A stretch of DNA of 59,063 nucleotides, taken from positions 1 through 59,063 of the forward strand of contig JABDED010000010.1 of assembly GCA_013287275.1 (NCBI GenBank), read 5' to 3'. The stretch is from Betaproteobacteria bacterium. Its GTDB lineage: Bacteria > Pseudomonadota > Gammaproteobacteria > Burkholderiales > Burkholderiaceae_D. A program made the position numbers and the translations under genes. Positions within the stretch are counted from its first letter, which is position 1; each line of letters begins with the position of its first letter. The notes beneath the pieces were generated by a model. That model saw only the letters and a program-made list of their open reading frames with translations, had not been told where the DNA came from and ran no database searches. Shown one piece after another: positions 1 to 59,063 of the stretch.

Positions 1-1
1 T

Positions 2-271
2 GAATTCACTAAAGCGGCAGAAACACAGTATGCGGAAACCAACCGCAAGGTAATGGCGCTGATAGAAGAAGTGTCAAAAAATGCACCTGCCGGTTCTGAA
101 AACGTGGTTGCCCTGTTCAAAACAGCGATCGGCAATGCAAATGCCAGCTACGACCATCTGACCAAGACAACCAAGCAAGCCGTCGAAGCGCTGGAAGCGA
201 ACATGAACACAGCAGTAACACAAATCTCGCAAGCTGCAGTAAAAGCAACGCCACGCGCGACCAAGAAGTAA
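2..271 (+). CDS. Phasin family protein, 5'-truncated by window edge
   Basis: The open frame enters from the left edge and ends at 271, giving about 89 C-terminal residues. The helical, Ala/Lys/Glu-rich sequence with many T, N and Q residues and a basic tail (ATPRATKK) resembles the C-terminal half of phasin_2 proteins. These coat polyhydroxyalkanoate granules in the cytoplasm of Burkholderiales. The true start lies outside the window, and an internal ATG at 53 is unlikely to be the start because coding continues upstream of it. A hairpin terminator follows. The family call rests on composition and a short visible segment. Confidence 0.7.
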   Translation, partial: EFTKAAETQYAETNRKVMALIEEVSKNAPAGSENVVALFKTAIGNANASYDHLTKTTKQAVEALEANMNTAVTQISQAAVKATPRATKK

Positions 272-312
272 GCATTCCGATGCAGCGGCGCCTGCCGCCG
301 CTTCGCATGATG

Positions 313-340
313 AAAGCCTCAATGATTTGAGGCTTTTTTT
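313..340 (+). terminator. Rho-independent terminator of the phasin gene
   Basis: A perfect 10-bp stem (AAAGCCTCAA / TTGAGGCTTT) with a 4-nt loop runs into a T tract, 41 bp after the phasin stop. Confidence 0.85.
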
Positions 341-370
341 ATTGGCAGAGCGGAGCCGCTTGCGTCCACA

Positions 371-400
371 TAAAAAAATGTCCCGCCGAAGCGAGACATT
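371..400 (-). terminator. Rho-independent terminator of the liv operon
   Basis: Read on the minus strand, a 10-bp stem with one U-G pair closes a UUCG tetraloop and is followed by seven Ts. It lies about 90 bp downstream of the livF stop and faces the phasin terminator. Confidence 0.85.
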
Positions 401-490
401 GTTATCCGATAGAAGAACGAATATAGGCAATTGTCGATAAAAGCCGGGCAAGCCGGCAGCAAAGATCTTATCGGTATGCCTTCCGTGCCG

Positions 491-1213
491 TCATTCGCCG
501 AGGTAGGCTGCCTGCACTTTAGGATCGTGCAACATGTCTTTCGCGTCGCCGCTCATGGTCACCGCGCCTGATTCCATCACATAGCCGCGATGCGCCGCCT
601 GCAGCGCCAGTTTTGCATTTTGCTCGACCAGCAGGATAGTCACGCCTTGCGCCGATACATTGCGCACCACCTCGAAAATTTTCTCGACCATGATAGGCGA
701 CAAACCCATCGAAGGCTCATCCAGCAACAGCAGGTTAGGATGGCTCATCAACGCACGCGCCATCGCCAGCATCTGCTGCTCGCCGCCGGACAAGGTACCG
801 GCCAGCTGCGAAGCACGTTCCTTCAGACGCGGGAAGACGGTAAACCATTTGTCGATGTCGGCATTGATGCCAGCCTTGTCGTTACGGGTGTAGGCACCCA
901 TCATCAGGTTTTCCTGGATGCTCATCCGGGTGAATACGCCGCGGCCTTCCGGCACCATCGCCAGGTGGGTATTCACCAGCTGGAAAGAATTGATGCCCTT
1001 GATCGATTTCCCCATGTATTGGATCTCACCTTCCACCTTGCAACTTGGCAGGGTTCCGGTAATTGCCTTCAGCGTGGTGGTCTTGCCGGCGCCGTTAGCG
1101 CCAATCAGCGTGACCAGTTCACCTTTATTGACTTCCAGATCAATACCCTTGACGGCCTTGATGCCGCCGTAAGCAACCTTCAGATTGCTTATCTTCAATA
1201 CATTTTCAAGCAT
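491..1213 (-). CDS. livF: Branched-chain amino acid ABC transporter, ATP-binding protein LivF
   Basis: This is the second cytoplasmic ATPase of the high-affinity Leu/Ile/Val importer. It has 240 residues, the usual LivF length. Walker A GANGAGKT is at 38-45, the ABC signature LSGGEQ at 141-146 and Walker B LLLLDEP at 161-167, followed by a LVEQN switch region. It pairs with LivG to drive LivH/LivM. It is the last gene of livHMGF: its ATG overlaps the livG stop, so translation is probably coupled, and a UUCG-loop terminator follows. The cargo could also be another amino acid or an amide such as urea, since LivF-type ATPases serve several such importers. Confidence 0.93.
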   Translation of the reverse strand: MLENVLKISNLKVAYGGIKAVKGIDLEVNKGELVTLIGANGAGKTTTLKAITGTLPSCKVEGEIQYMGKSIKGINSFQLVNTHLAMVPEGRGVFTRMSIQENLMMGAYTRNDKAGINADIDKWFTVFPRLKERASQLAGTLSGGEQQMLAMARALMSHPNLLLLDEPSMGLSPIMVEKIFEVVRNVSAQGVTILLVEQNAKLALQAAHRGYVMESGAVTMSGDAKDMLHDPKVQAAYLGE

Positions 1214-1983
1214 TAGTGAGAACCTCCCAAGTACGCCTCGATCACAGCAGGATTTTTTAGTATGTCTGCGGGAAGGCCTTCAGCGATCGGTTTGCCGTAG
1301 TCCAGCACCGTCATCCTGTCGCACAAGCCCATCACCAGTTTGACGTCGTGCTCGATCAGCAGGATGGTTTTACCCTCTGCCTTGATTTTCACCAGCAGTT
1401 CACGCAAGGCCAGCTTTTCGGTGGCATTCATGCCTGCAGCAGGCTCATCCAGCGCCAGCAGCTTGGGCTCCGTCGCCAATGCGCGGGCGATCTCCAGCCG
1501 GCGCTGATCGCCGTACGACAGGAACTTGGAAGTACGCTCGGCAAACTTGCCTATGCCGACGAAATCCAGCAGCTCATGCGCACGGCGGCGTATCTCATCT
1601 TCTTCCCGGCGGGCTGCAGCATGGCGGAACACCGCGCCGAACACCTGTTGGCGGGTACGCACATGCCGTCCCACCATCACGTTTTCCAGTGCAGTCATTT
1701 CACCGAACAGCCGGATATTCTGGAAGGTGCGGGCGATCCCGGCCTTGGCCACTTCATGCGGGGCGGAAGGTGAATAGGGCTTACCGTCCAGTTCGAAGGT
1801 ACCGGTGTCAGGCTGGTACAAGCCGGTGATCACATTAAAGAAAGTGGTCTTGCCGGCGCCGTTAGGGCCGATCAGGCCGTAAATTTGCCCTTGCTTGATT
1901 TCTATCCCAACATTGGATAAGGCTTGCAGACCGCCGAATCGCTTGTTGGCGCCTTCAATTTTTAATATTGTCTTTTCAGTCAT
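1213..1983 (-). CDS. livG: Branched-chain amino acid ABC transporter, ATP-binding protein LivG
   Basis: This is the first ATPase subunit of the branched-chain amino acid importer (256 residues). Walker A GPNGAGKT is at 39-46. The signature is the variant LSYGDQ at 155-160, as usual for LivG, and Walker B LLALDEP is at 175-181, with the switch histidine in LLIEHD. The insert between the Q-loop and the signature (about 105-150) is typical of LivG/HisP-like NBDs. It lies 10 bp after livM and overlaps livF by a base or so. It acts at the inner membrane as a heterodimer with LivF. Confidence 0.93.
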   Translation of the reverse strand: MTEKTILKIEGANKRFGGLQALSNVGIEIKQGQIYGLIGPNGAGKTTFFNVITGLYQPDTGTFELDGKPYSPSAPHEVAKAGIARTFQNIRLFGEMTALENVMVGRHVRTRQQVFGAVFRHAAARREEDEIRRRAHELLDFVGIGKFAERTSKFLSYGDQRRLEIARALATEPKLLALDEPAAGMNATEKLALRELLVKIKAEGKTILLIEHDVKLVMGLCDRMTVLDYGKPIAEGLPADILKNPAVIEAYLGGSH

Positions 1984-1993
1984 GTCGATTCCC

Positions 1994-3190
1994 TTACGCC
2001 GCAGCCGCAGTGTCTTTGTTGCTGGTCATTCTGTCTTCATGTTTGGGCGCCGGCCATAAACCGGCAGGACGGTTCAGCATGATCACTACCATCGCCAGGC
2101 CGTACAGCAATTGACGCAACACTTCCGCTTCAATCAGGACTTTTCCAAACAACAAGTTTTGTACCGGCTCTACGGTATGGCGCAGCACTTCCGGCAGCGC
2201 CGCCAGGATCACCGCCCCCAGTACTACGCCGGGGATATGCCCGATGCCGCCCAGCACCACCATCGCCAGCACCGAGATCGACTCCAGCAACGAGAAGGAT
2301 TCCGGCGACACGAAGCCCTGGAAGGCGGCAAACATGGATCCGGACACGCCGCCAAAAGAGGCACCCATGGAGAATGCCAACAGCTTGATGTTACGGGTAT
2401 TGATGCCCATCGCCTTGGCGGCAATTTCATCTTCGCGTATCGCTACCCAGGCACGGCCCAGTCGCGAATGCTGCAAGCGCGAGGAAATGAAGATGATCGC
2501 GATACACAAAGCCAGGAACAGGAAGTAGTACGCATTGACGGAAGGCATGCTGAAACTGCCGATATGAACCGTCGCCTGCGAACCCGCCTCGCCATTCAGG
2601 GAAACCCCGAAGATGCGGATAGGGTCAATCATGTTGATCCCTTGCGGGCCGTTGGTGAAGTTGATCGGCGAATTCATGTTGTTCATGAAAATACGGATGA
2701 TTTCACCGAAGCCCAAGGTCACGATCGCCAGGTAGTCGCCGCGCAGTTTCAAGGTTGGCGCTCCCAACAGGGCGCCAAAGAAACCAGCCAGGGCCGCCGC
2801 CATCGGCACGATCAGCCATACCGACAGGTGCAGGCCGGTCTTGGTGATTTCCGGTCCGCAGACCATGATCAGGAAGTTGCCGACTGCGGGATAGTTGTTG
2901 ACGAAGGACTCCAGCACCGTAGCGAACTGCGGTGAAGCCAGCAAACCCGCCATATAGGCGCCGACCGCATAGAAAGCGATATAGCCCAGATCCAGCAGGC
3001 CGGCGAAGCCGACCACGATGTTCAGGCCCAGCGCCAGCATGATGTACAACAAGGCGAAGTCGATGATGCGCACCCAGGAATTACCGAAATTGGCTGCGAC
3101 AAAGGGGAAGGCAACCAGAAGCACTGCCATGATGGCAAAGCTGGTATACGCCTTGGAAGGATTACTTTTTATATCAAAAATGCTCGACAT
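1994..3190 (-). CDS. livM: Branched-chain amino acid ABC transporter permease LivM
   Basis: This inner-membrane permease of 398 residues has about ten hydrophobic segments and the conserved cytoplasmic-loop motif DYLAIVTLGFGEIIRIF, which couples to the ATPases. It forms the translocation pore with LivH. The N-terminus begins with a hydrophilic stretch and then a membrane segment near residue 20. The C-terminus ends in a short Ala-rich tail. The gene lies 12 bp downstream of livH. No periplasmic binding protein gene (livJ/livK) is next to the operon here, so the receptor must be encoded elsewhere. Confidence 0.93.
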   Translation of the reverse strand: MSSIFDIKSNPSKAYTSFAIMAVLLVAFPFVAANFGNSWVRIIDFALLYIMLALGLNIVVGFAGLLDLGYIAFYAVGAYMAGLLASPQFATVLESFVNNYPAVGNFLIMVCGPEITKTGLHLSVWLIVPMAAALAGFFGALLGAPTLKLRGDYLAIVTLGFGEIIRIFMNNMNSPINFTNGPQGINMIDPIRIFGVSLNGEAGSQATVHIGSFSMPSVNAYYFLFLALCIAIIFISSRLQHSRLGRAWVAIREDEIAAKAMGINTRNIKLLAFSMGASFGGVSGSMFAAFQGFVSPESFSLLESISVLAMVVLGGIGHIPGVVLGAVILAALPEVLRHTVEPVQNLLFGKVLIEAEVLRQLLYGLAMVVIMLNRPAGLWPAPKHEDRMTSNKDTAAAA

Positions 3191-3202
3191 GTCTCTCTCT
3201 CC

Positions 3203-4132
3203 TTACGCACGGTCTGCAACACGTTCACCCATGATGCCGGATGGCCGCAAGGTCAATACGATAATCAGCACAATAAACGCAAAGATATCCTGATATTGGC
3301 TACCCAGGACACCGCCGGTCAGGTCGCCGATATAGCCGGCTCCCAGGCTTTCTATCAGGCCCAGCAGCACGCCGCCGACCATCGCGCCATAGATATTGCC
3401 GATACCGCCCAGCACCGCTGCGGAGAAGGCTTTCAGGCCGGGCGTAAAGCCCATCGCAAACTGGGCGGAAGAATAGTTGGCCGCCCACATCACGCCGGCA
3501 ATCGCCGCCAGCGCGGCGCCGATCGCAAACGTGGCGACAATCACCTTGTTGGAGTCCACCCCCATCAAACCGGCGACCCGCGGGTTTTCTGCAGTGGCGC
3601 GCATCGCACGTCCCATGCGGGTTTTTTCAACCAGTAGCACCAGCCCCACCATCGCCAGCGTCGCCAGCACCAGCAGCAGCACCTGGGTCTGCGAGATTAC
3701 CGCACCGCCGATAGGGATAGGAGTGAAAGGCATCACCGAAGGGAAAGGAATCGGGCTGCGGCCCCAGATCATCATTGCAAATACCTGCAACAGGATGGAT
3801 ACGCCGATCGCCGTGATCAACGGCGCCAGGCGCGGTGCATTACGCAATTTGCGGTAAGCCACGCGCTCTATCAATACGTTGACGGCGATGCACACCGGTA
3901 TCGCACCAACGATGGCAATCAGCAATTGCACCATGCCGGGCAAGCCCGGTGCAACCATGCCCAATACTTTTAATATGCTCAGACCTACCATCGCTCCTAT
4001 CATCAGTACATCGCCATGGGCGAAGTTGATCAGGTTCAGGACACCGTACACCATGGTGTAGCCGAGCGCGACCAGAGCGTACATACTCCCCAGCACCAGT
4101 CCATTAATAATTTGTTGGATAAAGGTATCCAT
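3203..4132 (-). CDS. livH: Branched-chain amino acid ABC transporter permease LivH
   Basis: The first permease of the importer has 309 residues and about eight membrane segments. It carries the LivH signature VALGYTMVYGVLNLINFAHG near residue 25 and the loop MRATAENPRVAGLMGVD that contacts the ATPases. I chose the ATG at 4132, preceded by an AGAGAGA ribosome-binding site, over an upstream in-frame codon that would add a charged ten-residue tail. It is the promoter-proximal gene of livHMGF. The roughly 200-bp region ahead of it holds a small translated-looking ORF and a hairpin, which may be an attenuator. Confidence 0.92.
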   Translation of the reverse strand: MDTFIQQIINGLVLGSMYALVALGYTMVYGVLNLINFAHGDVLMIGAMVGLSILKVLGMVAPGLPGMVQLLIAIVGAIPVCIAVNVLIERVAYRKLRNAPRLAPLITAIGVSILLQVFAMMIWGRSPIPFPSVMPFTPIPIGGAVISQTQVLLLVLATLAMVGLVLLVEKTRMGRAMRATAENPRVAGLMGVDSNKVIVATFAIGAALAAIAGVMWAANYSSAQFAMGFTPGLKAFSAAVLGGIGNIYGAMVGGVLLGLIESLGAGYIGDLTGGVLGSQYQDIFAFIVLIIVLTLRPSGIMGERVADRA

Positions 4133-4228
4133 ATTGTTTCTCTCTCTTTTAAAACGAATCAAAATTTTGCCGAAAAATCAAACCCTGGGCTTGAAATAAT
4201 GCTCAGCAAAAATCATTCCTGATAACAA

Positions 4229-4260
4229 AAGCGGCACCCCGATCTAAGTTGGGTGCCGCT
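4229..4260 (-). terminator. Hairpin between leader ORF and livH, terminator/attenuator candidate
   Basis: On the minus strand a 10-bp GC-rich stem (AGCGGCACCC / GGGTGCCGCT) with an 11-nt loop is followed by TTTTG. It begins about 16 bp after the stop of the 18-codon leader ORF and ends about 97 bp before the livH ATG. It could end a short transcript or act as an attenuator for livHMGF. The U tract is short. Confidence 0.6.
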
Positions 4261-4276
4261 AAGGCCTGGAAATCTG

Positions 4277-4333
4277 TTATCCGAAAGGACGCGTTATAGT
4301 ATTCGGAGCAATGGAAGTGTAGTGAAAACACAT
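4277..4333 (-). CDS. 18-residue leader peptide ORF upstream of livH
   Basis: ATG at 4333 opens an 18-codon ORF encoding MCFHYTSIAPNTITRPFG, ending in TAA. It is preceded by a strong ribosome-binding site (GAGGAGAG, 7-nt spacing), better than that of most genes nearby. A GC-rich hairpin follows its stop and then livH. It contains two Ile codons, one of them the rare ATA, and three Thr codons, but no Leu or Val, so it is not a classical leucine leader. I do not recognise a family. It may be a regulatory leader or simply a small protein with its own terminator. Confidence 0.5.
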   Translation of the reverse strand: MCFHYTSIAPNTITRPFG

Positions 4334-4649
4334 GATAGAACTCTCCTCGACAACTTTTAGTAAAAAAGCTTTTGTAATATTCTGGTACTACTTTATAGGT
4401 AATCCAGCAATTGCGGCGAGATTATACAGACTAGTATCGTCGTAGCAATGGCAAAAGAACCACTGGTGTTGCAACGGACATATAAATACTACTATACCCA
4501 TCCTTGCCGGCACAGCGGAACTACGAAAATTCCCGCCTTCAGCTGCGCAGCAATGTTAGCGACGAAATCACCTAATAAAATACGGAATAAGAAGAGAGTT
4601 ACAAATTTAATTTCAGATTGATGTTGCGAAATTACCCAAAAACAAGGGT
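4334..4649. other. Intergenic gap between ispH and the liv leader ORF
   Basis: This AT-rich stretch of about 316 bp contains no convincing gene. It presumably carries the liv promoter on the minus strand. A minus-strand frame that overlaps the end of ispH has no family features. Confidence 0.5.
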
Positions 4650-5585
4650 TTATTTTGGGGCATGCAAGCCTTTTGGCATAGGGAAAGTGACATTTTCTAT
4701 CGCCCCATCCAATGCACGCACGCTTTTCGCACCCAATTGTTTCAACCTGCCGATCACCTCCTGCACCAATACCTCCGGTGCGGAGGCGCCGGCGGTTACT
4801 CCTATCCGTTGCACGCCGGCCAGCCACTCCGGATTGATGGCGTCCGCATTGTCTATCATGTAGGAAGCCGCGCCCTTTTTCAGGGCAACCTCGCGCAAGC
4901 GATTGGAATTGGAACTGTTGGCGCTGCCGACGACGATCACCAGCTCCACCTGCGGCGCCATGAACTTGACTGCTTCTTGCCGGTTGGTGGTGGCATAGCA
5001 GATATCGCCTTTTTTGGGCTCGCTGATGTTAGGGAAGCGCCGCTTTAAAGCGGCGATGATTTCTACCGTGTCGTCGACGGATAAAGTGGTCTGCGATACG
5101 TAAGCCAATAGGTCCGGATCGCTCACTTGCAGCGTGGCGACGTCTTCGACGGTTTCCACCAGATACATGCCGCCCTCGCTCTGCCCCATCGTGCCCTCCA
5201 CCTCGGGATGCCCCTGGTGGCCTATCATGACTATCTCGCGGCCCTCGCGGCGCATCTTGGCCACTTCCATATGCACCTTGGTAACCAGCGGACAGGTCGC
5301 GTCAAATACCGTCAGGCCCCTGGCCTCGGCTTCTTTCCTGACGCTTTGCGGCACGCCGTGAGCCGAGAAAATCAGGGTATTCCCGGCGGGAACGTCGTCC
5401 AGGTCTTCAATAAAGATCGCCCCCTTCTCCCTCAGGTCGCTGACCACATAGGCGTTATGCACGATTTCATGGCGCACATAGATGGGGGCACCAAATTGTT
5501 GCAGGGCACGCTCCACAATTTCTATCGCCCGGTCTACACCGGCACAAAATCCGCGGGGCTGGGCCAATAAAATTTCTTTATCCAT
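4650..5585 (-). CDS. ispH: 4-hydroxy-3-methylbut-2-enyl diphosphate reductase IspH
   Basis: This [4Fe-4S] enzyme catalyses the last step of the MEP pathway, turning HMBPP into IPP and DMAPP for quinones, undecaprenyl carriers and other isoprenoids. It has 311 residues. Cluster ligands C14 ([10 protein letters not shown]), C98 (DATCPLV) and C196 (ICYATTNRQ) are all present. So are substrate-contacting H43, H76 (SAHGVP) and H126 with the adjacent glutamate ([11 protein letters not shown]). It lies 100 bp downstream of an FkpB-type prolyl isomerase, the same pairing as fkpB-ispH in Escherichia coli, so cotranscription is likely. Confidence 0.97.
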
Positions 5586-5685
5586 TTTGAAAACCGAATT
5601 CCACTCAATGACATCTACTTACATTAACTCATTCCATGCATCGCCGCACCGGCGTGCTGCCAGGCCGCGCGAGCAAGGCTGCGGC

Positions 5686-6162
5686 TTACAATATACCGAT
5701 GATCCTGGCCTCGAACAGCAGGGTCTGGCCGGCCAGCGGATGATTAAAGTCAAACAGCGCGCCTTCATCATCCAGCGCGCGCAAGATGCCGGCAAAGCGG
5801 CCGCCGGACGGCGCGGCAAAATCCACCAGGTCGCCGATCGCGTACTGCTCGCCGAAATTTGAATTTTCCTTCAATGTCGCCAGCGACACGCGCTGCAATA
5901 GCTCAGGATTGCGCGGTCCGAAGGCTTTTTCAGGCGGCAACTCCTGTGTTGTATGCGAGCCCTCTTCCAGCCCCAGCAGCGAAGCTTCCAGTTCAGGCGC
6001 GAGCTGGCCCATACCTAATTGCAATGTTGCAGGATTTTCACTAAAAGTGCTGATAATATCCTCACCTTGCAGGCTGGCAAGGCGATAATGCAGGGTCAGG
6101 TAGGCATCCGGGGTAACCACTGGGACAACTGGAGTAGCTGCAGGCGTATTTGATGTAGACAT
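5686..6162 (-). CDS. fkpB: FKBP-type peptidyl-prolyl isomerase FkpB (SlpA)
   Basis: This cytoplasmic prolyl isomerase/chaperone has 158 residues. An N-terminal Thr/Pro/Val-rich stretch is followed by the SlyD-like FKBP fold: YLTLHYRLAS, then FSENPATLQLGMGQLAPELEASLLGL, and the insert-in-flap segment with EKAFGPRNPEL. The C-terminus ends near FEARIIGIL and lacks the His-rich metal-binding tail of SlyD, which favours FkpB/SlpA. It sits directly upstream of ispH in the same orientation, as in many proteobacteria. The client proteins are unknown. Confidence 0.88.
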   Translation of the reverse strand: MSTSNTPAATPVVPVVTPDAYLTLHYRLASLQGEDIISTFSENPATLQLGMGQLAPELEASLLGLEEGSHTTQELPPEKAFGPRNPELLQRVSLATLKENSNFGEQYAIGDLVDFAAPSGGRFAGILRALDDEGALFDFNHPLAGQTLLFEARIIGIL

Positions 6163-6249
6163 AATTTAATGCGAGGTCAGGTAAGCCCGTATTGTAAGCC
6201 AGCCGGGACGTATTGACATTTTCTTCGTAATCTTGGAACCCATTTATTT

Positions 6250-6924
6250 ATGGCGATTACCGACTGGCCGGAAGATCAGAGGCCGCGAGAACGGCTGATA
6301 AAAAGCGGTGCGCAGGCGCTGTCCGACGCAGAATTGCTGGCGGTGTTCCTGCGCGTCGGCGTCAAGGGTAAAAGCGCGGTGGATCTAGGCCGTGACATGA
6401 TCAGCCGCTTCGGCTCCTTATCCGGCCTGTTTTCAGCTACGATCAAGGATTTCTCATCCATGCATGGGCTGGGAGACGCCAAGTATGCGCAATTGCAAGC
6501 CGTACTGGAACTGGCCAAGCGCGCCATTTCTGAAGAATTGCAGAGCAATACCAGCCTGTCTTCGCCGCAGGCGGTAAAAAATTACCTGCAACTGATGATA
6601 GGCAATAAGCCCTACGAGTCCTTCGCGGTATTGTTCCTGGATATTAAAAACCGACTGATTGCATCGGAAGAATTGTTTCGCGGTACGCTCAGCCATGCCA
6701 GCGTCTACCCCAGGGAAGTCGTCAAGGCGGCCTTGCAACACAATGCCGCGGCGATCATCCTGGCCCATAACCATCCGTCCGGCTCTTGCGAACCCAGCAA
6801 TGCAGATCTCAGCCTGACGCAAACCCTGAAACAGGCCCTGTCGCTGGTGGACGTCCGATTGCTGGATCACTTTATTGTCGCCAATCCACACGTGCATTCA
6901 TTTGCCGAACACGGACAAATTTAG
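6250..6924 (+). CDS. radC: RadC family JAB/JAMM-domain protein
   Basis: The protein has 224 residues with an N-terminal helix-hairpin-helix-like region (about 20-90, [26 protein letters not shown]) and a C-terminal JAB1/MPN metalloprotease-like domain. The JAMM metal site HNHPSG...D is intact (H173, H175, D186), as is the upstream glutamate region. The family was named for a supposed role in DNA repair that was not upheld, and its biochemical function is still unclear. It is one of the few plus-strand genes in the left part, lying ahead of rpmB-rpmG and divergent from fkpB. Confidence 0.93.
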
Positions 6925-6995
6925 CTATCTCGCTATGAAAATCCAAATTGTTAAATCTTAAAATTTAAAAAGACACAATTAATTTACGCAAGTCG

Positions 6996-7024
6996 TTGAT
7001 AATTCGCAGAATTTTCGTTATACT
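6996..7024 (+). promoter_or_regulatory. Sigma-70 promoter of rpmB-rpmG
   Basis: TTGATA at 6996-7001 and TATACT at 7019-7024 with a 17-bp spacer form a near-consensus sigma-70 promoter. It lies about 40 bp ahead of the rpmB ATG, as expected for highly expressed ribosomal protein genes. Confidence 0.8.
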
Positions 7025-7064
7025 CACGTTTTTTCCAATTCTGGAAACCACTAAGGAGTTAAGC

Positions 7065-7301
7065 ATGGCACGTGTCTGCCAAGTTACTGGGAAGGGGCCA
7101 ATGGTTGGCAACAACGTTTCCCACGCTAATAACAAAACTAAACGTCGTTTCTTGCCTAACCTGCAAAATCGTCGCTTTTTCGTAGAATCAGAAAATCGCT
7201 GGGTTTCCCTGCGTTTGTCTAACGCTGGCCTGCGCATCATTGACAAAATCGGCATCGATGCCGTTTTGGTTGATCTGCGTGCTCGCGGCGAAAAAGTTTA
7301 A
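7065..7301 (+). CDS. rpmB: 50S ribosomal protein L28
   Basis: This is ribosomal protein L28 of the large subunit, 78 residues. It has the family pattern [23 protein letters not shown] followed by [11 protein letters not shown] and [18 protein letters not shown]. The start at 7065 follows an AAGGAG ribosome-binding site 6 nt upstream. A longer frame begins at 6996 but would run through the promoter. It forms the usual two-gene operon with rpmG, 25 bp downstream. Confidence 0.97.
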
Positions 7302-7326
7302 GCGAAACTATTGTTAGGAAAATATC

Positions 7327-7494
7327 ATGGCTAAATCTGGTCGCGACAAAATCAAACTGGAATCGACTGCTGGTACGGGTCACTTCTACACAACATCAAA
7401 GAACAAGCGCACTATGCCTGAAAAAATGGAGATCATGAAGTTTGATCCCAAGGCTCGTAAGCACGTTATCTACAAAGAAACCAAGATCAAGTAA
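7327..7494 (+). CDS. rpmG: 50S ribosomal protein L33
   Basis: This 55-residue large-subunit protein begins [20 protein letters not shown] and continues with [21 protein letters not shown] and [12 protein letters not shown], a typical L33. It is the cysteine-free form, without the zinc-ribbon CxxC pairs. It follows rpmB by 25 bp, and a strong terminator follows its stop. Confidence 0.97.
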
Positions 7495-7514
7495 TCTTAG
7501 CTTCTTTGCCAAAG

Positions 7515-7548
7515 ATCCCTGCATGACCTTGTCTGCGGGGATTTTTTT
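7515..7548 (+). terminator. Rho-independent terminator of rpmB-rpmG
   Basis: A 9-bp stem (ATCCCTGCA / TGCGGGGAT, with one U-G pair) is followed by seven Ts, 20 bp after the rpmG stop. Confidence 0.9.
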
Positions 7549-7725
7549 CGCCTATACCATCTGTTCCAAATCACCCACGGGGCCAGCATACTGGACCGGC
7601 CTTGGGGTACTGTGTTTACCGCCAAGCGCTACACCTTGCAAGCCGCAGCGAGCCTGCACTGGGCCCTCCTGAAGCTCCTGCTTATATCACACCTGCCACT
7701 CTGCCCCCCAATTCCAGCCGCCCAT

Positions 7726-7757
7726 AAAAAAACGGCGCATGATAAGCGCCGTTTTCT
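7726..7757 (-). terminator. Rho-independent terminator of the desaturase gene
   Basis: An 8-bp stem AACGGCGC / GCGCCGTT with a 7-nt loop has seven Ts on the minus-strand side, 22 bp after the desaturase stop. The roughly 180 bp between this and the rpmG terminator holds nothing I can support. Confidence 0.85.
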
Positions 7758-7779
7758 ATTTGTAGCGGATGAGCACCGG

Positions 7780-8982
7780 TTACGCGTAGCTGCGCAGCCT
7801 GCGTGAGAAGTCGTGCAAGGCCTGGATGCCGGAGGCTTCCGCACGGGTGCACCAATCTTGCAATTGATGGACCAGCTGTTCGCGGCTGACCGTAGAACGC
7901 TCCCAGATCAGGCCCAGCTCAACCCGCATGTCGTGCATGGTCTTCAGGGCTTTGCTATGCGCCAGCACTTCGGACAGATGCTGCTGCTGAGGCGCTTCCA
8001 GCTTGGTCGGCTCGCGCTGCAGGAATTTCTTGGCGGATTTCAGGAAACCGGCTTCGAATTCGTCTTTTTGGCGCAGGTGGGCAATCTCGTCACCCCAGGT
8101 GCGGCGCAGCGATTTTGCATATTTGGACATCACATCGTAGCGATTGGTGATCACAGCCTGCAACGTCTCCATATCGATGGAAGATTTGATCTCGGCAAAT
8201 TTAGGCGCGGGCGCCACTTTCTTTACCTTGGCCAGACCGACAATTTCCATCATGCGGATGTACATCCAGCCTATATCAAACTCGTACCACTTGGATGACA
8301 GTTTGGCCGATGTGCCGAAAGTATGGTGGTTGTTGTGCAGCTCTTCGCCGCCGATCAGGATACCCAAAGGCAGGATGTTCCTGGAAGCGTCGACGCAATC
8401 GTAATTGCGATAACCCCAGTAGTGGCCGATGCCGTTGATGATGCCGGCGGCTGTGACAGGAATCCACAACATTTGTACTGCCCATACAGTGATGCCGATG
8501 GCGCCGAACAGCATGATGTCGACGATCAGCATCAGCGCTACACCCTGCCAGCTATATTTGCTGTACAGGTTGCGTTCCATCCAGTCATCAGGCGTGCCGT
8601 GACCGTATTTTTGCAAGGTTTCCTTGTTTTTACTTTCAGCGCGGTATAGTTCTGCGCCTTGCCAGAATACTTTCTTGATGCCGCGCGTGACCGGGCTATG
8701 CGGATCTTCTTCTGTTTCGCATTTGGCGTGGTGCTTGCGGTGAATCGCCGCCCATTCTTTAGTGACCTGGCCGGTAGTCAGCCACAGCCAGAAGCGGAAA
8801 AAGTGGCTGGGAATAGCGTGCAAATCCAGCGCGCGATGCGCCTGGCAACGATGCAGGAATATCGTTACGCTGGCAATAGTGATGTGGGTGACCACCGCTG
8901 TGAAGATAAAAACCTGCCAGCCGGTGGCACGGGTAATGCCATTTGACAAGAAATCAATTACGGTTTCAATAAAAGTGCTCAA
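7780..8982 (-). CDS. Acyl-CoA/acyl-lipid fatty acid desaturase
   Basis: This is a membrane di-iron desaturase of the stearoyl-CoA/DesA type that introduces a cis double bond, probably delta-9, into membrane fatty acids. The three histidine boxes are intact: HRCQAH 44-49, HRKHH 81-85 and HNNHH 216-220. Hydrophobic hairpins lie near 25-45 and 150-185. At 400 residues it is longer than the usual 300 or so, with a hydrophilic helical C-terminal extension from about 240. The first codon appears to be TTG: the ATG a few bases upstream is in another frame and stops after three codons. It is monocistronic, with its own terminator. Confidence 0.85.
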   Translation of the reverse strand: MSTFIETVIDFLSNGITRATGWQVFIFTAVVTHITIASVTIFLHRCQAHRALDLHAIPSHFFRFWLWLTTGQVTKEWAAIHRKHHAKCETEEDPHSPVTRGIKKVFWQGAELYRAESKNKETLQKYGHGTPDDWMERNLYSKYSWQGVALMLIVDIMLFGAIGITVWAVQMLWIPVTAAGIINGIGHYWGYRNYDCVDASRNILPLGILIGGEELHNNHHTFGTSAKLSSKWYEFDIGWMYIRMMEIVGLAKVKKVAPAPKFAEIKSSIDMETLQAVITNRYDVMSKYAKSLRRTWGDEIAHLRQKDEFEAGFLKSAKKFLQREPTKLEAPQQQHLSEVLAHSKALKTMHDMRVELGLIWERSTVSREQLVHQLQDWCTRAEASGIQALHDFSRRLRSYA

Positions 8983-9084
8983 AATGACATGTACTCCTTG
9001 GTTAATGACACTATCTCAGCCTATTTTTACAGCTACAAAGTAGCGAAGTATAGATTATTTTTTTCCGCATTGTACGTGATTTTT

Positions 9085-10395
9085 TCACTTCTGGCCGGAA
9101 ACTTCATCCTGGGGATTGTTAATCAAAGTCACGACCCGCTGTGCATAAGGCACTTCTATCTTGCGCTCTTGCAAAACTTGCCATATTGCACGATTAACAT
9201 CGGAGATGACGCCGGTCCGGCCGTTTTCCGGATCGCTGATCCAGAATCCCAGCCTCAACTCCAGGCCGTCGGCGCCAAACTTGATCAGGTAGGCAGATGG
9301 CGGCGAGTCCTTGGAAACTCGCTCTATCTTGGACGCCGTCTCTACCAGCAAAGGCAGCAGTGCTTCAATATCCGTGTCGTAGGCAACCGTCAGGTCCGTG
9401 GAAATCGATACGGAACGGTCGCTCAGCGAATAGTTCTGGACTGCGCTCGATACCAGCATTTCATTGGGGATCACCGATTCGCCGCCATCCAGTCCCTTTA
9501 AGACGGTGTAGCGGGTATTGATCTGGGTGATCTTGCCATTATATTTATCGACCGTGACGATGTCGCCGATCGACATGCTCCTGTCCAGCAGGATGATGAA
9601 GCCGGATACATAACTGCTGGTGATTTTCTGCAAGCCTAAGCCCAGGCCCACGCCGAGCGCGCCACCAAAAACGGACAATACCGTCAAATCAATGCCGACC
9701 AGCGTCAGGCTGACCAGGATAGCCACCAGGATCAACGTCGCTCGGCCTATGCGGGACAACACCACGCGCAGCGACATATTCATGGTCGGCAACTGCATCA
9801 ACCTTGCTTCCAGCGCAGCGCTAGCCCATAAGGCAATGATGATAGTTACGACCACCGAGGCAACCGCCTGCAAAATTGACAGCAGGGTAATTTTATTGTG
9901 GCCTACCGGCAGGACCACCCCGTCCAGCGCGTCGAACAAGTCTTGCCATAGCCCGGTAAAATGTAGCACCAGGCCCAGCCAGACCAGGCCGGCAAAGAAT
10001 TTTTCAAACAGGGCCAGGAAGGTGCCGATCTCGCCATCGCGCACAAAAGTGCGGCGGACCACATAGAAACCAAAGCGTATCAGCGCCAGTGAACCTATGA
10101 GCGGAATCAGCACGCTCAGCAAATGGACATGCTGCCATTTTCCCAGTACGGCTCTGGCGATAAAGATGAAGCCAAGCACCAGCAACAGTTGCAGCACATG
10201 GGAAAAACGGTCCACCCGCAATCTCTCCGCCTCGGACTGCGCGTCTTTTTTAGTAAATACCCTGGTCAACACTTTCGCCGCATACCAGCCCAGCCCCCAG
10301 CACAGTAAAACAGCCGCAACTTGCCATACAAAATTGATATTTTGCAAATCATCGGCTACATCCGATAACAGCGTGGTTAACAGAGGTGTGCTCAT
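9085..10395 (-). CDS. MscS-family mechanosensitive channel
   Basis: This inner-membrane channel of 436 residues probably releases solutes on hypo-osmotic shock. About six N-terminal membrane segments (roughly residues 20-235) precede the pore-lining helix and beta domain, visible as FGGALGVGLGLGLQKITSSYVSGFIILLDRSMSIGDIV with the Gly/Ala-packed pore motif. A C-terminal alpha/beta domain ends in PYAQRVVTLIN. It is longer than E. coli MscS (286 residues), so it belongs to one of the extended MscS/YnaI-like classes. No partner gene is adjacent. Confidence 0.87.
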   Translation of the reverse strand: MSTPLLTTLLSDVADDLQNINFVWQVAAVLLCWGLGWYAAKVLTRVFTKKDAQSEAERLRVDRFSHVLQLLLVLGFIFIARAVLGKWQHVHLLSVLIPLIGSLALIRFGFYVVRRTFVRDGEIGTFLALFEKFFAGLVWLGLVLHFTGLWQDLFDALDGVVLPVGHNKITLLSILQAVASVVVTIIIALWASAALEARLMQLPTMNMSLRVVLSRIGRATLILVAILVSLTLVGIDLTVLSVFGGALGVGLGLGLQKITSSYVSGFIILLDRSMSIGDIVTVDKYNGKITQINTRYTVLKGLDGGESVIPNEMLVSSAVQNYSLSDRSVSISTDLTVAYDTDIEALLPLLVETASKIERVSKDSPPSAYLIKFGADGLELRLGFWISDPENGRTGVISDVNRAIWQVLQERKIEVPYAQRVVTLINNPQDEVSGQK

Positions 10396-10561
10396 CTTGG
10401 GAACTGGCTAATGGACAGGGATAGGTTCACGCGGAACGCAGGCAAACAGAGATTATTACAGAAGCAATTAATTTTTGGGTATTTGTACAATATCCTGCGT
10501 TTTGCGTTGCAAGGACAAAGACGGAAAACCGCCCTGGCAGATACCAGAGCGGCCCGGATAA

Positions 10562-11878
10562 TCAATCTTCCGTTGTCTCAACTACCTCAACGTCGGCCGC
10601 TTCGAGTTTGGCTGCGGCAACCGCCTTGTTGCGCTCCAGCACCGCTGCAAAAAAACCGTCGGTCTGGTGGATATGCGGCATCAGCTTCAGGTAGTCGCCC
10701 ATTTCCAGCTCCACTTTTTGCTCAGCCAGTATTTTCGATGCGGGAACCAGCGCGAAATCGGGGTGCGCCGCCAGGAAGCCTTGCACAATCGCTTCATTCT
10801 CTTCATCCAGCACGCTGCAGGTTGCATACACCAAGCGGCCACCGGCTTTGACCATGCGCGCCGCGCCGGCCAGGATGGAGCTCTGCTTTACATTCAGTTC
10901 TGCGATGCCGTCCGGCGTCTGGCGCCACTTCACGTCCGGGTTACGGCGCAGGGTGCCGAGGCCGCTACATGGCGCATCGACCAGCACCCGGTCCAGCTTG
11001 CCGGCCAGGCGTTTGATCTTGGCATCTTTCTCGTGCGCGATGACGACCGGATGCACATTGGACAATCCGCTACGCGCCAGGCGCGGCTTCAACTTCGCCA
11101 GGCGCTTTTCAGATACGTCGAAAGCATACAGGCGGCCGGTATTGCGCATCATGGCGCCCAGGGCCAGCGTCTTGCCGCCGGCACCGGCGCAAAAATCCGC
11201 CACCATTTCGCCGCGCTTGGCGCCGACCAGTTGCGCCAGCAATTGGCTGCCTTCGTCCTGCACCTCGATAGTGCCGTCCTTGAACAGCGGCAGGTTCTGG
11301 ATCGAAGGTTTTTTCTTTATGCGCAGGCCGGTCGCCGAATACGGCGTAGGTTCGGCGATGATCGGCGCGGCGGCCAGCGCGGCAACCACCTCTTCGCGGC
11401 TGGCCTTCATTGTGTTGACCCGCAGGTCCAGTGATGCCGGGGTGTTCAGCGATTCCGCCAGTTGCAGCGCTTCATCCTCACCCAGCTTGGCGACAAACTT
11501 GTCCCAGATCCAGGCCGGCATATTGGATTTCATCGTCAGCGACAGATGGGTGCGGTCGATTTGCATCACGCGTTCCAGCCATTGTATTTCTTCGTCGCTG
11601 AGGCCGCCGAGCGCATCCACGCCGGCAGCATCAGCCAGACCGAGCAAGGTCAGGCGACGCATCGCCGGCCCGCTGCCGGATTCCGAAAAACTGGTATACA
11701 CGGACTTATTGCGCAACAGGCCATAGATCGCTTCCGCGATCACACCCCGCTCACGCGAACCCAGCCTTGGATGGTCGCGGAAATAGCGCGACAGGGTAAC
11801 GTCGGCCGGACCGGTAAAGCGCAATATTTCACGTAAAACTTCTTCGGCATGGCCGACGATGGCAGGAGGTAATCTCAT
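10562..11878 (-). CDS. rsmB: RsmB/NOP2-type RNA (cytosine-5) methyltransferase
   Basis: This SAM-dependent m5C methyltransferase has 438 residues. An N-terminal NusB/RsmB-like helical region (about 1-140) is followed by a linker and the Rossmann catalytic domain. The SAM site is VADFCAGAGGKTLALG. The two catalytic cysteines of the family are in DAPCSGLG (C304) and YATCSVLDEENE (C354). The likely target is a 16S rRNA cytosine, but the NOP2/RsmB family has several members, so the exact base is not certain. It reads toward the mscS gene, with no other partner. Confidence 0.85.
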   Translation of the reverse strand: MRLPPAIVGHAEEVLREILRFTGPADVTLSRYFRDHPRLGSRERGVIAEAIYGLLRNKSVYTSFSESGSGPAMRRLTLLGLADAAGVDALGGLSDEEIQWLERVMQIDRTHLSLTMKSNMPAWIWDKFVAKLGEDEALQLAESLNTPASLDLRVNTMKASREEVVAALAAAPIIAEPTPYSATGLRIKKKPSIQNLPLFKDGTIEVQDEGSQLLAQLVGAKRGEMVADFCAGAGGKTLALGAMMRNTGRLYAFDVSEKRLAKLKPRLARSGLSNVHPVVIAHEKDAKIKRLAGKLDRVLVDAPCSGLGTLRRNPDVKWRQTPDGIAELNVKQSSILAGAARMVKAGGRLVYATCSVLDEENEAIVQGFLAAHPDFALVPASKILAEQKVELEMGDYLKLMPHIHQTDGFFAAVLERNKAVAAAKLEAADVEVVETTED

Positions 11879-11964
11879 GCTGCTTCCTTATAAATTCTTG
11901 TTGATACCTAAACGACACAAACGCGTGCATCAGGCATTGCGGAGTGGGGTAAAGCCAGGACGCT

Positions 11965-12570
11965 TCAGGTGCTTACATGCACCAGGTCGCCATCCAGTGC
12001 CAGCTTGCCTTCAACGAACCAGCGCACGGCCCGGGGATAAATGATATGTTCCTGCACCAGCACGCGCTCGGCCAGGCTTTCTTCCGTGTCGCCGGACAGT
12101 ACTTGAACCGCCGCCTGAGCAACGATAGGGCCATGATCCAGTTCAGGCGTCACGAAATGTACTGTCGTCCCATGTATCTTGACGCCTGCAGCCAGCGCCT
12201 GCCTGTGGGTCGCCAGGCCGGTAAAGCTGGGAAGCAGGGATGGGTGGATATTTAACATCCTGCCCGCGTAGTGGGCCACGAAAGGCGCCGTCAGGATCCG
12301 CATGAAGCCTGCCAGCACAACCAGGTCGGGTGCAAATTGATCGATTTTCTGCTGCAAGGCTTCGTCAAAGGCTTCCCGAGACGCAAATTCCTTATTAGCA
12401 ACTACGGCCGTGGCAATCCCCGTGGCAGCCGCATATTCCAGACCGCTGGCATCGGCCTTATTGCTGATTACGGCGACAATCTCGGCAGGCCATTGCTCAC
12501 TTTTTGCTGCCTGGACGATGGCGCGCATATTGCTGCCCCGCCCAGAAATTAATATTACAATCTTTCTCAT
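11965..12570 (-). CDS. purN: Phosphoribosylglycinamide formyltransferase
   Basis: This is GAR transformylase, the third step of de novo purine synthesis: it transfers a formyl group from 10-formyl-THF to GAR. It has 201 residues. Phosphate-loop GRGSN is at 10-14 and the catalytic trio is N107, H109 (NIHPSLLPSF) and D145 (TPELDHGP). I chose the ATG at 12570, where homology begins; a longer frame adds an unrelated Cys/Trp-rich stretch. It lies immediately upstream of rsmB on the same strand. Confidence 0.95.
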   Translation of the reverse strand: MRKIVILISGRGSNMRAIVQAAKSEQWPAEIVAVISNKADASGLEYAAATGIATAVVANKEFASREAFDEALQQKIDQFAPDLVVLAGFMRILTAPFVAHYAGRMLNIHPSLLPSFTGLATHRQALAAGVKIHGTTVHFVTPELDHGPIVAQAAVQVLSGDTEESLAERVLVQEHIIYPRAVRWFVEGKLALDGDLVHVST

Positions 12571-12674
12571 GGCGGCATTGTACCAGTGCCAAGCCCAAAT
12601 AAAAATGCCAACGCAACAGCGCCGGCATGGGTGCCTTAACAAACAGACAAGTACGCGAACGGCCAGTGCAAGGT

Positions 12675-13100
12675 TTACTCGAATGAGTAAAACACCCTGA
12701 AAGCCACTTTTTTATCGGCCCAGAAATCTGCAGCATCCCGGAATACATCCAGCAGCGTTTCCCTGGCTTCCTTGTCAAATTTCTGCGTATTCGGCAATTG
12801 CTCCAGCACAATCACAAAACCGGCTTGCGGGCCGGCCTTATACGGCAAATCGGTCAGGCAATCGGACAAGGCGTCAAAATTTTTCGCAAAATGCCGCGGA
12901 AAACCAAACGACTGTGCAATCTTGCCCAGCACCTGCTGTTTGGTATTGGCCTCAAGGCAATAAGCATAGAGGAAGTGCTGGCCGAGCTTAGCGGCCTGCG
13001 CCTGCAAATCGCTGACCCTGAACGCGCGTATGGACTGCACAACATTGGGGGCGACGGTGGCCAGCAAATTTTCTCCATTCTCTGGTACGGCTGTGATCAT
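12675..13100 (-). CDS. Barstar-like ribonuclease inhibitor
   Basis: This cytoplasmic protein of 141 residues has a barstar domain in about residues 40-141. The region HFAKNFDALSDCLTDL aligns with the barnase-binding helix of barstar (ENLDALWDCLTG), keeping both acidic contacts (D76 and D80, matching D35 and D39). The C-terminus VAFRVFYSF matches the last beta strand. It lies 35 bp downstream of a barnase-like secreted RNase on the same strand, so it is very likely the immunity protein for that enzyme. An AAGGGA ribosome-binding site precedes the ATG. Confidence 0.85.
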   Translation of the reverse strand: MITAVPENGENLLATVAPNVVQSIRAFRVSDLQAQAAKLGQHFLYAYCLEANTKQQVLGKIAQSFGFPRHFAKNFDALSDCLTDLPYKAGPQAGFVIVLEQLPNTQKFDKEARETLLDVFRDAADFWADKKVAFRVFYSFE

Positions 13101-13135
13101 TGGATCCCTTATCTACTCTCGCAATTGCTTCTTTA

Positions 13136-13516
13136 TTATTCTTTTATTTTCCTGAAAGACTCGTAATGGTCGTCAGTGTAATAATACTCACCCGAGGTTC
13201 TGGCATCTCCGCCGGCAATGATGCGCCTTGCGCCGCGATTCCTTGCCCTCGGCGTCTTTACCGTATATTCATGATAGTAGCCGCGCCTTTGCCGGGGTAG
13301 GCGCGCCTCATAATTACCGAATACCACGCCGTCCTTGTCATAGGTAAACGGGCCGCCCTGCTTGATCAGCATCAGCGTGGTCCTCGCCTCCTGCGGCATA
13401 TCGGCGGCGGCAATCACGCCCAGTGCCGGTGCTTCGCGGGCAAAGACCGAGGCCGACAATACCAGCATCGCCAGCAAAGCCAGCCATTTTCTCAGGAATG
13501 TTGCATTAAATATCAT
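13136..13516 (-). CDS. Secreted barnase-type guanyl-specific ribonuclease
   Basis: This is an extracellular or periplasmic microbial RNase of the N1/T1/barnase family, 126 residues. A signal peptide occupies about residues 1-26 (basic start, LALLAMLVLSASVFA). The catalytic residues align with barnase: E70 (NYEARLP, general base), R94 and R98 (NRGARRII) and H117 (TDDHYESF, general acid). The start at 13516 has an AAAGAG ribosome-binding site. It is followed by the barstar-like inhibitor gene, the order expected for a toxin that must be neutralised before export. It may serve nucleotide scavenging or competition. Confidence 0.85.
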   Translation of the reverse strand: MIFNATFLRKWLALLAMLVLSASVFAREAPALGVIAAADMPQEARTTLMLIKQGGPFTYDKDGVVFGNYEARLPRQRRGYYHEYTVKTPRARNRGARRIIAGGDARTSGEYYYTDDHYESFRKIKE

Positions 13517-13650
13517 ATATACTCTTTTGTGCAACAAGTTCAAATCAGGCTCATAGCGTACCGGTTTGTATCCGGCGAATCAACTACAATTATTTAATTA
13601 ATAATGTTTTCTGTAGAGACCGGCGCCTGGAACGCGACGCCTGCGGTCCG

Positions 13651-14853
13651 CTAAGCCGACTTGTCCGCCAGGCATTCCGCCACCGTCAAGGAAAAGAATT
13701 TCGATACATCTTCACGCCGCGCATAGGTGTCGTTTTTGCCCAGTTCGATAAGCTCCCTGGTATAGCTGGACTCGAACAACAAGTAAGAAGCCAGTGCCGC
13801 GCCGCGCACCTCGGTAGCGCCTATGCCGCTCAGCAGTGTCCTGACCGGCAGCGGCAGGTTGCGGGTATGCCGGCTGGCGATTTCATCCAACCTTTGCGAA
13901 GGCGCGATCACCAGGATATCCACCGGCTTGAGCGGCGTCATCTTCAGTAATTCCGGCGGCAGCATCGCCAGGGTTTTATTGATGCGCATCAGCCTTTCTA
14001 TATCGACCGCCAGACCGTCAAGGAAGATGCTGGACATCGCGTGGCCGGCAATCTGGGCCAGGCTGGGGTAGTGCGCTACTTCTGTGCTCTCATTCGGTGG
14101 TTCGGTCAGGCGGCCCGCGCCTATGATCAATACTTTTTCAGCGCCCAGGTGGATGGCCGGCGAAATCGGAGCTAGTTGCCGCATGGAGCCATCGCCGCAA
14201 TATTCCAGCCGCCCGCCCCAATTCAGAGGGATAGAAGGGAAAATGAACGGTATCGCCGACGAGGCCAGCAAGTGCTGCACGCTGATGAAATCCCGCTGCG
14301 CCAGGCGCTGGCTTCTGACCCAGGGCTCGATATCTTCCAGCGTCTGATAAAAGGTCAGATGCTGCCCGGCCGTATACGAAGAAGCGGTGACCGCCAGCGC
14401 GCGCAATACGCCGGACGCCAGCGCCTGGTCCAGGCGCGGCAAGTCCAGCATGCGGTTCAGCAGGTTTTCCAGCGGAGAATTATCCAGCAGCGAGTTCGGC
14501 GGCGACTTGCGCCATTTGTTCAGCAACCAGCCGAAGGACATAATGGACAGCCAGCGCGCGCCGGAACGTATCACACCCAGCGAGTCGGCACGGTACACTT
14601 GCGCCGCCTCAAAATGCTCCCAGACATCCAGTATGTTATTGACCGCCTCGGTAAAATTATCGGAGCGGCAGGCCAGCGCCGTCGCATTGATGGCGCCGGC
14701 GGAAGTGCCGCAGATAATCCCGAAGGGATTGGTGCTGCCATGCCAGCCGTCATCCTGCAATATTTCTGAAATGGCCTTCAATACGCCCACCTGGTAAGCG
14801 GCGCGCGCACCACCTCCGGTCAGTATCAGACCCGTCTTCGCATTATTATTCAT
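13651..14853 (-). CDS. Patatin-like phospholipase
   Basis: This acyl hydrolase of about 400 residues has the patatin Ser-Asp dyad. The oxyanion motif GGGARAAYQ is near residue 13, the nucleophile elbow GTSAG near 50, and the catalytic Asp in the DGS (CGDGSM) motif near 200. A C-terminal helical region follows. It may act on membrane phospholipids or on lipid storage; no signal peptide is visible. The ATG at 14853 is chosen. An in-frame TTG at 14892 with an AAAGGTG site overlaps the upstream ggt stop and is a fair alternative, which would imply coupling to ggt. Confidence 0.85.
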
Positions 14854-14888
14854 GATGCCTGCTATCTTCGTCTCCGGATTTTCCAGGA

Positions 14889-16709
14889 TCAATCACCTTT
14901 GGCGACGCCCTCGCGACGGGGATCGGCAGCGCCGAACCAGACGCTGCGCCCATCCACAGTCGTGCGGGCGATACCGTGCAAACCCGAGGTTTGATCGAAT
15001 ATGCGTATATTGTGAGCCTTTGCTTTCAGCACAGCAAGCGTGGCATCCGGGAAGCGTCCGCGTTCCAGTTCGGTCGCGCCGTTGCGGCTGCCAAAATTCG
15101 GCAAATCAATCGCCTGCTGCAAATCCAGCCCCCAGTCTAGCGTGCCGATCAAGACTTTCGCCACATAGTTGATGATCGCCGAGCCGCCGGGGGAACCTAT
15201 CGCCAATACAAACTGCCCGTTTTGCCGGTCGAATACCAGTGTGGGCGACATCGCGCTGCGGGGCCGCTTGCCCGCTTGCACGCGGTTGGCGATAGGGCCG
15301 TTGGCATCCGCGTCCAGCGCGGAAAAATCCGTCAGCTGATTATTCAGCAGGAAACCATCCACCATTTGCCGCGAACCGAAGCCGTCCTCCACTGAAGTCG
15401 TCATCGCCAGCGCCTGCCCTGCTCCATCAACGATGGACATATGGGAAGTAGACGGCAGCTCGGGCGATTGATCGACACCCCAGGCCACCTGCATGCCTGC
15501 CGGCGTCCCGGCCTGGGCCATGCCCATCGATTTTTCTGAAATCAATGCCGCGCGGGCGGCCAGGTATTTTTTATCCAGCAAGGGCCGGTAGCTGTTGCCC
15601 GGCAGCGCAACAAAGTCGGTATCGGCAATATAGCGGTCGCGATCCGCGTAGGCCAGGCGTCCGGCTTCCGTGAACAAATGCACGGCCTCGGGGTCCGGTT
15701 CGCCATGATCGGGAGGCAGCGACCTGATCCTGGTGTTTTCCAGTATGCCCAGCATTTGCGCCACCGCGATGCCGCCGGAAGACGGCGGCGGCATGCCGCA
15801 TACCGTCCATTTCTCGTAATCGGCGCAGACCGCCTCGCGGTCCTTGGCACGGTAATCCGCCAAGTCCCTGATACTGAGCGTGCCAGGGTTGGCGACGTGC
15901 GCATGCACTTTATCCACCATGTCCTGCGCTATGCGTCCGGCATAAAAGGCTTGTGCACCCTGTTCCGCAATCGCCGTCAAAGTCTTCGCCAGCGCGGGGT
16001 TTTTCAGGATATGTCCGACCGGCCAGGCCTGTCCCTGGGCATCATAAAAATAGGCCCGCGAGACGGGATCCCTCTTCAGGAATTTTTCGTCCTGCAGCAA
16101 GGCGTGCAAGCGCGGGCTCACCGCAAAGCCGTTTTCCGCCAACTGTATCGCGGGAGCAAACAGGCGCTTCCAGGCCAGCTTGCCGTGCTGCCGATGCGCC
16201 AGTTCCAGCATGCGTACAACTCCGGGTACGCCGACCGCGCGCCCGCCTATGACTGCATCATAGAAAGGCAACGGCCGTCCGTTCGCATCCTGGAACAATT
16301 TTTCCGTCGCCGCGGCGGGCGCTGTTTCCCTGCCGTCAAATGCCTGCACCGCCTTGCCGTCGAAATGCAGCATGAAGGCGCCGCCGCCTATGCCTGAGGA
16401 TTGCGGTTCCACCAGGCACAACACCATCTGCGTCGCCACCGCGGCGTCTATCGCCGATCCGCCCTGCTTCAGCATCTGGTAGCCGGCATCGGCCGCCAGC
16501 GGATTGGCGGCCACCACCATGTATTTTTGCGCTGTCCAGCCGGTCTTGGAGGTGTAGCCGGAAGCAATCTCGGGCGCTTTGGCGACTTCATAATGGGTCG
16601 CGTGGGTATCGGCAGTTGCTGCCGGATTGCGCGGCGCCTCCTGGGCGCTGGAATAAACGGCGAATAAACTATTGCAGATTAAAAATACCGTCGTCCACAA
16701 AAACCGCAT
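14889..16709 (-). CDS. ggt: Gamma-glutamyltransferase (glutathione hydrolase)
   Basis: This periplasmic, self-processing Ntn-hydrolase cleaves the gamma-glutamyl bond of glutathione. It has 606 residues. A signal peptide (about 1-22, ending SSAQ) is followed by the large subunit, with [20 protein letters not shown] and [13 protein letters not shown]-type motifs. The new N-terminal Thr after autocleavage is T421 (STSHMSIVD), followed by the small subunit with QLTDFS and PRSAMSPT. The downstream patatin gene begins at or near its stop. The region ahead of it carries a terminator for the upstream SDR gene, so ggt probably has its own promoter. Confidence 0.93.
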
Positions 16710-16724
16710 CGCGTCATCTCCGGA

Positions 16725-16752
16725 AATAAAAAGGGCAAGCCTAAGCTTGCCC
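16725..16752 (-). terminator. Rho-independent terminator of the HSD10-like gene
   Basis: On the minus strand GGGCAAGC / GCTTGCCC with a 4-nt loop is followed by TTTTTATTT, about 45 bp after the SDR stop and just ahead of ggt. Confidence 0.85.
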
Positions 16753-16798
16753 CAGTGTAGTTGCCTGACATGAAAAAGTCATGCGGCGAAACAATTTA

Positions 16799-17557
16799 TT
16801 ATTTCGGCTGCATGCGAATCGCGCCGTCCAGGCGTATCGTTTCGCCGTTCAGCATCACGTTTTCGATGATGGATTTGCTCAATTGTGCGTATTCATCCGG
16901 CTTGCCCAGGCGCGGTGGGAACGGTACCATGCGGCCCAGCGCATCCTGTACTTCCTGCGGCATGCCGAGCAGCATCGGTGTTTCAAAAATACCCGGTGCG
17001 ATCGTCATCACGCGGATGCCGTTGCGGGACAAGTCGCGCGCCATCGGCAAGGTCAGGCCGACTACCGCCGCCTTGGAAGACGCATACGCCGCCTGGCCGA
17101 TCTGGCCGTCGTAGGCAGCGACCGAGGCCGTGTTGATGATCACGCCGCGCTCGCCCTGGTCGGTCGGGTCGGTTTTGGACATCGCATCTGCCGCCAGGCG
17201 CGCCATATTGAAGGTGCCGATCAAATTGATATTGACCACGCGCTGGAACACATCCAGCGGATGCGGGCCATCTTTGCCGACGGTCTTGATTGCGGGCGCA
17301 ACGCCGGCGCAATTGACCAGGCCACGCAAAGTGCCCATGGCTGCCGCGGCTTCCACCACGGCTTTGCCGTCGGCTTCAGAAGTCACGTCGCATTTCAGGA
17401 ATTTGCCGCCCAGTTCCGCCGCCAGCTTTTCGCCTGCTTCCACCTGGACATCGGCCAGCACTACCTTGCCGCCATTGGCAACGATCATGCGGGCGGTCGC
17501 TGCGCCCAAGCCGGATGCGCCGCCGGTGATGATAAAAACACTGTTCTGGATTTGCAT
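16799..17557 (-). CDS. HSD10-like short-chain 3-hydroxyacyl-CoA dehydrogenase
   Basis: This NAD-dependent classical SDR of 252 residues has the cofactor loop GGASGLG at 12-18, NAG-type VNCAGVAP near 82, and the catalytic S145, Y158 and K162. The long KTVGKDGPHPLDVFQRVVNINLIGTFN segment and the PFPPRLGKPDEYA segment are characteristic of 3-hydroxyacyl-CoA dehydrogenase type II (HSD10). Members oxidise 2-methyl-3-hydroxybutyryl-CoA in isoleucine breakdown, or other short 3-hydroxyacyl-CoAs. A perfect palindrome about 110 bp upstream may be its operator. It is a single-gene unit between two terminators. Confidence 0.85.
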   Translation of the reverse strand: MQIQNSVFIITGGASGLGAATARMIVANGGKVVLADVQVEAGEKLAAELGGKFLKCDVTSEADGKAVVEAAAAMGTLRGLVNCAGVAPAIKTVGKDGPHPLDVFQRVVNINLIGTFNMARLAADAMSKTDPTDQGERGVIINTASVAAYDGQIGQAAYASSKAAVVGLTLPMARDLSRNGIRVMTIAPGIFETPMLLGMPQEVQDALGRMVPFPPRLGKPDEYAQLSKSIIENVMLNGETIRLDGAIRMQPK

Positions 17558-17662
17558 ATCTTGTCTCTTTCTGTAAGCGTCTATAAGCGTTTAAGCCGAA
17601 ATTTACCCTACTTATGTGCAGAATTCTTTATCTTTTACAAATTCGGCCAAGCATGATGATTT

Positions 17663-17678
17663 ACGTTTACGTAAACGT
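17663..17678. promoter_or_regulatory. 16-bp perfect palindrome, candidate operator
   Basis: ACGTTTACGTAAACGT is a perfect 16-bp palindrome 106-121 bp upstream of the HSD10-like ATG. Its form resembles operators of MerR-family LiuR-type regulators of branched-chain amino acid breakdown, as I recall them. That match is from memory and is tentative. Confidence 0.5.
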
Positions 17679-17717
17679 CATCAAGCCGATATTGTAACCA
17701 ATTTTGGGCCTCGAAAT

Positions 17718-17744
17718 GAAAAAAGGCGGCCAGGCCGCCTTTTT
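17718..17744 (-). terminator. Bidirectional hairpin terminator downstream of hppA
   Basis: GGCGGC / GCCGCC with a 3-nt loop is flanked by A and T tracts on the two sides, 23 bp after the hppA stop. It should stop hppA transcription before the HSD10-like gene. Confidence 0.85.
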
Positions 17745-17766
17745 GCGCTACAGGGTATTGATCAGC

Positions 17767-19995
17767 TCACTTTGATGCCGCATCCGCAGCAACCGGGCTG
17801 GCCGGTGCTGCGGCAGATTCTGCCGCCGGAGCGCTAGCTGCCATGGTATTTGGCGGCGCATCCGAGGGCAGGCTGACCGGGGCCGCCACGGCAGATGATG
17901 CAGACGCCGCAGGCTGGACCAACGGCGCCACCTGGGTATGCGGCGCCTGCGCTGCGACACTGGGCAGCAACGGTACCAGCAACAAGGCGACGATGTTGAT
18001 GATCTTGATCAAAGGGTTCACCGCAGGACCGGCCGTATCCTTGTAGGGATCGCCGACCGTATCGCCGGTTACCGCCGCTTTATGCGCTTCGGAACCTTTG
18101 CCGCCGTGATTGCCGTCTTCTATGTACTTCTTGGCATTATCCCAGGCGCCGCCGCCGGTCGTCATCGATATGGCCACAAACAGGCCGGTCACGATGGTCC
18201 CCATCAGCAGGCCGCCCAAGGCTGCAGGCCCCAGCAGCAAGCCAACCACGATAGGCACGATCACCGGCAACAGCGAAGGAATGATCATTTCCTTGATCGC
18301 TGAAGTGGTCAGCATGTCCACAGCCTTGTCGTATTCGGGCTTGCCGGTACCGTCCATGATGCCCTTGATATCGCGGAACTGGCGCCTGACCTCGACCACG
18401 ACCGCGCCGGCGGCACGCCCCACGGCTTCCATCGCCATCGCGCCGAACAGGTAAGGTATCAGGCCGCCGATAAACAGGCCGACGATCACCCTCGGTTCGG
18501 ACAGGTCAAAGCTGGAGTGCTTGCCGACGGAGTCCAGCGCATGCGTATAGTCGGCAAACAAGACCAGCGCAGCCAGGCCGGCAGAGCCGATCGCATAGCC
18601 TTTGGTCACGGCCTTGGTGGTATTGCCCACCGCGTCCAGCGGATCGGTAATCGCGCGCACCGAGGAAGGCATCTCCGCCATCTCGGCGATGCCGCCGGCA
18701 TTGTCGGTAATCGGTCCGTAAGCATCCAGCGCGACGATAATGCCGGCCATCGACAACATCGCAGTAGCGGCAATGGCGATGCCGTACAGGCCGGCGCCGC
18801 ACATTTCACCCAGCCAGTAGGCAACCAGGATCGCGGCGCACACTGCCAGCACAGGGTAGGCGGTGGATTTCATCGAGACGCCGAGGCCGGCGATGATATT
18901 GGTGCCGTGGCCGGTAGTAGACGCTTCCGCGATATGCCGCACCGGCTTGAAATCGGTGCCGGTGTAGTATTCGGTGATGTAGACCATCAGCCCGGTCAGC
19001 ACGATGCCGACCACGGTAGCCCCCATCATCGGCATGCGCATGGCTTCCGGCATCACGGTCCAGGTAACCACTGCAAAGCCGATCAGCGACAGGCCTGCCG
19101 CCCACCATAAACCGGTGTACAGCGCCGACATGATTTTTTTGCCGGGCTTGGCCTTGACCATGGAGCAGCCGACGATAGAGGCCAGGATGGACACCGCGCC
19201 CAGCAACAGCGGATAGACGATGGCCTGGGTCGTGGCGTTGGTCACGACCAGCGCGCCCAACAGCATCGTGGCAATCAAGGTCACGACATAGGTTTCAAAC
19301 AAATCGGCAGCCATGCCTGCGCAGTCGCCGACATTATCGCCGACGTTATCGGCAATCACTGCAGGATTGCGCGGATCATCTTCCGGTATCCCGGCCTCGA
19401 CCTTGCCGACCAGGTCGGCGCCGACATCGGCGCCCTTGGTGAAGATGCCGCCGCCCAGACGGGCAAAGATGGAAATCAGCGAAGCGCCGAAAGCCAGGCC
19501 TATCAGCGGTTTGAGCAGGTCATGCGGAGTTGCGTCTGTACCTGTCATGCTGGTCAGCATCCAATAGAAGAGCGTAACCCCGAGCAAGCCGAGGCCGACC
19601 ACCAGCATGCCGGTAATCGCGCCGCCCTTGAAGGCCACGTCCAGCGCTTCATTCATGCCCTTGGTGGCTGCCTGCGCAGTCCTGACATTGGCGCGTACCG
19701 ACACGTTCATGCCGATGAAACCGCAGGCGCCGGACAGTACGGCACCAACCAGGAAGCCCAGTGCGGTAACCAATCCCAAAAGCACGGCGATCGCGATAAA
19801 CAACACGACGCCCACCATGGCTATCGTCCTGTACTGTCTGGCCAGATATGCCGCTGCCCCCTGCTGTATCGCCGCGGCGATATCCTGCATACGGGCGTTT
19901 CCTGCGTCCTGCTTCAATATCCAACTGCGCGAAATCAGGCCGTAAAGCACGGCGATGATTCCGCATGCAACGGCAAACCATAGACCAGCTACCAT
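17767..19995 (-). CDS. hppA: Membrane-bound K+-independent proton-translocating pyrophosphatase
   Basis: This H+-pumping inorganic pyrophosphatase has 742 residues and about 16 membrane segments. The substrate loop [20 protein letters not shown] and [18 protein letters not shown] are intact. The segment [10 protein letters not shown] places K461 where K+-dependent enzymes have Ala (established family rule), which predicts K+ independence. The start at 19995 has a strong GGAGGAG site; upstream in-frame codons lack one. The last 65 or so residues form an Ala/Pro/Ser-rich hydrophilic tail, unusual for the family, whose members normally end at the last membrane helix. It would couple cytosolic pyrophosphate hydrolysis to proton export. 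Confidence 0.95.
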
Positions 19996-20237
19996 GTTGA
20001 CTCCTCCATTTGTTATGGGCATTTCAGCGTTCGTGCTTGTGGCGGCGAAACACAAAAATGTTTTTATGACGACAAAGTAAAACAACGACGAAACTTCAAC
20101 CCTCGACGATCCGGATTTGATCGAACGTGACGATGAACACTACGCACTGCAAACTTTTACGCCGCCCTTTCGGAGAGCCCGGGGCTGGCTTGAATCCTGG
20201 CTATCTTGGCTAAACTAATTGCCGATGAAAATTCTCA

Positions 20238-20266
20238 TGAAAAAAGCGGGCCTAAAGCCCGCTTCT
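20238..20266 (-). terminator. Rho-independent terminator of adk
   Basis: An 8-bp stem AAGCGGGC / GCCCGCTT with a 5-nt loop and a minus-strand T tract overlaps the end of the adk region. The roughly 240 bp from here to hppA has no gene I can support. Confidence 0.85.
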
Positions 20267-20268
20267 TC

Positions 20269-21033
<765 letters not shown>

Positions 21034-21217
21034 TTAATTTACCGGCCAGCCAGCGGCGAAAAATTTTCATCTTGCCTCATTTCCGCAAACAGCTCAGCTT
21101 TTCCGGGACCTTGATAAACAGTAATAACACAGTATCTTTTCACGAAACTTACCACAAAAATTTAATTAATTGATGCTTTGCCATGAAATCAACCGCTAAG
21201 GCCGTCAATTTTTTGCC

Positions 21218-21970
21218 TTAAGGATAAAACTTCCTTACCCTTGCCAGGTCTTCTTCCGTATCGACGCCGGGCGCCGGCATGGCGGCAGTCACGTGGACCG
21301 CAATCGGATAGCCATTCCATAGCACGCGCAACTGCTCCAATGCCTCCAGCTGTTCCAGCGGAGAAATATCCAGCCGAGGATATTCTTTCAGGAAGTCATT
21401 CCTGTAAGCATACAAGCCTATATGCCTCAACGGCGCATAGCCAGTCGGCAATACATCCCGCGTTGCAGCAAAACCATCCCTGTGCCAGGGTATCGTCGCC
21501 CTTGAAAAATACATCGCGCGCCCCGCCTTATCCAGCACCACCTTGACCACGTTGGGATTGAATATTTCATGCAAGTCGTGGATGGGATGCGCCGCGGTGG
21601 CCATGGGCACCGATGCATTGACCAGCGCTGCGGTAGCGGCAATCAGGGCCGGCTCTATCAAGGGCTCGTCACCCTGTACATTGACGACGACCTCATCGTC
21701 CGCCAGGCCCAGCGCCAGCGAGACTTCTGCGATGCGGTCGGTGCCGGAAGGATGGTCGGCCCGCGTCATCACGGCCTGTACCCCATGTTCCCGGCAGGCT
21801 GCCAGGATATCGGCGTGATCGGTCGCCACCACTACCTGGCTGGCTCCGGACAGCAAAGCGCGCTCGGCCGTACGCACAACCATAGGCTTGCCGCCCAGGT
21901 CGGCCAGCGGCTTGTTCGGCAAACGGGTAGATGCCAGCCGGGCCGGCACGATCGCAACGAAAGACCTCAT
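21218..21970 (-). CDS. kdsB: 3-deoxy-manno-octulosonate cytidylyltransferase (CMP-Kdo synthetase)
   Basis: KdsB activates Kdo with CTP to CMP-Kdo for lipopolysaccharide inner-core assembly. It has 250 residues. It carries the N-terminal nucleotide-binding motif [23 protein letters not shown], the conserved VQGDEPLI segment near residue 97, and the H-x-G-(L/I)-Y (RHIGLYAYR) motif near 185. It lies just downstream of the Trm112-like gene and lpxK on the same strand, so these envelope genes are probably one operon. The 292-bp gap to adk shows no gene. Confidence 0.97.
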
Positions 21971-21974
21971 GGCA

Positions 21975-22169
21975 TCAGTTGCCGTCAGCCGGCGCAGACG
22001 GTGCGGCGTTCAGGGCGCGCGCCTGGTCGGCCCACATGATGGGGATGTCGTCGCGGATAGGGTAAGCCAGTTTATCTGCATTGCAGATCAATTCCTGCGC
22101 CGCCTTGTCGTACACCAGCGGTCCCTTGCACAAAGGGCAGACCAAGACATCAAGCAAGCGAGCGTCCAT
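21975..22169 (-). CDS. Trm112 family protein (UPF0434, YcaR-like)
   Basis: This 64-residue protein has the Trm112 pattern [17 protein letters not shown], then [21 protein letters not shown]11, C14 and C29 are kept; the fourth zinc position is an Asp/Asn-type residue, as in E. coli YcaR. Eukaryotic Trm112 activates methyltransferases; the bacterial role is not settled. The gene overlaps the end of lpxK by 20 bp and lies 4 bp from kdsB, a conserved arrangement in proteobacteria that ties it to the lipid A/Kdo operon. Confidence 0.9.
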
Positions 22170-23178
22170 TTTGTTTCTCCGAAATTTTTTCCATCAATTT
22201 TGTCGCAAAATCTGCATCCAGCTGCGCACTGACCGGTACTACCCAAAGCCGCGCATCTTGCTGGAGCGATTTGATTTGCCTACATTTTACTGCATCCTTT
22301 TCAGTGATCAGTATCATGTCTGCCTGTATCGCCTGAAAAGGATGGTCCTCAAAGTCATGGTGATCAGGCAAGGGCAGCGTGCCGATTTGCAAGCCTGCCG
22401 AGCGCAGCATCGCAAAAAAACGCTCAGGATTGCCGATTCCGGCCGCCGCCACGATATTTCCGGCTTGTCCAGGCAAGTCCGCCAGCGGCAGGCTGAGCCC
22501 GGGATCCTTGAGGTTGACCGCCCTGTCCGCTAGCAACTGCATGCGTACCGCATCCTTGCTTACCCCTGCCACGTCAATGTCCGCGCCGGCCACGGCGCCG
22601 GACATATTCAGCACGGTAAAATCGCTGCGCCTTCGCGCAGGCTCGCGCAAGGGGCCGGCCGGCAGCATCCAGCCATTGCCGACGCCGCGCTGGTCAAACA
22701 AGATAATTTCCACGTCACGGCCCAAGGCATAATGCTGCAGGCCGTCATCGGAAATGATGACGTCTGTCTGCGGATATTTCAGCAGCAAGGCTTGCGCCGC
22801 CGCGACCCTGTTGCGGCCAACCATCACCGGACACGATGCACGCTGCGCAATCAGCAGAGGTTCGTCGCCTACCTGGCCCGCAGCTGCGCCGTCAGTGACT
22901 TCCATGACCGTTTCGGCATCGGCCCCGTAGCCGCGCGATATGACGGCGGGCTTGCGGCCGGCCAACTGCAATTGCTGTGCCAGCCAGATCGTCAAAGGCG
23001 TCTTGCCGGTGCCTCCGACAAAAATATTGCCGACCACGATGACCGGCACCGGCAGCCGCGTCTGCCGCTTGTAGCCCATCAAGAACAGGCCGAAGCGCAA
23101 ACCCACCAGCATCTGGAACAGCTTGGAGACCGGCCACAATATCCGCGCCATGATACCGCGGCGCAGCCAGGCCCGCAT
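22150..23178 (-). CDS. lpxK: Tetraacyldisaccharide 4'-kinase LpxK
   Basis: LpxK phosphorylates the lipid A precursor disaccharide at the 4' position on the inner face of the inner membrane. From the ATG at 23178 it has 342 residues. An N-terminal membrane-associated segment ([15 protein letters not shown]) precedes [17 protein letters not shown] (Walker A), the GDEPLLI motif and the [12 protein letters not shown] motif; TEKDAVKC is near the C-terminus. The start is uncertain: no strong ribosome-binding site is seen, and in-frame TTG codons up to 23259 would add up to 27 residues. It is cotranscribed with trm112 and kdsB. Confidence 0.93.
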
Positions 23179-23237
23179 CAAACCGGCTTCAATAAGGGAT
23201 CGCAAAGACACTCCGAAAGGGAAGTATAAAATATCCA

Positions 23238-23253
23238 CGGGCAATATTGCCCG
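23238..23253. repeat. 16-bp perfect palindrome between exbD and lpxK
   Basis: CGGGCAATATTGCCCG is a perfect inverted repeat without a T tract, in the exbD-lpxK gap. It may be an operator or a transcript hairpin. Confidence 0.4.
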
Positions 23254-23380
23254 GGTCAACGCAATACTGCGTATCAGGCACGGTGATGCAAAACCGTTTG
23301 CTCAATATGTACTTGATGTCTGCATCACCGGCTGCTCAGCCTACCGAAGAAATCGCCGCTTCAAGAGCTTATCCGACGGT

Positions 23381-23827
23381 CTATTTTTTTGTGCTGGCCT
23401 GCGCGGCAAAGGTCACCTTGGCCATGCCGGCGATACGCGCAGCTTCCAGTACGTCGATCACCGATTGGTGGCTGGTGGCGCGATCGGCATTGATGATCAC
23501 AACAGGATCGCGCTGCGCGCCGTCCTTGCCGCCATTCAGCGCCGCCGCAGCCTGCCTCAGGTCTTCCGCCAGCGTTGCGGTGTCCAGGAAGGATACCGGC
23601 TGGTTGTTGATCTTGTAGCGGCCCTGCGCATCAATACCTATATCAATCTGGGCCGGCCTGTCCTGGGATTTTTCTGCGTCCGCCGTCGGCAAGGTGATTT
23701 GCAGTTCGGTGAAGCGGCTATACGTCGTGGTCACCATCAGGAAGATCAGGATGACCAGCAATACGTCGATAAAGGGGATCAGGTTGATCTCCGGATCTTC
23801 CCTGCCCTGGCCTTTGCGGAAATTCAT
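23381..23827 (-). CDS. exbD: ExbD/TolR family biopolymer transport protein
   Basis: This single-span inner-membrane protein of 148 residues works with ExbB/TolQ to convert proton flow into mechanical work for a TonB or TolA partner. The membrane helix (about 22-42) has the family pattern INLIPFIDVLLVILIFLMVTT with the essential Asp. The periplasmic domain follows, ending in an Ala/Thr/Lys tail. The ATG at 23827 follows the exbB stop by 1 bp. The pair precedes lpxK-trm112-kdsB as in other Burkholderiales. Whether it serves TonB or a Tol-like function is not visible here. Confidence 0.92.
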   Translation of the reverse strand: MNFRKGQGREDPEINLIPFIDVLLVILIFLMVTTTYSRFTELQITLPTADAEKSQDRPAQIDIGIDAQGRYKINNQPVSFLDTATLAEDLRQAAAALNGGKDGAQRDPVVIINADRATSHQSVIDVLEAARIAGMAKVTFAAQASTKK

Positions 23828-23828
23828 C

Positions 23829-24434
23829 TTATTTTCTCGAGCTATGGACGATATCGACAAACTTCACCGCTTGCTGTTCCATGTCCACCACCAGGCTATC
23901 GACCAGTGCGCGGAAATGGCGGTAAAAAATCAGCGCAGGCATCGCGATCAGCAAGCCGAAACCGGTGTTGTACAAGGCCACCGAAATGCCGTGCGCCAGT
24001 TGCGCAGGATTCGCGCCGGAAGCGCTCTGCGAGCCGAAAATCTCTATCATGCCGACCACGGTGCCGAACAGGCCCATCAACGGGGCCAGCGAAGCGATCG
24101 TGCCCAGGGTCGTCAGGAAACGCTCCAGTTCATGCGCTACGGCGCCGCCGGCTTCCTCTATCGATTCCTTCATCACGTCGCGCGGCGCATCCACATTACG
24201 CAATCCGGCTGCCAGCACCTTGCCCAGCGGCGAATTGGCCGCCAGGTGGTCAATCACCTCTTGCTTGACCTTGCCGGCTTGGTAAACGCGTATGACTTCC
24301 GCCAACAGGGTCTTGGGCAAAATGCGCTGACGGCGCAAGGACAGGGAGCGCTCGATGATCAAAGCCAGGGCGATGATGGAAGCAAGCAGCAGTAAATAAA
24401 TCGGCCAGCCAGCCGCTTGAAGAATAGCGAACAA
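23829..24434 (-). CDS. exbB: ExbB/TolQ/MotA family proton channel protein
   Basis: This inner-membrane proton channel subunit of 201 residues has three membrane helices (about 7-27, 108-128 and 150-170). The family motifs LGTIASLAPLMGLFGTVVGMIEIF and ISVALYNTGFGLLIAMPAL are intact. It has no signal peptide, in contrast with the longer ExbB at 58 kb. It forms a complex with the adjacent ExbD. It is divergent from xseA across a 1-kb gap full of DnaA boxes, and is probably the first gene of an operon running through lpxK and kdsB. Confidence 0.92.
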   Translation of the reverse strand: MFAILQAAGWPIYLLLLASIIALALIIERSLSLRRQRILPKTLLAEVIRVYQAGKVKQEVIDHLAANSPLGKVLAAGLRNVDAPRDVMKESIEEAGGAVAHELERFLTTLGTIASLAPLMGLFGTVVGMIEIFGSQSASGANPAQLAHGISVALYNTGFGLLIAMPALIFYRHFRALVDSLVVDMEQQAVKFVDIVHSSRK

Positions 24435-24577
24435 AAGAAGCTCCTTGAGGGTTCAGTCAAATCCAACCCCGCAATGTAGCGTGTTGTCTGCCCTTGAGCA
24501 AGCCTTGCCCGGCGAAATGCGACAAACTGAAGTGAAGAAACAGGATGTAGGGGAAGCCGGGCATCCGGCGGTTCTGC

Positions 24578-25450
24578 ACATTTTCTGTGTGCAAGATTGT
24601 GGACATCTTCAACAATTCATCCTAAGTGCTTGATTTCAATCACCATTATCAGGACGCCCAAATTTTAAGCAAAACAAAAAGCCGCAGCCAGATTTTTATT
24701 ACCTGCATTTCTGCACATTTTTTGTGGATAAAATTGTGTGCAAGCGGAAAAATTTTCGCTAAGCCGCTGATTTTATTGGAAATTGAAGTTCTGCTTAAAA
24801 ATTTTGCAGCTTTAAAAAAATCCCGGCCCGCCGCCAGAAATTCCACCCTATCCCAAAAATCGATCCCCTTTCAAGCTTGCCGCCAGCCTCGTTTTTTTGC
24901 ACAAAAATTGTGGATAAGATTGTGTGCAAGCGGAAAAATATCCTGCAAGTGGCTGATTTTATTACACATAAATCGACTGCCAATTTAATAGGCAGTCCTC
25001 TATAAAACAAAGGGCAATGCCAATAAAACAATTTCATTTTGCTCCGGCAAAAATCAAGCCAGGTTCTGCACAATAATTGTGGATAAGTTTGTTAGCAAGC
25101 CTGCCAGATATCGCTAAGTAATTGATTAAATTAAATAAACTATTTCTGCTTAAATAATTGGCAGGCGGCAAAATATCAGCCTTGACAAATTGATCAACTT
25201 TAAAAAGTTTATTCGCCAGCCGCATAGGCTTATTTGCCCACGGATTCTGTGGATAACTTTGTGAACAATATGAAGAAGGAGCACTAAAGTCCTTGATTTG
25301 TAAGGATTTTCCTACTTTGCCACATTATTACGCAAAATCGACTTTTCATTAAAAATCAAATACTTAGCTGATAATAATGAATCTTTTTTGACATCACGGC
25401 CGCTTGATGACATCCTGATGCCCAAACCACGCTTCTGTGGACAGCTTTTT
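24578..25450. repeat. Degenerate repeat array with same-orientation DnaA boxes
   Basis: Four exact DnaA boxes, written here as TGTGGATAA, lie at 24723-24731, 24909-24917, 25078-25086 and 25248-25256, spaced 186, 169 and 170 bp. Weaker copies are at 24598 (TGTGGACAT) and 25436 (TGTGGACAG). The best units read TTCTGCACA, 3-6 A/T bases, TTGTGGATAA, then TTGTGTGCAAGC, so each box sits between TGCACA and its complement TGTGCA. The copies then share GGAAAAAT and CTAAG..GCTGATTTTATT. The whole gap between exbB (start 24434) and xseA (start 25465) is AT-rich and has no gene. Candidate roles are DnaA titration, a replication origin, or a regulatory block. No dnaA, dnaN or gyrB gene is near. Confidence 0.8.
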
Positions 25451-25464
25451 CCCTTTTCAGCCTT

Positions 25465-26826
25465 ATGATTCCTGATTCGCGCGCCCCATCTCCAGCAATG
25501 ACGCCGTCCGTACTGACAGTTTCGGCGCTAAACCAAGCAGTTGCTCAGCTGTTGGAGCGAAACATCCCGCTGACGTGGGTTTCCGGCGAGATATCCAATT
25601 TCACCCGCGCTGCATCTGGACATTGGTATTTCACGCTGAAGGACCAGGCCGCCCAGGTCAGGGCTGTGATGTTTCGCGGCCGCGCCCAATATGCAGGCTT
25701 CATGCCGCGCGAAGGGGACAAGGTCGAAGTCCGGGCCCTGGTCACGCTGTATGCGCCGCGCGGCGATTACCAACTGAGTGTGGAGGCTATCCGCCGCGCC
25801 GGCCTGGGCAACCTGTATGAAGCCTTCCTGCAATTGAAAGCGCAGTTGACGGCTGAAGGCCTGTTTGACCCGCAGCGCAAGCGTGCTATCCCCGGCTTCG
25901 TGCGCAGCATAGGCATCGTCACCAGCCCGCAGGCTGCAGCCCTCAGGGATATCCTGACCGCGCTACAGCGCCGCGCGCCGCACATAAGGATAGTGCTGTA
26001 CCCGACACCGGTGCAGGGTGAAGGCTCGGCGCAAAAAATTGCCCAGGCCATCGCCACCGCCTCCAGCCGCGCCGAGTGCGACGTGCTGCTGGTGTGCCGC
26101 GGCGGCGGCAGTATCGAGGATTTATGGTCTTTCAACGCAGAAATCGTAGCCCGCGCCATTGCCGCATGCAGCATGCCGGTGATCTCCGGCGTGGGGCATG
26201 AAACCGATTTTACGATCGCCGATTTTGCGGCCGACATACGCGCCGCCACCCCCACTGCCGCCGCCGAACTGGCAGCCGCTCCCAGGGCCGACTGGCTGGC
26301 AGAACTGGCGCAGTACGGCAACGCGCTACAACGGGCGATGCGCAGGCAATTATCCAGCCATGCGCAAACTCTGGACTGGCACGCGCGCCGGCTACAAAGC
26401 CCGGCCGCAGCGATCACTCACAAACGCCTGCAATTGCAAAGCTGGTCGCAAAGGCTGGCCTACTCTGCCAGATACCCGCTGCAAAACTCCCGCGCCAGCC
26501 TGACGCAACTGCAAACCAGGCTGCGCAACCAGTTGCCGGACACTGAAAGCTACCGGATCCAGCTGGCCGAATGGAAGCGCAGGCTGGCCGCAGGCGCCGC
26601 CGGCCAGACCAGGACGCACAGGCAGGAGCTCGCCGCGCTGGAAGCGCAATTGGAGTTGCTAAGTCCGCAAAGGACGCTGGAGCGTGGCTACAGCATCCTG
26701 AGCGACCACAAAGGCAAGCTGATACGCAGCACAAAACAACTGCAGCCAAACACCAGCATCAATGTCAGGACCGCAGGCGACAGTGCCGAAGTGGGCATCG
26801 CCAGCGTGCAGCCCAGCCTGGATTAA
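25465..26826 (+). CDS. xseA: Exodeoxyribonuclease VII large subunit
   Basis: XseA is the catalytic subunit of ExoVII, which degrades single-stranded DNA in both directions and acts in mismatch repair. It has 453 residues. An N-terminal OB fold (about 15-110, [25 protein letters not shown]) precedes the catalytic region with [33 protein letters not shown] and the [28 protein letters not shown] motif. A long coiled coil follows. The start at 25465 is chosen with a weak ribosome-binding site; an ATG at 25498 is an alternative. The small subunit xseB is not adjacent. Confidence 0.96.
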
Positions 26827-27067
26827 TCTCCAGCCGCATGCCGGCCGGCATCAGATAGAGAATATATCCGCTATCTGAATGGCAATATCACCGCAACCAC
26901 ATTCGTGCCCACAATAGCCGGGCGCAATCCGCGAGCAAGGCATACGTCAGCCCGCTGCATCCGGGGCAAGACCGCCATTTGCTCTAAAATGAATGCAATT
27001 GCTGCAACCGATTCACTTAGCCATTACAATTGAGTTTTCACCGAACCACGAATAAAAAGGATGCACT

Positions 27068-27646
27068 ATGGAACATACCCTACCGGCACTGCCCTATGCA
27101 CTGGATGCACTCGCTCCGCACATTTCCAAGGAAACCCTGGAGTATCACTATGGCAAGCATCACCAGACCTATGTGACCAACCTGAACAACCTGGTCAAGG
27201 GTACAGAATTTGAAAACTCCTCACTGGAAGATATCGTCAAGAAATCTTCCGGCGGCGTGTTCAACAACTCGGCACAGATCTGGAACCACACTTTTTACTG
27301 GAACAGCCTGAAACCTAACGGCGGCGGCACTCCTACCGGCGCGCTGGCAGATGCAATCAATGCCAAGTGGGGTTCTTTCGACGCCTTCAAGGAAGCCTTC
27401 AACAAATCCGCAGTAGGCAATTTCGGCTCCAGCTGGACTTGGCTGGTGAAAAAAGCCGACGGCACCCTGGATATCATCAACACATCCAATGCTGCAACGC
27501 CACTGACTACCGCTGATAAGGCCCTGGTCACCTGCGACCTGTGGGAACACGCTTACTACATCGATTACCGCAACGCCCGCCCTAAATACCTGGAAGCGTT
27601 CTGGAACTTGGTGAACTGGGATTTTGCGGCAAAAAATCTGGCGTAA
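27068..27646 (+). CDS. sodB: Iron superoxide dismutase
   Basis: This cytoplasmic Fe-type superoxide dismutase has 192 residues. Metal ligands are visible as the HH in [15 protein letters not shown] (about 27), the H in [13 protein letters not shown] (about 74), and D and H in [14 protein letters not shown] (about 157 and 161). The Gln/Gly pattern around NFGSSW and AQIWNH fits the Fe form. It follows xseA by 241 bp; that gap holds an inverted repeat (26852-26858 with 26871-26877) but no gene. A strong terminator follows. Confidence 0.96.
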
Positions 27647-27705
27647 GTTTGCCGCTAGTGCTTGCTCGGAATTAAGTTCAGAACTTTTGAGCCGCCATGG
27701 AAACC

Positions 27706-27746
27706 AAAGGGTTACAGCTTCGCGCTTGTAACCCTTTTGTTTTTCT
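27706..27746 (+). terminator. Rho-independent terminator of sodB
   Basis: An 11-bp stem AAAGGGTTACA / TGTAACCCTTT is followed by TTGTTTTTC. It is also close enough to the def stop to end transcription from the minus strand. Confidence 0.85.
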
Positions 27747-27811
27747 ATCGCCCATTTACCTGTGGCGCGGCGGCAGTTTTGACGCCGCCAGGGTGAGCCG
27801 CGTTTGGATTA

Positions 27812-28309
27812 CTAACGCAGTTTCGATAGCTTCGAAAACTTTAGCAACGCACGGTTGCGCCTTGCCGGTGACAGGTGATCCACAAATACTTTGCCATCCA
27901 GATGGTCAATCTCATGCTGGATGCACTGGGAAAGGCTCCCCTCCGCCAAAATCTCGAACTCGTTTCCCAGTAGATCATGCGCGCGAACTCGAATGCGATT
28001 CGCGCGATTGACTTCTACATACAAGCTAGGGAATGACAGACAGCCCTCGTCAAATCCCACTTCCTCATCTTCGCGCCAGACAATTTCCGGATTGATCAGG
28101 ACCTTGAACCCGGCCTCGTCATCTGGCTCGTCCAGCACGATGATTCGTCGATGGATGTCGACCTGCGTGCCCGACAAGCCAACTCCCCGAGAAGCATACA
28201 TGGCCTCCCGCATCTGCAGCGCTATTTCACCGAGCTCCTCATCGAATGTCTGCACGGGTACTGCCTTCCGAAACAGGCCTGGATCTGGGAAACGGAGAAT
28301 TTTCAACAT
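27812..28309 (-). CDS. def: Peptide deformylase
   Basis: This metalloenzyme removes the formyl group from N-terminal formyl-Met. It has 165 residues from the ATG at 28309 (AGGA ribosome-binding site). Motif 1 is the variant GVGLSGTQ, where the usual form is GxGLAAxQ. Motif 2 EGCLS (metal Cys) and motif 3 HEIDHLDGK (metal His pair and catalytic Glu) are intact. It ends a same-strand run of ohr, hydrolase and MarR genes rather than lying next to fmt, so it is probably an accessory second deformylase rather than the housekeeping one. Confidence 0.9.
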   Translation of the reverse strand: MLKILRFPDPGLFRKAVPVQTFDEELGEIALQMREAMYASRGVGLSGTQVDIHRRIIVLDEPDDEAGFKVLINPEIVWREDEEVGFDEGCLSFPSLYVEVNRANRIRVRAHDLLGNEFEILAEGSLSQCIQHEIDHLDGKVFVDHLSPARRNRALLKFSKLSKLR

Positions 28310-28439
28310 GGGAGGTTCCTTAAGGGTAGTGGAGGGGCTAACGAAGCCCCAATCAAATATGGTGGCGGGACGCTGCCGGGCACCAGGTGCGCTGACCGCG
28401 CAGCGGGCAGCAATCGGATCGAGTGAATATTTGGATGCC

Positions 28440-28928
28440 TTAAATACAAACACTCAGTTCGGCATTCTTGACAAGCCCTTCATGCAGCTTTGCCAGAAGT
28501 GCCCGCAAAACTTTGTTTTCTTCCGAAGTCAAGCCCGACGCGCGATTCACATACGCCGGAACCGTGCCCGCCTTCGCGGCCAACGCACCGCCCGTCTCGG
28601 TGAGGGAAAGAATCACTTGCCTCTCATCGAATGCATATCGCCTGCGCACCAGGATGCCCTGCTCTTCCATCCGTTTCAGCAAGGGTGAAAGAGTTGACGA
28701 CTCCAGGTTCAGTCTTTGCGCAATTTCGCTCATCGCAACATTGTCACGCTCACGCAGGATCGTCAGCACCAGATATTGTGGGTACGTGATGTCCAGCATA
28801 TTCAGCGCCTTGCGGTAGACCCTGTTGAATCCCAGCATTGCGCTGTACACCGAGAAGCTTAGCAGCGCCCCCAAACTATTCGTTTTTCCGGTTGCCTTCG
28901 CAGATGTGTATTTGGTTTGATTGGCCAT
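28440..28928 (-). CDS. MarR family regulator, OhrR-like but lacking the peroxide-sensing Cys
   Basis: This winged-helix dimeric repressor of 162 residues keeps the OhrR core: LDITYPQYLVLTIL, AQRLNLESSTLSPLLKRMEEQG and the wing DERQVILSLTETG. Where OhrR has the reactive Cys of its LCFALYS-type motif, this protein has S24 (LLSFSVYS). Its only Cys is second from the C-terminus (C161). It may therefore answer a ligand other than organic peroxide, or have lost sensing. It lies between an alpha/beta hydrolase and def on the same strand and probably regulates this group. Confidence 0.85.
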   Translation of the reverse strand: MANQTKYTSAKATGKTNSLGALLSFSVYSAMLGFNRVYRKALNMLDITYPQYLVLTILRERDNVAMSEIAQRLNLESSTLSPLLKRMEEQGILVRRRYAFDERQVILSLTETGGALAAKAGTVPAYVNRASGLTSEENKVLRALLAKLHEGLVKNAELSVCI

Positions 28929-29097
28929 TTGGCGCTCTGTCCATTAATTTCATCGCGCCGGTCCGTATGGAGAACACTGCAGCGCAAGGTTTCGTGTTTT
29001 GGAACTGTCCGGGTACTTATTCGCGGTGCGAAATCATCTCGCATTTAATTGGGGTGATACCCGCCCAGATAAGCTGGCACCACCCTCAAGCGACTTA

Positions 29098-29796
29098 CTA
29101 TTTTGCGGAGATTTCCCTGGCGGCCTTCTCAATCAGGTCAGCCACCGCTTTCGGTTGCGACATGTAGACGGCGTGGCTACCTGGCACCTCCACGACACTG
29201 GCATTGATACGCTGAGACATGCCGCGCTGCGCTTGGGGCGGAATCATCTTGTCGTCTTTTGCCACCAGGTAATAGCTCGGCTTCACCTTCCAGGACGCTT
29301 CCGTGACAGCACCGGTCAATGCGGCTACGCCCCAAGGAACCTGCGAGGTCGCCATGAAAGTGGCCTTCTTCGGATCGAGGTCGGCGGCAAATGCAGCCGC
29401 GAATTTTGCTTGATCCAATAACAGGAAACCATCCTTGGGAGCAAGAATCGGTGGAACTGGCGCACCCGGTACCGGCTTCTTGATCAGGCTGTCAACAGAC
29501 TCTCCCTTGTCTGGAGCGAACGCAGCGACGTACACCAGGCCTTTGACTTTAGGGTCGTTGCCGGCTTCGGTAATCACCACGCCGCCGTAGGAATGGCCAA
29601 CCAGCAGGACTGGACCCGGCGCAGCGTTGATTACGCGTTTGGTAAAGGCCACATCGTCTGCGAGGGAAGTGGTCGGATTTTGTACAACGCTCACGTTGTA
29701 ACCATCCTTTTTCAGGATATTGTCAACCGCTTCCCAGCCAGAGCCGTCAACGAAGCCGCCGTGAACCAGGACGATAGAGAGTGCAAGTGCGTTCAT
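29098..29796 (-). CDS. Alpha/beta hydrolase
   Basis: This 232-residue serine hydrolase of the small esterase type has the oxyanion segment IVLVHGGFVDGSGW at 8-21, the nucleophile elbow GHSYGG near 67-72 and the catalytic His in PGSHAVYMSQP near 206; an acid is likely in AKDDKMIP. Members are annotated as esterases or as EstC/methylesterase-like proteins, and the substrate is not predictable here. It has no signal peptide. It lies 45 bp downstream of ohr and upstream of the MarR gene, which suggests a joint stress-response unit. A GAAAGGAAA ribosome-binding site precedes the ATG. Confidence 0.85.
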   Translation of the reverse strand: MNALALSIVLVHGGFVDGSGWEAVDNILKKDGYNVSVVQNPTTSLADDVAFTKRVINAAPGPVLLVGHSYGGVVITEAGNDPKVKGLVYVAAFAPDKGESVDSLIKKPVPGAPVPPILAPKDGFLLLDQAKFAAAFAADLDPKKATFMATSQVPWGVAALTGAVTEASWKVKPSYYLVAKDDKMIPPQAQRGMSQRINASVVEVPGSHAVYMSQPKAVADLIEKAAREISAK

Positions 29797-29841
29797 GATG
29801 AATTTCCTTTCAAGTTTTCAAAAATAGGTGTTCGATTGGAT

Positions 29842-30276
29842 TTACGCAACCACGAGGCTAACGTTGATGTTTCCGCGAGTAGCGTTGGAGTATGGGCAAA
29901 CCATGTGTGCCGTTTCAACCAATTTCACAGCGGTGCTACGCTCAATACCCGGCAGCGATATCTTCAGTTCAACCTGGATACCGAAACCCATTTCGATGGG
30001 GCCAATGTCTACAGTCGCCTGGATCGAAGAATCTGACGGCAGGGCAACCTTCTGCTGGCCAGCGATAAATTTCAGCGCGCCGAGGAAGCATGCGGAGTAG
30101 CCGGCTGCAAACAGTTGCTCTGGATTGGTACCTTCGCCGCCGGGGCCGCCCAGACCCTTCGGGGTAGACAGCTTGACGTCCAGCGCTCCATCACTGGATT
30201 TCGACGTACCCTCGCGACCACCAGTGGAGGTTGCTTGCGCGGTGTACAGGACTTGTTTGATTTGCTCGATTGCCAT
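29842..30276 (-). CDS. ohr: Organic hydroperoxide resistance protein Ohr (OsmC family)
   Basis: Ohr is a thiol-dependent peroxidase that reduces organic and fatty-acid hydroperoxides in the cytoplasm. It has 144 residues. Peroxidatic Cys is in [10 protein letters not shown] and the resolving Cys in [28 protein letters not shown] is the family signature. The ATG at 30276 has an AGGAG site; a longer frame would add a hydrophobic stretch with no homology. It is the first gene of the unit ohr, hydrolase, MarR and def, and a divergent ohrR lies 469 bp away. Confidence 0.94.
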
Positions 30277-30375
30277 GGAAATTCTCCTAATGATAATAAA
30301 ATGAAATATTAATTGGCGCGCAAACAATTTTATCTTTATCGATAGTATTTCGCCTGCATCCAATGAACGCAACTA

Positions 30376-30387
30376 TACTTAGTGCGC
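30376..30387 (+). promoter_or_regulatory. Repeated 12-mer upstream of ohr, candidate OhrR operator
   Basis: TACTTAGTGCGC occurs 100 bp upstream of the ohr ATG and again at 30674-30685 upstream of ohrR. Identity of both copies in a divergent peroxide-response region suggests a shared regulator. Confidence 0.45.
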
Positions 30388-30673
30388 TAATTAAAATCAA
30401 GAACTTTATAAATGTTATCCATCATCAAAAAATATCAGTAAAAAATAATTGCTTGACTGAACGAAAGCCACCGGCCGAGAGGCTTGCGAAATAGCCATTC
30501 CGTACGCGATATGCGAGCCTTGCCAAGGCGGAGATCAGCTGGCTGTGCCTGAACGGCCGGGGGGACTCAAAGAAGCTTAGCGAGCTTCCCATACGGCTGA
30601 AGCCCAGGCGAGGAATAAAATACGCTTCCTCGCCGCCCCGTTAATTGCTAGGCCACGCGGCTCAATTGGCAAT

Positions 30674-30685
30674 TACTTAGTGCGC
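30674..30685 (+). promoter_or_regulatory. Repeated 12-mer upstream of ohrR, candidate OhrR operator
   Basis: This is the second exact copy of TACTTAGTGCGC, 61 bp ahead of the ohrR ATG, followed by AATGCAATTTTTGATATAAT, which could contain a -10 region (TATAAT). A repressor here would fit autoregulation. Confidence 0.45.
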
Positions 30686-30745
30686 AATGCAATTTTTGAT
30701 ATAATGGGAATCCATGAATCTAAATTGCACCCGCAAGAGGTAAAT

Positions 30746-31195
30746 ATGAAACCCAGCAGCCCGCCGACGCTGAGCCAGCATCTCTGCTATAAGCTCTACT
30801 CGACTTCGTTGAAGATGACTCAGCTCTATAAACCGCTGCTCGCGCCACTGAATTTGACCTACCCTCAGTATCTGGTGATGGTGGTCTTGTGGGAGGAGGA
30901 GGGAATTGGGATGAAGGACCTGGCTGAACGTCTCGACCAGGATGCAGGATCCGTCACGCCACTGGTCAAGCGCCTGGAGGCCAACGGCTATGTTATCCGA
31001 AGCAAGAACCCGCACGATGAGCGTAATCGCATCCTTACGCTGACGAAGGCCGGCAAGGACCTTCGAACAGCCGGACTTGAGGTCAGCCAGCAAATTGCAT
31101 CGCTGTGCGCGCTCAGCTCTACAAAAGCGGACAGCCTGATGAGCAATCTCGACGTATTAAACGATAATCTGGGCGAAGTGCTGCACGAAGCGTAA
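30746..31195 (+). CDS. ohrR: Organic peroxide-sensing MarR repressor OhrR
   Basis: This MarR-family repressor of 149 residues carries the reactive Cys in the OhrR position (QHLCYKLYSTS, about residue 14) and the conserved LNLTYPQYLVMVVLWEEEG, LDQDAGSVTPLVKRLEANG and DERNRILTLT. Oxidation of that Cys by organic hydroperoxides releases DNA in known OhrR proteins. The start at 30746 follows an AAGAGG site; an upstream frame lacks family sequence. It is divergent from ohr, its expected target, and is a Cys-containing relative of the MarR gene at 28.4 kb. Confidence 0.9.
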   Translation: MKPSSPPTLSQHLCYKLYSTSLKMTQLYKPLLAPLNLTYPQYLVMVVLWEEEGIGMKDLAERLDQDAGSVTPLVKRLEANGYVIRSKNPHDERNRILTLTKAGKDLRTAGLEVSQQIASLCALSSTKADSLMSNLDVLNDNLGEVLHEA

Positions 31196-31267
31196 GCCCC
31201 GCCACCAAGAAGACGCTGACGCCCCGCTTCTCATCTATCCTCAACGGGTAGATTTTTGCTCGGCTAC

Positions 31268-32179
31268 TCAGTACACGCCGTATTGAGTCCTCCGCCAATG
31301 GCCAGGGCTGCTGCCGATATGGTTGGTGAACACTCTGGTCAGGTGACTTTGGTCGACAAAGCCGCATGTGAGTGCGACCTCTTGGATGGAAAGGGTCCGC
31401 ACCTTGAGCAATTCCAGCGCAAGCTCAATTCTCCTGCGGGTCAGGTAGCGGTGCGCCGGCATACCAAATGTTTGGGAAAAGGCGCGCGTGAAGTGGCGAA
31501 TCGAAATGCCGCATTCTGCCGCGAGGCGCGAAAGAGGTATATCGTCGCTCAGATGCGTTTCGATCAACTCCCCTGCACGCCGTGCTTGCCAGGCTGCCAG
31601 ACCGCCATGATGGAGTTGCCGGGAAGTGGCAAGACTCGCGTATTGACGAACAAGGTGCACGCAAAGCGCTTGAGTGATGTGGTCCACCAGCAGAGCGCTG
31701 GCTCTTTGTGGGTGCGCCAGCACAGACCGCAAGGCAAGCAGGAGGTTTACGACAGTACCGTCCCGGTAGCTTTCTCCATGTGTAACCCGCAACTCGCGGA
31801 GGCCTTTTCCATTGGCCTCCTCTGCCAGTCCTGATAAGACCTTGGTCGGCACATACAGATGCATTACATGAAATGGGTCGCGAATAACAGCTGTCGGCGC
31901 CGCGCGTAGATCGTGGAAATGTAGCGCGCCTGCCCGACGGTCTTCGACCTGGAGTGGCTGGCCTTCAACAAAGTAAGTGCACCTCCGGCAGTCCAACAAG
32001 CGCAATTGGAGGACATATGCGTTGTCTTGCGCAATTGCTTGGGTCGCTCCGAATCCGGCGGGCCCCTTGATCTCTGTGACAATGAGACTGGAGTTGGAAA
32101 GTGGGCGCGCCACTAAGCGAGGCGAGTCCGGGTGTTGTATAGCCTGTAAGAATTGTTCGTAGTTCCCGCAAGCTTCCAT
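31268..32179 (-). CDS. AraC family transcriptional regulator
   Basis: This 303-residue regulator has an N-terminal ligand/cupin-like region (about 1-190) and a C-terminal AraC double helix-turn-helix (about 200-300) with IPLSRLAAECGISIRHFTRAFSQTFGMPAHRYL and SIQEVALTCGFVDQSHLTRVF. The pattern resembles AraC regulators beside oxidoreductase genes. No target is adjacent: its neighbours are ohrR (convergent) and a long gap. The target and ligand cannot be given from sequence. Confidence 0.88.
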   Translation of the reverse strand: MEACGNYEQFLQAIQHPDSPRLVARPLSNSSLIVTEIKGPAGFGATQAIAQDNAYVLQLRLLDCRRCTYFVEGQPLQVEDRRAGALHFHDLRAAPTAVIRDPFHVMHLYVPTKVLSGLAEEANGKGLRELRVTHGESYRDGTVVNLLLALRSVLAHPQRASALLVDHITQALCVHLVRQYASLATSRQLHHGGLAAWQARRAGELIETHLSDDIPLSRLAAECGISIRHFTRAFSQTFGMPAHRYLTRRRIELALELLKVRTLSIQEVALTCGFVDQSHLTRVFTNHIGSSPGHWRRTQYGVY

Positions 32180-32564
32180 TCAGTGTCAACTGTGTTACAA
32201 AAGGGCTCGCAGTGTATTGTGGAAGTATAAATATGGGAATAAAAAGTCGCACGCGATAGATAAGAACTTGGCGATTGAGCATGGAATGGCAGAGCGCGCC
32301 AGGATGTAGCGGTGTTAGCCGTTTTCGTTGGTGACCTCGCGCTTTAACACACCGTTACAATGGCCTGTAAGGGCGTCCTCTGAGAACGGCTGGTAGCTCT
32401 GAACCCGCAATCAAAACGCCTCGCCAGTTCCGCTCTTGGTCGCTTTGAGATGAGGCCGCGGAATACTCCTAAGGAGCCAGGCCGTCCGGGAGATGGAAAT
32501 AGCTCGGCCATACGAATACGCAAACGGCAGATCGCCTGACGATGCTGGCTGATCCTTCTTTCAC
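32180..32564. other. Gene-free gap
   Basis: This stretch of 385 bp shows short frames only and no supported gene or RNA. It presumably contains the promoter of the AraC gene to its left. Confidence 0.5.
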
Positions 32565-32822
32565 TCATCGCCTTGCAATCAAGTTGACGATATCAGTCGG
32601 ATTAAGAGTTGGCTCGGTGGGACGATGAGCGGTGCTCTTATCAACTCTTGATTCCACGTATGGCAATGTCTGGAAATTATGATGAAATTCATAGATACGG
32701 GCAACAATTCCCGGCATCGATGTGTCAAACTCGCGGATGTTCTTGATCCTTGCATCGGCGATGCTTACACCGAATCTATTCGAGAATTCTCGCTTGTCAG
32801 GCCATGCTATTTCTGTTGTCAT
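32565..32822 (-). CDS. Hypothetical protein of 85 residues
   Basis: This small protein has a strong ribosome-binding site (GGAGGT, 4-nt spacing), which supports it as a real gene. The sequence starts MTTEIAWPDKREFSNRFG and is hydrophilic, with no signal peptide, membrane segment or recognised motif. It is flanked by gaps of about 400-600 bp in the accessory region. I cannot suggest a function. The strand agrees with the two AraC genes around it. Confidence 0.55.
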   Translation of the reverse strand: MTTEIAWPDKREFSNRFGVSIADARIKNIREFDTSMPGIVARIYEFHHNFQTLPYVESRVDKSTAHRPTEPTLNPTDIVNLIARR

Positions 32823-33402
32823 GGGGACCTCCGATAAAAGAAAAACGCTCCTTAAGAATTCGACTCACTCGCAGTGCATGGCGTCGATAAGTGCATGATA
32901 GAAGCTGGGCTCAAGCTTTTGAATAACCCATAAGTGTTATGTCATCCGGATTTTTGAATCAGATTTTCGAAGCCAGGCAATGAAACACAGGAAGCGAATT
33001 CAAAATATGTCGCCAGAAATCGCTTGCTGGAACTCATGGATGGTCACTACCCATATTAGACGGCCTGCACAAATGACTGTTCCTGGCCTTGTGGACTACA
33101 TAAGCTGCAGCTTTTGGGATGATGTGGTTGACACTGTATAGCAGCTAGTCTTCTCCGCGATCACGATGGAAGTGCCGAGCAATGTTACCGGCAGCAAAGT
33201 GGCAAGGATTGCATTTCTTATTTTCATGATATTTTCAGGTGATTGAAGGGACAGCAAATATCGAAACGTTTGCTGCAATAGCCTGATTCTAGGGTTTATC
33301 AACCAGAATAAGAATTACCAAAAACTGTTTAGATGCCATGCATTTTTTTAACAGCATCCAGGAGCCCTTCAACGCGACGAGAAAATTAGTGCCCGGCAAT
33401 TT
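32823..33402. other. Gene-poor gap of accessory region
   Basis: This stretch of 580 bp contains one weak small ORF (33096-33227, minus) and nothing else supported. It may hold decayed sequence. Confidence 0.5.
33096..33227 (-). CDS. Possible small secreted protein of 43 residues
   Basis: The ORF starts MKIRNAILATLLPVTLLGTS and has a signal-peptide-like N-terminus (basic start, hydrophobic core, IVIAEKTSC). It then ends after a short Ser/Thr-rich tail. There is no good ribosome-binding site. It may be a small exported protein or the remains of a longer one. Confidence is low. Confidence 0.3.
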   Translation of the reverse strand: MKIRNAILATLLPVTLLGTSIVIAEKTSCYTVSTTSSQKLQLM

Positions 33403-34323
33403 TTATTGCGCGTTCGACGCGATGTTCAAACGCTCGCGCGCGTAACGACTCGGAGGCTGGCCCACATGGCGGCTAAACGCGGTGCTGAAGGTGCTTGCTG
33501 AGCTGTAGCCAACGCGCTCGGCGACCTCGGCGAGTCCGAAGTCGTGGTGGCGGAGCAGATCCTTAGCGATGGTCATGCGCCAAGCGAGCAGGTATTCCAT
33601 AGGTGGCAGGCCCACGGCGCGCGTGAAGCGATCGAAAAACGCCGAGCGCGAAAGCGCTGCCTTCTTCGCGAGCTGAGCCATCGTCCACGAACGTGCGGGG
33701 TCGCTGTGCATCTGTCGCATCGCGAGCGCGAGTCGCGCATCGGCCAAGCCGCGCAGCAGCCCCGGAGGCGCATCTTCGCCCGACGTCGACCGCAGCGCTT
33801 CAACGAGCAGCACCTCCACCAGGCGCGTGAGCACCAGGTCGCGGCCGGCCCTCAGTTCGCTCGATTCCTCGCCCACCAGCCGCACCAGTACCGCAAGGCG
33901 CTCGACGCCCCGCACATGCATCTGTGCCGGCAACAACGATACCAGCAACGCCGCGTCGGGCGAATCGAAGACGAAGTAGCCACCGAGCAAACGCACGTCG
34001 GGGCGTCCACCGCGTCTCCCGTGGCGGACTTCGGCCGTCGGCACGGCGGTCACCTTCGGGTCGATGCGCTCGGCTGTCACCGGCTCGAAGCCCGACAAAG
34101 TGAAGCCCGGTGTCGCCGGCAAGAGCACGAAGTCGCCTGCTTCAAGCGTGAGGATCTCTTGGCCATCGACCGCCAGGAGGCAAGAGCCTTCAAGCACGGC
34201 GCAGAAACTCGGCTGGCCGAAGTCAGAGTAGCGAACACCCCAGCGACCGGCGCCGCTGATGCACTTGGAGAATACGGTACGCGGCTGAAGTAGCGCGATG
34301 ACATCCGAGAGTGGGTCGTTCAT
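33403..34323 (-). CDS. AraC family regulator with cupin_6 domain
   Basis: This 306-residue regulator has an N-terminal AraC-type cupin (about 10-190: GRWGVRYSDFGQPSFCAVLEG, LEAGDFVLLP, GGYFVFDSPDAALLVSLLP). The C-terminal helix-turn-helix pair (about 200-300) has WTMAQLAKKAALSRSAFFDRFTRAVGLPPMEYL and GLAEVAERVGYSSASTFSTAF. It is divergent from an SDR gene across 100 bp and very likely controls it. Codon use is noticeably richer in G/C (many GCG, CGC and GTC) than in nearby housekeeping genes, which suggests recent transfer together with the SDR. Confidence 0.9.
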   Translation of the reverse strand: MNDPLSDVIALLQPRTVFSKCISGAGRWGVRYSDFGQPSFCAVLEGSCLLAVDGQEILTLEAGDFVLLPATPGFTLSGFEPVTAERIDPKVTAVPTAEVRHGRRGGRPDVRLLGGYFVFDSPDAALLVSLLPAQMHVRGVERLAVLVRLVGEESSELRAGRDLVLTRLVEVLLVEALRSTSGEDAPPGLLRGLADARLALAMRQMHSDPARSWTMAQLAKKAALSRSAFFDRFTRAVGLPPMEYLLAWRMTIAKDLLRHHDFGLAEVAERVGYSSASTFSTAFSRHVGQPPSRYARERLNIASNAQ

Positions 34324-34423
34324 GTTTGGACTCTAACAAATGAAATTTGGACTATGCATTGTAGTTCGTCCTATTCACTTCCGCTATCGTTAAGCCCTTG
34401 AAAACCAACAAGGAAATAACATC

Positions 34424-35167
34424 ATGAAAACCGTACTTATCACTGGTTGCTCTTCCGGCTATGGCCTCGCGACCGCCCTCCACTTCCACGCGCAGGGCTG
34501 GAACGTGATCGCCACCATGCGAACGCCGTGCGAAGACGTTGTGCCCAGGTCGAACCGACTGCGCGTGCTGGCGCTGGATGTAACGAAGCCCGAGAGCATC
34601 GCGGTCGCGCTTGAGGCGTGCGGCCCCATCGACGTACTCATCAACAATGCGGGTATTGGCGTCGTCGGCGCATTCGAGGCCACGCCGATGAACACAGTGC
34701 GCGAGGTGTTCGAGACCAACACGTTCGGGGTGATGGCGATGACGCAGGCGGTACTGCCCCAGTTCCGCGCGCGGAGGTCGGGCGTGGTAGTGAACGTGAC
34801 TTCAAGCGCGACGCTGGCGCGGATGCCGTTGGCGGCTGCGTACACCGCGAGCAAGGCGGCCATTGAAGGGTTCACCGGCTCACTCGCCTTCGAACTCCAG
34901 TACTTCAATGTGCAGGCTAAACTGGTGGAGCCCGGCTACGGCCCGACAACGAGTTTTACAAGCAATGGCGGAGCGCGCATGGCCGGGCTGATTCCTGAGG
35001 CGTACTTGCCATTCGCGGAGCCTATCTTCGCCGCATTTGCGCGGCCGACAGCGGTGACGACCGAGTCAGATGTGGCCGAGGTGGTGTGGCGTGCGGCCAA
35101 CGATTCAACTGGGCAACTTCGATTCCCCGCGGGTGCCGACGCAATAGCACTGGCGCAGTCGAGATAA
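34424..35167 (+). CDS. Short-chain dehydrogenase/reductase (SDR)
   Basis: This classical SDR of 247 residues has the cofactor loop TGCSSGYG near residue 7, NNAG near 74, Ser in VTSSATLARMP, and the catalytic YTASKAA near 143. It resembles SDRs of the 17-beta-hydroxysteroid dehydrogenase-like group; the substrate is unknown. An AAGGAA site precedes the ATG. It lies opposite the AraC gene, a common regulator-target pair. Codon use is like that AraC gene and unlike the core genes. An inverted repeat (GACGAAGGC / GCCTTCGTC) follows the stop. Confidence 0.88.
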   Translation: MKTVLITGCSSGYGLATALHFHAQGWNVIATMRTPCEDVVPRSNRLRVLALDVTKPESIAVALEACGPIDVLINNAGIGVVGAFEATPMNTVREVFETNTFGVMAMTQAVLPQFRARRSGVVVNVTSSATLARMPLAAAYTASKAAIEGFTGSLAFELQYFNVQAKLVEPGYGPTTSFTSNGGARMAGLIPEAYLPFAEPIFAAFARPTAVTTESDVAEVVWRAANDSTGQLRFPAGADAIALAQSR

Positions 35168-35371
35168 ACGACGAAGGCGCCGGACTCTCCCGCCACGGTG
35201 CCTTCGTCACGCCGTTCTGCTTGGAGCCTGCGACACCCCTCGCTAACAGGGTGGGATGACAGAGCCGCTTCCTCCGTTTACTACTCGCCTTCGCAGCAGC
35301 CCCTTCTCTTTTTTCTTGGCGCGCCTGCTGCTGAGCATAAATCAATCTGGACGGCCCACCTGCCCGGCGGC

Positions 35372-35908
35372 TTAGCGCGCGGGAGGCGGCGGTGGTGGTG
35401 GCATGCTAACCGGCGCGGGGACTGGATAACGGGAATATCCGCGATAGTAAGTCGGTATCAGATTGCCCTTGGAATACATGCACTGCTGATACGCTATGTC
35501 GTAGCGGCGTTGCGCATTCCATGCGGTGGCGGCGCTTTGGCCCGATCCGGCTGAAGCGCCGACCAGTGCTCCCACTGCAGCGCCGGTACCCGTGCTGCCG
35601 CGGCCTCCGGCTGCGGCGCCGACCGCAGCACCCAGGGCGGTGCCGACGACGGTTGACGCGGCAAAACTTTCAGCGGCGGCGTCGTTGCCCGGCACACCTA
35701 TGGATTGCGCCGCCCAGTTGCGGCAGACCTGATCATCCTGCATGAAGACCTCAAACGGTTTGTTCTGCGGCGGCATGACGGCAACAGTAGGCCCGCTAGG
35801 CATCTGGGCGCAGCCAAACAAGACTGAGGAGCCCACACCTATGATGCCGGCGAGTGCAAATTTCGCGCGCGGGCTCGGTGTGGAATTTTGATAATATGCG
35901 GTCATCAT
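35372..35908 (-). CDS. Glycine-zipper lipoprotein
   Basis: This 178-residue protein has a lipoprotein-type signal ending at LFGC (Cys near residue 33), so it is probably anchored in a membrane facing the periplasm. A region with VVGTALGAAVGAAAGG and GAAVGALVGASAGSG forms a glycine zipper. The C-terminus is a YXXGY and Pro-rich tail. The start at 35908 follows a TAGGAGT site; the longer upstream frame overlaps another gene. It lies 8 bp downstream of a secreted Trp/Tyr-rich protein, and both are probably one envelope-stress or structural unit. Confidence 0.75.
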   Translation of the reverse strand: MMTAYYQNSTPSPRAKFALAGIIGVGSSVLFGCAQMPSGPTVAVMPPQNKPFEVFMQDDQVCRNWAAQSIGVPGNDAAAESFAASTVVGTALGAAVGAAAGGRGSTGTGAAVGALVGASAGSGQSAATAWNAQRRYDIAYQQCMYSKGNLIPTYYRGYSRYPVPAPVSMPPPPPPPAR

Positions 35909-35916
35909 GGCGACTC

Positions 35917-36390
35917 CTATCTCGATGGTGCTGAAGCGGCGTCCCCGGGCGTGGAAGGAAGCTGCTTCCATCCCTCGGCACAAGTGGGAACATAAGGATA
36001 GTAGGTATGCGAGCTTTCGCAGTAATACCAGTACCTGGTCGCCGGCGCTTGAGGCTCGGCGCCGACAGACGGGCCGATTATCGTGTCGGGAGGCGGCTCC
36101 CAGGGACTCGGATACGGATAGATGGGAGCCGGATAAAAATACCAGCCGCCGCCGGCCAGCCACCACCAGCCAAAGCGTCCGTCGTGGCGTGCATGCACCC
36201 AATGGCCGCCACGCCAGATATGCCAATCGCGCTCATGAAAACGTGCAATGTCACCGTGCCAATGCACGCCTCCGGACCGGTGCGCCCCCTGCGCAAACGC
36301 CGCGGTGCCCGGCGCAAAGCACAGGATTACCACGCCGATCGCACCCAGCATCCATCGGCCTTGCGTGGAAATTCTGGAATTCCTTTTCAT
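35917..36390 (-). CDS. Secreted His/Trp-rich envelope protein of unknown function
   Basis: This 157-residue exported protein has a signal peptide at about 1-34 (ending AAFA). A segment rich in H, W and G (HWHGDIARFHERDWHIWRGG) is followed by a WWWLAGGGWYFYP aromatic patch and a Cys pair in YYCESSHTYYPYVPTCAEGW. This pattern is common in uncharacterised exported proteins of Burkholderiales. An AAGGAG site supports the ATG at 36390. It is translated just ahead of the glycine-zipper lipoprotein, and a shared envelope role is an inference. Confidence 0.7.
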   Translation of the reverse strand: MKRNSRISTQGRWMLGAIGVVILCFAPGTAAFAQGAHRSGGVHWHGDIARFHERDWHIWRGGHWVHARHDGRFGWWWLAGGGWYFYPAPIYPYPSPWEPPPDTIIGPSVGAEPQAPATRYWYYCESSHTYYPYVPTCAEGWKQLPSTPGDAASAPSR

Positions 36391-36928
36391 CTTCATTCTC
36401 CTTGCGACTCGCCAAAGCACGGTTGGCGCAACAAGTAAAATTTCGGCTGTGGGCGACTCTGCCAGGCCGCCTCGGCCAAATGCCGGCCGCCAATGGACAA
36501 ACCCCTAAAAGAACTTCAAGCCGGCGTCACAGTCGGCCACGAATTACTTCCACCAGATTGCTTCCGCCAGGTAACGCTTGAAGAGCCATCTCATTTCCGG
36601 CAGCTTAGTGAATATTGAAGCATGACTATGTATCGGACACATGTCTGAACCGGCAGGATTTGTAAGCAAGTGTCACTCAATTCGTGTTTGATTAAATTGG
36701 AAAGTCGATAATGGGAATACCGGCTGCCTTGAAGCCCTCCGCATCGCAAAAACGCTGTTGGCATCCCTTCTCCAGCATAGGTCAAAGTCAAAAAAACGGC
36801 CATGGTATTGCTGCCAAGCATTGAATGCCCGCCCACCCGTCAGTACGTCCGGGGGCGAACGCAAATACCTGCGTCATCGTCTAAACTGATACCTATATTC
36901 CTGACCCAATCGTCAAACGGGGGCACCC
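36391..36928. other. Divergent intergenic gap
   Basis: This stretch of 538 bp lies between two divergent envelope-protein genes. Short frames occur on both strands, but none has a ribosome-binding site and family signs together. It should contain the two promoters. Confidence 0.5.
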
Positions 36929-37303
36929 ATGAAACCAGACCGTCTTCCGTACCGCATTGCCGCAATCCTGTTTTGCGGCGCGGCTTTGTCGTCCTGCCGT
37001 ACTATCCCGGCCGTTGAAATGCTCGGCGACCCTGCTCCGCTGTCAGCAGCGACCCGCACTATCAACATCGGCCCCGACACCAAATGGGTCAACGTCACCG
37101 GGGGCGAAACGGTGAAATTCACAATTGGCGACAAGGCTTTCGCCTGGAATTTCGACGGCGCATTAGATCTCGACAGTTTTCCGTTGAATCAGGTTGTGCC
37201 GCCGGACTTGCTGGATCACCCCGTGCAGGCCTATGTCGCCCCAAATCCTTCCTATCTGGGAGGCGGTGGGCGCCATGGCGGGCATGGCGGCCACCACAAG
37301 TAG
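36929..37303 (+). CDS. CzcE-like metal-binding lipoprotein
   Basis: This 124-residue exported protein has a signal with a lipobox-like LSSC at about 20-23. Its core resembles the periplasmic Cu-binding CzcE family: GDPAPLSAATRTINIGPDTKWVNVTGGETVKFTIGDKAFAWNFDG. The tail GGRHGGHGGHHK is rich in His and could bind Cu, Ni or Zn. No czc or cop efflux genes are nearby. It follows a 538-bp gap and may be an isolated accessory gene. The match to CzcE is by pattern recall. Confidence 0.7.
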   Translation: MKPDRLPYRIAAILFCGAALSSCRTIPAVEMLGDPAPLSAATRTINIGPDTKWVNVTGGETVKFTIGDKAFAWNFDGALDLDSFPLNQVVPPDLLDHPVQAYVAPNPSYLGGGGRHGGHGGHHK

Positions 37304-37474
37304 TTCGAACACCCAAGCCTGTTCGTGCGGCATGCTGAATGCCGACAATGCCGTTTTTGCATGCTCCGGGCACAGCTTTCAGCTAATTTTGCAATATCTG
37401 CCAGATTGCAGATATCATGCCGATACATTCACGCAATCTGGCGCCCTTCCACTCTCATAAATAAACCCAGGCAC

Positions 37475-38449
37475 ATGAAAGACCTCCCTTCAGTGTTTCG
37501 CATTCTTGGCCTGCTGCTGGCTTTATCTGCTTCCAATCTGTTTGCAAGTGAACTGACCATCGCGGTGAGCAGGACAGGCATGTCCACGCCGTTTTATGTC
37601 GCCGAGAAATTGGGGATGTTTGCGCAAGAGGGACTGAAGGTAAAAATTCTGGACTGTAACAGCGGTTCGCGCTGCATCAGGCAAATGCTGGATGGGAAGG
37701 CCCAACTGTCGACGGTATCCGATCTACCCATCATGTTCCATAGTTTTGAGCGCAAGGACCTGGTAGTGCTCAGCACTTTTTGCACGACCAATTTCGATAC
37801 CAAACTGATCGTCCGTAAAAATGCGAACATTGGCTCCGTCAAAGACCTGGTCGGCAAGCGTGTGGCGATTCCTATGGGAACGTCGAGCCAGTATGCATTT
37901 GACCTGATCGCCTTATCCCAGGGATTCGATCCCCGCAGCATCGGACTGATCAATATGGATGCGGAAGAGATTCCACAGGCGATGTTGAATCACAAGATCG
38001 ATGCGGCGGCGGTGTTCGAGCCAGCGGCCTACAGGGTCATGCAGGCTTTGGGGAGCGAAGGCCAGAAACTGCAAGCCGACCCGGTGCACACGCTGAGCTT
38101 CAACCTTGTCACCTTGAAACCGACCTTGAATCCGCACAAGGAAGACATCGTGCGGCTGATGCGCGCGCTGGATACTGCGACGCAGTATATCCAGAATAAC
38201 CAGGAAAATAGCAAGGCCATCCTGTTGGAACACCTGAAGCTGGAACAGGCTTTCATTGCATGGGCCTGGACCGATTACCGCTTTAACCTGGTACTGAGCC
38301 AGTCGCTGCTGACCTCGCTGGAATCGGAGGCACGCTGGGCGATCCGTGAGAACTTGATCAGCAAGCATCAGATTCCCAATTTCCTCGACGTGCTGGAACC
38401 TTCGATACTCAGGAAAGTCAGGCCCGGCAGCGTGACCCTCGTCAAATAG
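37475..38449 (+). CDS. NMT1/THI5-like periplasmic substrate-binding protein 1
   Basis: This exported binding protein of 324 residues has a signal peptide at about 1-25 (ending LFAS). It carries the NMT1-like fold with STPFYVAEKLGMFAQEGLKVKI, and the Cys-containing motif CNSGSRCIRQMLDGKAQ near residue 60, shared with the next gene. NMT1-type proteins bind ligands such as aliphatic sulfonates, thiamine precursors or nitrate-like anions. No permease or ATPase is adjacent: a second binding protein and a histidine kinase follow. It is therefore probably a ligand sensor. The start is at 37475; an upstream frame has no signal peptide. Confidence 0.85.
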   Translation: MKDLPSVFRILGLLLALSASNLFASELTIAVSRTGMSTPFYVAEKLGMFAQEGLKVKILDCNSGSRCIRQMLDGKAQLSTVSDLPIMFHSFERKDLVVLSTFCTTNFDTKLIVRKNANIGSVKDLVGKRVAIPMGTSSQYAFDLIALSQGFDPRSIGLINMDAEEIPQAMLNHKIDAAAVFEPAAYRVMQALGSEGQKLQADPVHTLSFNLVTLKPTLNPHKEDIVRLMRALDTATQYIQNNQENSKAILLEHLKLEQAFIAWAWTDYRFNLVLSQSLLTSLESEARWAIRENLISKHQIPNFLDVLEPSILRKVRPGSVTLVK

Positions 38450-38458
38450 GCTGGAACC

Positions 38459-39514
38459 ATGCACTCAGCTCGCACACCATCCAATCTGGACTGTGGCGCC
38501 AAAACCGCCATGATGCATCTGCTGCATCTGTGGCAGCGGTTTGCCAGACCCGGTACAGGGATGCTTTTGCTGGCAGCTCTGGTCTGCGGCCATCTTTCAC
38601 CTGCTTTTGCCGATCCGCCCACGCCTATTACAATCGCGACCGGTTCATCGGTGCCGGCCACGGTCCTGTTTGTTGCACAGGAAATGGGTTTTTTTGCGCA
38701 GGAGGGCCTGGAAGTCAAGCTGCAGGACTGTGTGATCGGCTCTCGTTGCATCACCGATATGCTGGACGGCAAAGCGCAATTTTCTTCCGCAGGCGACCTG
38801 GCGATCATGTTCAACAGCCTGAGCCGCCAGGATTTTTCAGTGCTGGCTACCTATTGCAGCAGTACCTCCATCCTGAAGCTGATTACCCGCAAAAGCGCCC
38901 GTATCGTCAAAGCGCAGGATCTGATAGGCAAGCGCGTGGGCATGCCGAAAAAATCCGCCGCCCACTATTTTCTGGATAATTTAATGCTGCTCGAGGGCAT
39001 AGAACCCACGCGCGTGCAACACGTTTTCCTGGAACCGGAAGACATGTCGGCCGCCCTCGCCAGCGGTGCGGTTGACGCATTGTCCAGCCTTGAGCCGATA
39101 GCGTCCAAACAGCGCGCAGCGCTGGGCAAGGATGCTTTTGAAATCAAGGTACCACCTTACAACCTCAGCACGCATCTGGTCGCATTGCGCAGTACCGTGG
39201 CGCAATCGCCGCGCGATACGGTCAAGTTGCTGAGGGCAATGGAAAAGTCCGTGCAATTCATTGCGCATGAACCGCTGAAGGCCAAAGCGGTGCTGGCAAA
39301 ACACAGCGGTATGGAGGCGGCGGCGCTGGATGCGTTATGGGCTGGCTCGCAGTTCAAGCTGGTGCTGGATCCTTCGCTGCTGGTGACATTGAACAGCGCC
39401 GCGCGATGGGCAAAAAACGAGAACCTGACCAACGGCGCGCAAGTTCCGGATTTCTCCGGCTTCATTAACCCCGGCCCCCTGAATGCGGCCAAATCGAAGG
39501 GAATCATAAAGTAA
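38459..39514 (+). CDS. NMT1/THI5-like periplasmic substrate-binding protein 2
   Basis: This second binding protein of 351 residues has a signal peptide (about 20-51, ending AFA). It shares the same core with the protein before it: TVLFVAQEMGFFAQEGLEVKL and CVIGSRCITDMLDGKAQFSS. The two are clearly duplicates. It is 9 bp downstream of the first gene, and its stop codon overlaps the ATG of the kinase gene by one base, so it is translationally coupled to the sensor. Ligand specificity cannot be read. An internal start near 38510 is also possible. Confidence 0.85.
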   Translation: MHSARTPSNLDCGAKTAMMHLLHLWQRFARPGTGMLLLAALVCGHLSPAFADPPTPITIATGSSVPATVLFVAQEMGFFAQEGLEVKLQDCVIGSRCITDMLDGKAQFSSAGDLAIMFNSLSRQDFSVLATYCSSTSILKLITRKSARIVKAQDLIGKRVGMPKKSAAHYFLDNLMLLEGIEPTRVQHVFLEPEDMSAALASGAVDALSSLEPIASKQRAALGKDAFEIKVPPYNLSTHLVALRSTVAQSPRDTVKLLRAMEKSVQFIAHEPLKAKAVLAKHSGMEAAALDALWAGSQFKLVLDPSLLVTLNSAARWAKNENLTNGAQVPDFSGFINPGPLNAAKSKGIIK

Positions 39515-42500
39515 TGCAAGTAAGGCGCCTGCTCTTATTGATTGTTGCGGCCAGCGTGGCTATCGGCCTGATGGCCGGTGTCATGGTGTATATGGCCAGG
39601 GTCAATCTGGATCTGATCAACCTGGAACAGCAACAGGCGCAACTGACCGCCAGGCAAATGTCCAGCCTGCTGGTACTAACGCAAGAGTACATGCTGGACA
39701 ACAACCAGCGCGCGATCAAGCAATGGCAGCAGCGCCATGCCGAACTCAGTGCGGACTTGTCCAGTTACCATCCGTGGACACAAACAGGAAAATCGGAACT
39801 GGAAGACATGCAGAGCCGCAACGCGCGCCTGCAAAATCTGTTCACGCTGATCATCAACCAGCCGGTAGACATGACGCCGGACCTGGCGCGCCGGCGTGCG
39901 GCAGTCCTGGTGGGGCAACTGATCTCGGAAGTGCAGGCGATGGGGGAAAGCACCTACCGCTGGGCGGTGGCGGCCGACACAGAACGGCTGGCGCGCGAGC
40001 ATTTCCTGTTCTGGGCGCGCGGCCTTCTATTACTCATCGTCACCGCTGCGCTGCTGGCAGTCGCCTGGATTTCATTTACCCGGCTGATCCGCCCTTTGAC
40101 CAAGCTGGTGGATGCCACCAAGGCCGTCAGGGACGGCAATTTCAGTTACCGGCTGGACGCCGAAGGCGCCGATGAGTTCGGCACCGTATCGCGCGCCTTT
40201 AATGCAATGACGACCGCGCTGGATGCGAAATCGACCGAGCTGAACCAGGCTTACGACAAGCTGATGCAGGAAGCGCTGCAAAGCCGCCGCGTGCAGCAAG
40301 ATTTTGAATCGCTATTCGAGTTGTCGCCGGGCGCGATTATCGTTATCGACGATGTTGGCGACATCGTCAAAGCCAATAGCCGGGCCCATGAACTGTTTCA
40401 GTATCCGCCGCATAGCCTGGGCGGACTGGATTTGCAAAAGCTGATACCGGATTTGACCGGGCAGCACTTGTCCTATCAGCAGGGGCAGATAGTATCTCGT
40501 CCAGTGGACGCCGGCACTCCAGAACCAGATGCAGCACAGGTGCTTTCCGGCCTGCGCCGAGATGGCGGCAATTTTACGGCCCAGCTCACCTTCAGCCCGC
40601 TGGTGCTGGACAAGGCCCCCTGCACGATAGTCATTGTGCAGGATGTCACGGCGCAGCAGCAATTGCAGCAATCCTTGAGGATGGCCAAGGATCTGGCCGA
40701 GGCCGCCAGCCGGGCAAAAAGCGAATTCGTCGCCAACATGAGCCACGAAATCCGTACGCCGATGAATGCGGTGCTGGGCATGACCTACCTGCTCGGCAAT
40801 TCCAATTTATCGGCAGAGCAGAGAAAATACCTGGAGATGATACGCGCCTCCGGCCAGTCGCTGCTGGCGATTTTGAACGACATCCTGGATTTTTCAAAAA
40901 TCGAAGCCGGGCACATGGAGTTGTCCGAGTCGCCATTCCAACTGGACGATGTGCTGAAAACCCTGGCCAGCATCATGATGGCCAATGCAGGCACCAAGGA
41001 CCTGGAACTGGCCATAGGCGTGGAACCTGACGTACCGAAGATACTGACGGGCGATGCCTTGCGTCTGCAGCAGGTGCTGATCAACCTGACCGGCAACTCC
41101 ATCAAGTTCACCGAACGCGGCGAAGTCAGCATCTACGTAGAAATGACCGCGCTGCATGGCTCGCAGGCCAGCCTGTGTTTCCATGTGCGCGATACCGGCA
41201 TAGGCATGGATCTGCAGCAGCAGACCAGACTATTCTCAGCGTTTTCCCAAGTGGATGAATCCTCGACCCGCCGCTTTGGCGGCACTGGCCTGGGCCTGGT
41301 GATTTCCAAGCGCCTGGTGGAATTGATGGGCGGCAGTATCAGCGTCAGCAGCCAGTTGGGCGTGGGCACGGAATTCACCGTCAGCCTGCCATTGAAGCTG
41401 GCGAATGACGGAATGCTGAAGGACGCCCGACAGGACCATGGCCTGGGCGACCTGAACATACTGATCGTCGACGATAATGCAACCAGCCGCGGCTACCTGA
41501 GCAAGTTGATCGAAGCCTGGCACTGGCAGGCCGACAGCGCAGATTCGGCCGCTGCGGCCCTGGAGCACATCCACGCCATTCATGAAAAAGGCAATTCTTA
41601 CGATGCCTTGCTGATAGACTGGCAGATGGCAGGCATAGCTGGCAAAAACAATATGCAGACATTGCGCCAAGCGTTTCCCGAGCAGGTAATGCCTGTCATC
41701 CTGCTGACCAATGCCTACGGCCACGCTGCGCTGCTGCAGGACAGCACGTCCGATACTGCCGACGCCGTGCTGGTCAAGCCGATCACGGGTTCCAGCCTGT
41801 TTGACTCCTTGTACGAAATCCTGATGAAGCACAAAGGGGCCGGCAATGCCATGCTGCCCTTGCGTCCCGGCACCGTGGAAGAGCGCATAGGCGGCGCGCG
41901 CCTGTTACTGGTAGAGGACAATCCATTCAACCAGTTTGTCGCCAAGGGCATGCTGGAACAGCACGGTGCGACTGTGGATATCATGGAAGACGGGCAAAAA
42001 GCGGTGGACCATCTTCGGCAGCAGGCTGGAAACTACGACCTGGTGCTGATGGATGTGCAAATGCCGGTGATGGACGGCTATACGGCAACCCGGCTGATAC
42101 GCGAAGAACTGGCTCTGGACATCCCTATCCTGGCCATGACCGCCGGCGTCATGGAATCCGAGCGGGAAAAATGCCTGGCATCGGGGATGAACGGCTTCAT
42201 CGCCAAGCCTATCGACGTCGACAGCATGCTGGCAACGATAGGCCTGCACCTGGATGCGCGCAGGCTTGCATACGGCAATCCGCAAACCCCGGCGGCAAAT
42301 ACTGCCAGCGAAGCGCAACTGCGCCACGATAATATGGCGCCCAGCTTCGACCTGCGCTGGTTCCATGCGCTGACCAAGGCCAGCACCGCGCACAGGAATG
42401 CCATACTGGGCTTCCTGAAAAAACTGATAGAACGAGGCACGGCGCCGGTGCAGGAAGCGCGGCTTGCATGGAACAATGGCCAGCATGCAGAAGCAAGCCA

Positions 42501-42714
42501 CCTGTTCCACAAGATGCGGGGCACGATAGGGACATTCGGCGCGAAACGATTTGCCGACCTGACGCTGGAAATAGAGAAAGCCATGCATGACCGCAACGAA
42601 GCGGTAGTTGAAGTCATGTTCGGCATAGTTGAGCAAGAGCTGGCTGTGATGATAACCGAGGCCGGTAAGTGGCTGGCGGAGTTGCCGGCTGAAACGGACG
42701 ATGCGGCAAAGTGA
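39514..42714 (+). CDS. Hybrid sensor histidine kinase with two receiver domains and an HPt domain
   Basis: This inner-membrane phosphorelay kinase has 1066 residues. Membrane helices near 4-24 and 168-190 enclose a periplasmic region. HAMP (about 190-242), PAS (about 262-370), HisKA with H411 (NMSHEIRTPMNAVLG) and HATPase (NLTGNSIKFTERG, DTGIGM, FGGTGLGL) follow. Receiver 1 has D653/D654 and phospho-acceptor D702, receiver 2 has D847 (LMDVQMP), and the HPt has H999 (LFHKMRGTIGTFG). All phosphotransfer residues are present. No DNA-binding response regulator is in the window. Its ATG overlaps the stop of the binding-protein gene, which suggests that those proteins feed it a signal. Confidence 0.93.
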   Translation: MQVRRLLLLIVAASVAIGLMAGVMVYMARVNLDLINLEQQQAQLTARQMSSLLVLTQEYMLDNNQRAIKQWQQRHAELSADLSSYHPWTQTGKSELEDMQSRNARLQNLFTLIINQPVDMTPDLARRRAAVLVGQLISEVQAMGESTYRWAVAADTERLAREHFLFWARGLLLLIVTAALLAVAWISFTRLIRPLTKLVDATKAVRDGNFSYRLDAEGADEFGTVSRAFNAMTTALDAKSTELNQAYDKLMQEALQSRRVQQDFESLFELSPGAIIVIDDVGDIVKANSRAHELFQYPPHSLGGLDLQKLIPDLTGQHLSYQQGQIVSRPVDAGTPEPDAAQVLSGLRRDGGNFTAQLTFSPLVLDKAPCTIVIVQDVTAQQQLQQSLRMAKDLAEAASRAKSEFVANMSHEIRTPMNAVLGMTYLLGNSNLSAEQRKYLEMIRASGQSLLAILNDILDFSKIEAGHMELSESPFQLDDVLKTLASIMMANAGTKDLELAIGVEPDVPKILTGDALRLQQVLINLTGNSIKFTERGEVSIYVEMTALHGSQASLCFHVRDTGIGMDLQQQTRLFSAFSQVDESSTRRFGGTGLGLVISKRLVELMGGSISVSSQLGVGTEFTVSLPLKLANDGMLKDARQDHGLGDLNILIVDDNATSRGYLSKLIEAWHWQADSADSAAAALEHIHAIHEKGNSYDALLIDWQMAGIAGKNNMQTLRQAFPEQVMPVILLTNAYGHAALLQDSTSDTADAVLVKPITGSSLFDSLYEILMKHKGAGNAMLPLRPGTVEERIGGARLLLVEDNPFNQFVAKGMLEQHGATVDIMEDGQKAVDHLRQQAGNYDLVLMDVQMPVMDGYTATRLIREELALDIPILAMTAGVMESEREKCLASGMNGFIAKPIDVDSMLATIGLHLDARRLAYGNPQTPAANTASEAQLRHDNMAPSFDLRWFHALTKASTAHRNAILGFLKKLIERGTAPVQEARLAWNNGQHAEASHLFHKMRGTIGTFGAKRFADLTLEIEKAMHDRNEAVVEVMFGIVEQELAVMITEAGKWLAELPAETDDAAK

Positions 42715-42862
42715 ATTGCCGGATCACCAACAGGCCCTGATTTCATGAGATGAATTTTTTTCAGGCATAACGAGCAATAAGGTCCAAGACTGCGAACCGG
42801 TTTACCTTCATACTGCAACGCCATATGCAGCCATATGCAAGCTTACAGCGAATGCACCCAGT

Positions 42863-43744
42863 ATGAATCAGCACCCTCCCAAATATATCCACCTCGCCCC
42901 TTATGTCTTTATCCTTATCTGGGCGTCGGGTTATGTCGTCGCCAAATACGGCCTGCCCTACGCGCAGCCTTTGACCTTCCTCAGCCTGCGCTATGCCGGC
43001 GTGCTGCTGTTCATGGGGTTGCTTGCCGTTACCATGCGCGCACCCTGGCCGGCACGGCGCGCGTGGCCGCATATCGCCATTGCCGGCGTGCTGATGCAGG
43101 CCTGCTATCTGGGCGGCGTGTGGTCGGCAGTCAAGTTGGGCATGCCGGCCGGCGTGGCCGCGCTGATCGTCAATACTCAGCCTGTGCTGACCGCCTGCCT
43201 GGGGCCGCTGATAGGCGAAAAGACCGAAGGCAGGCAATGGCTTGGCCTTGCGCTGGGAATGCTGGGGGTGGGCCTGGTGGTGGCAAACAAGATCTCGGTG
43301 ACAGGCATGAGTACGGCCAGCATCCTGCTGGCGGTTTTTGCCTTGCTGACGATGACGGTAGGCACCATGTACCAAAAGAAGAAATGCCCGTCTTTTGACG
43401 TGCGCACCGGCCAGTTTATCCAGTTCGCAGCGTCACTAGTATTAACCCTGCCGCTGGCCCTGTATTTCGAGTCGCAGACCGTGCTATGGACGCCGCAATT
43501 CTTCGGGGCGCTGGCATGGTCGGTATTCGTCTTGTCCGGCGTCGGCATCTCGGTGCTGTTTGTGATGATACGCCACGGCGAAGCCACCAAGGTCACCAGC
43601 TATATGTACCTGGTGCCGCCGGTAACTGCCGGCATGGCCTGGCTGATGTTTGACGAGCGCTTTACCGTGACGGCGATGATAGGCATGGTGATTGCTGTGG
43701 CAGGTGTGGCTTTGGTCGTGAAGAAACCGGCAGCCAGAAATTGA
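42863..43744 (+). CDS. EamA/DMT family transporter
   Basis: This inner-membrane protein of 293 residues has ten predicted membrane segments in two EamA repeats (about 5-140 and 150-290): LRYAGVLLFMGLLAV in the first, and GVGISVLFVMIRHGEATKVTSYMYLVPP in the second. DMT exporters move amino acids, purines or drugs, and the substrate cannot be predicted. It lies 148 bp after the kinase gene in the same direction and might be an output of that sensor, but that is only context. Confidence 0.88.
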   Translation: MNQHPPKYIHLAPYVFILIWASGYVVAKYGLPYAQPLTFLSLRYAGVLLFMGLLAVTMRAPWPARRAWPHIAIAGVLMQACYLGGVWSAVKLGMPAGVAALIVNTQPVLTACLGPLIGEKTEGRQWLGLALGMLGVGLVVANKISVTGMSTASILLAVFALLTMTVGTMYQKKKCPSFDVRTGQFIQFAASLVLTLPLALYFESQTVLWTPQFFGALAWSVFVLSGVGISVLFVMIRHGEATKVTSYMYLVPPVTAGMAWLMFDERFTVTAMIGMVIAVAGVALVVKKPAARN

Positions 43745-43844
43745 AATCATCTTGTCGCCACGGAATATCAAATAATTGAATCCGGTGCGCAGTTCCCTTC
43801 GTAGAAGATGATGCGATCCCGCATTTATCCTGGAAGGAATCATC

Positions 43845-44396
43845 ATGCATAAATTTAATTACGCGCTGCTCTTCGTTGCTGCAATCACTGCTGCCGGCCT
43901 GAGCAGCGCTGCCGATGTCATGGTTGGCGGGCAAAGCATGTTGCCGAGCAAAGATATCGTCGACAATGCGGTCAACTCCGCCGACCACACTACCCTGGTT
44001 GCCGCAGTCAAGGCTGCCGGCCTGGTAGATACTTTGAAAGGCAAGGGCCCTTTTACGGTATTTGCACCGACCAATGCGGCATTTGCCAAACTGCCCGCCG
44101 GAACGGTGGAATCGCTGCTAAAGCCCGAGAGCAAGGCAACGCTGGTCAAGGTCCTGAGCTATCACGTGGTGCCGGGGAAACATGATTTCATGGCCTTGTC
44201 CGGCGAAATCAAGAAGCATGGCGGCACCGCAGAACTGGCGACTGCCAGCGGCGGCAAGTTGTGGTTCATGATGAACGGCCCCAACAATATCAGCGTCAAG
44301 GATGAAGGCGGCAATGTGGCCAGCATCAGCACCTATGACGTGTATCAATCCAATGGCGTGATCAATGTGATCGACACGGTATTGATGCCGAAATAG
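43845..44396 (+). CDS. Fasciclin (FAS1) domain secreted protein
   Basis: This exported protein of 183 residues has a signal peptide at about 1-22 (ending LSSA) and one FAS1 domain: HTTLVAAVKAAGLVDTLKGKGPFTVFAPTNAAFAKLPAG, and the C-terminal NGVINVIDTVLMPK. FAS1 domains act in adhesion or surface interactions; single-domain bacterial forms are often periplasmic or secreted. A GGAAGGAA-type site precedes the ATG. It is monocistronic, followed by a shared bidirectional hairpin. Confidence 0.93.
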   Translation: MHKFNYALLFVAAITAAGLSSAADVMVGGQSMLPSKDIVDNAVNSADHTTLVAAVKAAGLVDTLKGKGPFTVFAPTNAAFAKLPAGTVESLLKPESKATLVKVLSYHVVPGKHDFMALSGEIKKHGGTAELATASGGKLWFMMNGPNNISVKDEGGNVASISTYDVYQSNGVINVIDTVLMPK

Positions 44397-44407
44397 ACCG
44401 GATAACA

Positions 44408-44443
44408 AATGCGCGGCCCGGCATCCAGCCAGGCCGCGCATTT
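44408..44443. terminator. Bidirectional terminator between the fasciclin and nagX-like genes
   Basis: A 12-bp stem AAATGCGCGGCC / GGCCGCGCATTT lies 12 bp after the fasciclin stop and 30 bp before the end of the convergent nagX-like gene. T tracts are short on both sides. Confidence 0.65.
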
Positions 44444-44472
44444 GCCATCAAGGAAACGGCAAGTACCGGGCA

Positions 44473-45555
44473 TCAGATCGTGATGCGCCAGCCACGCCTG
44501 TAAAACCAGTGCATCAGTGCCCAGAATAGGCCGGTGAACACGGCGGCAAACGCCATCGAAGAAAAATCCGCGCCCAAGGACGGAGTCAAAGGCTGATCAA
44601 ACGCTGCGGTATACAACACGGGCATTGCGCCACTGCCGGCCAGCACACAGGTGGCTATCCATGAACCGGCATAGGCCGCGATCGCATTGACGCCCAGGCT
44701 GCGGCCAAATGCCGGCCAGCCTCGCTGGTCTATCAACCAGTGCGCCAGGGCGATGGCCAGCAAGGCAAAGCCTCCGGTCCACAAGACGAAGGACGAGGTC
44801 CATAGTTGCTTGTTCAACGGCAGTACCGTACTCCATAACAAACCTGCCATGCACGCCACGACGCCCACCGGTAGCAAGCGGCGGCTCTGCCCGGTACGCA
44901 GCCAGGCTCCGGCCCTTACCCCCAGTATCACCGTCGCCAGCGATGGCAAGGTGCTCAGCCAGCCCTCGGGGTCATGGGCTTTGCCGCTCGCGGCGTCATA
45001 CAAATACGCATATTTGCCGAGCAGGGCCGTGTCTATCTTGTCGGCCAGGTTGGTATCGGGCAGCAAGCCGCCACCCGCGACCAGCAATACCCAGTAGACC
45101 AGCAAAATTGCAACAAACAGCGCCCACTGCGCCAGCCCATTCCTGACATAGATCAGCAGCAGGCCGGCAAACGCAAAGCAGATGCCTATTCTCTGCAATA
45201 CGCCCAGCAGGCGGAATCCCCTGCCCTCCAGCAATGCCCAGGCGACTATATGCAAGCCTATCCCCAGCAGCACGATGCGGGCAGCGCGCAACAGCACCAT
45301 GCGCGCCAACTGCGAGGTATCGGCGCCGGCGGCGATCTTCGGCCCCAGCGCCAGGTTGAGCGACACACCGACAATCAGCAGGAAAAACGGGAAAATAAAA
45401 TCCGCCGGCGTGCAGCCGTGCCACTCGGCGTGCTCCAGCCACGGATAGACGTGGCCCCAGTCACCGGCACTGTTCACCAGCAGCATCGCCGCAACGGTCA
45501 ATCCACGCAATGCATCGATCGAAGACAGGCGCGCGCCGGCCTGCAAAGCTTTCAT
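44473..45555 (-). CDS. nagX: NagX-like membrane protein (HGSNAT/DUF5009 type)
   Basis: This inner-membrane protein of 360 residues has about ten membrane segments and begins with RLSSIDALRGLTVAAMLLVN and WHGCTPADFIFPFFLLIVGVSL, the pattern of the heparan-alpha-glucosaminide N-acetyltransferase-like/YeiB group. Proteins of this type named NagX occur in chitin and GlcNAc loci of Xanthomonas and Shewanella. The exact reaction is not established. I chose the ATG at 45555, which has a GAGG site, over 45567. It is the last gene of the amino sugar cluster, 90 bp after the MFS gene. Confidence 0.8.
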   Translation of the reverse strand: MKALQAGARLSSIDALRGLTVAAMLLVNSAGDWGHVYPWLEHAEWHGCTPADFIFPFFLLIVGVSLNLALGPKIAAGADTSQLARMVLLRAARIVLLGIGLHIVAWALLEGRGFRLLGVLQRIGICFAFAGLLLIYVRNGLAQWALFVAILLVYWVLLVAGGGLLPDTNLADKIDTALLGKYAYLYDAASGKAHDPEGWLSTLPSLATVILGVRAGAWLRTGQSRRLLPVGVVACMAGLLWSTVLPLNKQLWTSSFVLWTGGFALLAIALAHWLIDQRGWPAFGRSLGVNAIAAYAGSWIATCVLAGSGAMPVLYTAAFDQPLTPSLGADFSSMAFAAVFTGLFWALMHWFYRRGWRITI

Positions 45556-45645
45556 AGACAACCTCATTCTATAACCGGAAACGGATATCCATCTTGCTCA
45601 ATGCTGCAAGCAGCGCCGATACCATGTCAGGGCTCAACTATGATG

Positions 45646-46950
45646 TCAGGCTTTTGAAACCTGAGGCGCGACATCGCTGTCCGGGGATTGCGGCTCAGAC
45701 TTGAAAGGAAGGAAACGCAATACCAGCAATACCGGCAAGGCCGACAACAACACCCAGATGAAAAAATTCTGGTAGCCGAGTGCCACCTGGATATCGCCGC
45801 TGACCATCTTGAACAATACAAAACCGAGCTGCATCACACCGGTGCCTAGGGCATAGTGCGCAGTCTGGTATTTGCCGACTGCCACTACTTGCATGATGAA
45901 CAGGATCACACCGACAAAACCGAAGCCGTAGCCGAACATTTCAGTGCTGAGCGCGGCAGTAATAAGGCCGAGATTGGTAGGCAAGGTAGAGCTGAGTGCG
46001 ATGAACACGATATTCGGCAAGTTCATTGCAATGATCAGGTAGGGCAAAGCTTTCTTCAAACCCAGCCAGGAGGTGAAATAGCCACCCAGCACGCTACCTG
46101 TCAGGAAGGCGACTGTCCCGGCAGTTCCATAGACGACACTGACTTCGTCTGTAGTCAGTCCCAGTCCGCCTACACTACGGGGGTCGCGCAAGAAAAGCGG
46201 CCCTATGGTTTGTATCTGCCCTTCGGCAGCGCGGAACAGGATGATGAACAGGATGCACAACCAGATGCCCGGTTTTTTAAAGAAATCGAGTATCACTTCC
46301 CATAGCGTATTGAAAATACTGCCCAGGCTCTCGCCGGTGACTACATTTTTTGTGCCCGGCAATGCACGCGTGTGATACAGGCCCAAAATAATCATCAGTG
46401 CGCCCAATACGCCAAAAACCGCCATCCACGCATTTTTAACGCCTATGCTTTTTTCCAGATGCCCGGCAAGGTATAGCAAACCGCCAAAGGAGAGAAATTT
46501 GGCCGCATTGAAGAACGCGCCTTGCCAGCCTGCATATTCGGCCTGCTGCTTATTGCTGAGACTGGCGATATACAAGCCATCCGCTGCGATATCGTGCGTT
46601 GCCGATGCAATGGACACCACTGCCAGCAAAGCGATGCTCATTGCAAAATAGGAGGGTAATTGCAAAGTCAAAGCCACCACCCCAAGACAAGTGCCGCCTA
46701 GCAGCTGGAAGATCACCACCAGAAATTTCTTGCTACGGGCTCGCTCCAGGAATGGGCTCCACAGGCATTTGAACACCCAGGCAAACCCCAGCAATCCGGT
46801 CCAGCGCGCAATCTGGTCGTTGGGCACGCCGAGGCTCTTGTACATCAGGCTGGCGATCAAGGCCACCGCATAGAAGGGCAGTCCCTGTGCCAGATACAAG
46901 GTCGGAACCCAGCTCATAGGATGGCGGCGGGCAGTTTCTGGAGTTGTCAT
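45646..46950 (-). CDS. AmpG-like MFS transporter of the amino sugar cluster
   Basis: This inner-membrane carrier of 434 residues has about 12 membrane segments. It resembles AmpG muropeptide permease (WVPTLYLAQGLPFYAVALIASLMYKSLG, GLLGFAWVFKCLWSPFLE). AmpG takes up GlcNAc-anhydroMurNAc peptides; here the neighbours suggest a GlcNAc or disaccharide substrate, which is an inference. The ATG at 46950 lies after an AGAGGGA site; a much longer frame runs back into the ATPase gene without homology. It follows the ABC ATPase gene by 43 bp. Confidence 0.8.
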   Translation of the reverse strand: MTTPETARRHPMSWVPTLYLAQGLPFYAVALIASLMYKSLGVPNDQIARWTGLLGFAWVFKCLWSPFLERARSKKFLVVIFQLLGGTCLGVVALTLQLPSYFAMSIALLAVVSIASATHDIAADGLYIASLSNKQQAEYAGWQGAFFNAAKFLSFGGLLYLAGHLEKSIGVKNAWMAVFGVLGALMIILGLYHTRALPGTKNVVTGESLGSIFNTLWEVILDFFKKPGIWLCILFIILFRAAEGQIQTIGPLFLRDPRSVGGLGLTTDEVSVVYGTAGTVAFLTGSVLGGYFTSWLGLKKALPYLIIAMNLPNIVFIALSSTLPTNLGLITAALSTEMFGYGFGFVGVILFIMQVVAVGKYQTAHYALGTGVMQLGFVLFKMVSGDIQVALGYQNFFIWVLLSALPVLLVLRFLPFKSEPQSPDSDVAPQVSKA

Positions 46951-46993
46951 GGAGCTTGTCCCTCTGATGGTTTTATAGTATTCGTAATGCCTG

Positions 46994-48112
46994 TCAAGGC
47001 TGGATTGCAGCAAGTATTTTCCGGCAGGCCTTACCATCCGCATCAAACACATGGCAGCGTTGCGGCGGCAGGCAAATCCTGACGGTATCACCGGCTTTGA
47101 GCGCTGCCGCCTCGGCACCGAGCTTGATGGCCAGCAGGCTCGGTTCGCCACGCAACCGCGCATATGCAATCACTGAGTCACCCAGATGCTCGGCCAGTTC
47201 AACGCTTGCGGCTACGCCGACGGCGCCTGCCGCAGGCGCGACACTGATATGTTCCGCGCGTATCCCCAGCGTTACCTGATCACCGACGGCCAATCCCTGG
47301 CCGTCAACCGGAAGATCAAGCAAGCTGGCATCGGCCAGGCGCACAGCAATGCCGTCGTCCGTTACACCAAGCACTTGCGCCTTCAGAAAATTCATTTTGG
47401 GCGCCCCCAAAAATCCGGCCACGAACAGGTTGCCCGGTTTGTCGTACAAGTCCAGCGGCGTGCCGACCTGCTCTATGCGGCCGGCATTGAAGACGACGAT
47501 GCGCTGACCCAGGGTCATTGCCTCCACCTGGTCATGCGTGACATAAATCATCGTGGTCTTCAACTCCTGATGCAGGCGACTGAGCTCGATGCGCATTTGC
47601 ACGCGCAGGCTGGCATCCAGGTTGGACAAGGGCTCATCGAACAGGAACACTTCCGGCTTGCGCACGATGGCGCGGCCTATGGCGACACGCTGGCGCTGGC
47701 CGCCGGATAAATCCTTGGGCTTGCGCTGCAACAGATGGCCGATCTGCAGGATAGCTGCCGCCTGCTGCACTGCTTCCTCCACTTGCTGCCGCTTCATGCC
47801 GGCCAGTTTCAGGCTGAACGCCATGTTTTCATATACCGACATATGCGGATATAGCGCATACGACTGGAACACCATCGCCAGGCCGCGCTTGGCGGGAGCG
47901 ACGTCATTTGCCAGCGTGCCGCCTATATGCAGCTCGCCGCCGCTAATTTCTTCCAGCCCGGCGATCATACGCAGCAAGGTGGATTTTCCGCAGCCGGAAG
48001 GTCCGACGAAAACCACGAACTCGCCGTCCGCAATGTCGAGATCGATACCATGTATGATCCTGGCGCCTGCGCCGTAGTCCTTGACGATCTTGCTGAGCTT
48101 TACCTGTGACAT
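46994..48112 (-). CDS. Sugar ABC transporter ATP-binding protein (UgpC/MalK type)
   Basis: This 372-residue ATPase energises the sugar importer whose permeases are encoded upstream. Walker A GPSGCGKST is near 37-45, the Q-loop near 84 (VFQSYALYPHM), signature LSGGQRQRVAIGRA near 135, and Walker B VFLFDEPLSNLDASLR near 155. A C-terminal TOBE/OB-like regulatory region (about 240-372) ends in a hydrophilic tail. It is of the MsmX/UgpC kind that can serve more than one importer. It lies just after the GH3 gene in the same orientation. Confidence 0.93.
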   Translation of the reverse strand: MSQVKLSKIVKDYGAGARIIHGIDLDIADGEFVVFVGPSGCGKSTLLRMIAGLEEISGGELHIGGTLANDVAPAKRGLAMVFQSYALYPHMSVYENMAFSLKLAGMKRQQVEEAVQQAAAILQIGHLLQRKPKDLSGGQRQRVAIGRAIVRKPEVFLFDEPLSNLDASLRVQMRIELSRLHQELKTTMIYVTHDQVEAMTLGQRIVVFNAGRIEQVGTPLDLYDKPGNLFVAGFLGAPKMNFLKAQVLGVTDDGIAVRLADASLLDLPVDGQGLAVGDQVTLGIRAEHISVAPAAGAVGVAASVELAEHLGDSVIAYARLRGEPSLLAIKLGAEAAALKAGDTVRICLPPQRCHVFDADGKACRKILAAIQP

Positions 48113-48149
48113 GGCAATCCGAAATTTTCCATTCTGTGCAATATAGTGA

Positions 48150-49670
48150 TCAAGCTGCCGTCATGTCTTGAAAGCTCTGCACCGGCAAGCGGCCCTCGGC
48201 TTTCAGGCCGCCAAACCAGGCCGCCGCGGCTTCCAGCGCCGGCCCCGAAAAACCATAGGTAATCAGCGCCGGCGCCTGTATATCCAGCGACTGGAAAGGA
48301 TTCCACAACACCAGGTGCAGATCTGGTTTCCACGTCTTGCGCACCTGCTCGCTATAGCGCAGCCGTATCGTTGAGGCCAGGATCACGAAGCGACCGTCGT
48401 CCGGCAAGGCGCTCCAGTCGAAGTCATCCATTTTTTCAAAGGTGACTGTAACGACGTCGTACACACGGCCCAGCATCGCGGCCACTTTGGAAGCCGGGAT
48501 GCCCGCCTCGGAAACACCGTCGCTCACCACATTGGCGCTGGTCACCAGCCGTATCTTGCTACCGGCCGCCGGCGCGGCAGCCCCTTTGTAGGTAGTCAGG
48601 CCGCGGCTCCAGGCCCTGACCATCAATGCCTGGTCTGCAGCCTCGGTCTGGTAGGGAACCTGGGCGCATGGGTATTGCCGTACCAGCCCGGCGACCCGAT
48701 CCAGCCTTTGCTGCAGACCGGCCTGGTCGATTTCGCCTGCCTCTATCGCTGCAGTCAGGGAATTCAAGGTCTCTATCTGGGTATCCCTGGTTCCCAGTGC
48801 CATCACCAAGTCGGCGCCTGCCGCCAACGCCATCACCGCGGCATTGCCTACGCCATAGTGGCCGGCGATCGCATGCATGTCCATGCCGTCGGTGATCACT
48901 ACGCCCTGGTAGTTCCATTCTTCACGCAAGATGCCGGTCAGGATTTTTTTTGACATCGTCGCCGGGTAATCCGGGTCCAGCGCCGGGTAGATGATATGCG
49001 CGCTCATCACTGCCGGCGCATTACCGGCAGCCTGGCGGAACGGCGACAACTCCAGCGCATCCAGCTCGGCGCGGGATTTGGCGACGGTTGGCAAGTCACG
49101 ATGGGAATCGACATTGGTATCGCCATGGCCGGGGAAATGCTTGACGCAGCAGGCCACGCCTTCCGACAGGCTACCTTCCATCCAGGCCATCGCCAGCGCG
49201 GTGGCCTTATCCGGATCGGCGCCGAAAGAGCGTTCGGAAATGACAGGGTTGTCGACGTTGTTGTTCAAATCCAGCACCGGCGCAAAATTCCAGTTGAAGC
49301 CCAGGGATTTGACTGCGCGCGCTACCGCCGCACCCACTTCGCGGCACAGTGCAGGATCGCCGCTGGCACCGAGCGACATGGCGGCTGGCGGCTGCGGCAC
49401 CCAGGTCGCGCGCACCACGGCGCCGCCTTCCTGGTCTATGCCTATCAGCGAATCCGGCCCCATCACGGCGCGCAGGTCGGCAGTGAATTTCGTTAACTGC
49501 TGCGCATCGACCATGTTCTGGCGGAACAGGCATACCGCGCGGATATGGTTATCGCGCAGGAAGGCTGCGGTGTCCGCATCCAGCGATGTGCCCGGCATGC
49601 GTATCATGATGGACTGCCCCGCTACCTTGCGGGCGTCCAGTTTTTTGTCCGTACTCAAATGCTGATTCAT
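48150..49670 (-). CDS. Glycoside hydrolase family 3 beta-N-acetylhexosaminidase, NagZ-like
   Basis: This 506-residue enzyme hydrolyses terminal beta-linked GlcNAc. The GH3 domain (about 1-340) has the NagZ motif KHFPGHGDTNVDSHRDLP (general acid/base His-Asp dyad) and the nucleophile in VVITDGMDMHAI. A C-terminal domain of about 150 residues follows, longer than E. coli NagZ (341 residues), as in two-domain forms. No signal peptide: it probably acts in the cytoplasm on chitobiose or muropeptides brought in by the adjacent importer. The ATG at 49670 overlaps the permease stop (ATGA). Confidence 0.92.
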   Translation of the reverse strand: MNQHLSTDKKLDARKVAGQSIMIRMPGTSLDADTAAFLRDNHIRAVCLFRQNMVDAQQLTKFTADLRAVMGPDSLIGIDQEGGAVVRATWVPQPPAAMSLGASGDPALCREVGAAVARAVKSLGFNWNFAPVLDLNNNVDNPVISERSFGADPDKATALAMAWMEGSLSEGVACCVKHFPGHGDTNVDSHRDLPTVAKSRAELDALELSPFRQAAGNAPAVMSAHIIYPALDPDYPATMSKKILTGILREEWNYQGVVITDGMDMHAIAGHYGVGNAAVMALAAGADLVMALGTRDTQIETLNSLTAAIEAGEIDQAGLQQRLDRVAGLVRQYPCAQVPYQTEAADQALMVRAWSRGLTTYKGAAAPAAGSKIRLVTSANVVSDGVSEAGIPASKVAAMLGRVYDVVTVTFEKMDDFDWSALPDDGRFVILASTIRLRYSEQVRKTWKPDLHLVLWNPFQSLDIQAPALITYGFSGPALEAAAAWFGGLKAEGRLPVQSFQDMTAA

Positions 49671-50497
49671 TTTACTGCTCCATCCATGCCGCGCATAAAA
49701 AAGCGCTGGGTAAATAAAAAGGCGGCGAGTATCGGCGCCACCGTCAATATGGTTCCGGCTGCGATCACCCGAGTGCTGCTGCCGTAGGTTCCGCGCAGGT
49801 AGAGCACGCCTGCCGACAACGGAAAGTCTTCCGGCTTGCTGATGACGATGGAAGGCCAGATATATTCGTTCCATGCTTCCACCGCCGACAAGATGCCGAC
49901 TGTCGCCAGCCAGGGTGTAATCAGCGGCAAGACTATCTTCCAGAAGATGATCCACTCGGCCGCGCCGTCGACCCTGGCGGCATCGATCAAGTCTTGCGGC
50001 ACTTCATCAAAGGCCTGCTTCAGCAGCAATATCGAGACGGCGGTGACCAGGTTGGGCAAGATCACGCCGGTGTAGGTATTGACCAGGCCTATCTTGGTCA
50101 TCGTGATGAAGTTGACCAGGAAATTGACTTCCGACGGCAAGATCATCGTCGCCAGGATCAGGCCGAACACCAGCTTGCTGCCGGTAAAGCGCGTGCGCGA
50201 CAAGGGATAGGCGGCAAGCGAGCACAGTAATAGTTTCCAGAGGACGGTGGAGAACGTGATCCACAGCGAATTCTTGTAGAACGCGAGTATGGGGATGACG
50301 CGAAACACTTCGATGAAATTATCCAGCGATACCGCCTGCGGCCAGAACGTAGGCGGGAATTCGAAGATATTTCCTTCGCTGGAAATCGCCACCACCAGGG
50401 TCCACCAGAACGGGAACACGCATACCAGCGCCAATGCCAGTAACACGCTGTACTGCAGCAAGATGCGGGGCAGCCGGCGCCAGGAAATCGTATTCAT
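49667..50497 (-). CDS. Sugar ABC transporter permease (MalG-like)
   Basis: This inner-membrane permease of 276 residues has six membrane segments and the EAA loop around VPQDLIDAARVDGAAEWIIFWKIVLPLITPWL. It pairs with the permease encoded upstream to import an oligosaccharide or amino sugar, probably GlcNAc or chitobiose given the neighbouring GH3 and nag genes. It overlaps the stop of the upstream permease (ATGA) and the start of the GH3 gene. Confidence 0.93.
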   Translation of the reverse strand: MNTISWRRLPRILLQYSVLLALALVCVFPFWWTLVVAISSEGNIFEFPPTFWPQAVSLDNFIEVFRVIPILAFYKNSLWITFSTVLWKLLLCSLAAYPLSRTRFTGSKLVFGLILATMILPSEVNFLVNFITMTKIGLVNTYTGVILPNLVTAVSILLLKQAFDEVPQDLIDAARVDGAAEWIIFWKIVLPLITPWLATVGILSAVEAWNEYIWPSIVISKPEDFPLSAGVLYLRGTYGSSTRVIAAGTILTVAPILAAFLFTQRFFMRGMDGAVK

Positions 50498-51387
50498 CGG
50501 TGTTTAGGCTTGATGTAGCGCAGGCATAGCACTGCGATGCCTATGCAAAATACCGAGACAACAAAACTGGCCGCCAGGCCGCGCGGCAGCTTCAGGTGCT
50601 TCAGGCCCTGGTCATATGCATAGTACAGTGCGGTAAAGGTGGAGTTCATCGGCCCGCCCTGGGTCAGCACGTCCACTTCCTGGTAAGCCTTCAAGGCCGC
50701 CAGCACCGACATAATCGTGCATACCATGATGGTTGGATACAGCATGGGCACGGTAATCTTCCAGAAACGCTGCCACAGGTTCGCGCCGTCCAGTATCGCC
50801 GCCTCCTGCATCTCGGCGGGGATAGACTGCAAAGCCGCCAGGTACATCACCATATACCAGCCCAGGCCGCGCCACAGCGAGACAAACATGATCGCAAAAA
50901 GCGCGATCGCATCGTCCGACAGCCAGCCCACGGGATCACTGATCGCATGCAGCTTCAGCAATACGTAGTTCAGCGAGCCCTGTTCATGGAACATGAAACC
51001 CCACATGATGCCGACCACTGCGACGGTAGTAACTACCGGTACGTAGTAAGCCGCACGGAAAAAGCGTATCCCCGGCAGTTGGTTGTTGACCAGCACCGCC
51101 AGCGTGATCGCCCCTAGCTGGATGAAGGGCACGATCAGCAAGAACAGCAGCGAGTTTTTCAAGCCCGTCATGAACATGTCGTTCCCGAAGATATAGCGGA
51201 AATTATCCAGCCCCACCCAGTGCACAGGCCGCACCAGGCTGAAATCGGTAAAGCTCAGGTAAGAGCCGAAGACCACCGGCCAGAAGGAAAATGTGGCCAG
51301 CAAGACCAGCGCCGGCGCCAGGAACAGATAGGCCAGCAAACCATGTTTGCGAACCATGCTGGTAAGCATATCAGGCACAGCGCTCAT
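50494..51387 (-). CDS. Sugar ABC transporter permease (MalF-like)
   Basis: This inner-membrane permease of 297 residues is one of two permeases for the sugar importer. It has six membrane segments; the segment IPAEMQEAAILDGANLWQRFWKITVPML is the ATPase-contacting EAA motif. Its start overlaps the end of the binding-protein gene. The four-gene importer plus the GH3 enzyme and ATPase forms one operon with overlapping frames. Confidence 0.93.
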   Translation of the reverse strand: MSAVPDMLTSMVRKHGLLAYLFLAPALVLLATFSFWPVVFGSYLSFTDFSLVRPVHWVGLDNFRYIFGNDMFMTGLKNSLLFLLIVPFIQLGAITLAVLVNNQLPGIRFFRAAYYVPVVTTVAVVGIMWGFMFHEQGSLNYVLLKLHAISDPVGWLSDDAIALFAIMFVSLWRGLGWYMVMYLAALQSIPAEMQEAAILDGANLWQRFWKITVPMLYPTIMVCTIMSVLAALKAYQEVDVLTQGGPMNSTFTALYYAYDQGLKHLKLPRGLAASFVVSVFCIGIAVLCLRYIKPKHR

Positions 51388-52670
51388 GACTGCTTCTCCA
51401 GTTTTTTATTCCAGATGAGGACAGCTTCATCCAGCGCCTGCTTGATGTCTTTTTTGCCTGTCATGCCGGCCTCTACCGCCTTGACCAGGAAGCGCCGCAA
51501 TTCGTCGTAATCGTCGATCCCAGCCACATACAGGCTGCGCGAATTTTCCATGGACCCGGCAGCGACTGCCTGCGCTTTTTCTGTTGCACCGGCATTGGCG
51601 GATAGTTGTTGAAAATGCGGATCGGCCAGCGCCTTCACCGTGGTCGGCATCACATTGGCGATCTTCGCAAATTCCAACTGGTTCTCGTCATTGGTCAGGA
51701 ATTGCGCAAACTTCGCAATCGCCGGCAGCGACTGCAGCTTCACCCCTTTGGGCACTGCAAAATTAAACATCCAGCCGCCATCGCCTATGCCGGTCGGTCC
51801 CACCGGAGCGGGAAAGACATCGGTTATTGCATAGATTTCCTTGGAATCTGCCTGTATGCGTTTCAACGCGGTCGGCGCGCTGACCATCATGCCGAGACGT
51901 CCGCCCAGATAGGCATCGACAACCGCCGGGAAATTGTCTTCGGCAAACAGCTTGTCCTTCAGGAAACCATTGGCCTTGTAGGTGTCTGCCAGCTTTTGTA
52001 TCAGGGCCACGTGCGCCGGTGAATTAAACACGGCCTTGCCGTCCTTGATCAGCGGCAAGCCTTGCTGCAGCAGGAAGCCGTCGATTTTACCCAGGGCCGG
52101 TGCATAGCCGGCCTTGCCGGTCCTGGCGGCGATCTGCCTGGCGTATGCCAGTATTTCATCCATATTGCGCGGCGGCCGCTGCAGGCCGGCGGCCGCCAGT
52201 ATCTTGTTGTTATAGGCGATGACGTTGACGTTGCTGTAATGCGGGAAGCCGTACAGATGCCCCCGGAAAGTCATGTCTTCCAGCGCGCCCCTAGTGTAGG
52301 CCGCGCGGTTGCCTATCATCGCATCCACCGGCTCTATCAGGCCGTCGCGCGCAAACTCTTCCGCCCAGGGCACGCTCAGATTAACCAGCGACGGCGGCGT
52401 GCCGGCGGCGATCGCGGTGATCAGCTTCAACTGCAGGATATCCCACGGAAAATCCACCCATTCGAGTTGCACGCCGGGGTTTTGCGCTTCGTATTTTTTG
52501 ACCAGGCTTTGAAAATACGGGATGAACTTGGGTTTCAGGCTCATCGTCCAGAATTCGATTTTCTGCACCGGCCTGGCCGCACCGGCGCTGACCGGCATCA
52601 GCCCGAGTGCAGCAAAAGCTGCGCCCAGGCATGCTGCAGAGATCAGTTTTTTCAGTATCGAGTGCCGCAT
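51384..52670 (-). CDS. Sugar ABC transporter substrate-binding protein
   Basis: This periplasmic binding protein of 428 residues belongs to the SBP_bac_1 (maltose-like) type. A signal peptide at about 1-30 (MRHSILKKLISAACLG, ending SAGA) precedes IEFWTMSLKPKFIPYFQSLVKKYEAQNPGVQLEWVDFPWD, with further motifs GIGDGGWMFNFAVPKGV. It should bind GlcNAc or short chito-oligosaccharides. The ATG at 52670 lacks a good ribosome-binding site; a seven-codon ORF with a very strong site (GGGGGGAGT) ends 16 bp upstream, so translation may be coupled to it. Confidence 0.9.
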   Translation of the reverse strand: MRHSILKKLISAACLGAAFAALGLMPVSAGAARPVQKIEFWTMSLKPKFIPYFQSLVKKYEAQNPGVQLEWVDFPWDILQLKLITAIAAGTPPSLVNLSVPWAEEFARDGLIEPVDAMIGNRAAYTRGALEDMTFRGHLYGFPHYSNVNVIAYNNKILAAAGLQRPPRNMDEILAYARQIAARTGKAGYAPALGKIDGFLLQQGLPLIKDGKAVFNSPAHVALIQKLADTYKANGFLKDKLFAEDNFPAVVDAYLGGRLGMMVSAPTALKRIQADSKEIYAITDVFPAPVGPTGIGDGGWMFNFAVPKGVKLQSLPAIAKFAQFLTNDENQLEFAKIANVMPTTVKALADPHFQQLSANAGATEKAQAVAAGSMENSRSLYVAGIDDYDELRRFLVKAVEAGMTGKKDIKQALDEAVLIWNKKLEKQS

Positions 52671-52686
52671 TGCCGTGTCGGTAAAA

Positions 52687-52710
52687 TCAAACAGCCGGTT
52701 TAAAAAACAT
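52687..52710 (-). CDS. Seven-codon upstream ORF before the sugar-binding protein
   Basis: ATG at 52710 follows GGGGGGAGT and encodes MFFKPAV before TGA. It ends 16 bp ahead of the binding-protein ATG, which has no clear site of its own. It may set translation of the importer operon by reinitiation. Confidence 0.4.
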   Translation of the reverse strand: MFFKPAV

Positions 52711-52781
52711 ACTCCCCCCGCACTTTCATTAAATATCAAATTACAGCCTCAATTATTGATAGTTAAAAATATACTGGCGGG

Positions 52782-52802
52782 AGTACCTGTTTCGTACTTA
52801 TT
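52782..52802. promoter_or_regulatory. Inverted repeat and shared 12-mer upstream of the sugar importer operon
   Basis: AGTAC-N7-GTACT at 52782-52798 overlaps TTTCGTACTTAT (52790-52801), which also occurs at 56804-56815 upstream of the nag kinase operon. This is a candidate site for the GntR regulator. Confidence 0.4.
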
Positions 52803-52824
52803 AAAAAATGCGCCTGGCGCATTT
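52803..52824 (-). terminator. Terminator between the deaminase gene and the sugar importer operon
   Basis: AAATGCGC / GCGCATTT with a 3-nt loop has a minus-strand T tract, 61 bp after the deaminase stop. It separates the two amino sugar transcription units. Confidence 0.75.
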
Positions 52825-52884
52825 GCTGTTCCGCGGCCTTTGCTACAGGCGGCGATCACTCCGCGATGCGCAAGCACCGCGACC

Positions 52885-53907
52885 TCAACTGGTCTTGGTG
52901 ACTTTGCTCAGATGGCGCGGCTTGTCCGGATCCAGTCCACGCGCTATCGCCAGATTCGCCGCCATCACATAGAACGCCTGGATCGCAACGATGGGATCGA
53001 GATCCGGTGTCGCAGCGGTCGGCAAGGTCAGGTTGCGCTCCTTGACGTCTATGGGTGCGGCCAGCAATACGTTAGCGCCGCGTCCGCGCATTTCTTCCGC
53101 CAGTTTGATCAGGCCGGCCTGCGCCGGACCGCGTGTCGCGAAGATCAGCAATGGATAACCGTCATCGATCAGCGCCATCGGACCGTGCTTGATTTCCGCG
53201 CCGCTAAAAGCTTCCGCCTGGATGACTGAGGTTTCCTTGAACTTCAGTGCCGCCTCCAGCGCCACCGGAAAACTGATGCCGCGTCCTACCACCATGATCC
53301 TGGAGGCCGGCGTCAAAACATCCAGTGCATTCGACCAGTCGCTGCGAGTTGCTGTTTCCAGCGCTTCCGGCAACATTTCTATCGCACCAAGAAAGTCGGC
53401 ATCATTCTGCCAGTTGCCGGCCAGCCTGGCGCCGGCCACCAGCGACGTGATGAAACTCTTGGTCGCGGCAACACTCAGTTCCGGGCCGGCGTGCAGAGGC
53501 AAGGTCCATTCCGCGCTTTGCGCCAGCGGCGAATTGGCATCATTTACCAGCGCCACGGTGGCGGCACCGCCCTGGCGGAAATATCGTATGGGTTCGATCA
53601 CATCCGGGCTTTGGCCGGACTGGGAAATTGCAATCGCCAGCGCATTCCGCGCCTGCAATGGGGATTTGTTGAGCGTCACCAGCGACATCGGCAGTGAGGC
53701 GACGATGCGGCCCAGCCTGGCCATGATCAGGTAGGCGGCATAATTGGCCGCATGGTCGGAACTGCCGCGCGCCACCGTCAATACCGATGCAGGCGGATTG
53801 TCCCTCAAGGTACGACCTAGCTCTGCATAGCGCTCGCGTTCCTGGGTTAATTGCAGTGCTACAAACTCGGCGGAAGAGCAAGCTTCTTTAAGCATTTGCG
53901 AGGTCAA
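52885..53907 (-). CDS. SIS-domain glucosamine-6-phosphate deaminase (NagB-II type)
   Basis: This 340-residue enzyme has two SIS domains (about 30-165 and 200-335), with RGSSDHAANYAAYL and ISQSGQSPDVIE in the first and VGRGISFPVALEAALKFKE in the second. NagB-II proteins convert GlcN-6-P to fructose-6-P and ammonia, replacing the unrelated NagB. The best start is TTG at 53907, 6 nt after an AAGGAG site inside the end of nagA; an ATG at 53895 lacks a site. It overlaps nagA by 20 bp. Confidence 0.87.
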   Translation of the reverse strand: MTSQMLKEACSSAEFVALQLTQERERYAELGRTLRDNPPASVLTVARGSSDHAANYAAYLIMARLGRIVASLPMSLVTLNKSPLQARNALAIAISQSGQSPDVIEPIRYFRQGGAATVALVNDANSPLAQSAEWTLPLHAGPELSVAATKSFITSLVAGARLAGNWQNDADFLGAIEMLPEALETATRSDWSNALDVLTPASRIMVVGRGISFPVALEAALKFKETSVIQAEAFSGAEIKHGPMALIDDGYPLLIFATRGPAQAGLIKLAEEMRGRGANVLLAAPIDVKERNLTLPTAATPDLDPIVAIQAFYVMAANLAIARGLDPDKPRHLSKVTKTS

Positions 53908-55006
53908 TCTTTTCTCCTTCTACATAGACAGCTGTCAGGTTAAGTTTACGGTCCAGCACGACGACATCGGCGTAGCTGTTGATTTGCAGGCGGCCGCGTT
54001 CATGCAGGCCGAGATAATCGGCGGCATAGGTGGACACGCGCTTGGAGGCATCGGCCAGGTCCAGTCCTATACTGACCAGGTTGCGCAGCGCCTGGTCCAT
54101 GGTCAGCGTGCTGCCCGCCAGCGTACCGTCTTCCAGGCGCACCCCGCCCAGGCATTTGTGCACGACCTGGCGCCCCAGCATGTACTGGCCGTCCGGCATG
54201 CCGGACGCGGCAGTGGAATCGGTCACGCAATACAGCTGCGGGATGGCGCGCATCGCCGCCCTGATGGCACCTGGATGCACATGCAGCAAGTCGGGAATGA
54301 TCTCGGAAAATTTTGCGTGCGCCAGCGCCGCGCCTACCATCCCAGGCGCCCTGTGGTCCAGCCGCGACATCGCGTTATATAAATGGGTAAAGCCGGTGGC
54401 GCCATTTGCCAGCGCGGCAACGCCCTCTTCATAGGTGCCCAGCGTATGCCCGATCTGGACTTGCATGCCCATCGCGGTCAATTGCTTCACCAGTTCCAGG
54501 TGGCCTTCCATTTCAGGCGCCACGGTAATCAATTTGATCGGGGCGATCGCATGCAGATGCTTGACCTGTTCCAGCGTTGCCAGCGTGGCAAAGTCGGGCT
54601 GCGCGCCGAGCTTGCCGGGATTGATATACGGCCCTTCCAGATGCACGCCCAAAACACGGGCTGCGCCTGGGCTACGGTCCTTGCAGGATGTGCTGATGGC
54701 CTGCAGCGCGGTTTCCAGGTCGGAGATCGGGGCCGTCATCGTGGTAGCCAGCATGCTGGTCGTGCCATGCCTGGCGTGCATGCGCGCGATCACCTGTACA
54801 GCATCGCCCGCCTCCATCGTGTCCTTGCCGCCGGCGCCGTGTACATGCAGATCGACAAAACCGGGCAGGATATATTGTTGTTGATTCTTTCCCGGATCGG
54901 CAATCACGCCCTGGATGCTGGAGATACGCTCGGAAAAATTGACCGAGCCTTCTATCCATCCTCGCGGCGTCAATACATTGCCTTGCAGTTGCTGTGTATT
55001 ACTCAT
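53888..55006 (-). CDS. nagA: N-acetylglucosamine-6-phosphate deacetylase
   Basis: NagA removes the acetyl group from GlcNAc-6-P in the cytoplasm. It has 372 residues. The amidohydrolase metal motif is LPGFVDLHVHGAG near residue 50; the catalytic Asp is in CVTDSTAASGM near 262; GHTLGTYEEGVAALANGATGFTHLYNAMS carries metal and substrate His residues. It starts by overlapping the end of the GntR gene (ATGA) and continues into the deaminase gene, so kinase, regulator, deacetylase and deaminase genes form one unit. Confidence 0.95.
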   Translation of the reverse strand: MSNTQQLQGNVLTPRGWIEGSVNFSERISSIQGVIADPGKNQQQYILPGFVDLHVHGAGGKDTMEAGDAVQVIARMHARHGTTSMLATTMTAPISDLETALQAISTSCKDRSPGAARVLGVHLEGPYINPGKLGAQPDFATLATLEQVKHLHAIAPIKLITVAPEMEGHLELVKQLTAMGMQVQIGHTLGTYEEGVAALANGATGFTHLYNAMSRLDHRAPGMVGAALAHAKFSEIIPDLLHVHPGAIRAAMRAIPQLYCVTDSTAASGMPDGQYMLGRQVVHKCLGGVRLEDGTLAGSTLTMDQALRNLVSIGLDLADASKRVSTYAADYLGLHERGRLQINSYADVVVLDRKLNLTAVYVEGEKIDLANA

Positions 55007-55737
55007 CTAAACAGCTCCGCAACAAAGTCATAGTAATCGCTGCGGCAATACGAATGCGTCAGCTCGACGGCGGCGCCGGTCGGCAGGTAGCCGACGCGGG
55101 TAATGTACAGCATCGCCGCTCCCTGTTTGATGCCGGCGAGCTTGGCCTGCTCTGCCGTGGCATTCACCGCGCGGATGTGTTGCAAGGCGCGCGTAGGCGT
55201 GACATTGTGCGACTCCAGGTAACCGTACAGACTGTCGGTCACCGCTTTTGGATTGGGCAAATACAGCGCCGGTATGGTCGTGCTCTCTATTGCCATCACC
55301 ACGTTGTCTGCAGTACGCAAACGCTTCAGGCGGGAAACGACGGTATTCGGCGACAGGCCCAGCGACAGGATTTCTTCCGGCGCGGCAACTCCGGTTTCGC
55401 GCGACAACCATTGCGAGCCCGGCACAAAGCCGCGCTGGCGCAGTTCTTCGCTGAAGTTGGTCAGGCGCGACAGCGGCTGTTCAAGCTTCGGGGTGATATA
55501 GGTGCCGGAGCCATGCTTGCGGGTCAGCAGGCCGCGCTCGCACAGCATGTCGATCGCTTTGCGCGCGGTGACGCGTGAGATTTCCAGCACGTCGGACAGC
55601 GTGCGCTCGGAAGGCAGCGCTTCGTCCGGCTGCCATATCCCGCTATGTATGCCGTTGGCAAGCTTGTTTGCCAGCTGCAGGTATAGCGGCGTCGAACTGT
55701 CGCTATCCGGTTTGAAATCAAGTAGTTGCGCTAGCAT
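55003..55737 (-). CDS. GntR/HutC family regulator of amino sugar use
   Basis: This 244-residue repressor has an N-terminal winged helix (about 15-80, ALPSERTLSDVLEISRVTARKAIDMLCERGLL) and a C-terminal UTRA ligand domain (about 95-240). NagR/DasR-type GntR proteins with this layout bind GlcNAc-6-P or GlcN-6-P and lift repression of nag genes. It sits inside the operon it probably controls, between the kinase and nagA. An in-frame TTG two codons upstream overlaps the kinase stop. A site shared by the two units upstream is a candidate operator. Confidence 0.88.
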   Translation of the reverse strand: MLAQLLDFKPDSDSSTPLYLQLANKLANGIHSGIWQPDEALPSERTLSDVLEISRVTARKAIDMLCERGLLTRKHGSGTYITPKLEQPLSRLTNFSEELRQRGFVPGSQWLSRETGVAAPEEILSLGLSPNTVVSRLKRLRTADNVVMAIESTTIPALYLPNPKAVTDSLYGYLESHNVTPTRALQHIRAVNATAEQAKLAGIKQGAAMLYITRVGYLPTGAAVELTHSYCRSDYYDFVAELFR

Positions 55738-55739
55738 TA

Positions 55740-56633
55740 TCAACTTTCTGAGAGGCTATTCTTAATCAGGATCAGTGCACCCGTCGCCGAATCAGCTTGT
55801 GGCTGCACGACGCGACTCAGCAAGGAAGGCGGTAAATATTCACGCAATGGCGCAGCCAAGCCGCCGCACAGGGCGATCGGCAACTCGGTCGAAGGGTCAA
55901 GCGCATGGGCAATCTTGGCGATCTCTTCGCCGGCCTTTTGCATGATGCTGCGCGCGGCCGCTTCAGCGGACGCAAACTGGATCGTGAAACGCGCCAGTTG
56001 CGCATAAGCAGTCTGATTGGCCTGCGCCAGCCAGTTGAACACGCCGTCGCGGCTACCGCCGCAATAGGCGATGACCGCGGCTGCAAATTCTGTAGGAGGA
56101 TGACGGCCATCCAGCACATGCTGGACATGATTGATCGTATGCAGGCCCAGCCACGCGCCGCTGGCTTCGTCACTGGAAGGAAAACCCCAGGCACCGACCT
56201 CGCGCCGGCTGCCGTCGGGCAACAAGACCTCGCCTACGCTGCCGGTTCCGATCGCGATGATGGCGCCGGCCTTGCCTTGATGCGCGCCCAGCAAGGTGGT
56301 CTGGCCGTCGGTGCCGACCGCCAAGGCGCCAAAGCCCGGATTTTTCTCGATAAAGTCCGCAGCCCATTGCTTGTTGTGAACACCGGCCAAACCGCAGCCG
56401 GCCGCAATATCGGCCAGTGCCGGGACGGACAAGCCGGCGTCGGCGAATGCCTGCCCCGTCGCCGATAGAATTGCTGCCCATGCATTGTCTATACCATGCA
56501 TGAGGCCTGAAGGGCCTGCGCTACCGCGACCGAGTTCAACACCGTCGGCGCGAGTCAGCAGCACCCTGGTGCCGGTTCCGCCGCCATCAACGCCGATCAG
56601 GTATTGGTATTGTTTGTTCACTTCTTTTTCCAT
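55740..56633 (-). CDS. BadF/BadG-type glucosamine or N-acetylglucosamine kinase
   Basis: This 297-residue ASKHA kinase has the phosphate-binding LIGVDGGGTGTRVLL near residue 12, the second site AIIAIGTGSVGEVL near 125, and the adenosine motif ALCGGLAAPLREYL near 252. BadF-type kinases next to nagA phosphorylate intracellular GlcN or GlcNAc, which fits sugar brought in by an ABC importer rather than a PTS. It is the first gene of the nag unit. The ATG at 56633 is chosen over TTG at 56636; neither has a strong site. Confidence 0.88.
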   Translation of the reverse strand: MEKEVNKQYQYLIGVDGGGTGTRVLLTRADGVELGRGSAGPSGLMHGIDNAWAAILSATGQAFADAGLSVPALADIAAGCGLAGVHNKQWAADFIEKNPGFGALAVGTDGQTTLLGAHQGKAGAIIAIGTGSVGEVLLPDGSRREVGAWGFPSSDEASGAWLGLHTINHVQHVLDGRHPPTEFAAAVIAYCGGSRDGVFNWLAQANQTAYAQLARFTIQFASAEAAARSIMQKAGEEIAKIAHALDPSTELPIALCGGLAAPLREYLPPSLLSRVVQPQADSATGALILIKNSLSES

Positions 56634-56941
56634 CAATAAATTCCATGGCTGCCCGGAACGACAGGGCTTAGCGTCACTTTATGGCTTTACACAGTGGTTG
56701 TCAATAGGTATGAAAGTGGTATTTAATTAAATTTACAAGCAGTTACATCGCCGACACCGTAAACACCTGCCCGCACGCCGAAAGCAAGGACCGTATCCCA
56801 CACTTTCGTACTTATAAGCTCTACATCCCGCTTGCAGGCGGCAGGGGGAAATTCAAACCGCAATTCTAGCCTTCAAGCTGCGCACGCGCTTGGACCTCAA
56901 AGCGGTGTTCGCAAACCTCGGGGACCGGCGCGGCAAAGCGT
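56634..56941. other. Promoter region of the nag kinase operon
   Basis: A gap of 308 bp between the nag unit and exbD. It is AT-rich next to the kinase start, and carries the 12-mer TTTCGTACTTAT at 56804-56815 also seen at 52790. No gene is supported. Confidence 0.55.
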
Positions 56942-57376
56942 TTACTCGTTAATGAATTGCTCGTTACCGATCATGCCTATCTTGGTCACGCCCAGGCGCT
57001 GGGCTGCAGCCATCACCGCCGCCACCGACTTGTACGCCACCAGCTTGTTGGGCTTCAGGTGGACTTCCGGCTGGTCCGGCTGCGCTGCCACTTCTTGCAG
57101 CTTGGTTTCCAGTTCAGCACGGCCGCCATTGAGCGCCACGCCGTTCCACAACACTGTGCCGTCAAAGTCCACGTCTATCGTGATCACTACCGGGTCCTGC
57201 AGCGGCTTGGACGGGCTGCTGGTCGGCATGTTCAGGTTGACTGCGTGGTTCTGGATAGGGATGGTGATGATCAGCATGATGATCAGCACCAGCATGACGT
57301 CGATCAGCGGCGTCATGTTCATTTCTATCATCACATCGGGTTCGGCCGAGCTTCCTGAGCCTATGTTCATTCCCAT
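56942..57376 (-). CDS. exbD: ExbD biopolymer transport protein 1
   Basis: This 144-residue single-span protein couples proton flow to TonB. A short N-terminus leads into MTPLIDVMLVLIIMLIITIPIQNHAV, with the essential Asp in the membrane helix, followed by the periplasmic domain. It is the last gene of exbB-exbD-exbD and is unlike the ExbD at 23 kb in its NTPL/MTPL motif. Together they probably energise a TonB-dependent receptor, perhaps for chito-oligosaccharides, given the adjoining nag locus (inference). Confidence 0.92.
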   Translation of the reverse strand: MGMNIGSGSSAEPDVMIEMNMTPLIDVMLVLIIMLIITIPIQNHAVNLNMPTSSPSKPLQDPVVITIDVDFDGTVLWNGVALNGGRAELETKLQEVAAQPDQPEVHLKPNKLVAYKSVAAVMAAAQRLGVTKIGMIGNEQFINE

Positions 57377-57426
57377 GTGGGTTCCTTTCTTCCGTTAATT
57401 GTCGCCATTTGCTTTTCTGCCTTGTG

Positions 57427-57448
57427 CCTCTCCCCTTGCAGGGAGAGG
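57427..57448. repeat. Intergenic hairpin between the two exbD genes
   Basis: CCTCTCCC / GGGAGAGG with a 6-nt loop lies between the two exbD genes, without a T tract. It looks like a REP-type hairpin or transcript-stabilising stem. Confidence 0.45.
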
Positions 57449-57459
57449 TGCCTGGCTGA

Positions 57460-57891
57460 TCAGCCTCCGCGCGGTGGCGGTTCGGTCACAAACGCGACCT
57501 TGGCGATACCTGCTCTTTGTGCTGTCAGGATGACTTTGCCGACATACTTATACTGGGTGTTTTGGTCGCCACGTATATGCAGTTCCGGCTGCGGTACCAT
57601 CACAGCAATTTTCTTGAGCTTTTCAAACAACGCCGGCGTATCGGCCACCAGGCCTTCATTCCAGAATATCTGGCCTTCTTTGTCGATGGCCAGGTTGATG
57701 TTTTCTGGTTTGGTCTTGTACGGCTGGTTGGTCTCAGCCGGCAGTTTGACCGGTACGGTGTGCGTGACTACGGGAATGGTGATCAGGAAGATGATCAGCA
57801 GTACCAACATGACGTCGACTAGCGGCGTGGTGTTGATGGTACTGTTGACTTCGTCTTCGCCGTCTCCATCATTGCCTATTGCCATTGCCAT
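57460..57891 (-). CDS. exbD: ExbD biopolymer transport protein 2
   Basis: This 143-residue single-span protein has an N-terminus with acidic residues (GNDGDGEDEVNS) and the membrane motif INTTPLVDVMLVLLIIFLITIPVVTH. It resembles the second ExbD found in Xanthomonas-like TonB systems. I chose the ATG at 57891; in-frame codons upstream would add about 26 residues, and the ribosome-binding site is weak. It lies between exbB and the other exbD. Confidence 0.88.
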   Translation of the reverse strand: MAMAIGNDGDGEDEVNSTINTTPLVDVMLVLLIIFLITIPVVTHTVPVKLPAETNQPYKTKPENINLAIDKEGQIFWNEGLVADTPALFEKLKKIAVMVPQPELHIRGDQNTQYKYVGKVILTAQRAGIAKVAFVTEPPPRGG

Positions 57892-58054
57892 GAGCGAGTG
57901 TCCTAACTTTGAAATTCGTTGCAGAAAGCCGATGAAATGACCGCCATCCTGCGTTACAAATACTCGCAAGGGAACCCGCCCTTGCTCCGTTTTGCGCCTT
58001 GCCTGCCGCTCATTGCATCAACTTTCTTATGCAACGAGCTTCAAACTCAGGACA

Positions 58055-58963
58055 CTAGCCTACTTTTTTGATGCTGGCCGCGCCAGTTGCTTTGGACATG
58101 GCGCCGGACAGGACGACGGAGTGCAGGTCGGCGCTGAACGCACGGACGTCTTCCATCGCTGTCTTGTTGCGGCGTACCAGGAAGTTGTAGCCCAGTACCG
58201 CAGGAACTGCAACACCCAGACCGATCGCGGTCATGATCAGCGCTTCACCCACCGGACCGGCTACCTTGTCGATGGAAGCTTGACCCGCTACACCGATCGC
58301 TGTCAGCGCGTTGTAGATACCCCAGACGGTACCGAACAGACCGACGAACGGTGCGGTGGAGCCGACTGTCGCCAGGAAGGCCAGGCCGTCTTGCAGGCGG
58401 CTTTGGACTTTGTCGACCGAGCGCTGGATGGACATGGTAACCCAGGAGTTCAGGTCGATTTGTTCCAGCAGTGCGCCTTCGTGGTGGTCGGTGGCTTTAG
58501 TCGCTGTTTCGGCGATGAAGCGGAATGGGCTGCCTTCTTTCAGGCTGGTGACGCCGGCTTGGACCGAAGCGGCTTTCCAGAACTTGGTTTTAGCGTCTTT
58601 GGCCTGGCCGCTCATTTTGAGCTGGTCGACAAATTTGGTGATCAGGATGTACCAGCTGCCCATGGACATGATGGCCATGATGATCAGCGTGGAGCGGGCT
58701 ACGAAGTCGCCGCCTTTCCACAGGGCGTCCAGGCCGTAGGGATTTTCTACGGTTTCTTTGGCTACTGCTGGTGCTGCGACGTCGGTGGGCGCTGCGGCTG
58801 GGGCAGCGGCTTCTGGTGCTGGGGCGGCGGCTGGTGCGGCGGCAGTGGCGGAGGCAGCGTCGGCGGCTGTCGCTTGTGGCGCAGCCACCAATGTGCTGGC
58901 GCAAAGAGCAAACAGGCTGGCGGCAAATATAGATTTGATCTCGGCGAAAACTGAAGATTTCAT
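58055..58963 (-). CDS. exbB: ExbB proton channel protein with signal peptide
   Basis: This 302-residue protein has a signal peptide at about 1-33, an Ala/Pro-rich linker (about 35-70), and three membrane helices: near 90-110, and the MotA/TolQ/ExbB pair with LATVGSTAPFVGLFGTVWGIYNAL and ALIMTAIGLGVAVPAVLGYNFLV. It is longer than the ExbB at 24 kb, which lacks the signal peptide and Ala-rich linker. It is the first gene of exbB-exbD-exbD in the window. A tonB gene is expected beyond the right edge. Confidence 0.92.
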   Translation of the reverse strand: MKSSVFAEIKSIFAASLFALCASTLVAAPQATAADAASATAAAPAAAPAPEAAAPAAAPTDVAAPAVAKETVENPYGLDALWKGGDFVARSTLIIMAIMSMGSWYILITKFVDQLKMSGQAKDAKTKFWKAASVQAGVTSLKEGSPFRFIAETATKATDHHEGALLEQIDLNSWVTMSIQRSVDKVQSRLQDGLAFLATVGSTAPFVGLFGTVWGIYNALTAIGVAGQASIDKVAGPVGEALIMTAIGLGVAVPAVLGYNFLVRRNKTAMEDVRAFSADLHSVVLSGAMSKATGAASIKKVG

Positions 58964-58994
58964 ACAGGTACTTCCCTCAAAATTGACAAATGTT

Positions 58995-59063
58995 TTATAC
59001 GGTTAAACTTAACGGCATTTCCGTGTACTGATTCAGCGTAGCGAGCGGCTTCAGTTCTGGCCG
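58995..59063 (-). CDS. Possible 3' end of an upstream gene, cut by the window edge
   Basis: On the minus strand an open frame enters from the right edge and ends with TAA 31 bp before the exbB start; the last residues read LATLNQYTEMPLSLTV. Only about 22 codons are visible. By position it could be tonB, but the residues do not resemble a typical TonB end, so no family is assigned. Confidence 0.3.
   Translation of the reverse strand, partial: RPELKPLATLNQYTEMPLSLTV

Follow-up and report, generated by a model that had tools for sequence, protein, structure and literature searches.

The exbB-xseA intergenic region

The window, that is, the whole 59-kb stretch of DNA analysed, belongs to a draft genome of 3.2 Mb (181 contigs, 56% complete). 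It contains a gene-free gap of 1,030 bp and 40% GC (24435..25464) that separates exbB, a member of the MotA/TolQ/ExbB family on the minus strand (23829..24434, Pfam PF01618), from xseA, the gene for the large subunit of exonuclease VII on the plus strand (25465..26826, Pfam PF02601). By Pfam, the neighbours are ExbB and ExbD on the minus strand and XseA and an Fe/Mn-SOD on the plus strand; ORFs and Pfam confirm the divergent arrangement of exbB and xseA given in a preliminary description of this DNA. An ORF of 120 aa (24626-24988) crosses the repeats of the gap. A structured RNA in the gap was considered and rejected, the single Rfam match (13.8 bits) being far under the gathering score of 60 bits.

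Four exact DnaA boxes (TGTGGATAA) are located in the gap at 24723, 24909, 25078 and 25248, all of them on the plus strand (four forward, none reverse) and spaced 186, 169 and 170 bp, and no further exact copy is present elsewhere in the 59-kb window. In 5,000 dinucleotide shuffles of the gap the mean number of exact boxes was 0.0056 and the maximum was 1. The boxes, their orientation and their spacings, all previously noted, are thus borne out by the sequence scan. The phasing of the spacings at 10.5 bp (R = 0.64 for 111 spacings and 0.38 for 40 distinct values) is only suggestive, since relatedness inflates the value of 0.64.

Weaker copies of the box had been placed at 24598 (TGTGGACAT) and 25436 (TGTGGACAG). 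Both exist, the former as the third position of a fifth module and the latter as a lone box outside any triad. This lone DnaA-box-like sequence (25436..25444, plus strand) lies 29 bp before the xseA start and is accompanied by neither box I nor box III. Many Oxalobacteraceae loci likewise have a lone TGTGGACAG or TGTGGATAG box at -16 to -41 of xseA, and in some other loci it lies somewhat farther away.

Organization of the modules

The window contains five three-box modules besides the lone box. In each module, box I is reversed at -14 with respect to box II, and box III is forward at +12. The repeat unit had been described as a box placed between TGCACA and TGTGCA; these flanks are real, but that reading is incomplete, since they coincide with degenerate forms of the reversed box I (-14) and of box III (+12). 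An IHF-like site is found downstream of the boxes, the consensus used being TAAnnnnTTGATW (PMC4245941).

All modules are on the plus strand. Module 1, at the distal end (24572..24635), has box I at 24572-24580, a weak TGTGTGCAA in position II (24586-24594), TGTGGACAT in position III (24598-24606) and an exact match to the IHF consensus (TAAGTGCTTGATT, 24623-24635). The strong box of this module sits in position III, and a similar far-end module is present in the arrays of several relatives. Module 2 (24709..24772) is composed of box I at 24709-24717 (7/9), an exact box II at 24723-24731, box III at 24735-24743 (6/9) and an IHF-like site with one mismatch at 24760-24772. In module 3 (24895..24958), box I at 24895-24903 (7/9), the exact box II at 24909-24917 and box III at 24921-24929 (6/9) are followed by an IHF-like site with two mismatches (24946-24958). 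Module 4 (25064..25127) carries box I at 25064-25072 (7/9), an exact box II at 25078-25086, box III at 25090-25098 (5/9) and an exact IHF consensus (TAAGTAATTGATT, 25115-25127). The proximal module 5 (25234..25298), which is the one present in many Betaproteobacteria, consists of box I at 25234-25242 (6/9), an exact box II at 25248-25256, box III at 25260-25268 (7/9) and, at +38, an IHF-like site with one mismatch (25286-25298). Boxes I and III of the window are weak, matching at 5-7 of 9 positions, and box III of module 4 falls below the 6/9 rule.

The same geometry emerges from 33 proximal and 126 array units taken from the regions upstream of xseA in Undibacterium and its relatives. Five loci without boxes (L040, L043, L048, L049 and L063) and three near-duplicates (L047, L050 and L064) were left out of these counts, and locus L025 has no xseA within its piece. 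When a second box was sought at offsets of -35 to +44 that are more than 8 bp away from box II, the match peaked at +12 in forward and at -14 in reversed orientation. In the proximal units, box III read reversed at +11 ranks second, with an average of 5.79 of 9. Of the 126 array units, 102 have the CACA of box I and 96 the TGTG of box III; the corresponding numbers for the 33 proximal units are 19 and 31. With at most one mismatch, the IHF-like site of the array units is at +37 in 69 of 126, at +38 in 20 and at +25, the third most frequent offset, in 12; among proximal units it is located at +38 with one mismatch in 17 of 33, none of them having the exact consensus. Across the 126 units the columns of the boxes and of the IHF-like site are conserved, and the spacer columns carry little information.

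Comparison with known DnaA-box loci

The core of the E. coli DARS loci is described as boxes I to III, with box I opposed and a spacing that is equal in both loci (PMC5742627; PMC8682772). When the DARS1, DARS2 and datA regions of E. coli K-12 were scanned for DnaA boxes and their partners, boxes I, II and III scored 8/9, 9/9 and 7/9 in DARS1 and 7/9, 8/9 and 7/9 in DARS2, in both cases at -14, 0 and +12. These offsets are identical to those of the array, where modules 2 to 5 combine an exact box II with a box I of 6-7/9 and a box III of 5-7/9. The suggestion that the locus is DARS-like is thus supported at the level of sequence geometry. Furthermore, DARS1 (bioD-uvrB) and DARS2 (rppH-mutH) are, like the array, intergenic and upstream of a DNA repair gene. 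There are also differences: each E. coli locus has one core, whereas several tandem modules are present here, and most modules of the array, which adjoins xseA, have an IHF-like site at +37. DARS2 is characterized by IHF sites that its activation requires and by the Fis sites FBS2-3. IHF-like sites also occur close to the DARS2 core (at +79 and, on the other strand, at +95 and +496, each with one mismatch), but their spacing from the core differs from +37; the same motif scan detected none at DARS1.

The datA region resembles the array in being a DnaA-box cluster with an IHF site (one exact match to the motif) and in having a box that is followed by a tandem partner at +12. However, for its six boxes of at least 8/9 the box I partner never rises above 5/9, so that they are devoid of the head-to-head box I, and the placement of the IHF site also differs. 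The array units do possess a box I at -14, and membership in the datA class, which had been proposed as well, was rejected on this ground. Six DnaA-box clusters outside oriC have been reported in Bacillus subtilis, whose deletion leads to early initiation (Okumura 2012, via PMC13220808). They share with the array the presence of several DnaA boxes outside oriC, but IHF and DARS loci are reported to be absent from that organism (PMC13220808), in which the effect is titration-like. E. coli DnaA shows in ChIP-seq a preference for double boxes 2-3 bp apart (PMC11317965), which is the spacing between boxes II and III in the array.

Occurrence upstream of xseA

A similarity search with the gap gave matches in 23 of 25 genomes of the genus, which is probably Undibacterium, the genome of the window included, and in 2 of 16 others. 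Arrays are found upstream of xseA in Undibacterium, Janthinobacterium, Duganella and Massilia-type loci, and a single module occupies this position in many other Betaproteobacteria. Nineteen Undibacterium loci have 2-9 boxes upstream of xseA, although the array content of loci L008-L027 is not an unbiased rate, since they were picked by similarity to the array. Strict triads were counted in 43 genomes of the genus, priA sites being included in the per-genome counts: 42 have at least one and 29 have three or more. Absence or scrambling of the repeats in close relatives, which the preliminary description had listed among the signs against its reading, was not observed: arrays recur next to xseA, although 14 of the 43 genomes have fewer than three strict triads.

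In a further comparison, 80 named xseA loci were chosen by protein similarity and 76 were kept, four with less than 300 bp upstream being left out. An exact box lies within 600 bp in 54 of the 76, accompanied by a box III of at least 6/9 in 49 and by the full triad in 37; that is, 22 lack an exact box and 39 the full triad. Four or more boxes are present in 13 loci, namely those of Undibacterium (3/4), Janthinobacterium (5/5), Duganella (2/2), Massilia (1/1), Pseudoduganella (1/1) and Herbaspirillum sp. SJZ107. The remaining loci have three boxes at most and many have none; for instance, no box was detected in the 1.5 kb upstream of xseA in Herminiimonas, Oxalicibacterium and one Herbaspirillum. 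Across loci, the exact box nearest to xseA is at -132 to -422, and arrays extend up to 1.5 kb.

One locus (L058) is on a contig titled as a metagenome-assembled genome of Alistipes senegalensis, a species of Bacteroidota, and encodes an XseA that is 60% identical to that of the window. It is probably a mislabelled betaproteobacterial contig.

Triads in other genomes and the priA site

Strict triads were found in 142 of 200 Burkholderiales genomes, and the reversed-pattern control gave none. Among the 30 triad loci listed (one per genome, that of the window included), 18 are by xseA, 8 by priA and 4 elsewhere; hemE is within reach in 6 of the 8 loci adjoining priA. Another 29 Undibacterium loci among those listed (L210-L238, also one per genome) comprise 16 by priA, 12 by xseA and 1 elsewhere. 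Some 1.5 Mb of sequence from two Undibacterium genomes contains 41 distinct exact boxes, of which 6 belong to full triads, four of them at the xseA array of genome G014 and two at priA.

In a class-wide sample the triad was present in 156 of 229 genomes, again with no hit for the reversed-pattern control. The priA gene lies beside the triad in 13 of the 28 new loci listed; none of the 28 is beside xseA or mutH, and uvrB is represented by a single 30% match, inside a priA locus. Ten of the other 15 loci were sampled, with one ORF each, at a Pfam E-value of 1e-10: six matched, all to different families, and four gave no match. Judging from the neighbours of these non-priA loci, about half of the class-wide sample gives no support to a link with repair genes. 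The region upstream of priA is thus a second recurrent location of a DARS-like triad, both in Burkholderiales and in other Gammaproteobacteria. In the genome of the window, the priA site (L005, G000:C49, 4882-4890) is in the hemE-priA gap and has a box I of 4/9 and a box III of 8/9.

Another contig of this genome (L004, G000:C141) carries two exact DnaA boxes at 2319 and 2486, 167 bp apart and in the same orientation, outside any triad. Each of them is preceded by a TGTTAACAA stretch, and they are downstream of a SIS-domain gene.

Chromosomal position and the replication origin

Since the genome of the window is divided into 181 contigs, the position of the array between oriC and terminus was judged in relatives. 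In the complete genome G014, 40 sampled stretches show that the sign of the skew changes at about 545-630 kb (terminus side) and again at about 2.65-2.73 Mb; one stretch, at 2.84 Mb, is weakly negative. When the region from 2.6 to 3.0 Mb was scanned more finely, both G-C and T-A skew reached their minimum at 2,688 kb. In G016, also complete and sampled only from 1.90 to 2.46 Mb, G-C skew is lowest at about 2,078 kb. The array is at 4,133 kb in G014 and at 3,767 kb in G016, that is, 1,445 and 1,689 kb from these minima, which corresponds in both cases to 0.69 of the half-chromosome (in G016, from the minimum of the sampled stretch). In G015 the value is about 0.61, if a like cluster at 3,626 kb is taken as the origin without a skew check. 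This relative distance is similar to that of E. coli DARS1, which lies at about 0.66 of the half-chromosome according to published coordinates (PMC11317965) and genome length. The array is therefore intergenic and between oriC and terminus, as DARS loci are.

The minima of G014 and G016 fall on another cluster of intergenic DnaA boxes, with inverted box pairs 158 bp apart, which is probably the true oriC of Undibacterium. It occupies positions 6463-8500 of L148 (G014:C1:2680001-2700000), where TTATCCACA followed by CTACTACTAT repeats and AT tracts are also present, and positions 6750-7587 of L246 (G016:C1:2070001-2090000). The genome of the window has a like cluster, similar in its box pairs and in their contexts, at 4207-5445 of L003 (G000:C93). 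There, the box pairs flank a phosphorylase-superfamily gene (PF01048), by eye an MTA/SAH nucleosidase, of which the pieces from G014 and G016 showed no copy. The dnaA gene is about 261 kb (G014) and 312 kb (G016) from the cluster at the skew minimum, so that dnaA and the origin seem to be uncoupled.

The preliminary description had also allowed for a replication origin in the gap. A gap that is AT-rich, holds many DnaA boxes and is not close to dnaA would suit a main or secondary chromosomal origin, the more so as dnaA itself is off the skew minimum in G014 and G016. However, the GC skew of the window has a negative sign to the left and to the right of the gap alike and does not flip at the array, and the minima of the two complete congeners (G016 in its sampled stretch) are more than 1.4 Mb away on the other cluster. 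The array is thus not the main origin, and an origin function of any kind is exceedingly improbable.

Functional interpretation

We favour, with moderate confidence, the reading of the gap as a tandem array of DARS-core-like modules, on the basis of its sequence organization. Points against it are the weak boxes I and III of the window, an IHF-like site spaced otherwise than those near DARS2 and never exact in proximal units, the xseA loci that lack an exact box or the full triad, the poor box I of the priA site in this genome, and the absence of xseA and mutH beside the 28 class-wide loci. DnaA binding, IHF binding, the release of ADP and the direction of the effect are inferred here by analogy with E. 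coli. ADP-DnaA, produced with Hda after initiation, would assemble on boxes I to III, and IHF would bend the DNA at the IHF-like site that most modules carry some 37 bp beyond box II. The assembled DnaA would then lose its ADP, be released and bind ATP, a process that could be repeated at each module, and the recharged DnaA would set the timing of the next initiation at the distant oriC. Hda scores over the cut-off in all five Undibacterium genomes searched and IHF-alpha in four, the fifth being an incomplete draft; hence, ADP-DnaA is expected to be formed and would be available to a recharging site. The presence of several modules would increase capacity, and the array is accordingly expected to bind DnaA in quantity as well; titration may be either a by-product of a DARS-like locus or a rival to it.

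As a rival, which is the main one and which we consider rather unlikely, titration would mean that the array mainly soaks up DnaA, the flanks corresponding to boxes I and III only raising affinity. Four exact boxes in one orientation, with the II-III spacing of the double boxes preferred by E. coli DnaA (PMC11317965), would serve this purpose, and so would the 2-9 boxes of the 19 Undibacterium loci; the early initiation that follows deletion of the B. subtilis clusters (PMC13220808) provides a precedent. However, titration requires no opposed box I at a constant -14 and no IHF-like site at a constant +37, and both recur; the datA region has no triad, and a lone module, such as that of other Betaproteobacteria, would presumably soak up little DnaA. 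Both activities may coexist. A transcriptional role can likewise coexist with a DARS role: DnaA bound at the array would regulate xseA and/or exbB and tie exonuclease VII to the replication cycle. The sites are in a divergent promoter gap with a lone box at -29, priA is preceded by the second recurrent site, and E. coli has DnaA sites upstream of uvrB and other replication or repair genes (PMC11317965). Nevertheless, a nearest box at -132 to -422 and arrays of up to 1.5 kb are unusual for an operator, and this explanation is improbable.

It is less probable still, indeed very unlikely, that the repeats are a functionless tandem duplication undergoing drift, or the site of a different protein that reads the TGCACA-TGTGCA dyad. 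The units are repeats, some of them degenerate, the dyad is palindromic, and the proximal box III can also be read as a reversed box at +11. Against this, it is the box and IHF-like columns that are conserved over 126 units, and not the spacers, and the dyad corresponds to boxes I and III, whose resemblance to the DnaA box is closer in other Betaproteobacteria.

Relation to previous work and significance

DARS function has been worked out in E. coli, and conservation has been described for close relatives (PMC5742627, PMC4245941). A 2014 paper names the gamma-proteobacteria in this respect (PMC4245941), and a review mentions the features of DARS2 as conserved among close beta- or gamma-proteobacteria (PMC5742627), so that the occurrence of DARS in Betaproteobacteria may be partly known. 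No prior report of the array, or of a DARS beside xseA or priA, was found in the open-access papers searched. Thus, the putative DARS core in Betaproteobacteria is an extension of what has been described, and the tandem arrangement of DARS-like and IHF-like elements is the new part. A broader proposal can be made only tentatively: DARS might be old and general in Gammaproteobacteria in the wide sense, often located upstream of repair or restart genes (uvrB, mutH, xseA and priA), and the Oxalobacteraceae copy might have grown into a multi-module DARS-IHF array. The repeated placement by repair and restart genes is a question in itself.

The recurrent triad at xseA and priA would offer a concrete, deletable handle on replication timing in Burkholderiales, a large bacterial group. 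A natural array would also allow a direct test of dose-dependent DnaA recharging and of whether titration and recharging can be separated. If the broader proposal is true, DnaA recharging in Oxalobacteraceae would scale with the copy number and the replication of one mid-arm locus. Bacteria of the Undibacterium type may control DNA replication by means of a multi-copy version of the E. coli replication switch.
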